NCBI GenBank assembly: GCA_000403335.2
Contig: KE159617.1
Span: forward strand, 334,712 to 383,687
Reading direction: 5' to 3'
Length of the DNA stretch: 48,976 bases
From: Lachnospiraceae bacterium MD335
GTDB lineage: Bacteria; Bacillota; Clostridia; Lachnospirales; Lachnospiraceae
This document shows, piece after piece, positions 1-48,976 of the stretch. The position numbers and the translations under genes are program-made. The stretch's first letter is position 1. The number at the start of each line of letters is the position of its first letter. The notes below the pieces were generated by a model. That model worked only from the letters and a program-made list of their open reading frames with translations. It did no database searches and had not been told where the DNA came from.

Positions 1-556
1 GATTAATAGAAACATGGGATGTATTGAAATACTACGTGGAGCGAAAGACAGGAATTAAGCCATTCTGATTAATAGAAACATGGGATGTATTGAAATTTTT
101 GCCATCGGTTCGGATTTATGGTACTTTCTGCTGATTAATAGAAACATGGGATGTATTGAAATTTCACAACAATAAGCTGTTTTATTCTTTGCTGTACTGA
201 TTAATAGAAACATGGGATGTATTGAAATTTGACATATCCTCCTTTAATTTGTGATTGGCTACCGATTAATAGAAACATGGGATGTATTGAAATAACGTAA
301 ATGTAACGAACCATTTCCAGTCGTGCGAAGATTAATAGAAACATGGGATGTATTGAAATTACATTTCCCCTTCTCCAAAACGAAACCAATCCTCCGATTA
401 ATAGAAACATGGGATGTATTGAAATCCAGTTATCGCAGGTAAAACTTCAAGCGGACATACGATTAATAGAAACATGTGATGTATTGAAATCCGTTCTTTG
501 TTGTTCTATAGTCACACGCCATGTATGATTAATAGAAACACGGGATGTATTGAAAT
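1..556 (+). CRISPR. CRISPR array, trailer end (9 repeats, 8 spacers)
   Basis: Nine 30-nt repeats start at 1, 67, 133, 199, 264, 330, 396, 461 and 527. Each begins GATTAATAGAAAC and ends ATTGAAAT. The eight spacers are all different and 35-36 nt long. Repeats 1-7 are identical; repeat 8 has G to T at position 17 and repeat 9 has T to C at position 15. Decay of terminal repeats marks the distal (trailer) end, so the leader should lie to the left, outside the window. The ATTGAAAT end matches the crRNA 5' handle style of type I-B and type III systems, which also implies + strand transcription. No cas gene is visible, so the subtype is open. The array begins exactly at base 1 and is surely truncated. 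Confidence 0.97.
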
Positions 557-600
557 ACCAATACATTAAAAAAGACCTATTATAAAGCCACCTAAAATGA

Positions 601-2118
<1,518 letters not shown>

Positions 2119-2178
2119 AACATATACAAAAAGGCTATGACGATATGATATGCCCCATTTTGTCCCCAATGTGGGGGA

Positions 2179-2207
2179 TAGACAACTATAAAAGAATGAG
2201 CTATACT
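2179..2207 (+). promoter_or_regulatory. SigA-type promoter upstream of broken gene
   Basis: TAGACA (2179-2184) and TATACT (2202-2207) are separated by 17 bp, and each matches the consensus at five of six positions. It would start transcription near 2214 and read into the frameshifted gene at about 2275. Confidence 0.6.
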
Positions 2208-2274
2208 TAATTTCAAAATAAGCTGGTTACTAACAAACACAGATTTGAAGGGCGGCAATTTCATGGGGAAATGA

Positions 2275-2827
2275 GTGATTTTGGTTGGCGGCGCAGAATT
2301 TGGACTGAATACAATAGGGGCAATGACATTTGAGGGAAAGACAGATACACGAGACTATGGAGAAAAACAGTTTGATGTTTTATTTAGGGAAGGATATGTA
2401 AGTTTCCAATTTGATTATAACAGTAACAGGTTGAAAAAACGAATGGAATGATATAATTAACCCAAGTAACAGAGCTTCGGATTTTGAAAACTGGGAAGAT
2501 ATAGACGAAGAATGGAAAACGTGCATCTATGATGCATGGACTGCATGGAACAACGATGACGTCCGGCTTTGGACTGTCCGCATGGAACGCAGGTCTTATG
2601 ACGAGGCACAAAAAGAACTGCTGGATAAAGGCTATACGCTCATCAATGACAGGATGTTCCGGCAGGACGGGGAAACGATTTACGGTGTCGAGTTAAAGGC
2701 GGCGGGTACAGATACATGGGGCGTCTGCTCCCGCTATCCTATTGATGCGCAGGAAGGCTATGGCGTGCAGATACACGCAATTGCGGGTACCTTTGCATTA
2801 TCGGAAAACGGAAATGGAGGAGAATAA
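2275..2827 (+). pseudogene. Frameshifted gene of unknown function
   Basis: Two adjacent open frames look like halves of one protein. The first (GTG at 2275, or an earlier start) runs through FEGKTDTRDYGEKQFDVLF to RLKKRME and stops at 2449-2451. The second is open from 2435 to 2827 and reads NEWNDIINPSNRASDFENW, then an acidic, Trp-rich stretch, ending in ALSENGNGGE. Removing one A from the A6 run at 2434-2439 joins them as RLK-NEWNDII. An ATG at 2582 gives an 81-aa protein, but the frame is open and protein-like for about 49 codons before it and has no good ribosome site there. I do not recognise the family. The shift could also be a sequencing error in a homopolymer. Confidence 0.55.
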
Positions 2828-2851
2828 AAAGGAACCTTTCGGTTCCTTTTT
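2828..2851. terminator. Bidirectional intrinsic terminator
   Basis: AAAGGAACC (2828-2836) and GGTTCCTTT (2841-2849) form a 9-bp stem with loop TTTC, flanked by A and T runs. It separates the rightward broken gene from the leftward SDR gene that ends at 2855. Confidence 0.85.
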
Positions 2852-2854
2852 GTA

Positions 2855-3655
2855 TTACGGTCTTAATCCCATACCGCCCTCCAGCGTCAGTGTTTCGCCT
2901 GTCAGATACTTGAAATCCGGTGATGCGAGCTGTACGCATACACGTCCGATTTCCAATTCCGAGTCGCCGTAGTGTCCTGCCGGGGGCATCTTTACATTCG
3001 CCTTAAACGCATCGGGGTATGCTTTCTCAAACTGCTCCAACTGCGCCGTCCATGCGAGCGGACAGATAATATTGACATTGATTCCGTCCTTTGCCCATTC
3101 TGTCGCCGCAACACGCGTCAGACCGCGGATACCCTCTTTTGCCGCCGCGTAAGCGCACTGTCCGAAATTGCCGAACAGTCCGGCGCCGGAAGCGAAATTA
3201 ATCACGGAACCCTTCGCCTTTGCCAAATAGGGGTAGCACGCCTTCATATAATAAAACGCCGCGTACAGTCCCGAATAGAGCGCAAGGTCAAACTGCTCCG
3301 TCGTATGCTCCGCCAAAGGCACGCCGGAAGCGGAAGCCTGTGCATTGTTAATCAAAACATCAATGCTTCCAAAGGTGTCAATTGCCTGCTTCACAACATT
3401 TGCAACAACTGCTTCGTTGTCCGCACCTGCGTTGACGTCTGCCTGAACGATAAGAACCTGAATGCCGTAGAGCCGCTCCAGCTCTTCTTTTGCATCCTCC
3501 AGTTTCTTCACGTTTCGTCCTGTGATTACCAAATTTGCGCCTTCTTTTGCGTACGCTGTCGCAATTCCGTAGCCGATAGAGCCGCATCTGCCGTCACTTA
3601 AAACAGCCCTTCCAGCGCCTGTAATAATTGCGGTCTTTCCTGTTAAAAATCCCAT
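2855..3655 (-). CDS. SDR-family oxidoreductase
   Basis: A 266-aa short-chain dehydrogenase/reductase. The Rossmann start ITGAG is followed by an unusually long loop (RAVLSDGRCGSIGYGIA) where a classical SDR has TGxxxGIG. NNAQ, a serine in INFASGAG and YAAAK (the YxxxK catalytic pair) follow, and the C-terminus GETLTLEGG is typical of FabG-like enzymes. A cytoplasmic NAD(P)-dependent reaction on a hydroxy or keto substrate is expected; the substrate cannot be read from sequence. The start at 3655 is preferred over 3667 because GGAGGG lies 5 nt upstream of it. The gene stands alone between hairpins. Confidence 0.85.
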   Translation of the reverse strand: MGFLTGKTAIITGAGRAVLSDGRCGSIGYGIATAYAKEGANLVITGRNVKKLEDAKEELERLYGIQVLIVQADVNAGADNEAVVANVVKQAIDTFGSIDVLINNAQASASGVPLAEHTTEQFDLALYSGLYAAFYYMKACYPYLAKAKGSVINFASGAGLFGNFGQCAYAAAKEGIRGLTRVAATEWAKDGINVNIICPLAWTAQLEQFEKAYPDAFKANVKMPPAGHYGDSELEIGRVCVQLASPDFKYLTGETLTLEGGMGLRP

Positions 3656-3676
3656 AAAACCCTCCATTCTAGTCAG

Positions 3677-3731
3677 TGCCTGCGAATTTGGGCGCAGGCA
3701 TACATTTGCCGTGTGAAATTAAAATTTCACA
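3677..3731. other. Two adjacent hairpins upstream of the SDR gene
   Basis: TGCCTGCG (3677-3684) pairs with CGCAGGCA (3693-3700), and TGTGAAAT (3712-3719) pairs with ATTTCACA (3724-3731). Neither is followed by a T run. They may be operators, or leader structures of the leftward SDR gene. Nothing else is seen in the 141 bp between the two leftward genes. Confidence 0.4.
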
Positions 3732-3796
3732 TTATTCTCCGTTGTGAAGCGTTTTAGCGTCCGCTTCTAAATTATAATCTTAAATGTCAGGGCTGC

Positions 3797-4387
3797 CTAC
3801 CACTCGTACGGATAGCCTAATTTCTTCATAAAATCCGCCATCTGCCAATCTTCACACTGCCCAAATTCATCATCCGCGTACGCTTTTTCACTGTAGTTTC
3901 TCTGCATGCTTCCCGTCCAAAATACAAGATACTTTTCAATGGAAGCTTTATCCACATGAAAATACTTTGCAATAATACCGGCATTACCTTTTATTTGCGC
4001 TGTTTCGTCTTGCGTAACTTTTTCAAAATAGTCAGGCATTGGGACAAAGCGGTCAATTTCCAACCCCTTGTCATATAAAAAGTATCCCCAATAATCGCCA
4101 TCGTATATGTATAGAAGCAGGACGGCTTTTCTCAATTCTTCCGACATTGCGCATGCAAGCGACTCATAGCCCATGCAGTCCTCGTTAAATAAAACGCCCA
4201 CTCCTTTTTCATATGTATAGTACTGGCAGGCATCCGGAATTAAGTCAATGATGTGATATTCCAATGCTGTATTACCGTCTGCCGTTTCAAATTGCCGGGA
4301 ATATTTTTTCGCCACGGACGCTACGGTATCTCTTACCGCTGCTTCATTGCAATCGGGTATGATTGCTGTCTGCAAAAATAACCCCAT
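3797..4387 (-). CDS. Hypothetical protein, 196 aa
   Basis: I do not recognise this family. It is a soluble, acidic, aromatic-rich protein with no signal peptide or membrane segment. It begins MGLFLQTAIIPDCNEAAV, has YIYDGDYWGYFLYDKGLEID in the middle, and ends MKKLGYPYEW. A strong AAAGGAG lies 9 nt before the ATG, which supports real translation. The style (FLYDKGLEIDRF, then a mixed helical C-terminus) resembles single-domain cytoplasmic proteins found near polymorphic-toxin immunity genes, but no toxin is adjacent and this is only an impression. Confidence 0.7.
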   Translation of the reverse strand: MGLFLQTAIIPDCNEAAVRDTVASVAKKYSRQFETADGNTALEYHIIDLIPDACQYYTYEKGVGVLFNEDCMGYESLACAMSEELRKAVLLLYIYDGDYWGYFLYDKGLEIDRFVPMPDYFEKVTQDETAQIKGNAGIIAKYFHVDKASIEKYLVFWTGSMQRNYSEKAYADDEFGQCEDWQMADFMKKLGYPYEW

Positions 4388-4477
4388 AAATAAGTACTCC
4401 TTTCTGTTTCTTTTGTTACTTCTTTTTTATTATAATCTACTTTTCAAAAAAATAATAGCCATATTTTTACAAGAGAG

Positions 4478-4546
4478 AATGATTTGGAACTGCTGACGTT
4501 AAAGACGGTGCGTGCGGTAAAAGAGTGCCATTATATCGCAGTGCCA
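4478..4546 (+). pseudogene. Relic of a corrin-type SAM methyltransferase (CbiL/CobI-like)
   Basis: The frame reads DLELLTLKTVRAVKECHYIA and VP before a stop at 4547-4549. This closely resembles the stretch after the GPGDPELLTLKAVR motif of precorrin-2 C20-methyltransferases (CbiL/CobI) and relatives. The preceding GVGPG motif is absent, there is no start codon or ribosome site, and nothing recognisable follows. Only about 22 codons remain. The similarity is judged from memory of the family. Confidence 0.35.
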
Positions 4547-4599
4547 TAAATTTGGAAGGAGCGGCTTTTGGAGAAAGGCTTTCTGATAAGAGAAATCCC

Positions 4600-4648
4600 A
4601 AACAAAGAAACAGCCGTCCGGTTGCAAAATAACGCGCAGCCGGACGGC
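4600..4648 (-). terminator. Terminator of the leftward nan operon
   Basis: GCCGTCCGG (4613-4621) and CCGGACGGC (4640-4648) form a 9-bp GC-rich stem with an 18-nt loop. Read leftward it is followed by TGTTTCTTTGTTT. It lies just past the stop of the last gene of the leftward operon (4670). Confidence 0.7.
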
Positions 4649-4669
4649 CGTCTCCAAAATTTAGGGGGG

Positions 4670-5323
4670 TTATAAAACGAATAATTCCGTAATTTTCTTA
4701 GCAAGTGCTTCGGCAAGCTGTCTGTGTCCCTCCAATGTCAGATGCATATAATCAATATCATTAACAGGCGCCGTAATCACTTTGTCGGCATCCATAAAGT
4801 GGCAGCCCGTAAGTTGTGCAATCTCTGCAAACTTTTCTGCCAGTCCTTCTGATTTTTCGGCGCACCCCCGTCCCATTGTTTCACCGACGTTGGATGTTTC
4901 ATACCGTTTGTCTATGTTCTGCGGAGACACAATAAGAATATTTGCCGTTGCGTTATTCCAACAGTCTGTAGTCGATACCGCCTTGTCAATCAAACGTTTC
5001 AGCCCCAGTGAGATGCACGCCGGCGAAGCGCCGAACCGCTCCTTGGTGTCGTTTGTGCCCAGCATAATCACCAGTAAATCAACAGGTTCATGACTCATCA
5101 GACACGGATAAATATAGTCAAGCCCGTTCAGCCCCTCATGAATCGGGTCCGTAAAAGAAGTTGTGCGTCCGCTCAAACCCTCTTCAATGACAAGGTAGTC
5201 CTTTCCAAGCATTTTCTGTAATAAACAGCACCAGCGTTCGTCTTCGTCAAACCGTCCGTTCGTAACGGCACAATAGCCGTGTGTATTGGAATCACCAAAG
5301 CATACAATATGTTTCTTTATCAT
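4670..5323 (-). CDS. SGNH/GDSL-family hydrolase (probable O-acetylesterase)
   Basis: A 217-aa SGNH-fold esterase. Block I is CFGDSNTHGY with the nucleophile Ser12, GLSGRTT follows, block III is MLGTNDTKERF, and block V is DYMHLTLEGH with the Asp/His pair. There is no signal peptide, so it acts in the cytoplasm. Its ATG overlaps the end of nanE by 4 bp, so the two are translationally coupled. Its place as last gene of a sialic acid operon suggests it removes O-acetyl groups from imported sialic acid or ManNAc (inference). Related enzymes act on many esters, so the substrate is not certain. Confidence 0.85.
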   Translation of the reverse strand: MIKKHIVCFGDSNTHGYCAVTNGRFDEDERWCCLLQKMLGKDYLVIEEGLSGRTTSFTDPIHEGLNGLDYIYPCLMSHEPVDLLVIMLGTNDTKERFGASPACISLGLKRLIDKAVSTTDCWNNATANILIVSPQNIDKRYETSNVGETMGRGCAEKSEGLAEKFAEIAQLTGCHFMDADKVITAPVNDIDYMHLTLEGHRQLAEALAKKITELFVL

Positions 5324-6018
5324 CTGCCCTCAACCGCCTTTATAAACCGCTGCGCAATCTCAAGAGGTCTCGTAATCGCACCTCCTACAACAACCGCAAA
5401 TGCTCCTGCATTCAGCATTTCCACTGCCTGTTCAGGACTGTGTACCCTTCCTTCGCCAATAACCGGAATGTCAACCGTCGATGATAATTTTTTCACAAGC
5501 TCATAATCCGGTCCGTCAAGCTTTGGAGAGTACGGCGTATACCCGCTCATCGTAGTGCCTACAATGTCCACTCCAAGCTTCCATGCATTGACGCCTTCCT
5601 CATAAGTGGAAATATCCGCCATCAAAATTTCATCAGGGTATTTCCTGCGCACCTCTGTGATGAATTCGCTGATGCTTTTTCCGTCCCCGCGCTTTTGATT
5701 GGTGCAGTCAAGCGCAATCACGTCGGAGCCTGCTTCCACAAGCGCGTCAACCTCTTTCATGGTCGGTGTAATATAGCTCTCAAAGCCGTCATACTGTACC
5801 TTGATTAACCCGATAACCGGAAGTCCGGTTTCCTCCTTAATCGCTGTAACATCACGGATACTGCTGGTGCGTATAACGGGTGTGCCTGCCTGTTTTGCGG
5901 CTCTTGCCATCAGATACATAATTGATTTTTCTTCCACATACAAAGGTTCACCGGGAACAGCCTGGCAGGACACAATTACTTTTCCCTTCATTTGCTCAAA
6001 TAGCGCTTCTTTTTTCAT
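5320..6018 (-). CDS. nanE: N-acetylmannosamine-6-phosphate 2-epimerase
   Basis: A 232-aa TIM-barrel enzyme that converts ManNAc-6-P to GlcNAc-6-P. Family marks are VSCQAVPGEPLY near the N-terminus, IGLIKV with the catalytic lysine, ALDCTNQKR, MADISTYEEG, GTTMSGYTPYS and the phosphate-binding IGEGRVHSPEQ followed by VVGGAITRP. Length is normal. AAGGGG precedes the ATG. It lies between nanA (14 bp upstream) and the esterase (4-bp overlap) on the leftward operon. Confidence 0.96.
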   Translation of the reverse strand: MKKEALFEQMKGKVIVSCQAVPGEPLYVEEKSIMYLMARAAKQAGTPVIRTSSIRDVTAIKEETGLPVIGLIKVQYDGFESYITPTMKEVDALVEAGSDVIALDCTNQKRGDGKSISEFITEVRRKYPDEILMADISTYEEGVNAWKLGVDIVGTTMSGYTPYSPKLDGPDYELVKKLSSTVDIPVIGEGRVHSPEQAVEMLNAGAFAVVVGGAITRPLEIAQRFIKAVEGR

Positions 6019-6032
6019 GGTTTACCCCTTTC

Positions 6033-6956
6033 TTATGCAAATCGACTAATAGCCTTATCAATCATGTCCGCACATTTTTTCACCTGCTCCATATCGTCCG
6101 AAACAAGCGACGGCAGCGGCTTGCGGACGCCGCCAATATCAATGCCTTCACGAATCTTTAAAATCTCCTTGATAACGCCATATAAATTTCCGTGACACGC
6201 GCACATCGCATAAATCACCTCATTCGCCGCATACTGCACCTTCCTTGCTTCCTCAAGCTTTCCGGCTTTTACCAGCTCCATGATTTTGAGGTAAAGCTCC
6301 GGCATAACGCCATACGTACCGCCGATTCCGCCGTCCGCGCCAATTGCAAGACCTGCCACAAGCTGCTCGTCGGGACCGTTCAAAACAGCGAAGCCCTCGC
6401 CGCCTTCCGCCTTAAACATCTGAATATCCTGCGTCGGCATAGAGCTGTTTTTTACGGCAGCCACCCTGGGGTTTTTCTTCATCTCGTGAAACAGCGGCAT
6501 TGTCAGCGCCACCCCTGCAAGCTGGGGGATGTTATAGATAATAAAATCCGTGTCAGGCGCCGCGTCCGAAATATCATTCCAATACTGTGCGATTGCATAC
6601 TCCGGCAAATGGAAATAAATCGGAGGAATTGCCGCGATAGCGTCCACGCCTAAACTTTGCGCATGGGCTGCAAGTTCCCGGCTGTCCGCCGTGTTGTTGC
6701 ACGCCACATGGGCAATGATTGTCAGTTTTCCCGCACCGGATTTTACCACGCGTTCGAGTGTGCGTTTCCGGTCGTCGACGCTCTGATAGATACACTCGCC
6801 CGAAGAACCGCCGACATATACACCCTTTACGCCTTTTCTTATCATATAATCCGTAAGCTGCTCCACGCGCCCCTCGTCAACCTCGCCATTTTCGTCATAA
6901 CAGGCATAGAACGCAGGAATGATTCCCTGATATTTTCCAATATCTCTCATATTCAT
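6033..6956 (-). CDS. nanA: N-acetylneuraminate lyase
   Basis: A 307-aa class I aldolase of the DapA/NAL family that cleaves Neu5Ac into pyruvate and ManNAc. The carboxylate-binding GGSSGE is at residues 49-54, the catalytic tyrosine is Tyr141 in YNIP, and the Schiff-base lysine is Lys169 in AVKNSS; GGIGGTYG follows at the barrel exit. The GGSSGE motif (not GGTTGE) together with nanE and nanQ next door supports lyase over dihydrodipicolinate synthase. AAAGGAG lies 7 nt before the first ATG, so 6956 is used rather than the ATG two codons later. Confidence 0.95.
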   Translation of the reverse strand: MNMRDIGKYQGIIPAFYACYDENGEVDEGRVEQLTDYMIRKGVKGVYVGGSSGECIYQSVDDRKRTLERVVKSGAGKLTIIAHVACNNTADSRELAAHAQSLGVDAIAAIPPIYFHLPEYAIAQYWNDISDAAPDTDFIIYNIPQLAGVALTMPLFHEMKKNPRVAAVKNSSMPTQDIQMFKAEGGEGFAVLNGPDEQLVAGLAIGADGGIGGTYGVMPELYLKIMELVKAGKLEEARKVQYAANEVIYAMCACHGNLYGVIKEILKIREGIDIGGVRKPLPSLVSDDMEQVKKCADMIDKAISRFA

Positions 6957-6982
6957 AACCGTGCTCCTTTCTTAATGTTTTG

Positions 6983-7435
6983 TTATCCGATATAAACCTT
7001 TATCACAGCTTTTTTCACTGCCGACGGACTGCCCGCGGCAAGCTTCACCATATGCGCGTCCTCGGGCAGGGTAATCAGCGCCTTTCCCGGTATCAGCTTT
7101 ATGTAATGTTCTATCGTTCCGTTCACTTCTATAAGATCTTTCTCTTCATCAAAAGACTTGACAGATACCTTTGACATATCGGAAACGCCGACGATTTCCT
7201 CGCCTTCTACAGTCATATGAATGTCTGCGTATTTCTTATGTGCCTCAAAAAATGCCCCCTTCTCGGGAATTGTTTCATAATCAAATACGTTCATGTAGAC
7301 TAAATTTCCGTCAATGTCATAATGTCCTGCCTCAAGTCCGTCCAAAGGGTGCGTGCACAGATAATCAATCGCTTTATCCAAATGTTCATCTATGCCGCGG
7401 TATCTGCCTATGTTTTTTATTTCCGTATAAATCAT
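6983..7435 (-). CDS. nanQ: YhcH/YjgK/YiaL family sugar anomerase
   Basis: A 150-aa cupin-like protein of the DUF386 family. Marks are HPLDGLEAGHYDIDG, AHKKYADIHMTVEGEE and LPEDAHMVKL with the metal/substrate histidines. E. coli YhcH (NanQ) of this family speeds the anomerisation of Neu5Ac released inside the cell, which supplies the alpha form used by NanA. Position directly upstream of nanA supports the same role here. The exact activity is inferred from family and context. Confidence 0.85.
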   Translation of the reverse strand: MIYTEIKNIGRYRGIDEHLDKAIDYLCTHPLDGLEAGHYDIDGNLVYMNVFDYETIPEKGAFFEAHKKYADIHMTVEGEEIVGVSDMSKVSVKSFDEEKDLIEVNGTIEHYIKLIPGKALITLPEDAHMVKLAAGSPSAVKKAVIKVYIG

Positions 7436-7461
7436 AGAAAACCTCCGTCCCCAACCTTATA

Positions 7462-8367
7462 TTAACCTTTAACGGCACCCATTGTAATTCCCTTTGTAAA
7501 ATACTTTTGGAATATCAGGAATACGACGATAATCGGAATTGCCGCCAAAGCCGCACCTGCCATAATCAGACCGAAATCAGTCGCATTTTCCGCCTGCAGC
7601 TTTGCAATACCAAGTGAAATGGTCAGGTTCTTGGTGCTGGTAAGCATAATCAACTGCATAAAGTAGTCATTCCATGAATTGATAAAGGTAAAGATTGCCA
7701 GTGCACCGATCCCCGGCTTAATCAGCGGAAGCGCAATCGTGTAAAATGTTTTCCATTCGCCCGCGCCGTCAATTTTTGCCGCCTCCATCATCTCACCCGG
7801 AATGCCTTCCGCAAACTGCTTCATCAAAAAGACGCCGAAGGGCCAGCCCACAATCGGGAAGATAACTGCCCATATCGTATTGTACAGTTCCAATGAAGCC
7901 ATTTCACGAAGAAGCGGGATTAAGATAACCTGTTTTGGCAGCGCCATTGCACACACGATAAGCGAGAACAGAAGCGTGCGTCCGACAAAACGCTTTTTTG
8001 CCAATGCATATCCTGCCATCGCGGAAGTGGCACAGGTCAAAATCATTGATGCCACAGCCATAAATACCGTATTCAAGAGCCAGCGGATTGCCGCAGGAAC
8101 GGTCGGTCCGGCAAAGCTGACGGAGGTAAACGGAATACTGATTTCCCAAAGCTCCGCCGTCTGTTTGCTGAAAAGCTTTCTGTAATTGTCAAGCACCCAC
8201 TCCTCGGGCCACCATTGCGGTGTTGCGGAATTGATTGCCGCAGATGTCTTGAATGAGCCGATAATAATCCAGTAGAGCGGAAAGGCAAATGCGAATGCTA
8301 AAATTGCAATAATAATGACAGATATTATTTTGTAAACATCTACATGTTTCGTCTGCTTATTTTTCAT
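7462..8367 (-). CDS. ABC sugar transporter permease, MalG-like (CUT1)
   Basis: A 301-aa inner-membrane permease with about six membrane segments; the first is SVIIIAILAFAFAFPLYWII. The cytoplasmic EAA loop (EAAKIDGAGEWKTFYTIALP) contacts the ATPase. It ends ITMGAVKG, typical of the MalG/SatC branch. It is 18 bp downstream of the partner permease. With the sialic acid genes it most likely carries Neu5Ac, as the SatABC system does in Streptococcus pneumoniae (inference). Confidence 0.92.
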   Translation of the reverse strand: MKNKQTKHVDVYKIISVIIIAILAFAFAFPLYWIIIGSFKTSAAINSATPQWWPEEWVLDNYRKLFSKQTAELWEISIPFTSVSFAGPTVPAAIRWLLNTVFMAVASMILTCATSAMAGYALAKKRFVGRTLLFSLIVCAMALPKQVILIPLLREMASLELYNTIWAVIFPIVGWPFGVFLMKQFAEGIPGEMMEAAKIDGAGEWKTFYTIALPLIKPGIGALAIFTFINSWNDYFMQLIMLTSTKNLTISLGIAKLQAENATDFGLIMAGAALAAIPIIVVFLIFQKYFTKGITMGAVKG

Positions 8368-8384
8368 ATTCAGTTCCCCCTTTC

Positions 8385-9281
8385 CTATTTGCTTTCAGCC
8401 ATCTTAAACTGCAAAGCGGAGAGCAGGGCAATCATAATTGCAAGCACAACACCCATCGCATTTCCGTAGCCGTAACGGTACAGTTTAAATGCATTGTAGT
8501 AAATATAGTACATAATCGTGTCCGTGCTGTGGTTTGGTCCGCCGCTTGTTAAAAGCTGGATTAATGCAAAGCACTGGAAGCTGTTGATTGTCGTGATGAC
8601 AAGTATGTAGAGCGTAGTAGGCATAATCTGCGGCCATTTAATCTTCCAAAAGCACTGGAATTTGGTTGCGCCGTCCACCTCTGCAGCCTCCACGAGGGAT
8701 TGGTCCACGTTGTTTAATGCCGACACATAAAGGACAATTGGCTGACCGACAGAGGTTGTCAGAAGAATAAGGATAATACAGCCAAGTGCGAACCGTTCGT
8801 CCCCAAGCCAGTTGATATTTTGTTCAATCAGTCCCGTGCTTGTGCCGATGTAATTAAAAATACCATAATAATTGTTGAACATCCATTTCCACACAACGGC
8901 AACGGCAACGGAGCCTGTTACCACCGGAAGATAGAAGATACAACGAAATGCGGAGCACGCAAATCCTTTCAGGTCATAAATCACCGAGCTTACCCACAGG
9001 GAAAAGATGCAGGTAATCGGCACGGAAACAATAACGATAACCACCGTGTTTTTCAGCGCTCCGAGAAATGTTTTGTCCTGAAACAATTCTTTGTAATTGG
9101 CAAGACCAATAAAAATATCCTCCCGGTTCATGGTTGCATCAAAGAAGCTTGTATAAACACATTGTATCATCGGATAAACCACAAACCCTAAAAAGAAGAT
9201 AAGACTTGGGAGCATAAATGCGTAGCCTGCAATGGTTTCCCTGCGGACCAGCGCCTTGCTCATGGGATTTTGTTTTGCCAT
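8385..9281 (-). CDS. ABC sugar transporter permease, MalF-like (CUT1)
   Basis: A 298-aa permease with six predicted membrane segments and the EAA loop EAAEVDGATKFQCFWKIKWP. ATG 9281 is chosen because AAAGGAGG lies just upstream; a longer reading from 9332 would add 17 residues with no ribosome site and would run into the intergenic hairpin. It pairs with the downstream permease and the upstream binding protein. No ATP-binding subunit gene is present in the cluster; CUT1 systems of Firmicutes often share one ATPase (MsmK type) encoded elsewhere. Confidence 0.92.
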   Translation of the reverse strand: MAKQNPMSKALVRRETIAGYAFMLPSLIFFLGFVVYPMIQCVYTSFFDATMNREDIFIGLANYKELFQDKTFLGALKNTVVIVIVSVPITCIFSLWVSSVIYDLKGFACSAFRCIFYLPVVTGSVAVAVVWKWMFNNYYGIFNYIGTSTGLIEQNINWLGDERFALGCIILILLTTSVGQPIVLYVSALNNVDQSLVEAAEVDGATKFQCFWKIKWPQIMPTTLYILVITTINSFQCFALIQLLTSGGPNHSTDTIMYYIYYNAFKLYRYGYGNAMGVVLAIMIALLSALQFKMAESK

Positions 9282-9331
9282 AAAAATCCTCCTTTCTGAC
9301 AGTTCATTCGTTCTCATTTGATAAATAAACA

Positions 9332-9355
9332 CCCCTCCCCATGTGCGGGAAGGGG
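9332..9355 (-). terminator. Intercistronic hairpin (partial terminator) after the binding-protein gene
   Basis: CCCCT (9332-9336) pairs with AGGGG (9351-9355) and CCC (9338-9340) with GGG (9347-9349), with one mismatch between. Read leftward it is followed by TGTTTATTTATC. Hairpins at this position in ABC operons commonly let binding-protein mRNA exceed permease mRNA; that role is inferred. Confidence 0.6.
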
Positions 9356-9386
9356 CGCATAAATGGTGCTGTAATCAGCCAAAATG

Positions 9387-10766
9387 CTATTTTGCAGCCG
9401 CTGCGTTTGCAGTCGTCACAAATTCCTCAACAGCCGTGGCAACATCTGTGCCAGAGCCAATCTGCTGGAGCATGTTCCACCATGCGGTACGAGCTTCAGC
9501 CCAGCCGCCAACTACCTGATAGTAGTCGCCCATGTACGGGATAAACTTCGCGTACTCAGACATCAGGTCGTCGCCATCGTAGATATTTCCAAGATCCTTT
9601 ACAGGCCAGAAGTTGGAAGCCTGCACACTCAGGGGAGCCTGTGTCGGGTCGTTTGCCATAAAGTCGATGAAGGTCTTTGAAGCCGCAATCTTCGCCGCGT
9701 CGCCGTTGTCGAAGATACCAAAGCCCCAAATACCGCCGCAAAGCTGCGGTTCGCCGTTCTCTGACGGGAATGCCATCGGAAGCACGTCAAAGTTGATGTT
9801 TCCCTGCTCCTGATTATTCTTTTCCTGCGTTGCGTTCCAGCAGAATGCCATTGCGAACGTTCCGTTGCAGAACATGTTTACTTCGTCGCCGCCTGCGATG
9901 GAAGCGTCAAAGTTAATACCGTCCATGCTCTTTAACAGCTCAAGCGCCTTGATGTTCTCAGGGCTGTTTGCCGTATACTCCGTATGTTCGGGATTGGTAA
10001 AGGTTCCGCCATACAGATTGTTGATGAGTGCACGTGTTCCCTGATCACCGCCCTGACCGCTGCAGTAAACTGCGCCGACGTTCTGCTGACCGTTGTCGTA
10101 TACTGCCTGAACTGCCTTTTGGAAGTTCTCCGTCGTCCATGTGCCTTTTTCTTCGTCTAAGTACTGAAGCGCGCCTGCCGCCTCAAAGATGTCTCTGTTG
10201 ATCGCCATCGTATGTGCCGTCATACACAGCGGATATTCATAAAATACGCCGTCGCTGCTCTTGCAGGCATTTTCTACGGAGTCGTAAATTGCTGCCTTTG
10301 CGTCGTCCGTCCACAGGTCGGCAAGGTCTACCATCAGTCCCCTTGCGCCCCAGTTTGCAACCAGTCGCTCCGGTCCCTCAAGCACGATGTCCGGTGCCTG
10401 ATTTCCCTCAATCGCCGTGTTAATCTGGTCGTCGCCGTTGGTGTAGTCCAAGTATTCAACCGTTACGTGAATGTCAGGGTAAGCTGCGTTAAAGTTTGCA
10501 ATCATGTCGTCAACCGTAGCAGCGTCGCCCCAACTTCCAACAGGATATGTCCATAACGTGATGTCCGCCGCCTGTGCAGCGTCCCCGCTTGCGGCAGGTT
10601 CTGCCGTATCCTGCTTTGCCGTGTCCTGTGTCGCTGCGTTGTCCGCAGGAGCAGGAGCGGGTGCAGGCTCGGGCTGGGTTGTGGTGGTATCCTTACCGCC
10701 GCATGCAGTCAGTGAACATACCATGACTAAACTCATTAACAGTGCCGTAATTTTACGCTTCTTCAT
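9387..10766 (-). CDS. ABC sugar-binding lipoprotein (sialic acid uptake, SatA-like)
   Basis: A 459-aa extracellular solute-binding protein. The signal peptide ends in lipobox LTAC with Cys22 as the lipid anchor, followed by a Pro/Ala/Gln/Thr-rich linker to about residue 65. The mature domain (ADITLWTYPVGSWGDAATVD onwards) has the two-lobe fold expected of family 1 sugar-binding proteins. It captures the substrate outside the membrane and hands it to the two permeases downstream. It is the first gene of the leftward operon behind a strong promoter; GGAGGG precedes the ATG. Sialic acid as ligand is inferred from context. Confidence 0.9.
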   Translation of the reverse strand: MKKRKITALLMSLVMVCSLTACGGKDTTTTQPEPAPAPAPADNAATQDTAKQDTAEPAASGDAAQAADITLWTYPVGSWGDAATVDDMIANFNAAYPDIHVTVEYLDYTNGDDQINTAIEGNQAPDIVLEGPERLVANWGARGLMVDLADLWTDDAKAAIYDSVENACKSSDGVFYEYPLCMTAHTMAINRDIFEAAGALQYLDEEKGTWTTENFQKAVQAVYDNGQQNVGAVYCSGQGGDQGTRALINNLYGGTFTNPEHTEYTANSPENIKALELLKSMDGINFDASIAGGDEVNMFCNGTFAMAFCWNATQEKNNQEQGNINFDVLPMAFPSENGEPQLCGGIWGFGIFDNGDAAKIAASKTFIDFMANDPTQAPLSVQASNFWPVKDLGNIYDGDDLMSEYAKFIPYMGDYYQVVGGWAEARTAWWNMLQQIGSGTDVATAVEEFVTTANAAAAK

Positions 10767-10827
10767 AATAATGAACCCTCCTTTTTTGTGAAAATGTTAT
10801 AACCGATTAGGTCTTAATTGTAATTTT

Positions 10828-10856
10828 ATTGTACGTTTGTGTAGTATTTTTGTCAA
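10828..10856 (-). promoter_or_regulatory. Strong SigA promoter of the leftward nan operon
   Basis: On the minus strand TTGACA (10856-10851) and TACAAT (10833-10828) are exactly 17 bp apart. The expected start is near 10821, giving a leader of about 55 nt before the binding-protein ATG. Confidence 0.85.
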
Positions 10857-10865
10857 TACATTTTT

Positions 10866-10903
10866 GAAAAAAATTTTCTCTTTTTAAAATTTTGAAAATT
10901 TTC
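10866..10903. promoter_or_regulatory. AT-rich palindromes between divergent promoters
   Basis: GAAAATTTTC (10894-10903) is a perfect palindrome, and a looser copy with a longer A run lies at 10866-10878. Both sit between the two divergent -35 boxes. They are candidate operators for the RpiR regulator encoded at 13913, or UP-element-like tracts. This is inference from position and symmetry. Confidence 0.35.
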
Positions 10904-10913
10904 GTCACTTCCA

Positions 10914-10942
10914 TTGCGACTTGTAAGGTTCTATGATATAGT
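10914..10942 (+). promoter_or_regulatory. Extended -10 promoter of the nagB-nagA-nanK-rpiR operon
   Basis: TTGCGA (10914-10919) and TATAGT (10937-10942) are 17 bp apart, with TG one base before the -10 box (extended -10). The start would be near 10949, leaving a leader of about 118 nt that contains a long inverted repeat. Confidence 0.65.
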
Positions 10943-10958
10943 TTCTTTATAGAGACTT

Positions 10959-11012
10959 TTATCATATTGTTACTATATGTACTTTAAGGATAACAATAGT
11001 ACAATATGATAA
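10959..11012 (+). promoter_or_regulatory. Long inverted repeat in the nagB leader
   Basis: TTATCATATTGT (10959-10970), a bulged T and ACTAT (10972-10976) pair with ATAGT (10996-11000) and ACAATATGATAA (11001-11012). A competing pairing, ATTGTTA (10966-10972) with TAACAAT (10991-10997), uses the same bases. The element lies just downstream of the transcription start, so it may be a roadblock operator for the RpiR regulator, or an RNA stem in the leader. Confidence 0.6.
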
Positions 11013-11066
11013 GTAATCAGGTTGTATGTGCTGTGCACTGGAACCGTTTTGAATTGGAGGTTTGTT

Positions 11067-11792
11067 ATGAGAATTTACAAAGCAAAAAATTATGACGACA
11101 TGAGCCGCAAGGCAGCAAACATTATTTCGGCACAGATTATCATGAAGCCCGACTGCGTGCTTGGGCTTGCCACAGGATCGACGCCGCTTGGCGCATACCG
11201 TCATCTTGTGGAATGGTATGAGAAGGGCGACCTTGATTTTTCGGAGGTTATTACGGTCAATTTGGACGAATACAAAGGACTGACACGTGATAATCCGCAG
11301 AGCTATTATTATTTTATGAATGAAAACCTGTTCGGAAAAGTAAACATTGATAAGAATAGAACATATCTTCCTGACGGAACGGAACCGGACAGCAATACTG
11401 CCTGCCAAAAATACAATGAAATCCTCAAAGCCGTGGGCGCGCCGGATCTCCAGCTTTTAGGGCTTGGACACAACGGACACATCGGTTTTAATGAACCGGG
11501 AGAGAGCTTCTCCACGGAAACACACTGTATCACGCTCTCAGAACAGACAATCAAGGCAAACGCACGTTTCTTTGCGACGGAAGAGGAGGTGCCGCGCCAG
11601 GCATATACAATGGGAATAAAGACAATTATGTCCGCAAATAAAATTTTGCTTATTGTGTCAGGCGAAGCGAAAGCAGACATTGTAAAGGAGGCATTCTTTG
11701 GTCCGATTACACCGCATGTACCGGCTTCCATTCTGCAGCTTCATCCGAACGTATTCCTTGTGGCTGACGAGGCGGCTCTGTCAAAATGTTAA
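11067..11792 (+). CDS. nagB: glucosamine-6-phosphate deaminase
   Basis: A 241-aa enzyme that converts GlcN-6-P to fructose-6-P and ammonia, the exit step into glycolysis. Motifs are the phosphate-binding GLATGSTPLGAY (33-44), NLDEY with Asp67, and GLGHNGHIGFNEPG (132-145). Length fits Bacillus-type NagB, which lacks the longer C-terminus of the allosteric E. coli enzyme. ATG 11067 is chosen because TTGGAGG is 7 nt upstream and MRIYKAKNYD is the expected N-terminus; a reading from 11022 adds 15 unsupported residues. First gene of the rightward operon. Confidence 0.95.
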   Translation: MRIYKAKNYDDMSRKAANIISAQIIMKPDCVLGLATGSTPLGAYRHLVEWYEKGDLDFSEVITVNLDEYKGLTRDNPQSYYYFMNENLFGKVNIDKNRTYLPDGTEPDSNTACQKYNEILKAVGAPDLQLLGLGHNGHIGFNEPGESFSTETHCITLSEQTIKANARFFATEEEVPRQAYTMGIKTIMSANKILLIVSGEAKADIVKEAFFGPITPHVPASILQLHPNVFLVADEAALSKC

Positions 11793-11807
11793 GGAAGGTG
11801 GTCAGTC

Positions 11808-12980
11808 ATGACATTGAAGAAAATTATCAACGGAGTGGTTTTTCAGGAAGATGGCTCTTTTGAGAACCAAACCGTATATATAATGGATGAAAAGATTGTT
11901 TCACAGAAGGATTATCTTAGTGTATCGGGTGACGAGACAGTGATTGACGCCGAAGGAAATTATGTTATACCCGGTCTCACGGACATTCATTTTCACGGCT
12001 GTATGGGAAGTGACTGCTGTGACGGCACGGTGGAGGCATTCCGGACAATGGCGGAGTATGAGCTGAGCCAGGGCATAACCTCTATCACGCCTGCAACGAT
12101 GACAATGCCCGAGGACGTGCTTTCACAGATTTGCCGTGCCGCAAGGACCTTTTGCGATACGGAGGATGACAATGCTGCGGATTTGTGCGGACTTTATATG
12201 GAAGGGCCTTTTATCAATCCTGTCAAAAAGGGTGCGCAGAACGGGAATTATATTGTTCCTTCCAGCTTAGAGATGTTAAACCGTTTACAGGATATTTCGG
12301 GAGGACTGTTTCGGACTGTGGCGATTGCTCCTGAAACGCAGGGCGCAATGGACTTTATCCGTGCAGCCGGCAGCCGTATCAATATTTCCATTGCGCATAC
12401 GGCAGCGGATTATGATACCGCAAGGGAGGCGATTTCCTGCGGTGCATCGCAGCTGACGCATACCTACAATGCCATGCCGCCGTTTTCACACCGCGCGCCG
12501 GGACCGATCGGCGCCGCTGCGGACAGTGAACACTGTATGGCAGAGCTGATTTGCGACGGTATTCATATTCATCCCGCAGTGGTGAGAACAACCTTTAAGA
12601 TATTCGGAGATGACAGAATTATATTTATCAGCGACAGTATGCGCGCGGCAGGTCTTGCGGACGGTCAGTATGATTTAGGCGGTCAGACGGTCATTGTCAA
12701 GGGAAATTTGGCAGTGTTGGAGGACGGCACAATCGCAGGCTCCGTGACAAACCTTATGGACTGTGTGCGCAATGCCGTAAATAATATGGATATTTCTCTT
12801 GGAAGCGCAATCAAGTGCGCCGCTGTCAATCCGGCAAAGGCGGTTGGGATTTATGAGCATTACGGCAGTCTTACGCCCGGAAAATTTGCGAATATTGTAA
12901 TACTTGACAAAAATTTAACATTAAAAATGGTATTTCATCACGCTTCCTTGATAAAGGAACATAAAATCGGAGGAAACTAA
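11808..12980 (+). CDS. nagA: N-acetylglucosamine-6-phosphate deacetylase
   Basis: A 390-aa amidohydrolase that removes acetate from GlcNAc-6-P. The metal motif is DIHFHG (His61, His63), YMEGPFINP carries the metal-binding glutamate, SIAHTAADY and HTYNAMPPF the other histidines, and ISDSMRAAG the catalytic aspartate. It follows nagB by 15 bp with a GGAAGGTGG ribosome site. Together with NagB it finishes the route from ManNAc-6-P made by the kinase and NanE. Confidence 0.95.
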   Translation: MTLKKIINGVVFQEDGSFENQTVYIMDEKIVSQKDYLSVSGDETVIDAEGNYVIPGLTDIHFHGCMGSDCCDGTVEAFRTMAEYELSQGITSITPATMTMPEDVLSQICRAARTFCDTEDDNAADLCGLYMEGPFINPVKKGAQNGNYIVPSSLEMLNRLQDISGGLFRTVAIAPETQGAMDFIRAAGSRINISIAHTAADYDTAREAISCGASQLTHTYNAMPPFSHRAPGPIGAAADSEHCMAELICDGIHIHPAVVRTTFKIFGDDRIIFISDSMRAAGLADGQYDLGGQTVIVKGNLAVLEDGTIAGSVTNLMDCVRNAVNNMDISLGSAIKCAAVNPAKAVGIYEHYGSLTPGKFANIVILDKNLTLKMVFHHASLIKEHKIGGN

Positions 12981-12982
12981 TT

Positions 12983-13855
12983 ATGGCAGTTATGGTGCTT
13001 GATATAGGAGGTACTGCAATCAAATCCGCCCTGTACAATGAAGGAACGCTGACAGACATAAAAGAAACACCCACGCAGGCGGCACAGGGCGGTTCCCACG
13101 TAGTGAACCGGATAAAAGAAATTATTAAGGAATACCAAAAGGACTATTCTTTTGAGCGCATTGGCATCAGCACTGCCGGACAGGTAGATCCCGTGCGCGG
13201 AGAAATTGTATATGCAAATCAGAATATCCCCGGTTACATGGGTACGAAACTAAAGAAAATTATGGAAGAAGAATTTCATGTGCCCACAAAGGTAGAAAAT
13301 GATGTCAACTCAGCCGCAATCGCAGAATCGGTATTTGGTGTGGGGAAGCCCTACAAAGAATTTGTATGCCTTACCTATGGCACGGGAGTCGGCGGCGCGA
13401 TTTTTGCAAACGGGAAGCTATACACAGGAAGCAGTTATTGCGCAGGGGAGTTTGGGGCGATTGTTACGCACCCCGAAGACCGGATTTTGGGGAAGGACAT
13501 GTTTGTGGGCTGCTATGAAAAATACGCTTCGGTGACGGCGCTTGTAAACAGTGCGCTTCGTGTAGATGCCTCTTTGACCAACGGCAGAAAAATATTTGAA
13601 CGGATTGGAGAGCTAGAGGTAAAAGAGGTTGTTGACCGTTGGATTTTGGAAATTATTTATGGGCTGACAACGATTATTCATATGCTGAACCCGGAATGCG
13701 TGATACTTGGGGGCGGAGTCATGGAGCAGCCCTACGTGCTGGAACGTCTGCGGGAACAGTTGTATCAGCACATTATGTCCAGTTATCATCATGTTATGAT
13801 AGAGAAAGCAGCGCTTGGAAACCGTGCCGGAATGTTGGGAGCGGCTGTTTTGTAA
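12983..13855 (+). CDS. nanK: ROK-family sugar kinase (probable N-acetylmannosamine kinase)
   Basis: A 290-aa cytoplasmic kinase. The ATP-site start is LDIGGTAIKSALY, GISTAGQVDP follows, and the catalytic aspartate is in VENDVNSAAIAE. The usual ROK zinc motif is not kept: the ExGH histidine is alanine (GEFGAI) and the CxCGxxGC cysteines are mostly replaced (LGKDMFVGCYE). It starts 2 bp after nagA stops, behind ATCGGAGG. A ManNAc kinase is otherwise missing from a locus that has NanA and NanE, so this role is the best inference; another amino-sugar kinase activity is possible. Confidence 0.8.
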   Translation: MAVMVLDIGGTAIKSALYNEGTLTDIKETPTQAAQGGSHVVNRIKEIIKEYQKDYSFERIGISTAGQVDPVRGEIVYANQNIPGYMGTKLKKIMEEEFHVPTKVENDVNSAAIAESVFGVGKPYKEFVCLTYGTGVGGAIFANGKLYTGSSYCAGEFGAIVTHPEDRILGKDMFVGCYEKYASVTALVNSALRVDASLTNGRKIFERIGELEVKEVVDRWILEIIYGLTTIIHMLNPECVILGGGVMEQPYVLERLREQLYQHIMSSYHHVMIEKAALGNRAGMLGAAVL

Positions 13856-13912
13856 GACGGCAGACGTTCTGTATGAGTGCGCTGCAAGGCGATACGAAAG
13901 GAGAATATTATT

Positions 13913-14770
13913 TTGTCAGAAAATATTTTAGAGACAATCACGACACAGTATCATTCCCTTACCCGTTCCAGTCAAAAGCTGGCTGATTATATTCTTGCCA
14001 ATGCACATGATGCACAGTATATGTCTATCTCGGGTCTTGCTGAACATAGCGGCGTGTCGGAGGCTTCCATTACACGCTTTTGCCGCAGCCTTGGTTTGAC
14101 GGGTTACAACAGCCTGAAGCTGGCGCTTGCCAAGGCGGATTATGTAACGGACTTGGGAGAGTCCTCGCATACCTCTGACACAATAACATCACAAGATACC
14201 TTCAGCAGTATTTTCCGCAAGCTCTATAATGCCAATATTTTGTCCCTGAATGAAACAATGGAGCTTTTGGATGAAAATAATATTTCCAAGGCGGTAGATC
14301 TCATATCTGCCGCCGACAGGGTATTTTGTCTTGGGCATGGGGGAAGCATGGTTATGGCAATGGAGGCATGGGCGCGTTTTTCCACGGCGACGTCACATTT
14401 TGTTCATATTGAGGATTCCCATATGCAGGTTATGCATTTGGCGCTTGCCACAGAGAAAGACGTGATTTTATTTTTCTCGTATTCAGGCTCCACCAAGGAT
14501 ATGGAAGACATCATGCATGTTGCAAAAGAGCGTCATATATCCGTCATATTGGTAACGCACTTTCCAAATTCCTGCGCGGCAGGCTATGCGGATGTGGTGC
14601 TTTTGTGCGGTTACAATGAAAGTCCGCTGCAGTCCGGTTCTGTTGCCGCGAAGCTGGGGCAGCTCTTCATTATAGAGTGCCTTTTCTATGTTTTCTGTAA
14701 GAGAAATCCGGATATTCTTTCAAAGGCACGCGCGTCTACGATAGAAGCGATTATGCCGAAGTTTTTATAA
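13913..14770 (+). CDS. RpiR-family transcriptional regulator of the nan/nag locus
   Basis: A 285-aa regulator with an N-terminal HTH (GLAEHSGVSEASITRFCRSL) and a C-terminal SIS sugar-phosphate-binding domain (VFCLGHGGSM, FFSYSGSTKDM). TTG 13913 is proposed as start because AAAGGAG lies 9 nt upstream; the ATG at 13877 has no ribosome site and would extend into the spacer. As last gene of the rightward operon, with palindromes in the divergent control region, it very likely controls both operons in response to a phosphorylated amino sugar such as ManNAc-6-P or GlcNAc-6-P (inference). Confidence 0.9.
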   Translation: MSENILETITTQYHSLTRSSQKLADYILANAHDAQYMSISGLAEHSGVSEASITRFCRSLGLTGYNSLKLALAKADYVTDLGESSHTSDTITSQDTFSSIFRKLYNANILSLNETMELLDENNISKAVDLISAADRVFCLGHGGSMVMAMEAWARFSTATSHFVHIEDSHMQVMHLALATEKDVILFFSYSGSTKDMEDIMHVAKERHISVILVTHFPNSCAAGYADVVLLCGYNESPLQSGSVAAKLGQLFIIECLFYVFCKRNPDILSKARASTIEAIMPKFL

Positions 14771-14787
14771 AGATAACGATAACACAC

Positions 14788-14817
14788 AAATACCTCGCAG
14801 TTTTCTGCGAGGTATTT
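14788..14817. terminator. Bidirectional terminator between convergent units
   Basis: A perfect 13-bp stem, AAATACCTCGCAG (14788-14800) and CTGCGAGGTATTT (14805-14817), with loop TTTT. It serves the rightward nag operon and the leftward surface-protein gene ending at 14828. Confidence 0.9.
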
Positions 14818-14827
14818 GACTGAATGG

Positions 14828-17800
14828 TTATTGTATTTTTATTGTTTTCGTTACACTCGAACCTGAGAAATCTCCAAGTCCCGTTATTGTAACCTTGGTT
14901 TTGTTTTTCTTCATACCGGATGCGTCAGGTATAATCTTGTATTGAACCCCTTCTTTTAACTGTTTTTTATTATAAGTAACGGAAAGATTTTTCATGGTTC
15001 CTTTTATGGAAGCCTTGGAAATCTTTTGCGGTAAAATGGTAAATGCTGCCGTCGCAGTTAATCCTGCGTAATTTCCTTTTCCCGTAATGATGACTTTTGC
15101 TTTTTTGCCGGCTGTGGAAACGTGAAGATTTTCCGTATAAGTGACGGTATAATCTATATCTTTTTTCAGCTTTTTCGTTCCCGATTTTACGGTAACAGAT
15201 GGCTTTTGGAGCTGTCCGCTGTAAGTCCTGTCGGAAATCGGTGCAATTATCAGTTTCGTCTTGTTTGCTTTTAATGCCGTAATTTCAAAGGGTTCTACAA
15301 CTTCCCCTCTGTAAGCGCCTTTTCCCGTGATAATCACATATGCGGTTCCGGCGTTCACGTTGTTTTGATAACGAACTTTATAGTCTTTATTTGCGGTAAG
15401 CGTTGTGCCGCCGATTTTGACAGCCGCTGCAGGCTGCAATGCCTTGCCTGTGTATTCCATGCCTGGCTGTTTTAAGGTGACATGCTGCGGATTGATGACA
15501 TGGGCTTCATCCACATCATATACAGCCAGCTTGACAACTTTGCTGTCTTTGTAATTGCCTAGTCCCGTAACGGTTATTTTTGCGGATTTTGCAGCGTTTG
15601 CCGTAAGAGCGGCGTCGTAGGCGAGCTTGTAATCCGTTCCGTTTTTCAGAAGCGTTGCGCCGTCATATACATAGACTGGCGGTTCGGACTTTGAACCTGT
15701 TGTCATGCTTCCTGTCAAAATTTTAAGCTTTTTGACTGATTTTTGGTTTATTGTAAAGGGCGCTTTCAGCGTTCCCTTATAAGAGCCGATTCCTTTAACG
15801 AGAACCGTGCCGGTTCCGGCGTTTACATTGTTTTGGTATTCGACCTGATAATCCAAGCCTTCCGTCAATGTGATTTTTTTGCGGTTTTCAACCACTGTGA
15901 CTTTAACGGCAGGTCTGTATTCATTTTGGTCATAAACCTTAGCCTTAACACGTGTGAGTGTGCCGCTGACTGCGTTCAGGTCTGTTCTGCCTGTTTCGGG
16001 TTCGGAAGTGCTTTCGTCTGTTTCGGTGCTTTCCTGTTCCAAACTGCTTTCAACCGTTTCCGAGCTTTCGGTTTCGATAGAGCTTTCTTCTGTCTTGGAA
16101 CTTTCGACTGTGGAAGCGCCTTCCTCCTCGCTGTATTCTTCACTTGGCGTATTTTCACTTGCTTCTGAGTTTTCCTCAACCTTAGAGCTTTCGATAACAG
16201 AAGAGTTTTCCTCAACCTTAGAGCTTTCGACAGCAGAAGAGTTTTCCTCAACCTTAGAACTTTCAACAATAGAAGAGCTTTCTTCAACTTTAGCGCTTTC
16301 GATAGCAGAAGAGGTTTCCTCAATCCTAGAACTTTCTACTACAGAAGAACTTTCCTCAACCTTAGAGCTCTCGATAGCAGAAGAACTTTCCTCCTCCTGA
16401 ATGTCATCTCTCGTCAGCAGAATACTCGTGCTCATATTCTTCGGAAGCGCAGTATATACCTTCCCGTTTTGGTCATGCCAATACGTGCCTTCCACCTTCG
16501 GAAGCGCAGCGTCCGCCTTTACATTCTTCGGCGTCCAAATTGATACAAGCTGATTGCAGCCGTCAAACATCCCGCGAAAATTGGTTTCCCTGCCTGCGTC
16601 AACCATACTCAAATCCGCTGACCTTAAATTGACACAGCCGCTGAAAAGACCGTCAAGATCATCAGCCTCGTCTACATAAAGCGTCGCCGTCCTGATGTCC
16701 TTTGCATAATCCTTCTCCGTTGACCAAATCGGAGAGCCATATGCTTTGCATGTGCCTTTTCCCATGACCTTCAGATTTCCGTTTTTGTCGATTTTATAGG
16801 CGATATCCTCATTGGGAGATCCGGCGATTTCATGCGCAATATCATCATCACGGAACGCTTCAATGTAATAGATGTCAAGCTCGCTCTTAAGCTCCGCATG
16901 TGCAACCTGAAGCCGTTTCTTTCCCGTTGTCGATATATCAATTTCATCAATATTTGACCAATAATAGCAGGCATGAATTCTGAATTCTTTCCCTTCATCA
17001 AGAACCTCAAAAATCAGATATTCATCAGGCGCAGGCTTCGTTCCCGTCTCGAACACACATCCATTTTGGAAATAGAGTTTGGTACAGGTTCTTGCGGGCT
17101 TTATGATAATTTCCGATACTGCCGTAAAATTTTGGTAGGACACAATCAACTGCTTTGTACCGACAGTATTCATGTCAATGTCTTTGGCGTTTGTTGTATA
17201 GTCCGTGATTTCAGTGTGTGTACCCGAAACTGACCAGGCAAACACATGCAGTTCGGACAGGTCGAGCGTTTCGCCAAGGTAATACGTATCTATATCGTTC
17301 CTGACAGAAATCTTGGAATAGCTGTCCTCCTTTACTGTAATCTTCACGGTTGCCGATAGATTTTGCCACTTCACAATCAAATCTTTCGTACCTGCCGTAT
17401 TCATATTAATGCTTGCGGCGTTTGTCGTATAGCCTGATGTGATTTTCTCTGCCGGATATATATTGTTTGTGTATAGAAGTTCTACGGTCAAATCGTTTAC
17501 CTTCAGTGTATCGCCGACAAAGTACTCTTTTTTTATCTTGGAAACAGAAAGACTTTTGCCGATTACGGTCAGATTAATCGTCACGCTCTGCCCCTGATAA
17601 GAGATAACCAAATATTTTGTACCTGGCGTATTCATGTCAATTTGTGCGGCATTTGTCGTATAGTCGGTAGTAGTCGTACGGTTGTTGAAATTGTAATACA
17701 GTGTAACGGTCAAATCGGAAAGGTCAAGAGTATCGCCGACAAAATATTCTGTTTTCCGTTTTTCCACCACAAGCTCCGGTCTCTGCTTTAAGTGAATACT

Positions 17801-18772
17801 TTTGTCCGTGTGCTGTAAAAGCGTAGTGCAAATAAATCCCTGATCCGTAATCCATGTCCCCCGCAGTGGGATAGACACATTTAGGTTCCGGGGCGTTTCC
17901 AGCGCAATCAGACTGTCGGAGTAAATCATGTCGTCAGCTTTCGTTACCTTGCTCATATCAAAGCCGCTTAAATCCAAAGAAGTCAAGTTGACAAAGCGAA
18001 ACATACTAGCCATACACGTTACGTTACTTGTGTTAAAATGTTCTCCAAACGTTATTTGTTTTAAGTTGATACAGTTGTAAAACATTGAGGACATATCCGT
18101 GACATTTGAGGTGTTAAAGCTGCTCAAATCGAGCTTTTCCAAGCTTTCACAGCCTCCAAACATATTGCTCATGGTTGTTGCATTACTGGTATCGGTATTA
18201 CGAAAATCCACACTGGTCAGATTCTTGCAGCCGCTAAAGAAGCTGGAAAAACTCTTTGTTCCCCTTAAGGACACCCTTGCTGTTTTAATCTGCTCCCGGT
18301 ATTCATACCATGGAGGAGCAATCAGACCGGTGCTTGGCCAATATTCACCGCTTCCGGACACTATGAGCTTCCCATTGGTAAGCGACCAAGAACCGGATCC
18401 GTTTGGAAGCTTTCCTCCGACGATTGGATCACCGATACCAATCTCCTCCGACGGGCGTTCGATTGTCAACCCGTTCGTTTGATTTTCCGTATCAACGATT
18501 TCCTCCACAAATGTTGTGTCTTCTTCTGATTCGATTTCTGCTTCCTCAGTGTCAATCGTCTCCGCTGTCTCCTCCGGGACTTCCTCCAACACATCTTCCA
18601 CAAGCGTTTCGGATTCCGTCTCCTCATGCAGCTCCTCCTCACACGCCGCAGCTGTCGTCAGTTCCGCCGCGTTTGCAGGCAGCTCCATGCCTGAGGAGAG
18701 CATTGCCGCCGCCATAAGCAGACAAAAGTTTTTTTTCAAGCTCTTTTTAAAGTACTCTTTCAAATAATGCAT
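14828..18772 (-). CDS. Large secreted modular surface protein (DUF285 / bacterial Ig-like)
   Basis: A 1314-aa protein with a signal peptide (residues 1-36, ending PANA-AE). An acidic Glu/Thr stretch runs to about 105. A BspA-type DUF285 repeat block at about 177-284 has units such as LDLSSFNTSNVTDMSSMF. Four Ig-like repeats at about 336-637 share YFVGDTLDLSDL and YTTNAAQIDMNTPGTK. A second DUF285 piece lies near 694-744, a Ser/Glu repeat stalk at 790-925, and five or six repeats with YQNNVNAGT, the last with little spacing, lie at about 940-1314. DUF285 and Ig-like repeats are typical of adhesins. No LPXTG, SLH or choline-binding anchor is seen. ATG 18772 is chosen because AAAGGA lies upstream; a reading from 18835 would add 21 residues before the signal peptide. 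Confidence 0.85.
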   Translation of the reverse strand: MHYLKEYFKKSLKKNFCLLMAAAMLSSGMELPANAAELTTAAACEEELHEETESETLVEDVLEEVPEETAETIDTEEAEIESEEDTTFVEEIVDTENQTNGLTIERPSEEIGIGDPIVGGKLPNGSGSWSLTNGKLIVSGSGEYWPSTGLIAPPWYEYREQIKTARVSLRGTKSFSSFFSGCKNLTSVDFRNTDTSNATTMSNMFGGCESLEKLDLSSFNTSNVTDMSSMFYNCINLKQITFGEHFNTSNVTCMASMFRFVNLTSLDLSGFDMSKVTKADDMIYSDSLIALETPRNLNVSIPLRGTWITDQGFICTTLLQHTDKSIHLKQRPELVVEKRKTEYFVGDTLDLSDLTVTLYYNFNNRTTTTDYTTNAAQIDMNTPGTKYLVISYQGQSVTINLTVIGKSLSVSKIKKEYFVGDTLKVNDLTVELLYTNNIYPAEKITSGYTTNAASINMNTAGTKDLIVKWQNLSATVKITVKEDSYSKISVRNDIDTYYLGETLDLSELHVFAWSVSGTHTEITDYTTNAKDIDMNTVGTKQLIVSYQNFTAVSEIIIKPARTCTKLYFQNGCVFETGTKPAPDEYLIFEVLDEGKEFRIHACYYWSNIDEIDISTTGKKRLQVAHAELKSELDIYYIEAFRDDDIAHEIAGSPNEDIAYKIDKNGNLKVMGKGTCKAYGSPIWSTEKDYAKDIRTATLYVDEADDLDGLFSGCVNLRSADLSMVDAGRETNFRGMFDGCNQLVSIWTPKNVKADAALPKVEGTYWHDQNGKVYTALPKNMSTSILLTRDDIQEEESSSAIESSKVEESSSVVESSRIEETSSAIESAKVEESSSIVESSKVEENSSAVESSKVEENSSVIESSKVEENSEASENTPSEEYSEEEGASTVESSKTEESSIETESSETVESSLEQESTETDESTSEPETGRTDLNAVSGTLTRVKAKVYDQNEYRPAVKVTVVENRKKITLTEGLDYQVEYQNNVNAGTGTVLVKGIGSYKGTLKAPFTINQKSVKKLKILTGSMTTGSKSEPPVYVYDGATLLKNGTDYKLAYDAALTANAAKSAKITVTGLGNYKDSKVVKLAVYDVDEAHVINPQHVTLKQPGMEYTGKALQPAAAVKIGGTTLTANKDYKVRYQNNVNAGTAYVIITGKGAYRGEVVEPFEITALKANKTKLIIAPISDRTYSGQLQKPSVTVKSGTKKLKKDIDYTVTYTENLHVSTAGKKAKVIITGKGNYAGLTATAAFTILPQKISKASIKGTMKNLSVTYNKKQLKEGVQYKIIPDASGMKKNKTKVTITGLGDFSGSSVTKTIKIQ
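16170..16390. repeat. Tandem 36-bp repeat encoding Ser/Glu stalk
   Basis: About six tandem copies of a 36-bp unit (on the plus strand TTTTCCTCAACCTTAGAGCT plus 16 more bases) encode 12-residue units of the type SSKVEENSSVIE. Copies differ by few bases, so length change by slippage or recombination without frameshift is likely. The repeats continue less regularly to about 16060. Confidence 0.85.
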
Positions 18773-19184
18773 TTTAATAATTCCTTTCCGGCGTATCAAA
18801 TATTTTTTTTCAAAATAAAAAGCTCCATAAATCACAGTTTTCCCGTAATGTCAGTTTTTGACAAAAAATAGAACTCGTAATCTATGCAGCCGAACCATCA
18901 TAAATGTTATAATCAAATGTTTATATTGCTATGACTTCGTGCTTTGCGTCCATTTATCACTAAATGTTTGCCTTTTAATATGTAATAATGCTAACATATC
19001 TTATTAAAATGTGCAATCTCTTTTTCAAGTATTTTCCAATTATTTTCCACTCTTTTGCATAACCGCTTAAATAAGTTGCGTGATAAAGCGGCGATATGAT
19101 AAGATTATATTAAGATGATATACCATTAGGTAACAAGCCTTTCGGAAACGGAAATGATTATGGGAATGCGGAGGGAACAACACG
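18773..19184. other. 412-bp AT-rich intergenic region with weak promoter
   Basis: Divergent spacer between the leftward surface-protein gene and the rightward two-component genes. A possible rightward promoter is TTGCGT (19076-19081), 18 bp, TAAGAT (19100-19105) with TG one base before the -10 box. GGAGGG at about 19171 is the ribosome site of the next gene. Nothing else is recognised; no riboswitch fold was seen. Confidence 0.35.
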
Positions 19185-20066
19185 ATGAAGAAAAAGCTTT
19201 TAATTATGGGAAACAACAAGCGCCTTATAACGGATTTTTTTATGCAGCTGGATTTTTATTTTGACTGTGCAAGCACATCTTTGATTGCGCCTGATTTGCG
19301 GATACACTATCAGTTTTTTCAGCCTGACGCAATCGTGTACTGTATGCATGCGGAGAGCAGGGACAATATCAACAGCGTGATACGGTTTGCGGACGGTGCG
19401 CCGAAGGACGATAAGGTTCCGTTTATCGTTGTGGCAGACGGTTCAGATTATGAATTTTTGTGCAAAATGCCGGGCGGGCGTGCAGATTTGCGGATTGGCG
19501 CAAGCGCTTCCGTTTCTGAGCTGCAAAGTGAAATCAGCAGCGTGATTGCACGCCATAAAAACAATAAAATAGAAGGAAAATTGCAGACTGCGCCGAAGCT
19601 GGATGATGCGCTTGACACGCTTTCGCAGTTGGATGAAGAACTGAAAAAACTAGAGAGCGGCGACCTGAACGTCAATCTGCCGACAAGCCTGCTTTCGGCG
19701 CTCGGCCGCCCGAGAATCCTTGTAGTGGACGATTCAACAATTATCCATAAGGCGATTAAAGGTTATATCGAGAAAGATTATGACATTTCCACGGCAATAA
19801 ACGGAGCAGCCGCCCTGCGGTTTCTCAAGACAAAGGAAGTCAATCTGATTCTTTTGGATTATGAAATGCCGGAAATGAACGGTGCGGAGGTCTTAAAAGC
19901 GCTGCGGGAAAATCCGCTTACGGCATCCATTCCTGTTGTGTTTTTAACGGGTGTAAACGATACCGCTAAAATTCAAAAAGTCCTTCGTCTAAAGCCGGAC
20001 GGATACCTTTTAAAACCGATTGATAAAAATGTATTGCTCAGTAAAATCAAAGAGATATTAGGATAG
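19185..20066 (+). CDS. Two-domain response regulator (degenerate + CheY-like receiver)
   Basis: A 293-aa protein. Residues 1-125 look like a degenerate receiver (MKKKLLIMGNN start, no acidic pocket), followed by a Leu/Glu/Lys helical linker at about 130-165. Residues 175-293 are a full CheY-type receiver: ILVVDDS, phosphoacceptor Asp225 in LILLDYEMPE, FLTG and the KP pair in LLKPID. There is no DNA-binding or other output domain. It lies 12 bp before the hybrid kinase and is probably part of the same phosphorelay, receiving phosphate from it. Confidence 0.88.
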   Translation: MKKKLLIMGNNKRLITDFFMQLDFYFDCASTSLIAPDLRIHYQFFQPDAIVYCMHAESRDNINSVIRFADGAPKDDKVPFIVVADGSDYEFLCKMPGGRADLRIGASASVSELQSEISSVIARHKNNKIEGKLQTAPKLDDALDTLSQLDEELKKLESGDLNVNLPTSLLSALGRPRILVVDDSTIIHKAIKGYIEKDYDISTAINGAAALRFLKTKEVNLILLDYEMPEMNGAEVLKALRENPLTASIPVVFLTGVNDTAKIQKVLRLKPDGYLLKPIDKNVLLSKIKEILG

Positions 20067-20078
20067 GAGAGATGCGTC

Positions 20079-22796
20079 ATGGGCAGCAGTAATGAAAAAG
20101 AGAGAGAACGTGAGCGGGATAAAGACATTACACTGACGGATTTATTTGATGTTGATATGCTCCAGCGTATGCAGGATGCGTTTTCCAATATGACCGGGCT
20201 TGCCGCCGTTATAACGGATGCAAACGGTGTCGCGGTCACAAAGGGAAGCAATTTTACGGATTTTTGTGCCCTGTATACGCGTGCAAATCCAATCGGATGC
20301 CTGCGCTGTCAGGAGTGTGATAAATATGGAGCGGAGCTTGCGCTGCGCTCCGGTGCGTCCGTTCCGTATTACTGTCATGCGGGACTGATGGATTTTGCTG
20401 CGCCGATTATGGCGGGAGAACGTATGATTGGCTGTTTTGTCGGCGGTCAGGTGCTAACGGAAGCGCCTGATATTATTAAAGTCATGCAGAGTGCGGGAGA
20501 ACTGAAGATTGATTTGATTAAGTACCTTCAGGCAGTTATGAAGGTGAGAATCTTAGATAAGGATACGGTTGAAAGGCACGCTAACTTTTTGTATACGCTG
20601 ACGGACGTTATTTCCAGTATCGCCTACCATAAGTATAAAATGGAGGAGGCAAATATTGAGATTGAAAAGGCGGCAAACATGAAGTCGGATTTTCTTGCAA
20701 ACATGAGTCATGAGCTTCGGACGCCGATGAACGCGGTCATCGGTATGACGGAAATGGCGCTGCGCAAAGACATGTCAGTCGATGTCAGGGAATACTTAAA
20801 CCAAATCCGGACAGCCGGAAAGACGCTGCTTACGATTATCAACGATATTCTTGACTTTTCCAAGATTGAATCGGGAAAAATGGATATTATCGAGTCAGAG
20901 TTTGAGCCGCTGTCGCTGATTCATGATATTTCTACCATTATGGTGACAAGAATTGAAGCCAAGGAAACGGAACTTTTAATAGACATTAATCCTAATATGC
21001 CGCGGCAGCTTTACGGTGACAATAATCGGATTAAACAGGTGATTATCAATCTTGCGAACAACGCCGCCAAATTTACAAAGGAAGGAAAGGTGACGTTAAA
21101 GTTCAGCTACAGGCGCAGAAGCGAGCGATATATTGATTTCATGTTCAGCGTCGAGGACACGGGAATTGGCATCAAGGAGCATGATTTGGATAAAATTTTC
21201 CAGTCTTTCCGACAGGTGGACAGCAAAAGAAACCGCAATATTGAGGGCACAGGGCTTGGGCTTGCCATATGCAGGCAATTGATTTCGCTGATGAACGGCA
21301 GTCTTTCCGTAAAGAGCGAGTATGGAAAAGGCTCCTGCTTTTCATTTGAGATTCCTTTAAAAATTGTGGACGAAGAGCCTTGTTTGGTGATACAAAGTCC
21401 CAACCCGCCGCCTGCGTTTGGCGTTCTTGAAAACGAATACGCGGACAGCCGGTTAAAGGCGGATATGCGCAGGCTTGGCATTCCGTATACGAGGATTGAA
21501 GATATTGGAGACATTGAGGCATTAAAAGAGTGTATTGTTCCGGTCATGGAAGAACGTCCGTTTCTGTTTGTGGATAAGTCGGCGCTTGGCGATGAGCTGC
21601 TGCACTTTGTGGAAGAAAATCCGCAGCTTACGGTAGTTTCCGTCAATTCATACAGTTACTCGTCAGACAGTGATTTGCAAAATGTGCTGTTTGTCAAGAA
21701 GCCGGTATCTGCAATGATGATTACCGCGATTTACAATCATGAGGAGTATATTGACGAGCACATGGGCGATGCCATGTATGACTTTATGGCGGAGACGGCG
21801 AAGGTACTGATTGTGGATGACAATACGGTCAATCTTACGGTGGCGGAAGGTCTTTTGGAGCCGCTCGGAATGGAAATTGATACGGCGCTTAGCGGAAAGG
21901 AAGCGATTGAGAAGATTTCGGAAACGTCCTACGATTTGATTTTAATGGATCATATGATGCCCGAAATTGACGGTGTGGAAACAACGCGCATTATCAGACG
22001 GTTTCACAAGGAATACGACAATGTACCGATTATTGCGCTGACCGCAAATGCAGTAGGCGGCGTGAAAAATATGTTCCTTGAGGAGGGCATGAACGATTTT
22101 ATCGCAAAGCCGATCGAAGTGCATGTACTGATGAATAAGGTAAAGCAGTGGCTTCCGAAGAATAAGATTACAAAGGGCGTCAAAAGAGCATCGCATACCC
22201 AAAATACGTTCCCTCAAATAGAAGGGATTGACACTGCGGCGGCAATCAGAATGCTCGGCAATGAAGAGGTATTTTGGTCAATCTTAAAGGATTACTGCAG
22301 AATTATTCCGCAAAAGGTCGAAATGATACAGGAATATTATGATACGCAGAACTGGAAGGGGTATACCATTGAGGTACACGCCCTCAAAAGTTCATCGCGG
22401 CAGATTGGCGCGACAGTGCTTGCAAAGAAGGCGGAGCTGCTTGAGAAGGCGGGAAACGAGCTGGACATTAAAACAATACATGCCGATACATGGGCGGCGC
22501 TTGACGAGTATCGGCATTATTATGAAATTCTCAGCCCCTATTTTCCGGAGGTGAAAAACGAAGCGACGGAGGAACTGACGCAGGACATTTTATTCGAAGT
22601 ATTTTCGGAAATTGAAAACGCGATTGAGGAGCTTGATATGGACTTGCTTGAGGAGGCGGTTCACAGACTCGGCGTCTACAAGCTTGACGGGGTGCATTCG
22701 GAATATTATAATAAGATGCGCAAGGCGGTTGACGATATGGACGCGTACGCCTGCGAGGATATTATGAAAGAATGGAAGGAAGCGCTTTCTGAATAA
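20079..22796 (+). CDS. Hybrid histidine kinase: PocR-HisKA-HATPase-REC-Hpt
   Basis: A 905-aa cytoplasmic sensor without membrane segments. Residues about 22-185 match the PocR ligand domain, with CLRCQECD and YYCHAGLMDFAAPI carrying conserved cysteines. Next come a short coiled coil, HisKA with His211 in MSHELRTPMNAV, HATPase (NLANNAAKFT, VEDTGIGIKE, GTGLGLAICR), a degenerate region near 450-565, a receiver with Asp624 in LILMDHMMPE, and an Hpt domain with His767 in VHALKSSSRQIG. All stations of a phosphorelay are thus present in one chain. PocR domains sense small molecules, propanediol or related ligands in known cases; the ligand here is unknown. Confidence 0.92.
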   Translation: MGSSNEKERERERDKDITLTDLFDVDMLQRMQDAFSNMTGLAAVITDANGVAVTKGSNFTDFCALYTRANPIGCLRCQECDKYGAELALRSGASVPYYCHAGLMDFAAPIMAGERMIGCFVGGQVLTEAPDIIKVMQSAGELKIDLIKYLQAVMKVRILDKDTVERHANFLYTLTDVISSIAYHKYKMEEANIEIEKAANMKSDFLANMSHELRTPMNAVIGMTEMALRKDMSVDVREYLNQIRTAGKTLLTIINDILDFSKIESGKMDIIESEFEPLSLIHDISTIMVTRIEAKETELLIDINPNMPRQLYGDNNRIKQVIINLANNAAKFTKEGKVTLKFSYRRRSERYIDFMFSVEDTGIGIKEHDLDKIFQSFRQVDSKRNRNIEGTGLGLAICRQLISLMNGSLSVKSEYGKGSCFSFEIPLKIVDEEPCLVIQSPNPPPAFGVLENEYADSRLKADMRRLGIPYTRIEDIGDIEALKECIVPVMEERPFLFVDKSALGDELLHFVEENPQLTVVSVNSYSYSSDSDLQNVLFVKKPVSAMMITAIYNHEEYIDEHMGDAMYDFMAETAKVLIVDDNTVNLTVAEGLLEPLGMEIDTALSGKEAIEKISETSYDLILMDHMMPEIDGVETTRIIRRFHKEYDNVPIIALTANAVGGVKNMFLEEGMNDFIAKPIEVHVLMNKVKQWLPKNKITKGVKRASHTQNTFPQIEGIDTAAAIRMLGNEEVFWSILKDYCRIIPQKVEMIQEYYDTQNWKGYTIEVHALKSSSRQIGATVLAKKAELLEKAGNELDIKTIHADTWAALDEYRHYYEILSPYFPEVKNEATEELTQDILFEVFSEIENAIEELDMDLLEEAVHRLGVYKLDGVHSEYYNKMRKAVDDMDAYACEDIMKEWKEALSE

Positions 22797-22818
22797 GGGG
22801 CGCGGTTGTGAAAAGAAT

Positions 22819-23802
22819 ATGCAGAAAAACAGATCTTGGTTATGGCGCCTGTCATTGCTGCTGTGTGTAATGCTGTGCGCGGCAGGGATGACAGGATGCA
22901 GCAGTACAAACGGTACGGACACGGCGAAGTACAGCATTGTCTGCACAACGTTTCCGCAGTATGACTGGCTTCGCGAGATTATCGGTGAAAATGCCGATTC
23001 TTTTTCGCTGATGCTTTTGCTTGACAAGGGCGGTGATTTGCACAGCTATCAGCCGACTGCGGAGAGTATTGCGCGCATTTCATCGGCGGATATGTTTGTG
23101 TATGTCGGCGGCGAGTCGGATACATGGGTGGAGGACGCCTTAAAGGGTGCGGTCAATAAGGATATGCGCGTTGTAAATCTGATGGATTTACTCGGCGGTA
23201 TGGTGAAAGAGGAAGAGCTTGTCGAGGGGATGCAATGCTATGAAGAGGCGGAACATGAAGAAACGGAGTACGACGAGCATGTTTGGCTTTCATTGAAAAA
23301 TGCTGCGTACCTGACAGGAGCGCTTTCAGAAACGCTTCAGGAGCTTGACGCGGAACACGCGCAGGAATATGCGGCGAATGCGGCGGCTTATATCGAATCC
23401 CTGAACGCGCTTGACAGGGAATATGCGGACGCGGTAAAGCAGTCCGAAAAGAAAACGATTTTATTCGGCGACCGTTTTCCGTTCCGTTATCTGACGGAGG
23501 ATTACGGGATTAATTATTACGCGGCTTTTGCCGGCTGCAGCACCGAAACCGACGCAAGCTTTGAGACGGTTACGTTCCTTTCGGGAAAAGTCGATGAGCT
23601 TGGGCTTCACACCATATTGACAATTGAAGGGTCGGATCAGAAAATCGCCGAAATTATTCGGGAGAATACACACGGTAAAAATCAGCAGATACAAACCGTT
23701 AATTCTTTACAGTCAGTGACTGCTAAAGAGATTCAGGATGGATTTACGTATCTGAAAGCAATGCGGGAAAATTATGAAGTTTTGAAAAGCGCGTTGAATT
23801 GA
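22819..23802 (+). CDS. Zinc/manganese-type ABC substrate-binding lipoprotein
   Basis: A 327-aa protein with a signal peptide and lipobox MTGC (Cys27). It is of the ZnuA/TroA (cluster A-I) type: VCTTFPQYDWLREI start, the metal histidine in GGDLHSYQPTAESI, the DEHVWLSLKNA histidine, and GCSTETDASFETV in the second lobe. The acidic/His loop near residues 140-150 (EEAEHEETEYDEH) resembles the metal-collecting loop of ZnuA proteins. No permease or ATPase gene is adjacent, so it works with components elsewhere or has a sensing role. It lies 22 bp after the hybrid kinase. The ribosome site is weak, which suggests translational coupling. Confidence 0.85.
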   Translation: MQKNRSWLWRLSLLLCVMLCAAGMTGCSSTNGTDTAKYSIVCTTFPQYDWLREIIGENADSFSLMLLLDKGGDLHSYQPTAESIARISSADMFVYVGGESDTWVEDALKGAVNKDMRVVNLMDLLGGMVKEEELVEGMQCYEEAEHEETEYDEHVWLSLKNAAYLTGALSETLQELDAEHAQEYAANAAAYIESLNALDREYADAVKQSEKKTILFGDRFPFRYLTEDYGINYYAAFAGCSTETDASFETVTFLSGKVDELGLHTILTIEGSDQKIAEIIRENTHGKNQQIQTVNSLQSVTAKEIQDGFTYLKAMRENYEVLKSALN

Positions 23803-23827
23803 AATACATGAGGAGAAAATTGAAAAA

Positions 23828-24742
23828 ATGAACAGATTTGTATTGCGGCAGTCATTGATTTTGTTTCTGACAGCAGTGATTTGGGGGTTGGGATTTATCG
23901 CCCAAAGCGTCGGAATGGATTATGTTGAGCCGTTTACCTTTACGGCATCGCGCAATATTCTTGCATTTTTTGTGCTAATACCGTACATTGCCGTGACAGA
24001 CAAAAGAAAACAAAAAAATGACACAAGTGTCATAAACAAACATACGTTGTGGATCGGAGGCATATGCTGCGGCATCTGCCTCTTTGTAGCGAGCAGCCTG
24101 CAGCAGTTTGGCGTAAAATACACGACGGTTGGAAAAGCCGGATTTATCACGGCGATGTACATGGTGCTTGTGCCGATATTCGGCATTTTTCTGCATAAAA
24201 AGGCAGGGTTAAAAGTGTGGACCGCAGTCATGCTTGCCACGCTTGGCATGTACCTTTTGTGTATCACCAAAGGAGAGTTTCGGTTAGAGCTGGGCGATAG
24301 TCTTGTGTTTGCCTGCGCGGTCTGCTTTACCTTTCATATCCTTTCCATTGATCATTTTTCGCCCAAAACGGACGGTGTAAAGCTTTCGTGCATTCAGTTT
24401 TTGGTGTGCGCTGTGCTGTCAACGTTGTCTGCACTGATATTTGAAACGCCCAATATGCACAATATTGCCGCGGCAGGCGTTCCGATTTTATATGCAGGCG
24501 TGTTCTCAAGCGGCGTGGCATACACCTTTCAGATTATCGGTCAAAAAGGCATGAACCCGACGGTGGCGTCTTTGATTTTGAGTTTGGAATCCGTGGTATC
24601 CGTGCTTGCCGGGTGGCTGATTTTGGATCAGGCGCTCTCGGCAAGGGAAATTTTAGGATGCGTACTGGCGTTTGCTGCAATCATACTGGTACAGCTTCCG
24701 GATCGAAAAGCACACGTGCAGATTACTCAGAGTACCGAATAA
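23828..24742 (+). CDS. EamA/DMT-family transporter
   Basis: A 304-aa membrane protein with about ten helices in two EamA repeats. The first repeat begins FLTAVIWGLGFIAQSVGMDY with the family ASRNILAF segment, and the second contains FSSGVAYTFQIIGQKGMNPT and ASLILSLESVVSVLAGWLI. Members export metabolites or amino acids; the substrate cannot be read. GAGGAG precedes the ATG. Its last 16 bp overlap the end of the convergent lrgB gene. Confidence 0.92.
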   Translation: MNRFVLRQSLILFLTAVIWGLGFIAQSVGMDYVEPFTFTASRNILAFFVLIPYIAVTDKRKQKNDTSVINKHTLWIGGICCGICLFVASSLQQFGVKYTTVGKAGFITAMYMVLVPIFGIFLHKKAGLKVWTAVMLATLGMYLLCITKGEFRLELGDSLVFACAVCFTFHILSIDHFSPKTDGVKLSCIQFLVCAVLSTLSALIFETPNMHNIAAAGVPILYAGVFSSGVAYTFQIIGQKGMNPTVASLILSLESVVSVLAGWLILDQALSAREILGCVLAFAAIILVQLPDRKAHVQITQSTE

Positions 24743-25428
24743 ATCCACGAAAAGACAGAAGCGCCGAAAACCGTTAAAATACCTGCTACCGCAATGGAAA
24801 GGCTGCTCATGGCGCCTTCGATTTCGCCAAGCTCCATTGCCTTTGCGGTGCCGATTGCATGTGCGGAGGAACCAAGTGCAAGCCCTTTTGCAATCGGTTC
24901 CTGAATGCGAAACAGCTTCAGGACCGGTTCGGCAAGAATATTTCCCAAAACTCCTGTTACCACGATAACCAAAACGGTAATATTAACATATCCGCCAAGC
25001 TCTTCGGAAACGCTCATTCCGATTGCCGTTGTAATGGACTTTGGCAGAAACGTCACGAATTCCTGCTGGTTTAGTCCAAACAGCAGCGCTAACAGCAGTA
25101 CCGCAACAAGACTTGTCAGCACGCCGGATACAATGCCCGCAGCAACCGCGGCGAGATTTTTCTTTAACAGCGTAAGCTGCTCGTAGAGCGGGATTGCGAG
25201 ACAAACCGTGGCAGGCGTCAGAAACCAGCTGATATATTTTGCGCCCATATTGTAGGTGTCGTAATCCACATGTGCTGCCAAAAGCACAATGATTGTGACT
25301 GCAATGGAAATGAGAAGCGGGTTAAAGAAACCGCTGTGAAATTTCTTTTTGAGCCATGCGCCAAACATATACGCGAGCAGGCTGATTGTCGCGCCCGCAA
25401 AAATAGAAGTCTGCATCAATTCATTCAT
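24727..25428 (-). CDS. lrgB: LrgB-family protein
   Basis: A 233-aa membrane protein with many helices and the LrgB signatures SVTTAIGMS-like ([17 protein letters not shown]) and [18 protein letters not shown]. LrgB works with the holin-like LrgA, affecting murein hydrolase activity or, in newer work, export of pyruvate and other metabolites. ATG 25428 is used because AAAGGA lies 8 nt upstream; a longer reading adds MERTKT. It overlaps the end of lrgA by 8 bp and the end of the convergent EamA gene by 16 bp. Confidence 0.9.
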
Positions 25429-25783
25429 TGTTTTTGTCCTTTCCATGTCTGATAATCGCCTGCGACACGCGGCCGCTCACCGCCATGACCGCGATAAGCA
25501 CAACAACCGTGATGATCGCGACAGGCACAAGCATCGGCTGCAGAACGTTCCACGACGCCATAAGCCCCACGCCCGCCGGAATAAACATCACCGGCATTGT
25601 CTCAATCAGAAATTTTCCCGCGTCACGTACTGCTTCAAGCCTGATAATGCCCGTTGCAAGGCACGCAAATAAAATTGCCATGCCGTAAATGCTTGCCGGC
25701 ACCGGTAAAGGCAGCGCTGCTTTTAAGATTTCACCGATAAAGGAAATCGAGAGGATGATTAAAAATTGTTTTAAATAGTTCAA
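25421..25783 (-). CDS. lrgA: LrgA/CidA holin-like protein
   Basis: A 120-aa protein with four predicted membrane helices. The CidA/LrgA motif LPLPVPASIYGMAILF is at about 25-40 and MFIPAGVGLM near 66-75. The start is a TTG at 25783 with AGGAG 11 nt upstream; no in-frame ATG fits. It is the upstream partner of lrgB. A minus-strand TATACT with TG before it near 25872 is a possible promoter. Confidence 0.88.
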   Translation of the reverse strand: MNYLKQFLIILSISFIGEILKAALPLPVPASIYGMAILFACLATGIIRLEAVRDAGKFLIETMPVMFIPAGVGLMASWNVLQPMLVPVAIITVVVLIAVMAVSGRVSQAIIRHGKDKNNE

Positions 25784-25936
25784 GGTTTATTACACTCCTG
25801 TATTAAAAATATTGTGTTTTAAATGCCATTTCTGTTTTTTATGCTGCATAGTCACTTATTTTACAGTATATCACAGAATTGGATAAGGAAAAATAAAAAT
25901 ATGAAAAATATTCCTGTCCGTTATTCCGCAAATCTA

Positions 25937-25966
25937 TTGCAACTACTGATAAAAATCTGATATAAT
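25937..25966 (+). promoter_or_regulatory. SigA promoter of the DUF5722 gene
   Basis: TTGCAA (25937-25942), 18 bp, TATAAT (25961-25966) with TG one base upstream of the -10 box. The start would be near 25973, 71 nt before the ATG at 26044. The rest of the 260-bp spacer is AT-rich with nothing further recognised. Confidence 0.7.
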
Positions 25967-26043
25967 GCTAACGTTCACCCCAAAAGCTGCGGGGCATTAA
26001 AACATTTATTTTCGGCAAATTTTGGAAGGCATGAGGAAAGAGA

Positions 26044-27510
26044 ATGAAATTGACAATCAGAAAATACAGGAAAAAAAGAATTGCTGTCGGTGCAGCGCTG
26101 CTGTTGCTGGCATTGTTGTTAGGCATCGGTTCGGATGCGCGTGTATATGCAGAAGGAGAAATGAGCACGTCGTTTGCGGTATCCGCGTCAAGTCGGCTTT
26201 CCGACAAAACTACAATCGCATACACCGCCGTATTGCCCGCGCCGCCGCTAAGCGATGATGGAATGCTTTACCTGTTTGAGCTGCAGCCAAGTGAGTATGC
26301 GGTATCGCCTGCGGCAGTGCCTGTCGCTTCTGCGCCGGTATCGCTGACGCCATCTTTTACGCTGTCTTTTACCGAGGCGCGGCTCTACACAAAGCTTGGA
26401 CTTGCTGTAAAATCAGGCGGTCAGAATGTGCTGATTGCGCATCCGCAGTATATTGCAAATCCCGAGCTTCTTGCCATTTATACAAAAGAGCGTTCTGTAA
26501 GACCGCTGAAATCTGAGCAGGGGAAGGAATTTTGCAATTTGAATCTCTCCGGAAATATCAGCGGTGTTCTTGCCGGAAAGTACACGACGGTTCAGGTAAT
26601 GAACACAGGTTCTAATCAGATAATTACCAACCCGTATGCGCGGGCGGAAACAGTGGCGATGGATTCTCATCCCGTAACACCCAGATATTATATGCTCAAC
26701 GCTTCCGAGCCTGCGGGAATTGAAGCGATAACTTCGGAATTGAAACTCTGTGCGCTGAGTGCAACGCTTGAAAACTTTATTATTGGAAATGAGGTGAACA
26801 TGCGTACGTGGAATTATATGATGTGGACGGATTGGGATATGTATGTCAGGGAGTATGCGCAGGCATTCCGCGTATCATATAATGCAATTAAGAGTCAGAA
26901 TGCCAATGCACGCGTGTTTATCTGCATTGACCAAAACTGGGACAGAAACCGTCGTGCGGGGCATAAGGAATACTATGAATATATGGATGGAAAAGATTTT
27001 CTTGCACGTTTTAACGCGTTGATTGCAAGCGAGGGAAATATTGACTGGGGCGTGGCGCAGCATCCCTATCCGGTGCCGCTTACATATGCGAAATTTTGGG
27101 ATATGTCAGAATGCAGAAACGGCGCTTACATGGCGGAGCAGATTGCGTCGGGGAAAATGGTAAGCTTTCAAAACCTGTCACTGTTCACGGACTATTTGCA
27201 GCGCCCGGAGATGCTAAGCCCCTCAGGTAATGTCCGGCACGTGATTTTGAGTGAAATCGGCATTGTAAATGCACAGGGACCGGAAGTTCAGGCTGCAACC
27301 ATATTTGCCGCATATATGGCGGCAAAGCGAAACCCGTTTGTTGAAGAGATTATCTATCTGCTCGCGCTCAGTGAACCCACGATTGACACAAGACTCAGCG
27401 GACAGTCCCAAGTAGTCTATGACAGCCTTGGAACAGTAAATGAGACCGTATATGATGCGTGGGCAAAAGCAGTGATCGGAATCAGCGACTGGTCTCAGAT
27501 TATCAGATAA
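26044..27510 (+). CDS. Secreted DUF5722-like glycoside hydrolase
   Basis: A 488-aa exported protein. The signal peptide has a strong hydrophobic core (VGAALLLLALLLGI) and a cut after VYAEG near residue 38. Residues 40-200 form a beta-rich leading part, and the rest fits a TIM barrel. Two glutamates in retaining-glycosidase-like settings are IIGNEVNMRTW (about residue 250) and VILSEIGIVNAQG (about 404), with AQHPYPVPLTY between them. The segments match my memory of DUF5722, a family whose substrate I cannot name. The TetR gene follows after 15 bp. Confidence 0.75.
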   Translation: MKLTIRKYRKKRIAVGAALLLLALLLGIGSDARVYAEGEMSTSFAVSASSRLSDKTTIAYTAVLPAPPLSDDGMLYLFELQPSEYAVSPAAVPVASAPVSLTPSFTLSFTEARLYTKLGLAVKSGGQNVLIAHPQYIANPELLAIYTKERSVRPLKSEQGKEFCNLNLSGNISGVLAGKYTTVQVMNTGSNQIITNPYARAETVAMDSHPVTPRYYMLNASEPAGIEAITSELKLCALSATLENFIIGNEVNMRTWNYMMWTDWDMYVREYAQAFRVSYNAIKSQNANARVFICIDQNWDRNRRAGHKEYYEYMDGKDFLARFNALIASEGNIDWGVAQHPYPVPLTYAKFWDMSECRNGAYMAEQIASGKMVSFQNLSLFTDYLQRPEMLSPSGNVRHVILSEIGIVNAQGPEVQAATIFAAYMAAKRNPFVEEIIYLLALSEPTIDTRLSGQSQVVYDSLGTVNETVYDAWAKAVIGISDWSQIIR

Positions 27511-27525
27511 ATCGGATGGTAAATA

Positions 27526-28137
27526 ATGGGAAAAATTGATAAAAATAAACAGCAAAAAAGAACCTCCCTGCTCGAGACGGCATTTGGTCTTTTTACAAGC
27601 CGCGGAATCCATAATACATCCATATCGAACATTGTAGAGAGCGCAGGTGTGGCAAAGGGAACCTTTTATCTTTATTTTAAAGATAAGTATGATATTCGCA
27701 ACAAGCTGATTGCGCACAAGGCAAGCGAGGTATTCCGAAGGGCGGATGAGGCGCTGCAAAAGCAGGACTTTTCGAAGTTTGAAGAGGATGCCGTCTATGA
27801 GGAAAAGGTGGTTTTTCTTGCGGACAATATTATTAACCAGTTTGCGGAGGATAAGACGCTTTTGCGGTTTATCTCGAAAAAGTTGGACTGGGGAATGTTC
27901 AAAAATGTATTTACGGCAGATGGCGCAGACTGTTATGACATCTATGACGCGGTGTTTCAGGGGGATAATGATACGTATGAAAATCCCGAAATCATGGTCT
28001 ATATGATTATCGAGCTTGTCAGTGCGACCTGTTATAATGCAGTGCTGATAGAAGAGCCGGTCCCGATAGAAACATTGAAGCCCTATATTTTCAGGACCGT
28101 GCGTCAGATTATGCAGTCGCATTTGATAAAAAAATAA
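27526..28137 (+). CDS. TetR-family transcriptional regulator
   Basis: A 203-aa regulator. The N-terminal HTH runs over about residues 14-60 with ISNIVESAGVAKGTFYLYF and KDKYDI, the classical TetR recognition segment. The C-terminal ligand-binding helices are not recognisable by target. It is 15 bp downstream of the DUF5722 gene and 18 bp upstream of the methyltransferase/reductase gene, so it is likely co-transcribed. Its target may be this operon. Confidence 0.9.
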   Translation: MGKIDKNKQQKRTSLLETAFGLFTSRGIHNTSISNIVESAGVAKGTFYLYFKDKYDIRNKLIAHKASEVFRRADEALQKQDFSKFEEDAVYEEKVVFLADNIINQFAEDKTLLRFISKKLDWGMFKNVFTADGADCYDIYDAVFQGDNDTYENPEIMVYMIIELVSATCYNAVLIEEPVPIETLKPYIFRTVRQIMQSHLIKK

Positions 28138-28155
28138 CAAGATATGGAGAAACAA

Positions 28156-29988
28156 ATGAAAAAACAGACAGAGCATTGCCTCACATCATTTCTCAAAAAA
28201 GACCGCCTCATAACAGACGGTTCATTTGGGACGTATTATGCGGACAAGTACCAAACGAATGATATGCCGGAGCTTGCAAACATTAGTCAGGACGAGACGA
28301 TTTGGCAAAGAGTTGTTAAAATCCATGAGGAATACCGGATGGCAGGAGCGATGCTGATCCGCACAAACACCTTTGCATCCAATACGGTTCTCTTGGGGGC
28401 GGATTTGGATGCGGTTTTGGAAAATATCAACCATGCCGTGCACTTTGCCAGGATTGCCGTGCGAAACTGCGGCAATGAAAATGACTGTTTTATTGCCGGA
28501 GATATTGGACCGATACCGCTTGATGCGTGTTATAAAGCAGAGGATGCAGAAAGAGAATATTATATAATAGGAAGAAACTTTGTGGATGCCGGAATTGACA
28601 TTCTTAATTTTGAAACCTTTCCTGAGCTTGCGCAGATTCTTCCTGCCATCACAAAATTGAAAGCAGATGCCCGGCGGGAGAGCAGGGCGCTTTTTATTAT
28701 GGTACAGTTTAGCGTCAATCAGTTTGGCTACAGTGCAGGCGGAATGAGTGCAAAACGGCTTTTGGCGCAGGCGGCGGAATGTGATGCGATTGATGCGGTG
28801 GGCTTAAACTGTGGTGTAGGACCTGCGCACATGGAGCAGATAATCGGCGGAATTGACCAGGCGCTTCTCCGCGGAAAGCCCTTGATTGCACTTCCGAATG
28901 CGGGTTATCCAAAGCGCGTGCGCAACCGGATTTGCTTTCAGGACCAATCGGACTATTTTGCGTACAAGGAGGCAGGACTTTGCAGTCGGTTTGGCGTGGA
29001 TATTGCAGGAGGCTGCTGCGGAACAACGCCCGCGTATATCGGGCTTTTGGCACAGCAGCTTGCGCAGACTCCGAAAACACGTAAGAGTGAATGTGCGAAG
29101 CCGCAGGCGAAAACGCTGCATGTGACGGACAATGCATTTTTCAAAAATAAACCGATGGGAGAGAAACTGATTGCGGTGGAGCTTGCACCGCCCGCAAACG
29201 CTGATGATGAACGGGTGCTTGACGCAGCGCATTTTTTGGCGGATTTGGGCGTTGACGTGCTGACCTTTCCCGATTCACCTTCGGGACGTACAAGAGTTGA
29301 TTCCGTACTGATGGCGCAGAAGGTGCACCGCGAGACGGGCATGTGCGTTATGCCGCATATCTGCTGCCGCGATAAAAATGCAATTGCAATGCGTTCCGTT
29401 TTTTTGGGCGCCCACATCAATGATATTCATAATTTTCTTATTATAACGGGTGACCCCGTGCCGACATTAATCCGACAGACGACGAAGGCGGTTTTTAATT
29501 TTGATTCGGTGGGACTTATGAATATTGTACACGGCATGAATGAGGAAAACTTTGCGCAGGCGCCGCTTACGTATGGAGGCGCGATTAATCAAGGAAGGAA
29601 AAATCTTGATGCAGAGACTGCACGTGTGCACAAAAAAATGGCGGCAGGCGCGTCTTTTTTTCTGACACAGCCGGTTTTTACGGAAGAAGCGGCAGCGCGT
29701 GTACGCAGGATCAAGAATGAGACAGGAGCGCGCATTTTGTGCGGTATTATGCCGTTAATTAACAGAAATAATGCGCTTTTTATGAAAAATGAGATTGCGG
29801 GCGTGGAAGTCTCCGACGAAATCATACAGCGCTATCCCGAGCATGCCGGGCGCGAGGAAGGGGAGGCGGTCGGAATCGAGATTGCTGTGGAGATTATCAA
29901 AAAAACAAGTGATTTTGCGGACGGATATTATTTTGAATTTCCGTTTAACCGCGTGCGCATGCTCAAACAAATTTTGCAAAAACTATAA
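28156..29988 (+). CDS. Homocysteine S-methyltransferase / methylenetetrahydrofolate reductase fusion (YitJ-like)
   Basis: A 610-aa bifunctional protein as in Bacillus YitJ (about 612 aa). The N-terminal half (1-300) is a homocysteine methyltransferase barrel: DGSFGTYY start, GDIGPIP, and zinc cysteines in VGLNCGVG and GGCCGTTP. The C-terminal half (about 335-610) is a MTHFR flavoprotein: VELAPPAN, MPHICCRDKN, the LIITGDPVP FAD segment, GAINQGRKN and FFLTQPVF. It supplies methyl groups for methionine. ATG 28156 is preferred over 28144, because TGGAG lies 6 nt upstream of it. Confidence 0.93.
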   Translation: MKKQTEHCLTSFLKKDRLITDGSFGTYYADKYQTNDMPELANISQDETIWQRVVKIHEEYRMAGAMLIRTNTFASNTVLLGADLDAVLENINHAVHFARIAVRNCGNENDCFIAGDIGPIPLDACYKAEDAEREYYIIGRNFVDAGIDILNFETFPELAQILPAITKLKADARRESRALFIMVQFSVNQFGYSAGGMSAKRLLAQAAECDAIDAVGLNCGVGPAHMEQIIGGIDQALLRGKPLIALPNAGYPKRVRNRICFQDQSDYFAYKEAGLCSRFGVDIAGGCCGTTPAYIGLLAQQLAQTPKTRKSECAKPQAKTLHVTDNAFFKNKPMGEKLIAVELAPPANADDERVLDAAHFLADLGVDVLTFPDSPSGRTRVDSVLMAQKVHRETGMCVMPHICCRDKNAIAMRSVFLGAHINDIHNFLIITGDPVPTLIRQTTKAVFNFDSVGLMNIVHGMNEENFAQAPLTYGGAINQGRKNLDAETARVHKKMAAGASFFLTQPVFTEEAAARVRRIKNETGARILCGIMPLINRNNALFMKNEIAGVEVSDEIIQRYPEHAGREEGEAVGIEIAVEIIKKTSDFADGYYFEFPFNRVRMLKQILQKL

Positions 29989-30012
29989 AGTAAATAAAAA
30001 AATAACCGATAA
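29986..30012 (+). promoter_or_regulatory. SigD promoter of the flgM operon
   Basis: TAAA (29986-29989), 15 bp, ACCGATAA (30005-30012) matches the SigD (sigma-28) consensus TAAA-N15-GCCGATAA at all but one base. The TAAA overlaps the stop codon of the upstream methyltransferase gene. Confidence 0.88.
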
Positions 30013-30077
30013 ACTAGATATAAAAACAAATAGTTTGAACCATTTCGGTACGTTAAATAAGAAAGGAGGAGTCTTAT

Positions 30078-30359
30078 ATGCGTATAGATGCTTACAATCA
30101 AATACAACAGATTTACGGAACAAAGAAGCTCAACAAGGCGGAGGAGAAGAAAACAGCGTCTTCATCGTTCCGTGACCAGCTTATCTTATCATCAACCGCA
30201 ATGGACACCGCCATAGCGAAGCAGGCAGTAGCGAATGTGCCTGATGTAAGAGAGGATTTAGTAAGTTCTTTAAAGCAGCAGATTGACAATGACACTTACG
30301 AGGTGGACGCTGACGATTTCGCAGGAAAACTGTTAGAAAAGTATGGCGGATTATTTTAA
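30078..30359 (+). CDS. flgM: Anti-sigma-28 factor FlgM
   Basis: A 93-aa protein that binds and inhibits SigD until the hook is finished. The N-terminus MRIDAYNQIQQIYG and the C-terminal SigD-binding helices (VREDLVSSLKQQID, YEVDADDFAGKLLEKY) are typical of Firmicute FlgM. AAAGGAGGAG lies before the ATG. It is the first gene of a SigD unit, so SigD raises its own inhibitor. Confidence 0.93.
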   Translation: MRIDAYNQIQQIYGTKKLNKAEEKKTASSSFRDQLILSSTAMDTAIAKQAVANVPDVREDLVSSLKQQIDNDTYEVDADDFAGKLLEKYGGLF

Positions 30360-30378
30360 GGGAGGATTCAAGCAATAG

Positions 30379-30897
30379 GTGGCTAGCTTATTAGAAAACT
30401 TGATTGACGTGCTCGACAAGGAAAACACAGAGTATGAAAAGCTCGTAGTCCTTGCCGAGGAAAAAACTCCCACAATTATTAAGGGAGATGTAGAGGGCCT
30501 GTCAAGGATCACGGAGGATGAACAGGTAATCGTAGGCAGAATCCAAGGGATGGAGAAGCAGAGAATAAAAGTTCTGGCTGACGTTGCCAACGTAGTAAAC
30601 AGGGATGTTGAAACATTGAAACTCATAGACCTGATTCAGATGCTCGAAAAAATGCCCGAACAGCAGAAGAAGCTGAAGGACATTCATGAACGTTTGAAGG
30701 AAACCACAGAAAAGCTGAGACTGTTAAATGATAAAAACCAACTTCTTTTAGCAGATAAACTTGATATGGTGGATTTCAATCTGAACATGATAAGAGCTAT
30801 GAAGTCTGCGCCGCAAACAGCCAATTATACAAGAGACGCATACACGAACGGAGAAGTGCTTGGTATCTTTCATGGTGGTTTCGACGCGAAACAATAA
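30379..30897 (+). CDS. flgN: FlgN-like chaperone of hook-associated proteins
   Basis: A 172-aa, almost entirely helical protein starting MASLLENLIDVLDKENTEYE, with coiled-coil stretches in the middle (EKMPEQQKKLKDIHERLKET). FlgN keeps FlgK and FlgL soluble for export. Placement between flgM and flgK is the classical order. The start is a GTG at 30379 with GGGAGG 13 nt upstream, a rather long spacing. Confidence 0.88.
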   Translation: MASLLENLIDVLDKENTEYEKLVVLAEEKTPTIIKGDVEGLSRITEDEQVIVGRIQGMEKQRIKVLADVANVVNRDVETLKLIDLIQMLEKMPEQQKKLKDIHERLKETTEKLRLLNDKNQLLLADKLDMVDFNLNMIRAMKSAPQTANYTRDAYTNGEVLGIFHGGFDAKQ

Positions 30898-30921
30898 CGA
30901 CGAAACACGAGGTGAGATGCC

Positions 30922-32730
30922 ATGTCTTTATTTGGAGCATTATATATAGGTGACAGCGGACTGAGAACATCGCAGAATGCGTTGAATACGGTTTCGCATA
31001 ATCTTTCAAATCTAAATACCCCCGGTTATGTCCGCCAGCAGGTGGCAAATACCGATACCACGTATACAAACAGCGCGACAAGCGCTGCCGGCAAAAGACT
31101 GCAGGTAGGAGACGGCGTTAAGTATGCCGAGTGCCGCCATGTCAGGGACGCGTTTCTCGATGCGAAATATCGTAACGAGACGGGCCGGTATGAATATTAT
31201 CAAAAATCATATGCAGCAATGACGGAAATCGAAGATATTTTAGGCGAGTTGGACGGAAAGGCGTTCAAGGGCTCCTTGGATGGACTGTGGACAGCGCTTG
31301 AGCAGCTTTCAACATCGCCAAACGATAATACGTACATTTCGCTGTTAGTATCCAAAGCGGCAAGTTTTGTGGAAAATGCGACGGCAGTTTATACCTCTCT
31401 GATGCAAGAGCAGGAAAATTTAAACAAACAGGTCGTCAATTCCGTAAAAGAAATTAATGCAATCGGAAGGCAGATCCATGAGCTGAACAGACAAATAACG
31501 AAAATAGAGACCGGAGGCGTCGAGAATGCAAATGACCTGCGCGACAAGCGCGATTTGCTGATTGACCAGCTTTCCGGCTATGGAAATATATCCTATGAGG
31601 AAGAAAGCAACGGTATCGTGACGGTCCGCTTTAATCACAATGACTTTATCACGAGAACGGGTGTCTTTGAGATGGGAATGCTTGTTGACGAAGACACAGG
31701 CTTTGCGACTCCTTATTGGCCCCAGAATGTCAGATATGGTACGGACGAAAAAGGGAATAAAGTTGCGGATTATTCTTCCGCACAAGTATTTGACCTGACA
31801 GAGGAAATTTCTACAAAGAGAGATACGGACGTTGGTTCGCTTCGGGCGCTCTTGCTTGCAAGAGGCGACCATGCCGCAAATTATACGGATTTGGCAGTCG
31901 GCACATGCAGCGACCAAAAGCTGAAGGCGCTTGGAATTAGCGAAGGTCAGTATAATGAGAATCAGGGACTGAAATATTATAACGAGCACATTAAAAACTC
32001 TTGTGTAATGAATATTCAGGCGGAGTTTGACAATATCATCCATTCGGTAGTGACAATCGTCAATCAGGTTCTTGCCGATACGGCGATGGTTAATCCCGCA
32101 AGCGGCTATCTTTTAAATGATGACGGTACGCCGATGCAGCTTTTCCTGAAGAATGAGACGCCTGCTTACGAAAAGGTGGTGCTTACGACTGCGGAGGAGA
32201 AGGAGCTTCTTGCTCAGGGCGCTAAGCTTGTACAGATTTATGATGAGGACGGTAAGCCGGTTCCGCATACGTTTTGGAAGTATAACGAGGAGGATGCCGA
32301 CAGTCCGTATTCGCTTTACAGCTGTATGAATTTGAAAATCAATGAAAAATTGGTTCAGATGCCGTCACTGCTTGGATTTAAGCAGGAAGACGAATCGGTG
32401 GATTACAACATTGCAGCGGATATGATTAAGGCATTTCAGAGTAATGTGCTGTTCCTGAATCCAAACGCGACGGCTCCAAGTACATTTGAGGACTGCTATA
32501 CGGATCTTGTATCACAGGTGTCAAACTCAGGTTACATATTCTATGAGCTTTCCGAGTATCAGCAGCTTGCGGTTGAGAATGCGGACAATGACCGTCAGAC
32601 GGTTATCGGCGTTTCTTCAGATGAGGAATTGGAGCATATGATTATGTATCAGAATGCGTACAACGCGGCAAGCAGATATATTACGGTAATCAACGATATG
32701 CTTGACACACTGATCAGTGTAGGAGCATAA
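30922..32730 (+). CDS. flgK: Flagellar hook-associated protein 1 (FlgK)
   Basis: A 602-aa protein of the hook-filament junction. The N-terminus SQNALNTVSHNLSNLNTPGY is the FlgK/rod motif, LRDKRDLLIDQLSGYGNI is typical of FlgK near residue 200, and the C-terminal helix is NAYNAASRYITVINDMLDTL. GAGGTGAG precedes the ATG. It is followed by a second flgK after 18 bp. Confidence 0.93.
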   Translation: MSLFGALYIGDSGLRTSQNALNTVSHNLSNLNTPGYVRQQVANTDTTYTNSATSAAGKRLQVGDGVKYAECRHVRDAFLDAKYRNETGRYEYYQKSYAAMTEIEDILGELDGKAFKGSLDGLWTALEQLSTSPNDNTYISLLVSKAASFVENATAVYTSLMQEQENLNKQVVNSVKEINAIGRQIHELNRQITKIETGGVENANDLRDKRDLLIDQLSGYGNISYEEESNGIVTVRFNHNDFITRTGVFEMGMLVDEDTGFATPYWPQNVRYGTDEKGNKVADYSSAQVFDLTEEISTKRDTDVGSLRALLLARGDHAANYTDLAVGTCSDQKLKALGISEGQYNENQGLKYYNEHIKNSCVMNIQAEFDNIIHSVVTIVNQVLADTAMVNPASGYLLNDDGTPMQLFLKNETPAYEKVVLTTAEEKELLAQGAKLVQIYDEDGKPVPHTFWKYNEEDADSPYSLYSCMNLKINEKLVQMPSLLGFKQEDESVDYNIAADMIKAFQSNVLFLNPNATAPSTFEDCYTDLVSQVSNSGYIFYELSEYQQLAVENADNDRQTVIGVSSDEELEHMIMYQNAYNAASRYITVINDMLDTLISVGA

Positions 32731-32748
32731 ACGAAAGGGGAATAATTC

Positions 32749-34629
32749 ATGCCATCTACATTTTTAGGATTAAATACATCGTACACAGGTTTGGTAGCAT
32801 CCAACGCATCCTTGAATACTACCGCCAACAATATTGCAAACATTCAGACAAAAGGATACTCAAGGCAGCAGGTAAATCAGACGGCAGCAGAGGCAATGCA
32901 GTTTTTCCAGACCTATGGCTGTGTGGGGGCAGGTGTTGATATACTCGGCGCAGAGCGTGTGCGTGACATCTTCTATGACGAGAAATACTGGACGAACAGC
33001 TCAAAGCTTGGAGAGGCGGACAAAAAGCAGTATTATTGTTCGATTATTGAAGAATATTTAAAGGACGTGGAAGGAACAAACGAGGTAAAAGGGTTTACCA
33101 AAATCTTCAGTGAATTTCAGGCGCTGCTGTCCACATTACAGACCAGTACGGACCAAAAAAATCACGCTTTGGATTTTATCGGATCGGCAGAAAATCTCTG
33201 TGAATATTTTAACATTATATACAACAACTTCCAAAAGATGCAGAAGGATGTAAATGATGAAATTAAGATTAAAACAGATCAGATTAACAGTCTGTCACAG
33301 CAAATCGCATCGTTAAATAAGCAGATTAACACGATTGAAGTCAGCGGAGTCGGCATTGCGAACGATCTTCGTGATAAGCGCGATTTGCTGATTGATGAGC
33401 TTTCCTCAGTGATTGATGTTGAGTGCGAGGAGAAGCCGGTGCTTGACGCGCACGGAAATCCTACGGGACTCAACGATTATACCGTAAAAATCTGCGGCGG
33501 ACAGCTTCTTGTTAATAAATATAATTACAGACAGCTTGAGTGTGTTCCGAGAAAGACCTGGCAGAAAGTAAATCAGAATGATATAGACGGACTGCACGAT
33601 ATTCGTTGGACAGATACAAAGGAAGATTTAGGTGTCTGCGGAAAGACTACCGGCGGACAGCTCAAGGGACTCTTTGAAGTAAGAGACGGAAACAACTACG
33701 AAGCATTCACCGGAAAGGTAACGGCGGTCGACACGAAGGAGAAGAGCGTTACGGTTAAGGTTACGGACGACTATCTCAAGAGCATGTCGAAGTCAACGCT
33801 TCCGCTGACGGACGGACGTATCAAACTTGGCGGCGAATACTATTATTATACGGATTTTGATTTTAGGCTGGATGATAACGGCGACTGCTACTATACCTTC
33901 AATTTATCGGAGGATAAGACAAGAAATCCCGTAGCAATTACGAAGGATTTGATTAAACAGAGTGCGTCGGTAAGCGATAAGGTAAATTATCAGGGTATTC
34001 CGTACTATTTAGAGCAGATGAACGAGTGGGTACGTGACTATGCGTACAGCTTTAACAAAATATACGGCACGGAAGGTGCAACGGATGTTAATGGGGATCC
34101 GAGCAGCAGCGACATTTTCTTTACGGGAACCAATGCAACGGATAACACACAGTATGCTATGGATGTCAAAATTGGGGCAAGTTCGTATAATTCCGCATCA
34201 CAGTCAGGTTACTTTATGCTTACGGCAGGAAACTTTAACGTATTGCAGGCAATTGCGAAAGACCCCAGTAAGCTTGCAACACATACTGTTGAGACAGACG
34301 GTTCGGCAAAATATGATATTATAGAGAGCCTGTTTGACTTGGCGGAAAATAAAGAAAAGATGACATTTAGAGGCTGTTCTGCAAGAGAATTTTTGGAATG
34401 TCTTTTAGGAGACGCAGGTTTGAATGCGGCAAGTGCGAACAGTTTCCAAAATCTCTATGAAAACATCGAGGAATCGATTGCGAACAACCGTTTTTCTATC
34501 AGCGGCGTTGACGAGGACGAGGAAGGCGCAAACATGATTAAGTTTCAGAATGCATATAACCTTGCAAGTAAAATGATTTCCGTATTAAACGACTGCTATG
34601 ACAGACTGATAAATGCAACCGGAGTATAA
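32749..34629 (+). CDS. flgK: Second FlgK-like hook-associated protein
   Basis: A 626-aa FlgK paralogue. The N-terminus ASLNTTANNIANIQTKGYSR keeps the FlgK motif, LRDKRDLLIDELSSVIDV lies near residue 205, and the C-terminus reads FQNAYNLASKMISVLNDCYD. The middle differs strongly from the first copy and carries an extra part near residues 325-410 (VDTKEKSVTVKVTDDYL, YYYYTDFDFRLDDNGD). Both copies are in frame and full length, so both are probably used, perhaps as two junction layers or as alternatives. Confidence 0.88.
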   Translation: MPSTFLGLNTSYTGLVASNASLNTTANNIANIQTKGYSRQQVNQTAAEAMQFFQTYGCVGAGVDILGAERVRDIFYDEKYWTNSSKLGEADKKQYYCSIIEEYLKDVEGTNEVKGFTKIFSEFQALLSTLQTSTDQKNHALDFIGSAENLCEYFNIIYNNFQKMQKDVNDEIKIKTDQINSLSQQIASLNKQINTIEVSGVGIANDLRDKRDLLIDELSSVIDVECEEKPVLDAHGNPTGLNDYTVKICGGQLLVNKYNYRQLECVPRKTWQKVNQNDIDGLHDIRWTDTKEDLGVCGKTTGGQLKGLFEVRDGNNYEAFTGKVTAVDTKEKSVTVKVTDDYLKSMSKSTLPLTDGRIKLGGEYYYYTDFDFRLDDNGDCYYTFNLSEDKTRNPVAITKDLIKQSASVSDKVNYQGIPYYLEQMNEWVRDYAYSFNKIYGTEGATDVNGDPSSSDIFFTGTNATDNTQYAMDVKIGASSYNSASQSGYFMLTAGNFNVLQAIAKDPSKLATHTVETDGSAKYDIIESLFDLAENKEKMTFRGCSAREFLECLLGDAGLNAASANSFQNLYENIEESIANNRFSISGVDEDEEGANMIKFQNAYNLASKMISVLNDCYDRLINATGV

Positions 34630-34648
34630 AAACAGGGGGTAAACAGAT

Positions 34649-36391
34649 ATGGCAATGAGAATTACCACAAAAATGATGCAGAATACATCCATCAGAAATC
34701 TGAATGTAAATAAAAGGTATCAGGAGAAGCTCACAAATCAGATGGCGACCGGAAAGAAGATTACACGTCCCTCTGATGATCCCGTAACGGCAATTCGTGC
34801 ATTGAAGCTCAATGCGTCACTTGACAAGATTGATCAGTATCATGACAGGAATGCGAAAGATGCACAAAGCTGGCTTGATTTGACGGATAAGGCTATTTCC
34901 ACGGTATTTACGGCACTCGGCGGAGAGAGCGGCATGCGTGAGTTAATTAATCAGGCAATTAATGAGTATCAGGATAATAAAGATATTGGAGCGACCGTTA
35001 AGCAGCTTTTAAGCCTTGCGCAGGAAATCTATTCTGTAGGAAATGCGGACAGTGCAGGCAGAAGTCTCTTTACGGGATATAGAACAGACCTTCCTTTGGC
35101 ATTTATCGCTGATAAAACAGAAAATTATAAAATTACGGAACAGTTCACAAATCTTGACATTAATAAAATGACTTATGTTGGATCAGGATGTTTAAAAGAA
35201 CTCAACGAGGGAAATTTCAATTCCAAAGATCCGAATACAGGCGATTATATAATGGATACCTCCGAGTATGATGTCACTACGAATGAGATTTACCGTTTCC
35301 GTCTTGCATATGAGAATACAGATGTTGTGAAGGAGCAGATGACGCAGACGGTAGATGCGAATGGCAGACCGCAGTTTGACCCCAACACGGGTGAACCGCT
35401 CATGGAGATTGTAAAAGACCCTAATGATCCGGCAAGAACACTTTATGAGCCTGACGTGAAGTTTGAATTCGGCGATTTTAACAGTGCAAACGGTACAACA
35501 ATCTACAGCATTAATCCGGTTTATGATGATTCGGTGCCGCCAAATAAGCTCTCAAAGGATATTCAATTCTTCTCAAGCGGTACGGAAGAGGCATACATGA
35601 CTGTGGTAAATGACCCGGATGCAGTTGTATATATTGCAAGTACGGGAGAGCTGCTTCTCGGAAAGAATGTAAAGCAGTCCGTATCGGAACTTACGCATGA
35701 TACGGAAATCCGCATCAGCTATGAGAAGACAAATTGGAAGAAAAATGACCTTGATCCGGTACACTATTTCTATACAGAACGCAAGCATGAAACACAGGAC
35801 CGCTGGTTAAAGTATAATGAGAACTTCCTTGCAGATCCTACGGCAAGCGGCAAGCAGATTATTGAATATGACATCGGAAACAATCAGACAATTCGGGTCA
35901 ATACGACAGCGGATGAGCTGTTTACGCATGACATTGGCAGAGATGTTGAAGAATTGAAAAGAATGGTTGATGATGAAAGCGTTATTAAGGATAATTTGAA
36001 CAAAGTTAAGGAGTTAATCGATTCAGGCAAGTATACAGGGGACGATTTAAAACAGCTTGAACTGCAAAAGGCGGCGCTTGAAAAGGCGGAAACCTACTCT
36101 AGAGATAAAGTGACATCACGTTTAAAAGAGCTTCTGACTGTTTTTGACGGATATATTGAAAATGTAAATACTGCAACAACTAACTGCGGTTCAAGGGGAA
36201 GCCGTCTGACGCTCATTCAGAATCGTTTAGGCACGCAGCAGACGAACTATAAGGAGCTTGTCAGCGAGAATGAGGATGCGGACTACGCTGAACTTACAGT
36301 GCAGCTTGGAAGCGTAAAAATGACTTACGAGGCAGCGCTTTCATCAATCAGCTATGTAATGCAGACCTCGTTGCTTGACTATATCAGATAA
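34649..36391 (+). CDS. flgL: Flagellar hook-associated protein 3 (FlgL), large
   Basis: A 580-aa FlgL, almost twice the usual length of about 300. The N-terminus MAMRITTKMMQNTSIRNLNV and GKKITRPSDDPVTAIRAL, and the C-terminal LTLIQNRLGTQQTNYKELVS and AALSSISYVMQTSLLDYI, are typical. The extra length lies in the middle (about 150-440), a region exposed on the outside in FlgL, rich in Asp/Pro/Thr/Tyr. FlgL joins the junction to the flagellin filament. Confidence 0.92.
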   Translation: MAMRITTKMMQNTSIRNLNVNKRYQEKLTNQMATGKKITRPSDDPVTAIRALKLNASLDKIDQYHDRNAKDAQSWLDLTDKAISTVFTALGGESGMRELINQAINEYQDNKDIGATVKQLLSLAQEIYSVGNADSAGRSLFTGYRTDLPLAFIADKTENYKITEQFTNLDINKMTYVGSGCLKELNEGNFNSKDPNTGDYIMDTSEYDVTTNEIYRFRLAYENTDVVKEQMTQTVDANGRPQFDPNTGEPLMEIVKDPNDPARTLYEPDVKFEFGDFNSANGTTIYSINPVYDDSVPPNKLSKDIQFFSSGTEEAYMTVVNDPDAVVYIASTGELLLGKNVKQSVSELTHDTEIRISYEKTNWKKNDLDPVHYFYTERKHETQDRWLKYNENFLADPTASGKQIIEYDIGNNQTIRVNTTADELFTHDIGRDVEELKRMVDDESVIKDNLNKVKELIDSGKYTGDDLKQLELQKAALEKAETYSRDKVTSRLKELLTVFDGYIENVNTATTNCGSRGSRLTLIQNRLGTQQTNYKELVSENEDADYAELTVQLGSVKMTYEAALSSISYVMQTSLLDYIR

Positions 36392-36414
36392 ATAGCATAA
36401 ATAGGGAGATTAAT

Positions 36415-36879
36415 ATGGTAGAAGTAAACACGAACGCATTTGGAAAGATTGCCATAGAGGATGACAAAATTATCCGCTTTGAGCATGGAATATTGGGCTT
36501 TCCCGACTTAAAAGACTTTACCCTGATTTTTAACCTTGAGAAGGGTTCAGAGTCTAGCATTAAGTGGCTCCAGTCGTTGGACGAACCGAACTTTGCAATG
36601 CCGGTAATGGACCCGAACCTTGTGGTGAACGAGTATATACCGATGTTTGACAGAGAGCTTTTGAAGCCGTTAGGAGAGGACCTTGTTCCGGAGAATCTGC
36701 TGATGTTGGTGACAGTGACTGTTCCAAAAGACATTACGCAGACAACCGTGAATCTAAAGGCGCCGATTATTGTAAATGTAGAGGAGCGTAAAGCGGTACA
36801 GCTCATCAGTGATGACGACGCATACAGCATCAAGTACGCAATCTATGACAAGCTAAAGGCAAAGAAGGCAGGTGAATAA
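36415..36879 (+). CDS. fliW: Flagellar assembly factor FliW
   Basis: A 154-aa protein with the FliW signatures IIRFEHGILGFPDLKDFTLI and MPVMDPNLVVNEYIP. In Bacillus subtilis FliW binds either flagellin or CsrA; when flagellin is exported, FliW sequesters CsrA and flagellin translation is relieved. It lies 2 bp upstream of csrA, the usual partner arrangement. Confidence 0.95.
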   Translation: MVEVNTNAFGKIAIEDDKIIRFEHGILGFPDLKDFTLIFNLEKGSESSIKWLQSLDEPNFAMPVMDPNLVVNEYIPMFDRELLKPLGEDLVPENLLMLVTVTVPKDITQTTVNLKAPIIVNVEERKAVQLISDDDAYSIKYAIYDKLKAKKAGE

Positions 36880-36881
36880 TT

Positions 36882-37100
36882 ATGTTGGCACTATCAAGAA
36901 AAAAAGGCGAGGCATTAATGATTAATAACGACATAGAGATCACGGTGCTCGACATAAAGGGAGAGCAGGTAAAAATCGGTATTTCAGCTCCGAAGCAGGT
37001 ACCGGTATACCGCAAAGAAGTATATCTGCAGATTCAGGAGGCAAATAAAGAGGCTGCGAATAATACGGCATCCGTAGAACAGCTTGCAAACTTATTTTAA
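36882..37100 (+). CDS. csrA: Carbon storage regulator CsrA
   Basis: A 72-aa RNA-binding dimer protein. RNA-contact residues Leu4, Arg6 (MLALSRKKGE) and Arg44 (VPVYRKEV) are kept, with the GISAPKQVPVYR segment. It blocks translation by binding GGA motifs in hairpin loops and near ribosome sites. Several leaders in this window show such motifs (40533-40546, 48601-48622, 48859-48878). It is coupled to fliW (2 bp) and ends the flgM transcription unit before a terminator. Confidence 0.96.
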   Translation: MLALSRKKGEALMINNDIEITVLDIKGEQVKIGISAPKQVPVYRKEVYLQIQEANKEAANNTASVEQLANLF

Positions 37101-37138
37101 TCTCCGTAAAAGCACAAAACGACTACAAAATATTACAG

Positions 37139-37170
37139 AAAATGTTTATAGACCCTATAAACATTTTTTG
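37139..37170 (+). terminator. Intrinsic terminator after csrA
   Basis: AAAATGTTTATAG (37139-37151) and CTATAAACATTTT (37155-37167) form a 13-bp stem with a 3-nt loop, followed by TTGTTTT. The right arm contains the -35 TAAA of the next SigD promoter. Confidence 0.85.
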
Positions 37171-37185
37171 TTTTATTACCGATAT
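37158..37185 (+). promoter_or_regulatory. SigD promoter of flaG-fliD-fliS-fliT
   Basis: TAAA (37158-37161), 16 bp, ACCGATAT (37178-37185). The -35 element lies within the right arm of the csrA terminator. Confidence 0.85.
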
Positions 37186-37246
37186 ACACTATAACTGAAC
37201 TTATAGAAATATGCATATATGCAAAGAAACATGGAGGTGAAAAAGC

Positions 37247-37711
37247 ATGTATATAGAAGCAATGAACAGCTCAGCGGCAGTGGGAGCGGCGGCTGGTACG
37301 TCTGCGGCAGTGTCCGTGAGCAGCGCGTCAAAGCCTGTGAGCACGGCAAAACCTGTAATACAGCCAGATGCAGACAATACAGTACGTGTGGAGACCACGG
37401 AGGGTGAAAACACACTGGTACAGGAAAATGGTAATCAGAGCTGCAAGACGAACAGGAATGATACGCGTACCGCGGAGGAAAAGAAATCTGCCGAGCATGA
37501 AAAAATTAAAAAGGCGATTGGAAAAATGAATGCCCAGCTGCCGAATTCGGAGGTAAAGTTCGGTATTCATGACAAGACTGACCGCGTGACAATCAAACTG
37601 ATAGACAGGGAGACAAAGGAAGTTATCAGGGAGTTTCCTCCCGAGAAGACGCTGGACATGATTGCGAAATGCATGGAGCTTGCAGGGGTGCTTATGGACG
37701 AAAAGCTCTAA
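37247..37711 (+). CDS. flaG: Flagellar protein FlaG
   Basis: A 154-aa protein. The low-complexity Ala/Ser/Val N-terminal half (1-60) leads to the typical FlaG C-terminus: FGIHDKTDRVTIKLIDRETK, EVIREFPPEKTLDMIAK and an end helix. FlaG affects filament length by an unclear mechanism and normally stands before fliD, as here. AGGAGGTG precedes the ATG. Confidence 0.92.
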   Translation: MYIEAMNSSAAVGAAAGTSAAVSVSSASKPVSTAKPVIQPDADNTVRVETTEGENTLVQENGNQSCKTNRNDTRTAEEKKSAEHEKIKKAIGKMNAQLPNSEVKFGIHDKTDRVTIKLIDRETKEVIREFPPEKTLDMIAKCMELAGVLMDEKL

Positions 37712-37757
37712 ACATATAAAAAACTATATTGAATAAAGAAAGGATTGGGATTGAATT

Positions 37758-39371
37758 ATGTCAGATAGAATGAGAATAACCGGTATGTATTCGGGAATGG
37801 ATACGGAGAGCATTATACAACAGCTTGTTGCAGCAAAGCAGACAAAGGTTGATGACCTTAAAAATGAACAGAAGAAGCTGGAATGGAAGCAGAATGCATG
37901 GCAGGATCTGAACACAAAGATTTATAATCTTTACAGCGGTACACTTTCAAAGCTGCGTATGAGCAGTTCATTTAAGTCAAAGAAAACAACTGTTTCAGAT
38001 ACGACAAAGGCGACGATTTCTGCGGGCTCTAATGCGGTAAACGGTACACAGACTTTAAAAATAAAGAATATCGCTAAGTCAGGATATTTAACAGGCGGGA
38101 AACTTGACCCCAATGCAAAATATGCCGGTACAACGAAACTTGCAGGCGTCAGCAAGGATTTAATAGGACAGAGCATCAGTGTTACGGCAAAGGTTACGCT
38201 TAAAAAAGGTGATAAATACCAGAATGCTGCAGGAGATACAATTATAGCCGAGGGCGGCGAAAATATAGACAAGACGACAGAGATTAAATTTACGGAAGAT
38301 ATGACCATTCAGGATTTTGTTGGAAAGCTGAATGAGGCGGGTGTAAATGCAAGCTTTGATGAAACACACCAGAGGTTCTATATTAGTTCGAAAGGAACCG
38401 GTACTGAGAATGAATTTACAATCAAGAATCTTCCGACTTCTCCTTCTGACGGTGCGCCGATGGGAAATGCGCTTGCTTTGCTGGGACTAGACACTTCCGT
38501 TGCAATGGCAGACGGTTCCAAGGCGACAAAGATTGCGGCTGAAGATGCAAAGATCGAATTGAATGGTGCGGAGTATGTATCAAGTTCAAATAATTTTATG
38601 ATAAATGGTTTGAATATCAGTGTACTTGGCAAGACAGCCGACGATGAAGAGATTACAATCAATACCGCAACGGATGTTGATGCTACATACAATGTAATTA
38701 AAGATTTCTTTGCAGAGTACAATGATTTGATTAATGAAATGGATAAGCTCTACAATGCCGACTCGGCAAGAAAGTATACGATGCTTTCGGCTGAAGATAA
38801 AGAGGCGATGACGGACGAAGAGGTTGAGACTTGGGAGAATACAATAAAAGGAGCTCTCTTACGTAAGGATTCGCAGCTGAGTTCGGTTATGAACGCGCTT
38901 ACCAATACAATGCTTGCCGGATGTGAAGTAAATGGAAAGAAACGGTATCTCTCGGAATTTGGTATTAAGACTTTAGGATACTTCAAGGCGAAAGACAATG
39001 AGCATCATGCTTATCATATTGACGGGGATCCGGATGATGAGAATGTGTCTGATGAAGAGGATCTTCTCAAGAAAGCATTGCGTGAGGATCCGGATGGAAC
39101 CGCAGATTTCTTTGCAGGACTGTGTAAAAATCTGTATGGCGCATTGGATAAGTCCATGAGTACGACGTCAGACTACAGCAGTATCTACAAGGTATATAAC
39201 GACAAGCAGATGAAGAAAGACTACGACAATTATACCAAGAAGATTAAGGAGGCTGAGAAGAAGCTCAGTGACTACGAAGACAGATGGTATGATAAATTTT
39301 CCAAGATGGAAACGGCGCTTTCTAAGCTTCAGTCAAATCAGAGCATCGTGTCAAGCATGCTTGGCAACTAA
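37758..39371 (+). CDS. fliD: Flagellar filament cap protein FliD (HAP2)
   Basis: A 537-aa cap protein. The N-terminus has RITGMYSGMDTESIIQQLVA and KKLEWKQNAWQDLNTKI, the FliD start. IKNIAKSGYLTGGKL and FTIKNLPTS follow in the middle domains, and the C-terminal coiled coil ends METALSKLQSNQSIVSSMLG. It guides flagellin folding at the filament tip. It lies upstream of the chaperones fliS and fliT. Confidence 0.94.
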   Translation: MSDRMRITGMYSGMDTESIIQQLVAAKQTKVDDLKNEQKKLEWKQNAWQDLNTKIYNLYSGTLSKLRMSSSFKSKKTTVSDTTKATISAGSNAVNGTQTLKIKNIAKSGYLTGGKLDPNAKYAGTTKLAGVSKDLIGQSISVTAKVTLKKGDKYQNAAGDTIIAEGGENIDKTTEIKFTEDMTIQDFVGKLNEAGVNASFDETHQRFYISSKGTGTENEFTIKNLPTSPSDGAPMGNALALLGLDTSVAMADGSKATKIAAEDAKIELNGAEYVSSSNNFMINGLNISVLGKTADDEEITINTATDVDATYNVIKDFFAEYNDLINEMDKLYNADSARKYTMLSAEDKEAMTDEEVETWENTIKGALLRKDSQLSSVMNALTNTMLAGCEVNGKKRYLSEFGIKTLGYFKAKDNEHHAYHIDGDPDDENVSDEEDLLKKALREDPDGTADFFAGLCKNLYGALDKSMSTTSDYSSIYKVYNDKQMKKDYDNYTKKIKEAEKKLSDYEDRWYDKFSKMETALSKLQSNQSIVSSMLGN

Positions 39372-39417
39372 TAAACAGACAGTATAGGGTGGAATATAAA
39401 GAAAGAGGGATTAGCGA

Positions 39418-39894
39418 ATGCTGAAACAAAACGGATATGCGCAATATCAAAATGCCAAAATTATGACCGCTTCTCCGGCAGAACTTACGCTTATGCTTTA
39501 TGAAGGCGCAATAAAATTTGGAAATATTGCAATTGTAGCGATGGAAAATAAAAATCCGGCAAAGGCACACGAGAATATTGTAAGGGTAGAAAACATTATA
39601 CAGAATTTCAGGGATACGTTGGATAAAAAATATCCGATATGGGAAGAATTCGAAAAGATTTACGTATATCTTCTCCGCAGATGTCATGAATGTAATATAG
39701 CGAAGGACCCTGAAATTATGGAGGAAGTGCTAAAGCACATTCGTTCCATGAGAGACAACTGGAAGGAAGTCATGAAGAAGGTCGCTTCCGATAAGTCAAA
39801 TCCTGCAGCACAGGCGAGAGTGGCAGGCGGACGTGGAAATACGGCAGGGTACACTGCATCAGCGGGGGCTGCAACAAAACTTTCAGGAGCTTAG
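39418..39894 (+). CDS. fliS: Flagellin chaperone FliS
   Basis: A 158-aa helical protein with the FliS start YAQYQNAKIMTASPAELTLM and LYEGAIKFGNIAI, then NIIQNFRDTLDKKYPIWEEF. It is longer than the usual 125-130 aa through a Gly/Ala-rich C-terminal tail (ARVAGGRGNTAGYTASAGAA). FliS binds the C-terminal D0 helices of flagellin before export, the very region that the 104-aa protein at 40595 resembles. Confidence 0.94.
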   Translation: MLKQNGYAQYQNAKIMTASPAELTLMLYEGAIKFGNIAIVAMENKNPAKAHENIVRVENIIQNFRDTLDKKYPIWEEFEKIYVYLLRRCHECNIAKDPEIMEEVLKHIRSMRDNWKEVMKKVASDKSNPAAQARVAGGRGNTAGYTASAGAATKLSGA

Positions 39895-39907
39895 AAAGGG
39901 ATTGGAT

Positions 39908-40384
39908 ATGACGGAAGACTATTTACAAATCATGATAGAAAGTCTCGAAAAGAAAATAGACGTATTGGATCAGGTACTTGAGCTGGATAAAAGGCAGATT
40001 GCGATTGCATTGGAACAGCCCTTTGACATGGAAAAATATGATAAGACAATGGATGAGAAGGGTGCCCTGATTGACGAGCTGAATAAACTTGATGACGGAT
40101 TTACAAGTACCTATGAACGTGTACGGGATGCAGTGCAGGCAGATCCGAAGGCATATGCTGATAAAGTGAAAAGAATGCAGGATTTGATACGCATGGCGGT
40201 AGATAAAAGCGTTGCAGTGGAAGCACAAGAACAGCGCGGGAAACAGGCAATGCAGTCTGCTGTAAATGCCAAGCGTAAAGAAATCAGAACCATTAAGGTC
40301 AGCAATGCGGCTGCGACACAATATTATAAAGCAATGAGCAGGATTAATGATGTAGATCCTCAGCTTATGGATAAAAAGAAATGA
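39908..40384 (+). CDS. fliT: FliT-like flagellar chaperone
   Basis: A 158-aa helical, charged protein (LQIMIESLEKKIDVLDQVLE) with coiled-coil character and no other motif. Position right after fliS fits FliT, the FliD chaperone, or a FlgN-type chaperone; sequence alone does not separate these. ATG 39908 is preferred because AAAGGGATTGG lies upstream, whereas a reading from 39833 overlaps fliS by 62 bp. Confidence 0.75.
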   Translation: MTEDYLQIMIESLEKKIDVLDQVLELDKRQIAIALEQPFDMEKYDKTMDEKGALIDELNKLDDGFTSTYERVRDAVQADPKAYADKVKRMQDLIRMAVDKSVAVEAQEQRGKQAMQSAVNAKRKEIRTIKVSNAAATQYYKAMSRINDVDPQLMDKKK

Positions 40385-40410
40385 ACCGCGTTGCCGGTTC
40401 ATTTCTTTTT
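40373..40410 (+). terminator. Terminator of the flaG-fliT unit
   Basis: AAAAAGAAATGAACCG (40373-40388) and CGGTTCATTTCTTTTT (40395-40410) form a 16-bp stem with a 6-nt loop and end in a T run. The left arm overlaps the stop codon of the fliT-like gene. Confidence 0.88.
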
Positions 40411-40478
40411 ATGCACACGGACACGGTAGCAGGGCTTTCCTGTGTTGTAGAAATTGTGCATACAATTACAAAAATATG

Positions 40479-40507
40479 TTGACATTTTCTGTCAACTACC
40501 GTATACT
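40479..40507 (+). promoter_or_regulatory. Strong SigA promoter with inverted repeat at -35
   Basis: TTGACA (40479-40484), 17 bp, TATACT (40502-40507). TTGACA is also the left arm of an inverted repeat with TGTCAA at 40490-40495, a possible operator. This housekeeping-type promoter stands out in a block otherwise driven by SigD. The start is expected near 40514. Confidence 0.85.
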
Positions 40508-40532
40508 AAACATATAAAAGAAGCTATTTATT

Positions 40533-40574
40533 CTACAGGGAAGTAGCTGCTTATTAGGTAACTATTAATAGCAG
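40533..40574 (+). promoter_or_regulatory. Leader hairpins with near-consensus CsrA site
   Basis: CTAC (40533-40536), loop AGGGAA, GTAG (40543-40546) forms a small hairpin presenting GGA. The run CTACAGGGAAGT matches the CsrA selection consensus RUACARGGAUGU at ten of twelve positions. A second stem follows at once: CTGCT-ATTA (40547-40556, one bulged T) with TAAT-AGCAG (40566-40574). The ribosome site AAGGGAG (40581-40587) lies after it and also contains GGA. Binding by CsrA is inferred. Confidence 0.6.
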
Positions 40575-40594
40575 ATTCAGAAGGGAGTATTGTT

Positions 40595-40909
40595 ATGTTA
40601 GTGAGCAACAATTTGGAAACAGGAAATGCTGCGTATGTGAGGCAGATGGAGCCTGCTGCGAGCAGAAAAGACAGTTCAAAGGAACAGAAAACACAGGAAA
40701 CGGAACAGGCAGCAGAGCTGACATTGTCAAGCCGTATTAAACAGATTGCAGAAGAAAATGTCCTGTCTGCAGGGAGCAGTATTTTAGACGTTTCGAAGGC
40801 GGAGGACATGATCCGTCAGGCAAATTTAAATATTTTGAATGAGGCAGATGATGCCGTGAAAGTTCAGTCGGGACAGACATCGGCAGCAGTTATGGAGTTG
40901 TTGAAATAG
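40595..40909 (+). CDS. Small flagellin C-terminal-helix-like protein, 104 aa
   Basis: I know no family for this protein. Its last 44 residues align without gaps to the C-terminal 44 residues of the flagellin at 40986, with 15 identities including NLNIL and the final LL. They match the D0 helix segment (DMIRQANLNILNEADDAV against KEMVQYSNLNILGQAGQS). The first 45 residues are polar and look unstructured, and no N-terminal flagellin domain exists, so it cannot build filament alone. FliS, and by some accounts FliW, bind this end of flagellin, so it could act as a decoy or sensor (inference). It has its own SigA promoter, a structured leader and a terminator. Confidence 0.8.
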   Translation: MLVSNNLETGNAAYVRQMEPAASRKDSSKEQKTQETEQAAELTLSSRIKQIAEENVLSAGSSILDVSKAEDMIRQANLNILNEADDAVKVQSGQTSAAVMELLK

Positions 40910-40920
40910 GAACTTTTATA

Positions 40921-40956
40921 AAATAAAAACGAGATGTGCAGTCTCGTTTTTATTTT
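40921..40956. terminator. Bidirectional terminator between the small gene and inverted flagellin
   Basis: AAATAAAAACGAGA (40921-40934) and TCTCGTTTTTATTT (40942-40955) form a 14-bp stem with a 7-nt loop and A/T-rich flanks. Confidence 0.88.
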
Positions 40957-40985
40957 GCTATGAGAAAGGAAAGCAACGTGCATTT

Positions 40986-43223
40986 TTATCCAAGCAACGT
41001 TAATATCCCCTGATTCTTTTGATTCGCCTGGGCAAGCATGGACTGTCCTGCCTGTCCTAAGATATTGAGATTAGAGTACTGAACCATCTCTTTTGCCATA
41101 TCCGTATCACGGATCTGTGACTCTGCGGCCTGTGTGTTTTCTGCTGAATTTTTATCAATATTATAAGCATGCTCCATGCGGTTTTGGTATGCTCCAAATA
41201 AAGAGCGCTGGGCGCTTATCATTTCAAGTGCACTGCTGATTTCATCGATGGCAGCGAGTGCATTTTCCTCAGTGAGGACATTTGTATCTTCCAAACCAAG
41301 TGTTTTTAACCGCAGACAATCATAATCAAAATAGATTTTATCGGTTGTTTCGGAACCGCTATGAATATTGAGGTTAATATCCTCGACACTGTCTTGCGGC
41401 AAAAAATCATTTTTTAGCATACTTGATGCGTTGTGGTCGGACTTATAAACATAGGATGTATTTTTATTACCCATATTAAAATTAAGATCAAAAAGAGTAT
41501 TGTCATTAAATGCGGTGTTTAGCTTATCCAATATGGACCGTTCGGTATCATTTGAAGTTACTTCTAATTGAAACGTAAAGGAGCCCACAATATTGGATGT
41601 CAGATCATTACCGGCATTGTCTTTTCCGTATACATAAGGCGTATCTGCCGTAACATCAAAAGTAATATAAATATATCCGCCCTTATCAGATGCGCCCTTG
41701 TTTCCGGTAGCAGCGTTGTTTGTGATATTCTTTGATAAGAGGCCGTTATCACCGGTAAGCGTATGCATGACATCTCCCAAAGAGCCGTCTCCGACTGTTC
41801 TATGGATTGTTGAAGCATGCCAACGCTTTATGTCATATTTGCCGGTTTGCGGATTTCGTTCATAGGTGTAAGTGGGCGACCAGAACCGTCCGCCGTCATA
41901 GGTATCTTTATTCGCCGGATCGCCTGCATCGGTTCCTTCCCATGATACGGATGTAACACTAGACGGGGTTCTTTCCGGGACCGGATGGGCATCGGTGTCT
42001 TTTGAATAGTAGGAAACCTGTGAGGAGGTTGCTGTCAGGTTACCGAGTCCCGCCGATGTGAAGGCAAGCTGCCAATGCTCTGAGGAGTTGCGCGCAGCGT
42101 CCAAACTTGCCCCTGCATTTGGTATTTTTGTCATATTTCCGCCGGAAGCATTCTTCACAGGTTCGATAAATATATCCGAAGGCGTTTCGAAATCGTATCC
42201 GGAAGTGCCTTTATTTTTTGCAAGTACGGCGTCGGCATAAGCTGCCGCGTAAACAAAGGAATGCGAATAAACAGAAAGTCCGGCAGAATTCAGGGTTCCG
42301 TTTTCATCCTCAAATGTTGTAGAAGACCCTACATGGTAGCTCATAGTAGTTCCGTTAATCGCTTTTGCAATCTGCTCATTTGTTGCTCCGGTCACAACAC
42401 CGAGGGATATGCTAAAGTCGTACTTTGCGTCACCGTTTGCATCAAGGAGCTGCTTATCCGGATCCGTTATTGCGGTTCCATTACTGTCTTTATTCTCAAA
42501 ATAGTCACCAATATTAAACTGAAAATCATTCTCCCGGAGCGTATCCCAATCAATTGTTTTGGTTTTGTAAGTTGTGCCGTTATAAGCAGACCATGTCAGA
42601 TTTACACCGTCAGAATCCGCATGAATCATGTAAGAGCTGCTGCTGTTATAAAAATAATGATAATCGGTAACATTGCTTTGGCGAGGTGGGTTTGCCGGCA
42701 TTAATCCAAATGTCTCATTATTAATAACCAAATTTTGCGAATTCGGCGTGTTTACAGTTGTAGACTGTACAGACACCTGCCCGATTACTCCTTTATTTAT
42801 AATAATATCCTCTTTCCAAACCTGTTTCTCATTAAAAGAAGTCGTAACAAAAATACGCTCCATTTCCGCCTTGAGCTGTTGTACTTCACTATTGATATGT
42901 GCCCGGTCTGTTTCTGAATTTGTTCCATTAGCAGCCTGCACGGAAAGCTCATTGATTCTTTGCAGCATATCGTGTACCTCATTCAATGCGCCGTCAGCTA
43001 CCTGCGCATAGCTGATTCCGTCTTCTATATTTTCAGCGGCTCTGTTCAAACCGCGTATCTGTTTTCGCATTTTTTCAGAAATGGATAATCCGGCAGCATT
43101 ATCGGCGCTGCGGTTTATGCTGTAACCTGATGACAGCTTTTCAGTGGAAGATGATAGTTTTTCAGATACAATTCCAAATTGTCGGTTGGCATTAATGGCT
43201 GGCATATTGTGCTGTATCACCAT
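40986..43223 (-). CDS. fliC: Flagellin, 745 aa, inverted orientation
   Basis: A large flagellin. The D0/D1 N-terminus is MVIQHNMPAINANRQFGI and LSSGYSINRSADNAAGL, with the TLR5-contact stretch LQRINELSVQAANGT. The C-terminus is IRDTDMAKEMVQYSNLNILG and ends GILTLLG. Residues about 150-610 form a large exposed variable part rich in Thr/Asn/Gly/Tyr. It is the only flagellin here on the minus strand and the most divergent of the three complete ones; it lacks the D1 cysteines of the other two. AAAGGAGG precedes the ATG. Confidence 0.95.
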   Translation of the reverse strand: MVIQHNMPAINANRQFGIVSEKLSSSTEKLSSGYSINRSADNAAGLSISEKMRKQIRGLNRAAENIEDGISYAQVADGALNEVHDMLQRINELSVQAANGTNSETDRAHINSEVQQLKAEMERIFVTTSFNEKQVWKEDIIINKGVIGQVSVQSTTVNTPNSQNLVINNETFGLMPANPPRQSNVTDYHYFYNSSSSYMIHADSDGVNLTWSAYNGTTYKTKTIDWDTLRENDFQFNIGDYFENKDSNGTAITDPDKQLLDANGDAKYDFSISLGVVTGATNEQIAKAINGTTMSYHVGSSTTFEDENGTLNSAGLSVYSHSFVYAAAYADAVLAKNKGTSGYDFETPSDIFIEPVKNASGGNMTKIPNAGASLDAARNSSEHWQLAFTSAGLGNLTATSSQVSYYSKDTDAHPVPERTPSSVTSVSWEGTDAGDPANKDTYDGGRFWSPTYTYERNPQTGKYDIKRWHASTIHRTVGDGSLGDVMHTLTGDNGLLSKNITNNAATGNKGASDKGGYIYITFDVTADTPYVYGKDNAGNDLTSNIVGSFTFQLEVTSNDTERSILDKLNTAFNDNTLFDLNFNMGNKNTSYVYKSDHNASSMLKNDFLPQDSVEDINLNIHSGSETTDKIYFDYDCLRLKTLGLEDTNVLTEENALAAIDEISSALEMISAQRSLFGAYQNRMEHAYNIDKNSAENTQAAESQIRDTDMAKEMVQYSNLNILGQAGQSMLAQANQKNQGILTLLG

Positions 43224-43270
43224 AATGTTTTCCTCCTTTAGTTTACAAAAATAATAAATACTCTATATTT

Positions 43271-43278
43271 GTATCGGC
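43271..43278 (-). promoter_or_regulatory. Possible SigD -10 of inverted flagellin
   Basis: On the minus strand GCCGATAC (43278-43271) resembles the SigD -10 element, but no TAAA lies 15-16 bp upstream; the nearest, at 24 bp, is too far. If real, it would be a weak SigD promoter. Confidence 0.4.
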
Positions 43279-43532
43279 TGTAATAGAAAGAAAAATAATA
43301 AATTTACAGAAAATAACTAAAAAATGCTTAAATTAACACAAAATTAAGAGGTTATGTTGAGAATTTATGAAAAACATTTTTGCGTAAATTAAAATCAAAT
43401 GATGAATACCGGATAGCAAAATGGCATTTAATATAAATTTAGATGACATTGTTCTGTAGATAATTAATTAAAATAAAATCTGAAATTATTGCATTATTTT
43501 AACGAATTATTTCAAAAAAATATGTAAATCTA

Positions 43533-43560
43533 TAAATTATCTGAAAACGCACACCGATAT
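43533..43560 (+). promoter_or_regulatory. SigD promoter of the 555-aa flagellin
   Basis: TAAA (43533-43536), 16 bp, ACCGATAT (43553-43560). It lies in the 394-bp AT-rich spacer between divergent flagellins. The leader (about 50 nt) has ACAAGGAGGG as ribosome site; no strong hairpin is seen. Confidence 0.85.
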
Positions 43561-43617
43561 AAAACTTATAAGTGGGAATATTGCATTTTCATTCATAGAA
43601 CAAGGAGGGTATAAAAT

Positions 43618-45285
43618 ATGGTAGTACAGCACAACCTACAGGCAATGAATGCCAACAGAATGCTTGGGATCAATGCACAGGCGAATGCAAGCTCAACGGA
43701 AAAACTGTCGAGCGGTTACAGAGTGAACCGTGCGGCTGATGACGCGGCAGGGCTTGCAATCTCTGAAAAAATGCGAAAACAGATTAGAGGTCTTACGCAG
43801 GCATCATCCAATGCGGAGGACGGCATTTCCTGTGTGCAGACAGCAGAGGGAGCGCTTGCGGAAGTTCAGGATATGCTTCAGAGAATGAATGAGCTTTGTG
43901 TACAGGCGGCAAACGGAACAAACTCCGAGACCGACCGTCAGTACATTCAGGACGAGCTTGATCAGCTTGTAACAGAAATTGACCGTGTTTCCGAGACGAC
44001 TAAATTTAATGAGATTTATCTTTTAAAGGGTGATGAGGAAAATAAGGGAACATATAAGAGCTGGATTATTGACTATAAGACAATTGACACACCAAATCCA
44101 AATGCGAACCGCAACGGGGAGCCTGTGACAAAGCAGGATTATATTGGGCAAAATACGATTTTTTTTGTGGATGATGCGATTGCAACAGCCGATTCGGACT
44201 CGCCAATCAGTGCAAAGAAGGTGCAGAACGGAGATGATATTACGCCGTTTCTGAATCAGGGTAAAACAGGTGTGAATGCTGATTACAAGGGATTTATGGC
44301 GGTTACGCTCAATACTACGGTAGCAAAAGATCAGGCAACGGCTGATGCCGAAAATGCTGCAGCTGCAACGAAGGATTCCGTGGATTTGGTTTATGATGCG
44401 ACGGTGCCGAATCAAATTAATGCGGCAAGAGATTTATATTTTTATAATAATGAGACAGGTACGGTTGTCCACGTCGCAAAGGGACAGGAGGTATCGCAGT
44501 TTCTTACGGTTACAAATGACATTACAAAGGGATACCGCCTGATAGATGATTTAACCGGAACGAGAGTTACAGGAGAATTAAAACTTGATCCGGATAAGGA
44601 TGGTGTTCTCGATCCGTTCCCGTTTGACGATACAACAATCAGGCAAAATCGGTCACATGCCCAGGTTTATGATGCGGACGGTAAAGAAGTATCAGCTATG
44701 GCGCTTGGCAAATATTTTGATGACCAGGGCAGGTATCTTGGCGGATTGTTTTCAGACGAAAAGGCGACGCCGGAGGATCAGATAGTAGCTGCTGTTACAA
44801 CACCCGCAAAACCAGTAATTACAGAATATGTAAATATTGGGAACGGTTCGGATGTAGCGAACAATCTGACCTTTGATCTGCACGTAGGCGCTGACTCAGA
44901 CCGTGCCAATAAGATTACGGCGGACATCAGAAGCCTTTCGTCAGCAGGACTTGGCATCGAAAAGATTCATTCAAAATTTATTGGCATTGTAGATGAAACA
45001 GGAGATAAGGCAACAGATACGATTGACGTGGTTGCGCAAGCTCTGCAAAGAGTGTCCACTCAGCGTTCCATGATTGGTGCCGTACAGAACCGTTTAGAGC
45101 ATACGATTAAGAATTTGGATAACATTGTAGAAAATACAACGTCAGCAGAATCGGCAATCCGTGATACGGATATGGCAGAAGAAATGGTTGCGTATTCCAA
45201 CAATAATGTACTTTTGCAGGCAGGTCAGTCTATGCTTGCGCAGGCAAATCAGGCAAATCAGGGCATTCTTTCACTCCTTGGTTAG
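43618..45285 (+). CDS. fliC: Flagellin, 555 aa
   Basis: A flagellin starting [20 protein letters not shown], with [20 protein letters not shown] and the TLR5-contact segment [15 protein letters not shown]. The C-terminus has [20 protein letters not shown] and ends GILSLLG. The variable middle is about residues 145-430. Two cysteines (GISCVQT and NELCVQ) stand in D1, unusual for flagellin. It is highly similar in D0/D1 to the next flagellin and divergent in the middle. SigD promoter and AAGGAGGG ribosome site are upstream. Confidence 0.96.
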
Positions 45286-45317
45286 TGACTGGAATGAAAC
45301 ATAATCATACGACATAA

Positions 45318-45362
45318 CATAAAGGATACAGAGGTAAACAATATGCCTCTGTATCTTTTATG
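45318..45362 (+). terminator. Terminator after the 555-aa flagellin
   Basis: The arms at 45318-45334 and 45346-45362 form a 17-bp stem (GATACAGAGG with CCTCTGTATC inside) with one G-T pair and an 11-nt loop. The following 190 bp to the next promoter are AT-rich; a short open frame from 45396 has no ribosome site and is not called. Confidence 0.85.
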
Positions 45363-45554
45363 TATATATATTATAATTATAGAAAAGAAATAAAAATGAA
45401 GACAGAGATGTTGATTGTTAATGAAAATAGAAGAGTATGGCAAGAGGGCAGTGACGAAAAAGGAATAAGCAAGCTTAAATTGTTGGAAAATTATGTATAT
45501 TTATTAACCAATATAAATAATTACATAATAAATTAACATTTTTCAGAAAATAAC

Positions 45555-45581
45555 TAAAGTTGGCAGAAAATATACCGATAT
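45555..45581 (+). promoter_or_regulatory. SigD promoter of the third flagellin
   Basis: TAAA (45555-45558), 15 bp, ACCGATAT (45574-45581), a near-perfect SigD promoter. The start would be near 45590 and the leader over 90 nt long, the longest of the forward flagellins. Confidence 0.88.
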
Positions 45582-45654
45582 AATTATTGAACATATAAAA
45601 GGTTACTTTCAAAGAAAACTATAGGGAAAGTAAAAAATTAAAATGTAAGGGACG

Positions 45655-45684
45655 AAAGGAGGAAGCGCCGGGAAGGAGCCGGCG
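45655..45684 (+). promoter_or_regulatory. Leader hairpin with a ribosome site in its loop
   Basis: CGCCGG (45666-45671) pairs with CCGGCG (45679-45684) around loop GAAGGAG. The loop holds an AAGGAG ribosome site 5 nt before a GTG (45684), and a second site AAAGGAGG lies before the stem (45655-45662). With the stem folded the upstream site sits about 12 nt from ATG 45696. The loop also carries the GGA expected of a CsrA site. A further 8-bp stem, TTACTTTC (45603-45610) with GAAAGTAA (45626-45633), lies upstream. Confidence 0.5.
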
Positions 45685-45695
45685 TGGAAAAAGGT

Positions 45696-47330
45696 ATGGT
45701 AGTACAACATAATATGCAGGCGATGAACGCCAACAGAATGTTAGGAATTACAACAGGAGAAGCATCACACGCGACAGAAAAACTTTCATCAGGTTACAAG
45801 ATTAACCGTGCAGCAGACAATGCGGCAGGACTTGCAATTTCCGAGAAGATGAGAAAGCAGATCAGAGGTCTGACTCAGGCTTCAACCAACGCCGAGGACG
45901 GCGTATCCTGCGTACAGACGGCAGAGGGTGCGTTAGCAGAGATTCAGGACATGCTCCAAAGAATGAACGAGCTTTGCGTACAGGCGGCAAACGGAACAAA
46001 TTCAGAGACAGACCGTCAGTACATTCAGGATGAGATTGATGAGTTGATTACGGAGATTGACCGTGTATCAGAGACAACAAAGTTCAATGAGCTTTACCTT
46101 TTAAAGGGTGATGCGGAGAATAAGGGCTACACAAACAAATATGTGGAGAATTATCTCATACTTCCTACGGAAAATACGCTTTTATCGGCAGGAGTATCGT
46201 CACCGAAATATAAGTTTAACTATATTGGAGATGCCAATATATATGTAACAAGCGCTTCTGTGGCGGATTCACCGGTAAACCAGCCTGCTTCTGCCGTAGT
46301 AATAAAGAACGGGCAGGACATGACGGAATATTTGCAGCCAGAATCGGGAACTCCTGTTAATACAGTTACATATCCGCAGGCAATCAATACAACATCCTAT
46401 GCGGCATTTATTAATGCAACCCTGGATCCTGCTATGATTGGACAGGATAAAAATGGAGCAGATGTTGTTGCAAAAGGCAAAGAGATGTACATATTTGATA
46501 CGGAAACGGAAGTTGTATATCATCTTGTGGAAGGAGATGCACTTTCAGACTATCTCACAGATGACAAGCAGATGGAAGATCGGTACAGATATGTTATAGA
46601 ATATGAATTGCCTACTGGTGATGACATCGAAAAGGCGCTTGAGATTGATCGTTCAATGGCGAAACTCTATGACTCGGACGGAAATGTTGTATCAGGTATC
46701 GCATTAAACTCTTACTTTGACAGCAACGGAAATTACACGGGCGGATTATTTAAGACTGCACAGGCAAGAGTGGACGATGCAATATTGTCAAAGGCGGAAG
46801 CGGAGGCGCTTACAGATAAGGCTGATGGTACAGCATTTACCGATGAAGAGAAGAAAATGCTTAACATCGAGAACTGGATCTCACAAGTAGCGACAAAGGT
46901 TCCAAAGGAACTGGAGTTTGATCTTCATGTAGGTTCTGACAGTAACATTGAGAATAAGATTACAACAAAAATTGAGACTATTTCAGCGGCAGGAATCGGC
47001 ATTGATATGCTTCACAGCAATAAGGTTGGTATTGTAGACGTAAATGGAGATAATGCGACATCTGCAGTGGATGTTGTAGGAGATGCTTTGATAGCTGTAT
47101 CAAGACAGCGTTCCGCACTTGGTGCCGTACAAAATCGTTTAGAGCATACGATTAAGAATTTGGACAACGTTGTTGAGAATACCACAGAGGCAGAATCAAC
47201 AATCCGTGATACAGATATGGCAGAAGAAATGGTGAAGTATTCAAATACACAGATTCTTCAGCAGGCAGGTCAGTCAATGCTTGCACAGGCAAACCAGTCT
47301 AATCAGGGTGTAATGACATTATTAGGATAA
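45696..47330 (+). CDS. fliC: Flagellin, 544 aa
   Basis: A flagellin starting [20 protein letters not shown], with LSSGYKINRAADNAAGLAIS, the two D1 cysteines (GVSCVQT, NELCVQ), [15 protein letters not shown] and the C-terminus [20 protein letters not shown], ending GVMTLLG. The variable middle (about 145-425) differs from the other flagellins. ATG 45696 is used because it gives the N-terminus shared by all flagellins here. A GTG at 45684 would add MEKG and has a better-placed ribosome site, so the true start is open. Confidence 0.95.
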   Translation: MVVQHNMQAMNANRMLGITTGEASHATEKLSSGYKINRAADNAAGLAISEKMRKQIRGLTQASTNAEDGVSCVQTAEGALAEIQDMLQRMNELCVQAANGTNSETDRQYIQDEIDELITEIDRVSETTKFNELYLLKGDAENKGYTNKYVENYLILPTENTLLSAGVSSPKYKFNYIGDANIYVTSASVADSPVNQPASAVVIKNGQDMTEYLQPESGTPVNTVTYPQAINTTSYAAFINATLDPAMIGQDKNGADVVAKGKEMYIFDTETEVVYHLVEGDALSDYLTDDKQMEDRYRYVIEYELPTGDDIEKALEIDRSMAKLYDSDGNVVSGIALNSYFDSNGNYTGGLFKTAQARVDDAILSKAEAEALTDKADGTAFTDEEKKMLNIENWISQVATKVPKELEFDLHVGSDSNIENKITTKIETISAAGIGIDMLHSNKVGIVDVNGDNATSAVDVVGDALIAVSRQRSALGAVQNRLEHTIKNLDNVVENTTEAESTIRDTDMAEEMVKYSNTQILQQAGQSMLAQANQSNQGVMTLLG

Positions 47331-47350
47331 AATAATTGAAACGATAATAG

Positions 47351-47389
47351 AAAAAGTGCCAATCACGTCCGGCGTGGCTGGCGCTTTTT
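47351..47389 (+). terminator. Terminator after the third flagellin
   Basis: AAAAAGTGCCA (47351-47361) pairs with TGGCGCTTTTT (47379-47389) with one G-T type pair, and CACG with CGTG inside. The next SigD -35 element begins two bases after it. Confidence 0.82.
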
Positions 47390-47390
47390 C

Positions 47391-47418
47391 TAAATAAAAC
47401 GGCGCGTTTTGCCGATAT
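47391..47418 (+). promoter_or_regulatory. SigD promoter of the glycosyltransferase
   Basis: TAAA (47391-47394), 16 bp, GCCGATAT (47411-47418). It abuts the flagellin terminator. Confidence 0.85.
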
Positions 47419-47452
47419 ATAAGACAAAGTACAGAAAGGACAATGAGACAAT

Positions 47453-48520
47453 ATGTCAAAAATACCAATTTCAGTGTGTATTATTGCGAAAAATGAGGAA
47501 CGATATATCGAGGGCTGTCTTCAGCATCTAAAGCCTTTTGGATTTGAGATTGTCGTGGCCGATACGGGCTCCACAGACCGGACAAAAGAAATTGCAGAAA
47601 AATATGCGGATAAAGTTGTAGATTTTGAATGGATTGATGATTTTGCAGCGGCAAGAAATTTCTGTGCAGAGCATGCTTCCAATAATTGGATATTGGCGCT
47701 TGACTGTGACGAGTATATGGACAGTTTTGACATAGCAAAGGTGCGCATATTGATGCAGCGGTTTGTAAAGAGTGTCGGAAGATTCCAGCTGAAAAACCTG
47801 CTGAAAGGAAATGACGGAAGAGATCGGTTTACGGTTGATGATGTGATTCGCTTCTATAATAAAAAGCGTTTTAAGTGGGAAAATGCCATTCATGAGCAGC
47901 TTGTCCATATTCATGATTCGGAGGATATGAAATATCACTGTTTTGATGTGCCAATGGAAGTCATTCATCATGGATATAATATATCAGCGGAGGAAATGCA
48001 AGAGAAGCAGCTTCGTAATTTAAGACTTCTTGAAAAACAGCTTGAAAGCGATCCGGATGATTCTTACACATGGTTTCAGGCGGGACAATCACATTTTCTG
48101 CTGCATGATTATGAAAAGGCAGTGGAAGCATATGAAACGGCTCTTTCCATAGAAACGAACATCAGGCGGTATTTTGTGGAGATTTTGATAGAATCGCTTG
48201 CAAAGGCATATATCAATCTCGACAGGCCGCAGGATGCAATAGCGCTTTTGCTCAAATATGGAGAGCAATTTAAAACAGCAAAGTATTCTGCTGTTCTCAG
48301 CGACGCATATTTGCAAAATAAGGATGTTCTGAAGGCGCTTATGAATTATATCAGGACAGTGTCTTTGGAGGACAGGGATACATTAGGGGATGGTCTGTTA
48401 GTCTGTTACAGCAGAATTATTGATATATACAGAGGCATGGGACAGCATGATATGGCGGATATGTATACGGATTTGCATGAGAAATGCAGGCTGGAAAGGG
48501 AACGGATCATAAATAAATAA
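47453..48520 (+). CDS. Family 2 glycosyltransferase with C-terminal TPR-like repeats
   Basis: A 355-aa cytoplasmic protein. Residues 1-210 are a GT-A domain: SVCIIAKNEERYIEGCL, VVADTGSTDRTKEIA, DDFAAARNFC and the DxD-like LALDCDEYM. The C-terminal 130 residues form helical TPR-like repeats (DSYTWFQAGQSHFLLHDYEK, AVEAYETALSIE). Enzymes of this type often glycosylate proteins or cell-surface chains. Its SigD promoter and its place between flagellin genes suggest it glycosylates flagellin (inference). AAAGGA lies 12 nt before the ATG. Confidence 0.88.
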   Translation: MSKIPISVCIIAKNEERYIEGCLQHLKPFGFEIVVADTGSTDRTKEIAEKYADKVVDFEWIDDFAAARNFCAEHASNNWILALDCDEYMDSFDIAKVRILMQRFVKSVGRFQLKNLLKGNDGRDRFTVDDVIRFYNKKRFKWENAIHEQLVHIHDSEDMKYHCFDVPMEVIHHGYNISAEEMQEKQLRNLRLLEKQLESDPDDSYTWFQAGQSHFLLHDYEKAVEAYETALSIETNIRRYFVEILIESLAKAYINLDRPQDAIALLLKYGEQFKTAKYSAVLSDAYLQNKDVLKALMNYIRTVSLEDRDTLGDGLLVCYSRIIDIYRGMGQHDMADMYTDLHEKCRLERERIINK

Positions 48521-48538
48521 AAATTATCAAATTAGTTA

Positions 48539-48566
48539 TAAAGTATTTTGACAATTGGGTCGATAT
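48539..48566 (+). promoter_or_regulatory. SigD promoter upstream of the fourth flagellin
   Basis: TAAA (48539-48542), 16 bp, GTCGATAT (48559-48566), one base from GCCGATAT. It leads into the first AGGA-hairpin leader. Confidence 0.75.
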
Positions 48567-48600
48567 ATAAGTCAGACAGAGGGAATTACAGAGCATTAAG

Positions 48601-48646
48601 ACGGGAGAAAGGATTCTCCCGTGACAGTTACAAGGAGGTATTATCA
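48601..48646 (+). promoter_or_regulatory. Flagellin-type leader with AGGA-loop hairpin, copy 1
   Basis: ACGGGAGAA (48601-48609), loop AGGA, TTCTCCCGT (48614-48622) form a perfect 9-bp stem. ACAAGGAGGT (48630-48639) follows as ribosome site, then ATG 48647. The GGA in the loop and the second GGA in the ribosome site repeat the two-site layout of the CsrA-controlled hag leader of B. subtilis. Confidence 0.65.
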
Positions 48647-48724
48647 ATGAATTCAAAATTCAATGAGACATATCTTTTACGGAGTGACATACTTAGGTTA
48701 GTTAATAAGGTCACGCTTCAATAA
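48647..48724 (+). pseudogene. Flagellin relic, 25 codons
   Basis: The reading begins MNSKFNETYLLRSD and ends at a stop at 48722-48724. The first part matches the flagellin segment [13 protein letters not shown] near residue 120 of the other flagellins. It carries a full leader and ribosome site, so a deletion has apparently fused a flagellin start region to an internal piece. Confidence 0.6.
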
Positions 48725-48861
48725 AAAATCCAAACTGGTTTTATAAAATTAAGGTAATAACTGCTTTGGCTGACTGGGAATGGGCGCGCCACTTTTCAGG
48801 GGAGGTCAGTGCGGATATTATAAATAAATTGTTTTATAATGAAATAAGAAATAAAAGGTAA
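48709..48861 (+). other. Open frame of unknown origin (50 codons, no start)
   Basis: In another frame a continuous reading without ATG contains NPNWFYKIKVITALADWEWA and RHFSGEVSADIINKLF before a stop at 48859-48861. It looks protein-like but is not recognised. It may be the tail of a lost gene. It overlaps the second leader hairpin. Confidence 0.3.
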
Positions 48862-48902
48862 GAGAAAGGATTCTCTTATGTCAACCACAAGGAGGTAATA
48901 TT
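48859..48902 (+). promoter_or_regulatory. Flagellin-type leader with AGGA-loop hairpin, copy 2
   Basis: TAAGAGAA (48859-48866), loop AGGA, TTCTCTTA (48871-48878) form a perfect 8-bp stem. CACAAGGAGGT (48886-48896) follows, then ATG 48903. The loop, the inner AGAA/TTCT pairs and the ribosome region match copy 1, while the outer pairs differ in a paired way. Confidence 0.65.
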
Positions 48903-48976
48903 ATGGTAGTACAGCACAATTTAACAGCAATGAACTCTAACAGAATGTTAGGCATCACACAGGGATCTTTGTCAAA
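48903..48976 (+). CDS. fliC: Flagellin, 5' part only
   Basis: Twenty-four codons, MVVQHNLTAMNSNRMLGITQ and GSLS, are the conserved flagellin N-terminus. The gene is cut by the window edge. A GGAGG ribosome site is 7 nt upstream. It differs from the other flagellins at several positions (Thr8, Ser12), so it is a separate gene. Confidence 0.92.
   Translation, partial: MVVQHNLTAMNSNRMLGITQGSLS

Follow-up and report, generated by a model that had tools for sequence, protein, structure and literature searches.

A D0-plus-spoke mini-flagellin in a genus of Lachnospiraceae: a probable occupant of the flagellin chaperone

Background

What is a protein of 104 amino acids that ends like a flagellin doing next to a flagellin gene? 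The question arises from a stretch of 48,976 nt of Lachnospiraceae bacterium MD335 (GCA_000403335.2, contig KE159617.1, positions 334,712-383,687 of the forward strand), which we call the window. In our opinion, judging from sequence comparison, the product of this gene probably keeps the flagellin chaperone occupied and does not serve as filament material. We set out below what this opinion rests on and which other explanations have to be weighed against it.

Sequence and domain composition

The open reading frame lies at 40595..40909 on the plus strand, begins with ATG and encodes 104 amino acids, exactly as given in the first-pass annotation. It had also been claimed that the last 44 residues align without gaps to the end of the neighbouring flagellin (745 amino acids, 40986..43223, minus strand; recognised from its reading frame, Pfam and BLASTP) with 15 identities including NLNIL, and we reproduced this alignment exactly. 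With BLOSUM62 it scores 76, and the best of 20,000 shuffles reaches 32; the second-best ungapped placement along the flagellin gives 11 identities. BLASTP of the two proteins aligns 56 residues with 19 identities (E 4e-7 for a single comparison). The shuffle test and BLASTP rule out a chance match.

Residues 53-104 (40751..40906, plus strand) correspond by sequence comparison to the spoke and D0 helix of flagellin and form the predicted FliS-binding stretch; the limits of D0 and spoke are those of the flagellin literature. The Pfam model Flagellin_C (PF00700) matches residues 52-103 with 14.5 bits (E 0.046), which is under its cut-off of 23. In four of seven scanned relatives (L041, L042, L035, L040) the score is above the cut-off at 25.7-32 bits, in three (L048, L043, L032) below it at 14.1-16.9 bits, and a match at E up to 1 is present in 16 of 19 family members. 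AlphaFold2 predicts a helix over residues 26-103 of the window protein, with the highest pLDDT at residues 61-90 and values under 50 across most of residues 1-30. Fold comparison of a low-confidence model with the PDB gave no match at E up to 10.

The first-pass annotation further held that there is no N-terminal flagellin domain. For the family this is incorrect, since members of the main clade keep the N-terminal segment of flagellin, which stays in register up to around residue 51; in the clade of the window that segment is decayed. After removal of the last 52 residues from the 22 family members described below, the remainders were searched with a genus-specific model made from the first 70 residues of 65 flagellins of the genus, with 99-100 shuffles for each protein. 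With E-values that refer to 25 sequences, the model finds 13 of the 22 proteins at 0.003 or below, and 15 of the 22 outscore all of their own shuffles; these counts are not independent because some rows are near-duplicates (L048/L126, L036/L037). In the twelve alignments that we inspected the match opens at model positions 3-21 and closes at 49-51, at a nearly equal distance from the start. In the window the N-terminal part (residues 1-52, 40595..40750, plus strand) is a faint remnant of what is clear in the main clade: it scores 7.3 bits, and 1 of 100 shuffles does as well. For L047 the score is 4.6 bits (2 of 99 shuffles as good). L031, L033 and L049b are indistinguishable from their 99-100 shuffles (14 and 9 as good for the first two, 42 of 99 for L049b), and no flagellin N-terminus was detected by this model in the third clade, L043 and L046, where 58 and 80 of 100 shuffles are as good. 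The general Pfam model PF00669 matches at E up to 1 in 7 of 19 members (best E 0.0023), with bit scores of 11.8-15.5 in three relatives against a cut-off of 26.6.

A search of the PDB with the family profile returned 43 sequences; every one carries flagellin or flagella in its name, and one is fused to a hook-associated protein. One flagellin is matched at both ends, at its start by profile positions 1-101 (7.4 bits, weak if taken alone) and at its end by positions 18-111 (50.4 bits). The D1 core domain is absent, the N-terminal and C-terminal segments being adjacent in proteins of 104-114 amino acids. Because the two matches align to the two ends of flagellin, the family is, on this comparison, a flagellin with its middle removed, that is, a "D0-plus-spoke" mini-flagellin that has lost D1-D3. 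The earlier statement that such a protein cannot polymerise in the usual way is supported: with D1 missing, a normal filament would not be expected.

Distribution and phylogeny

When 60 related genomes were searched with the window protein, many flagellins were found and, in addition, 18 matches with E-values between 1.7e-35 and 3.6e-8 whose open frames measure 116-145 amino acids from stop to stop. With a profile of 18 rows we then searched 38 genomes of the genus, the window's genome included, and found 22 mini-flagellin genes in 21 of them, the window's counted. Each of the 21 genomes has one match at E 1.4e-36 or better, and G032 has a second copy at 5.6e-20; full flagellins start at 6.1e-15 or weaker, which leaves a gap in E-value below the minis. 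All 22 proteins are 104-114 amino acids long, where for several the start is an ATG within the frame that was picked from the alignment. The second copy of G032 (L049:2574-2909) is strongly diverged, lies beside flagellins and has a short leader and its own TTGACA-17-TATTAT; with this one exception, the other short frames that we inspected in the genus are ordinary flagellin C-terminal sequence. The profile search that had been proposed as a check returned a conserved family of the genus and not truncated flagellins lacking conservation.

No copy was seen in 17 of the 38 genomes, and among the 18 with completeness of at least 90% and contamination of at most 5% it is present in nine. Flagellin-type matches occur in all 38 genomes, FliS in 35 (one match in each) and FliW in 35. 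Since 16 of the 17 genomes that lack the gene keep FliW, 15 keep FliS and all keep flagellin, the mini-flagellin is not essential. Its co-occurrence with FliW or FliS across the 38 genomes gives no discrimination.

In wider samples, only the window's own gene was found among the matches listed for 397 genomes of the family, and 391 genomes of the class and 398 of the phylum likewise showed no other; the three samples overlap, and the family sample includes two genomes of the genus. Among the matches listed in the family sample, seven others lie in frames shorter than 200 amino acids, with scores at the level of flagellins, and as all of them reach a contig end they are, as far as can be told, cut flagellins. 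Two matches in the class sample are flagellins in frames of 293 amino acids. A scan of named genomes gave 20 loci, all in Lachnospiraceae, including Lachnospiraceae bacterium A4 and IMSAGC_011. A phage origin was considered and rejected, the relative L041 having no match at E 1e-5 among 50,697 phage records. In a midpoint-rooted tree of FliW and FliS from 34 of the 38 genomes (20 of the 21 that bear the gene), several supports of which are weak, the bearers occupy three regions; the third comprises G013 and G023, which do not group as sisters.

Conservation and selection

Might the gene be a functionless, decaying fragment of a flagellin gene? It is indeed derived from flagellin, and true flagellin fragments, many at contig ends, do occur in these assemblies. 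However, pooled over nine pairs pN is 0.068 and pS 0.350, an uncorrected pN/pS of 0.195, although one pair in the pool (L048/L126) shows almost no change. By halves the pooled ratio is 0.27 for the N-terminal and 0.12 for the C-terminal part, and both halves are under purifying selection. None of the 22 genes contains an internal stop, certain residues are invariant across the three clades, and the upstream region is conserved as well (mean column identity 83% over 13 main-clade stretches and 82% over four window-clade stretches). On the pN/pS ratio and the conservation we reject a pseudogene, and we regard decay as extremely improbable.

All 22 proteins keep the residues at positions matching A269, M272, I280, L281, Q291, Q294 and L302 of Hag, where positions in the minis were mapped by distance from the C-terminus. 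The position of L303 is kept in 20, and the two genomes of the third clade end in a single Leu instead of two. Asn is found at the position of N293 in 18 and is replaced by Gly in the window clade, and Glu-Asn matching E254-N255 is found in 21. Over the 45 C-terminal positions the minis and those flagellins that passed a register check (59 of 65, six being dropped) share the same conserved residue at 16, have conserved but different residues at 5, and show conservation in the minis alone at 5 and in flagellins alone at 19. The 5 conserved but different positions include 285-286 (Hag numbering), where most minis have Asp-Asp for the Gly-Gln of flagellin. At 297, 54 of 65 flagellins have Gln, which is absent from all 22 minis. 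At 300, Leu stands in 55 of 59 flagellins, whereas 16 of the 22 minis have Thr or Ser and those of the window clade M, I, I and V. Because of these class counts the C-terminus of the minis is, as far as sequence comparison goes, a specialised version of the flagellin end and not a copy of it.

Promoter and genomic context

The fliW (36415..36879; PF02623, E 3.1e-35), csrA (36882..37100; PF02599, E 3.6e-26) and fliS genes (39418..39894; PF02561, E 6.8e-36), all on the plus strand, do lie upstream of the mini-flagellin gene, as had been pointed out for fliS and fliW, and FliS is its presumed partner. The order in the window is fliS, an open frame at 39833-40384 and the mini-flagellin gene, which is convergent with the flagellin gene. 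We annotated the stretches around 18 relatives, some of which are short contigs, by similarity to the window proteins. In 13 of them fliS and the frame after it are present; in two (L045, L048) flagellins are present and fliS was not seen; in three (L043, L046, L047) neither was seen. The mini-flagellin gene lies outside a flagellar cluster in L043 (9580-9912) and L046 (10069-10401), and in L043 it adjoins a gene that by eye resembles UDP-glucose dehydrogenase, with no flagellar gene recognised there. The frame after fliS, present in all 13 stretches that hold fliS, has no convincing Pfam match, and from its position one might guess at a FliT-like role. At 47453-48520 of the window lies a gene that by eye resembles a glycosyltransferase. 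Of the 18 mini-bearing stretches 16 contain a relative of it, and its frequent place between flagellin genes suggests glycosylation of flagellin.

A housekeeping-type promoter, TTGACA-17-TATACT, stands before the gene at 40479..40507 on the plus strand. Of the 22 mini genes 21 have the type TTGACA-17-TAnnnT no more than 180 nt from the start, and the 22nd, that of L047, has it at -225; none of 65 flagellin genes has it within 180 nt. Within the same distance CCGATA, the core of the sigma-28 promoter, precedes none of the 22 mini genes and 24 of the 65 flagellin genes, the 41 other flagellin genes being without it, and the shorter CCGAT precedes 3 and 26. The core TTGACATAGTCWGACAATTC of the main clade occurs exactly once in each of 15 genomes, always before the mini gene by coordinates, and when two mismatches are allowed the three further matches are at the level of a reversed-pattern control (6). 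The core of the window clade likewise has one exact occurrence in each of the clade's four genomes, so the cores are invariant within these clades and single in 19 of the 21 mini-bearing genomes. The same type of hexamers, with other cores, is found in both genomes of the third clade and for the second mini gene of G032. By itself the one site that a general promoter scan gives for the window promoter means little, because shuffles average 1.4; the evidence is the conservation.

Over the -35 element lies a perfect dyad, GTTGACATTTTCTGTCAAC (40478..40496), which occurs once per genome in the four window-clade genomes and is a possible operator. It is also one of two terminator-like sites that a terminator scan called in the stretch scanned, where shuffles average 0.4. 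The second site, a hairpin with a T run at 40380..40403 on the plus strand, comes after the frame that follows fliS and would fit a mini gene that is transcribed separately. Between the convergent mini and flagellin genes we saw by eye an inverted repeat with A and T runs (40925..40951); the scan did not call it, and it is likely a terminator shared by the two genes. In L041 and L044 a motif of the type ATTGTCTGAA precedes the -35 element of the mini gene by about 45 nt and may represent another copy of an operator akin to the promoter's TCTGACAATT. Stretches like TTTTCAGAAAAT, which resemble the CodY box, lie near a sigma-28-type element before the third flagellin of the window (45519-45698) and upstream of flagellins in L032 and L037.

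Leader RNA and the FliW alternative

The mini-flagellin could act on FliW: as a mimic of cytoplasmic flagellin it would occupy FliW and free CsrA to repress flagellin, its own leader being under CsrA control as well. The leader carries an element, CTACAGGGAAGTAG (40533..40546, plus strand), which by eye and on weak evidence is CsrA-site-like, having a GGA and short inverted arms. The leaders of 13 main-clade genes (L047 and L126 are left out of the alignment) share one helix with 94.8% paired cells. Two of its six pairs are changed on both sides, which 64 of 500 shuffles reach, and its covariation score is reached by 7 of 500 shuffles, a measure that is weak for related sequences. A second GGA about 20 nt before that of the ribosome site is present in all 14 main-clade leaders examined. 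By thermodynamic sampling against 40 shuffles for each of the 22 leaders, however, only those of L043, L038, L041 and L047 place a GGA in a hairpin loop with no more than 4 shuffles doing as well; for the window 12 of the 40 do as well, which is no better than shuffles. CsrA control of the leader is therefore kept as a suggestion. No known RNA family matches 40380-41000 at E up to 1.

As to binding, the conserved Glu-Asn of 21 of the 22 minis falls inside the stretch 240-260 that FliW is reported to protect (PMC6070490), and Titz 2006, a study cited in PMC5466977, reported that a C-terminal Asn is crucial if FliW is to bind. Of the 21 mini-bearing genomes 19 have FliW, but it is equally common without the gene. 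The Asn in question is presumably N255. On the other hand, in both species studied FliW was found to bind mainly the N-terminal part of flagellin, with N60 and N72 reported as the only soluble constructs that bind FliW (PMC6070490, PMC5466977), and FlaC of Campylobacter, by the account in PMC5466977, has the Asn and is not bound by FliW. In two of the three clades of minis, the window's included, just this N-terminus has decayed. Binding of the mini-flagellin to FliW is thus doubtful, and we consider the FliW explanation as a whole to be improbable. FliS is the likelier partner by comparison of sequences, because FliW binding maps mainly to an N-terminus that is flagellin-like in the main clade alone.

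Presentation of the hypothesis

Our preferred reading is that the mini-flagellin binds FliS and mainly modulates the amount of FliS that is free for the true flagellins; we would put its probability at roughly 0.4. A flagellin copy would have lost D1-D3 and remained as a separate gene, its conserved C-terminal helix would bind the single FliS chaperone, and as a competitor or a chaperone buffer it would set the level of free FliS. Modulation is favoured because a protein without D1 would not be a normal filament subunit. If made from its own housekeeping-type promoter, it could be present ahead of the sigma-28-dependent flagellins. As FliS has one match per genome, competition is possible, and since the C-terminus is kept in all clades and the flagellin-like N-terminus in the main clade only, the common function should lie with a partner of the C-terminus.

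What is published on FliS fits this. FliS sits on the C-terminal D0 of flagellin (PMC5466977, PMC6070490, PMC7248283) and is reported to need it down to the last 10 residues (PMC5466977). Q501, L512 and L513 of FlaB are described as its hydrogen-bond partners (PMC7248283), and counted from the C-terminus they align with the conserved Q291, L302 and L303 positions of Hag. Three further contacts of FlaB, E481, S482 and F485, are unmatched in the window protein, which has D71, M72 and Q75 there when mapped from the end. Retention of FliS contacts is also expected from ancestry, because they are equally conserved in true flagellins; and a second contact area of FliS lies on D1 (PMC6070490), so that minis, having no D1, could bind more weakly. 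The idea of a small mimic is supported in so far as this is a conserved, real gene, as opposed to a relic, and keeps the C-terminal helix bound by FliS; that it consists of that helix only is not supported, because the main clade retains more.

Binding to FliS through the retained C-terminal helix is the most likely activity, whether as competitor or as cargo. In the latter case FliS would escort the mini-flagellin to the flagellar secretion gate. It would then be secreted, in the way of FlaC, the non-structural flagellin that Campylobacter secretes, or take a place in the core of the filament as a minor subunit made of D0 only. FlaC is reported to be secreted and bound by FliS but not by FliW (PMC5466977), and the N-terminus of the main clade, in register to about residue 51, overlaps the secretion signals reported for FliC, residues 1-47 and 26-47 (PMC6337784). 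The helices of the A2 model (7-33, 42-53 and 59-112) come in the order expected for D0-N, spoke and C-helix, albeit at low confidence (mean pLDDT 64.2). But this N-terminus is faint in the window and was undetected in L043, L046 and L049b, Asp-Asp for Gly-Gln at 285-286 may not suit D0 packing, and the authors of PMC6337784 state that their own data disagree with reports of efficient secretion by 26-47 alone. We find export as cargo rather unlikely.

To return to FliS modulation, the minis may hold FliS and yet dock poorly, because they differ from flagellins at 297 and 300: Hag mutants at these positions had impaired filaments, and the authors assign both patches to recognition by FlhA (PMC6070490). 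This argument is weakened by the denial, in PMC7248283, of a direct FliC-FlhA contact in Salmonella. The loss at 300, moreover, does not extend to the clade of the window, with its M, I, I and V. One may go further and imagine a flagellin stripped to its chaperone-recognised ends and given a dedicated housekeeping promoter, whose sole job would be to hold FliS, perhaps also FliW, before flagellin is made, an anti-chaperone or checkpoint mimic in the assembly of the filament. This stronger version is speculative and rather unlikely.

Relation to known systems

The minis resemble flagellin FliC/Hag (PF00669 plus PF00700) in their N-terminal segment, in the main clade, and in the C-terminal spoke and D0 helix. 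They differ from it in being 104-114 amino acids long without D1-D3, in the Asp-Asp that most have for Gly-Gln, and in their housekeeping-type promoter, a core of the sigma-28 type being common before flagellin genes. A short flagellin-like reading frame is also known in Bacillus subtilis, where YvzB, of about 190 amino acids, contains a larger C-terminal part of flagellin. FlaC of Campylobacter jejuni is similarly a flagellin paralogue outside the filament that is bound by FliS, but it keeps D0 and D1 and is secreted (PMC5466977), whereas the mini lacks D1. HP1076 of Helicobacter pylori is likewise a small protein with a likeness to part of flagellin, with which it competes for FliS; it differs, by its description, in having 171 amino acids and a structural likeness to D1, whereas the mini is a homologue of the D0 and spoke ends, and motility without a detrimental phenotype is reported for an hp1076-null strain (PMC7248283). 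The flagellin-homologous proteins of Vibrio are reported to be flagellin-like proteins beyond the needs of the filament (PMC6692518). A flagellin look-alike that occupies FliS thus has precedent, because HP1076 competes for FliS and FlaC is bound by it. Since we found no description of a D0-only flagellin-derived protein in the open-licence papers searched, what appears to be new here is the D0-only homologue, while the idea of a look-alike occupying FliS was already known.

Implications of the hypothesis

If the mini-flagellin binds FliS, it would be a minimal ligand that nature provides for the flagellin chaperone, and a means to set flagellin export at the protein level, separately from the transcription of flagellin genes. 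It would also be an example of a structural protein reduced by an internal deletion to a regulator. For motile gut Lachnospiraceae, with several flagellin genes and one common FliS, it would offer a handle on flagellin homeostasis.
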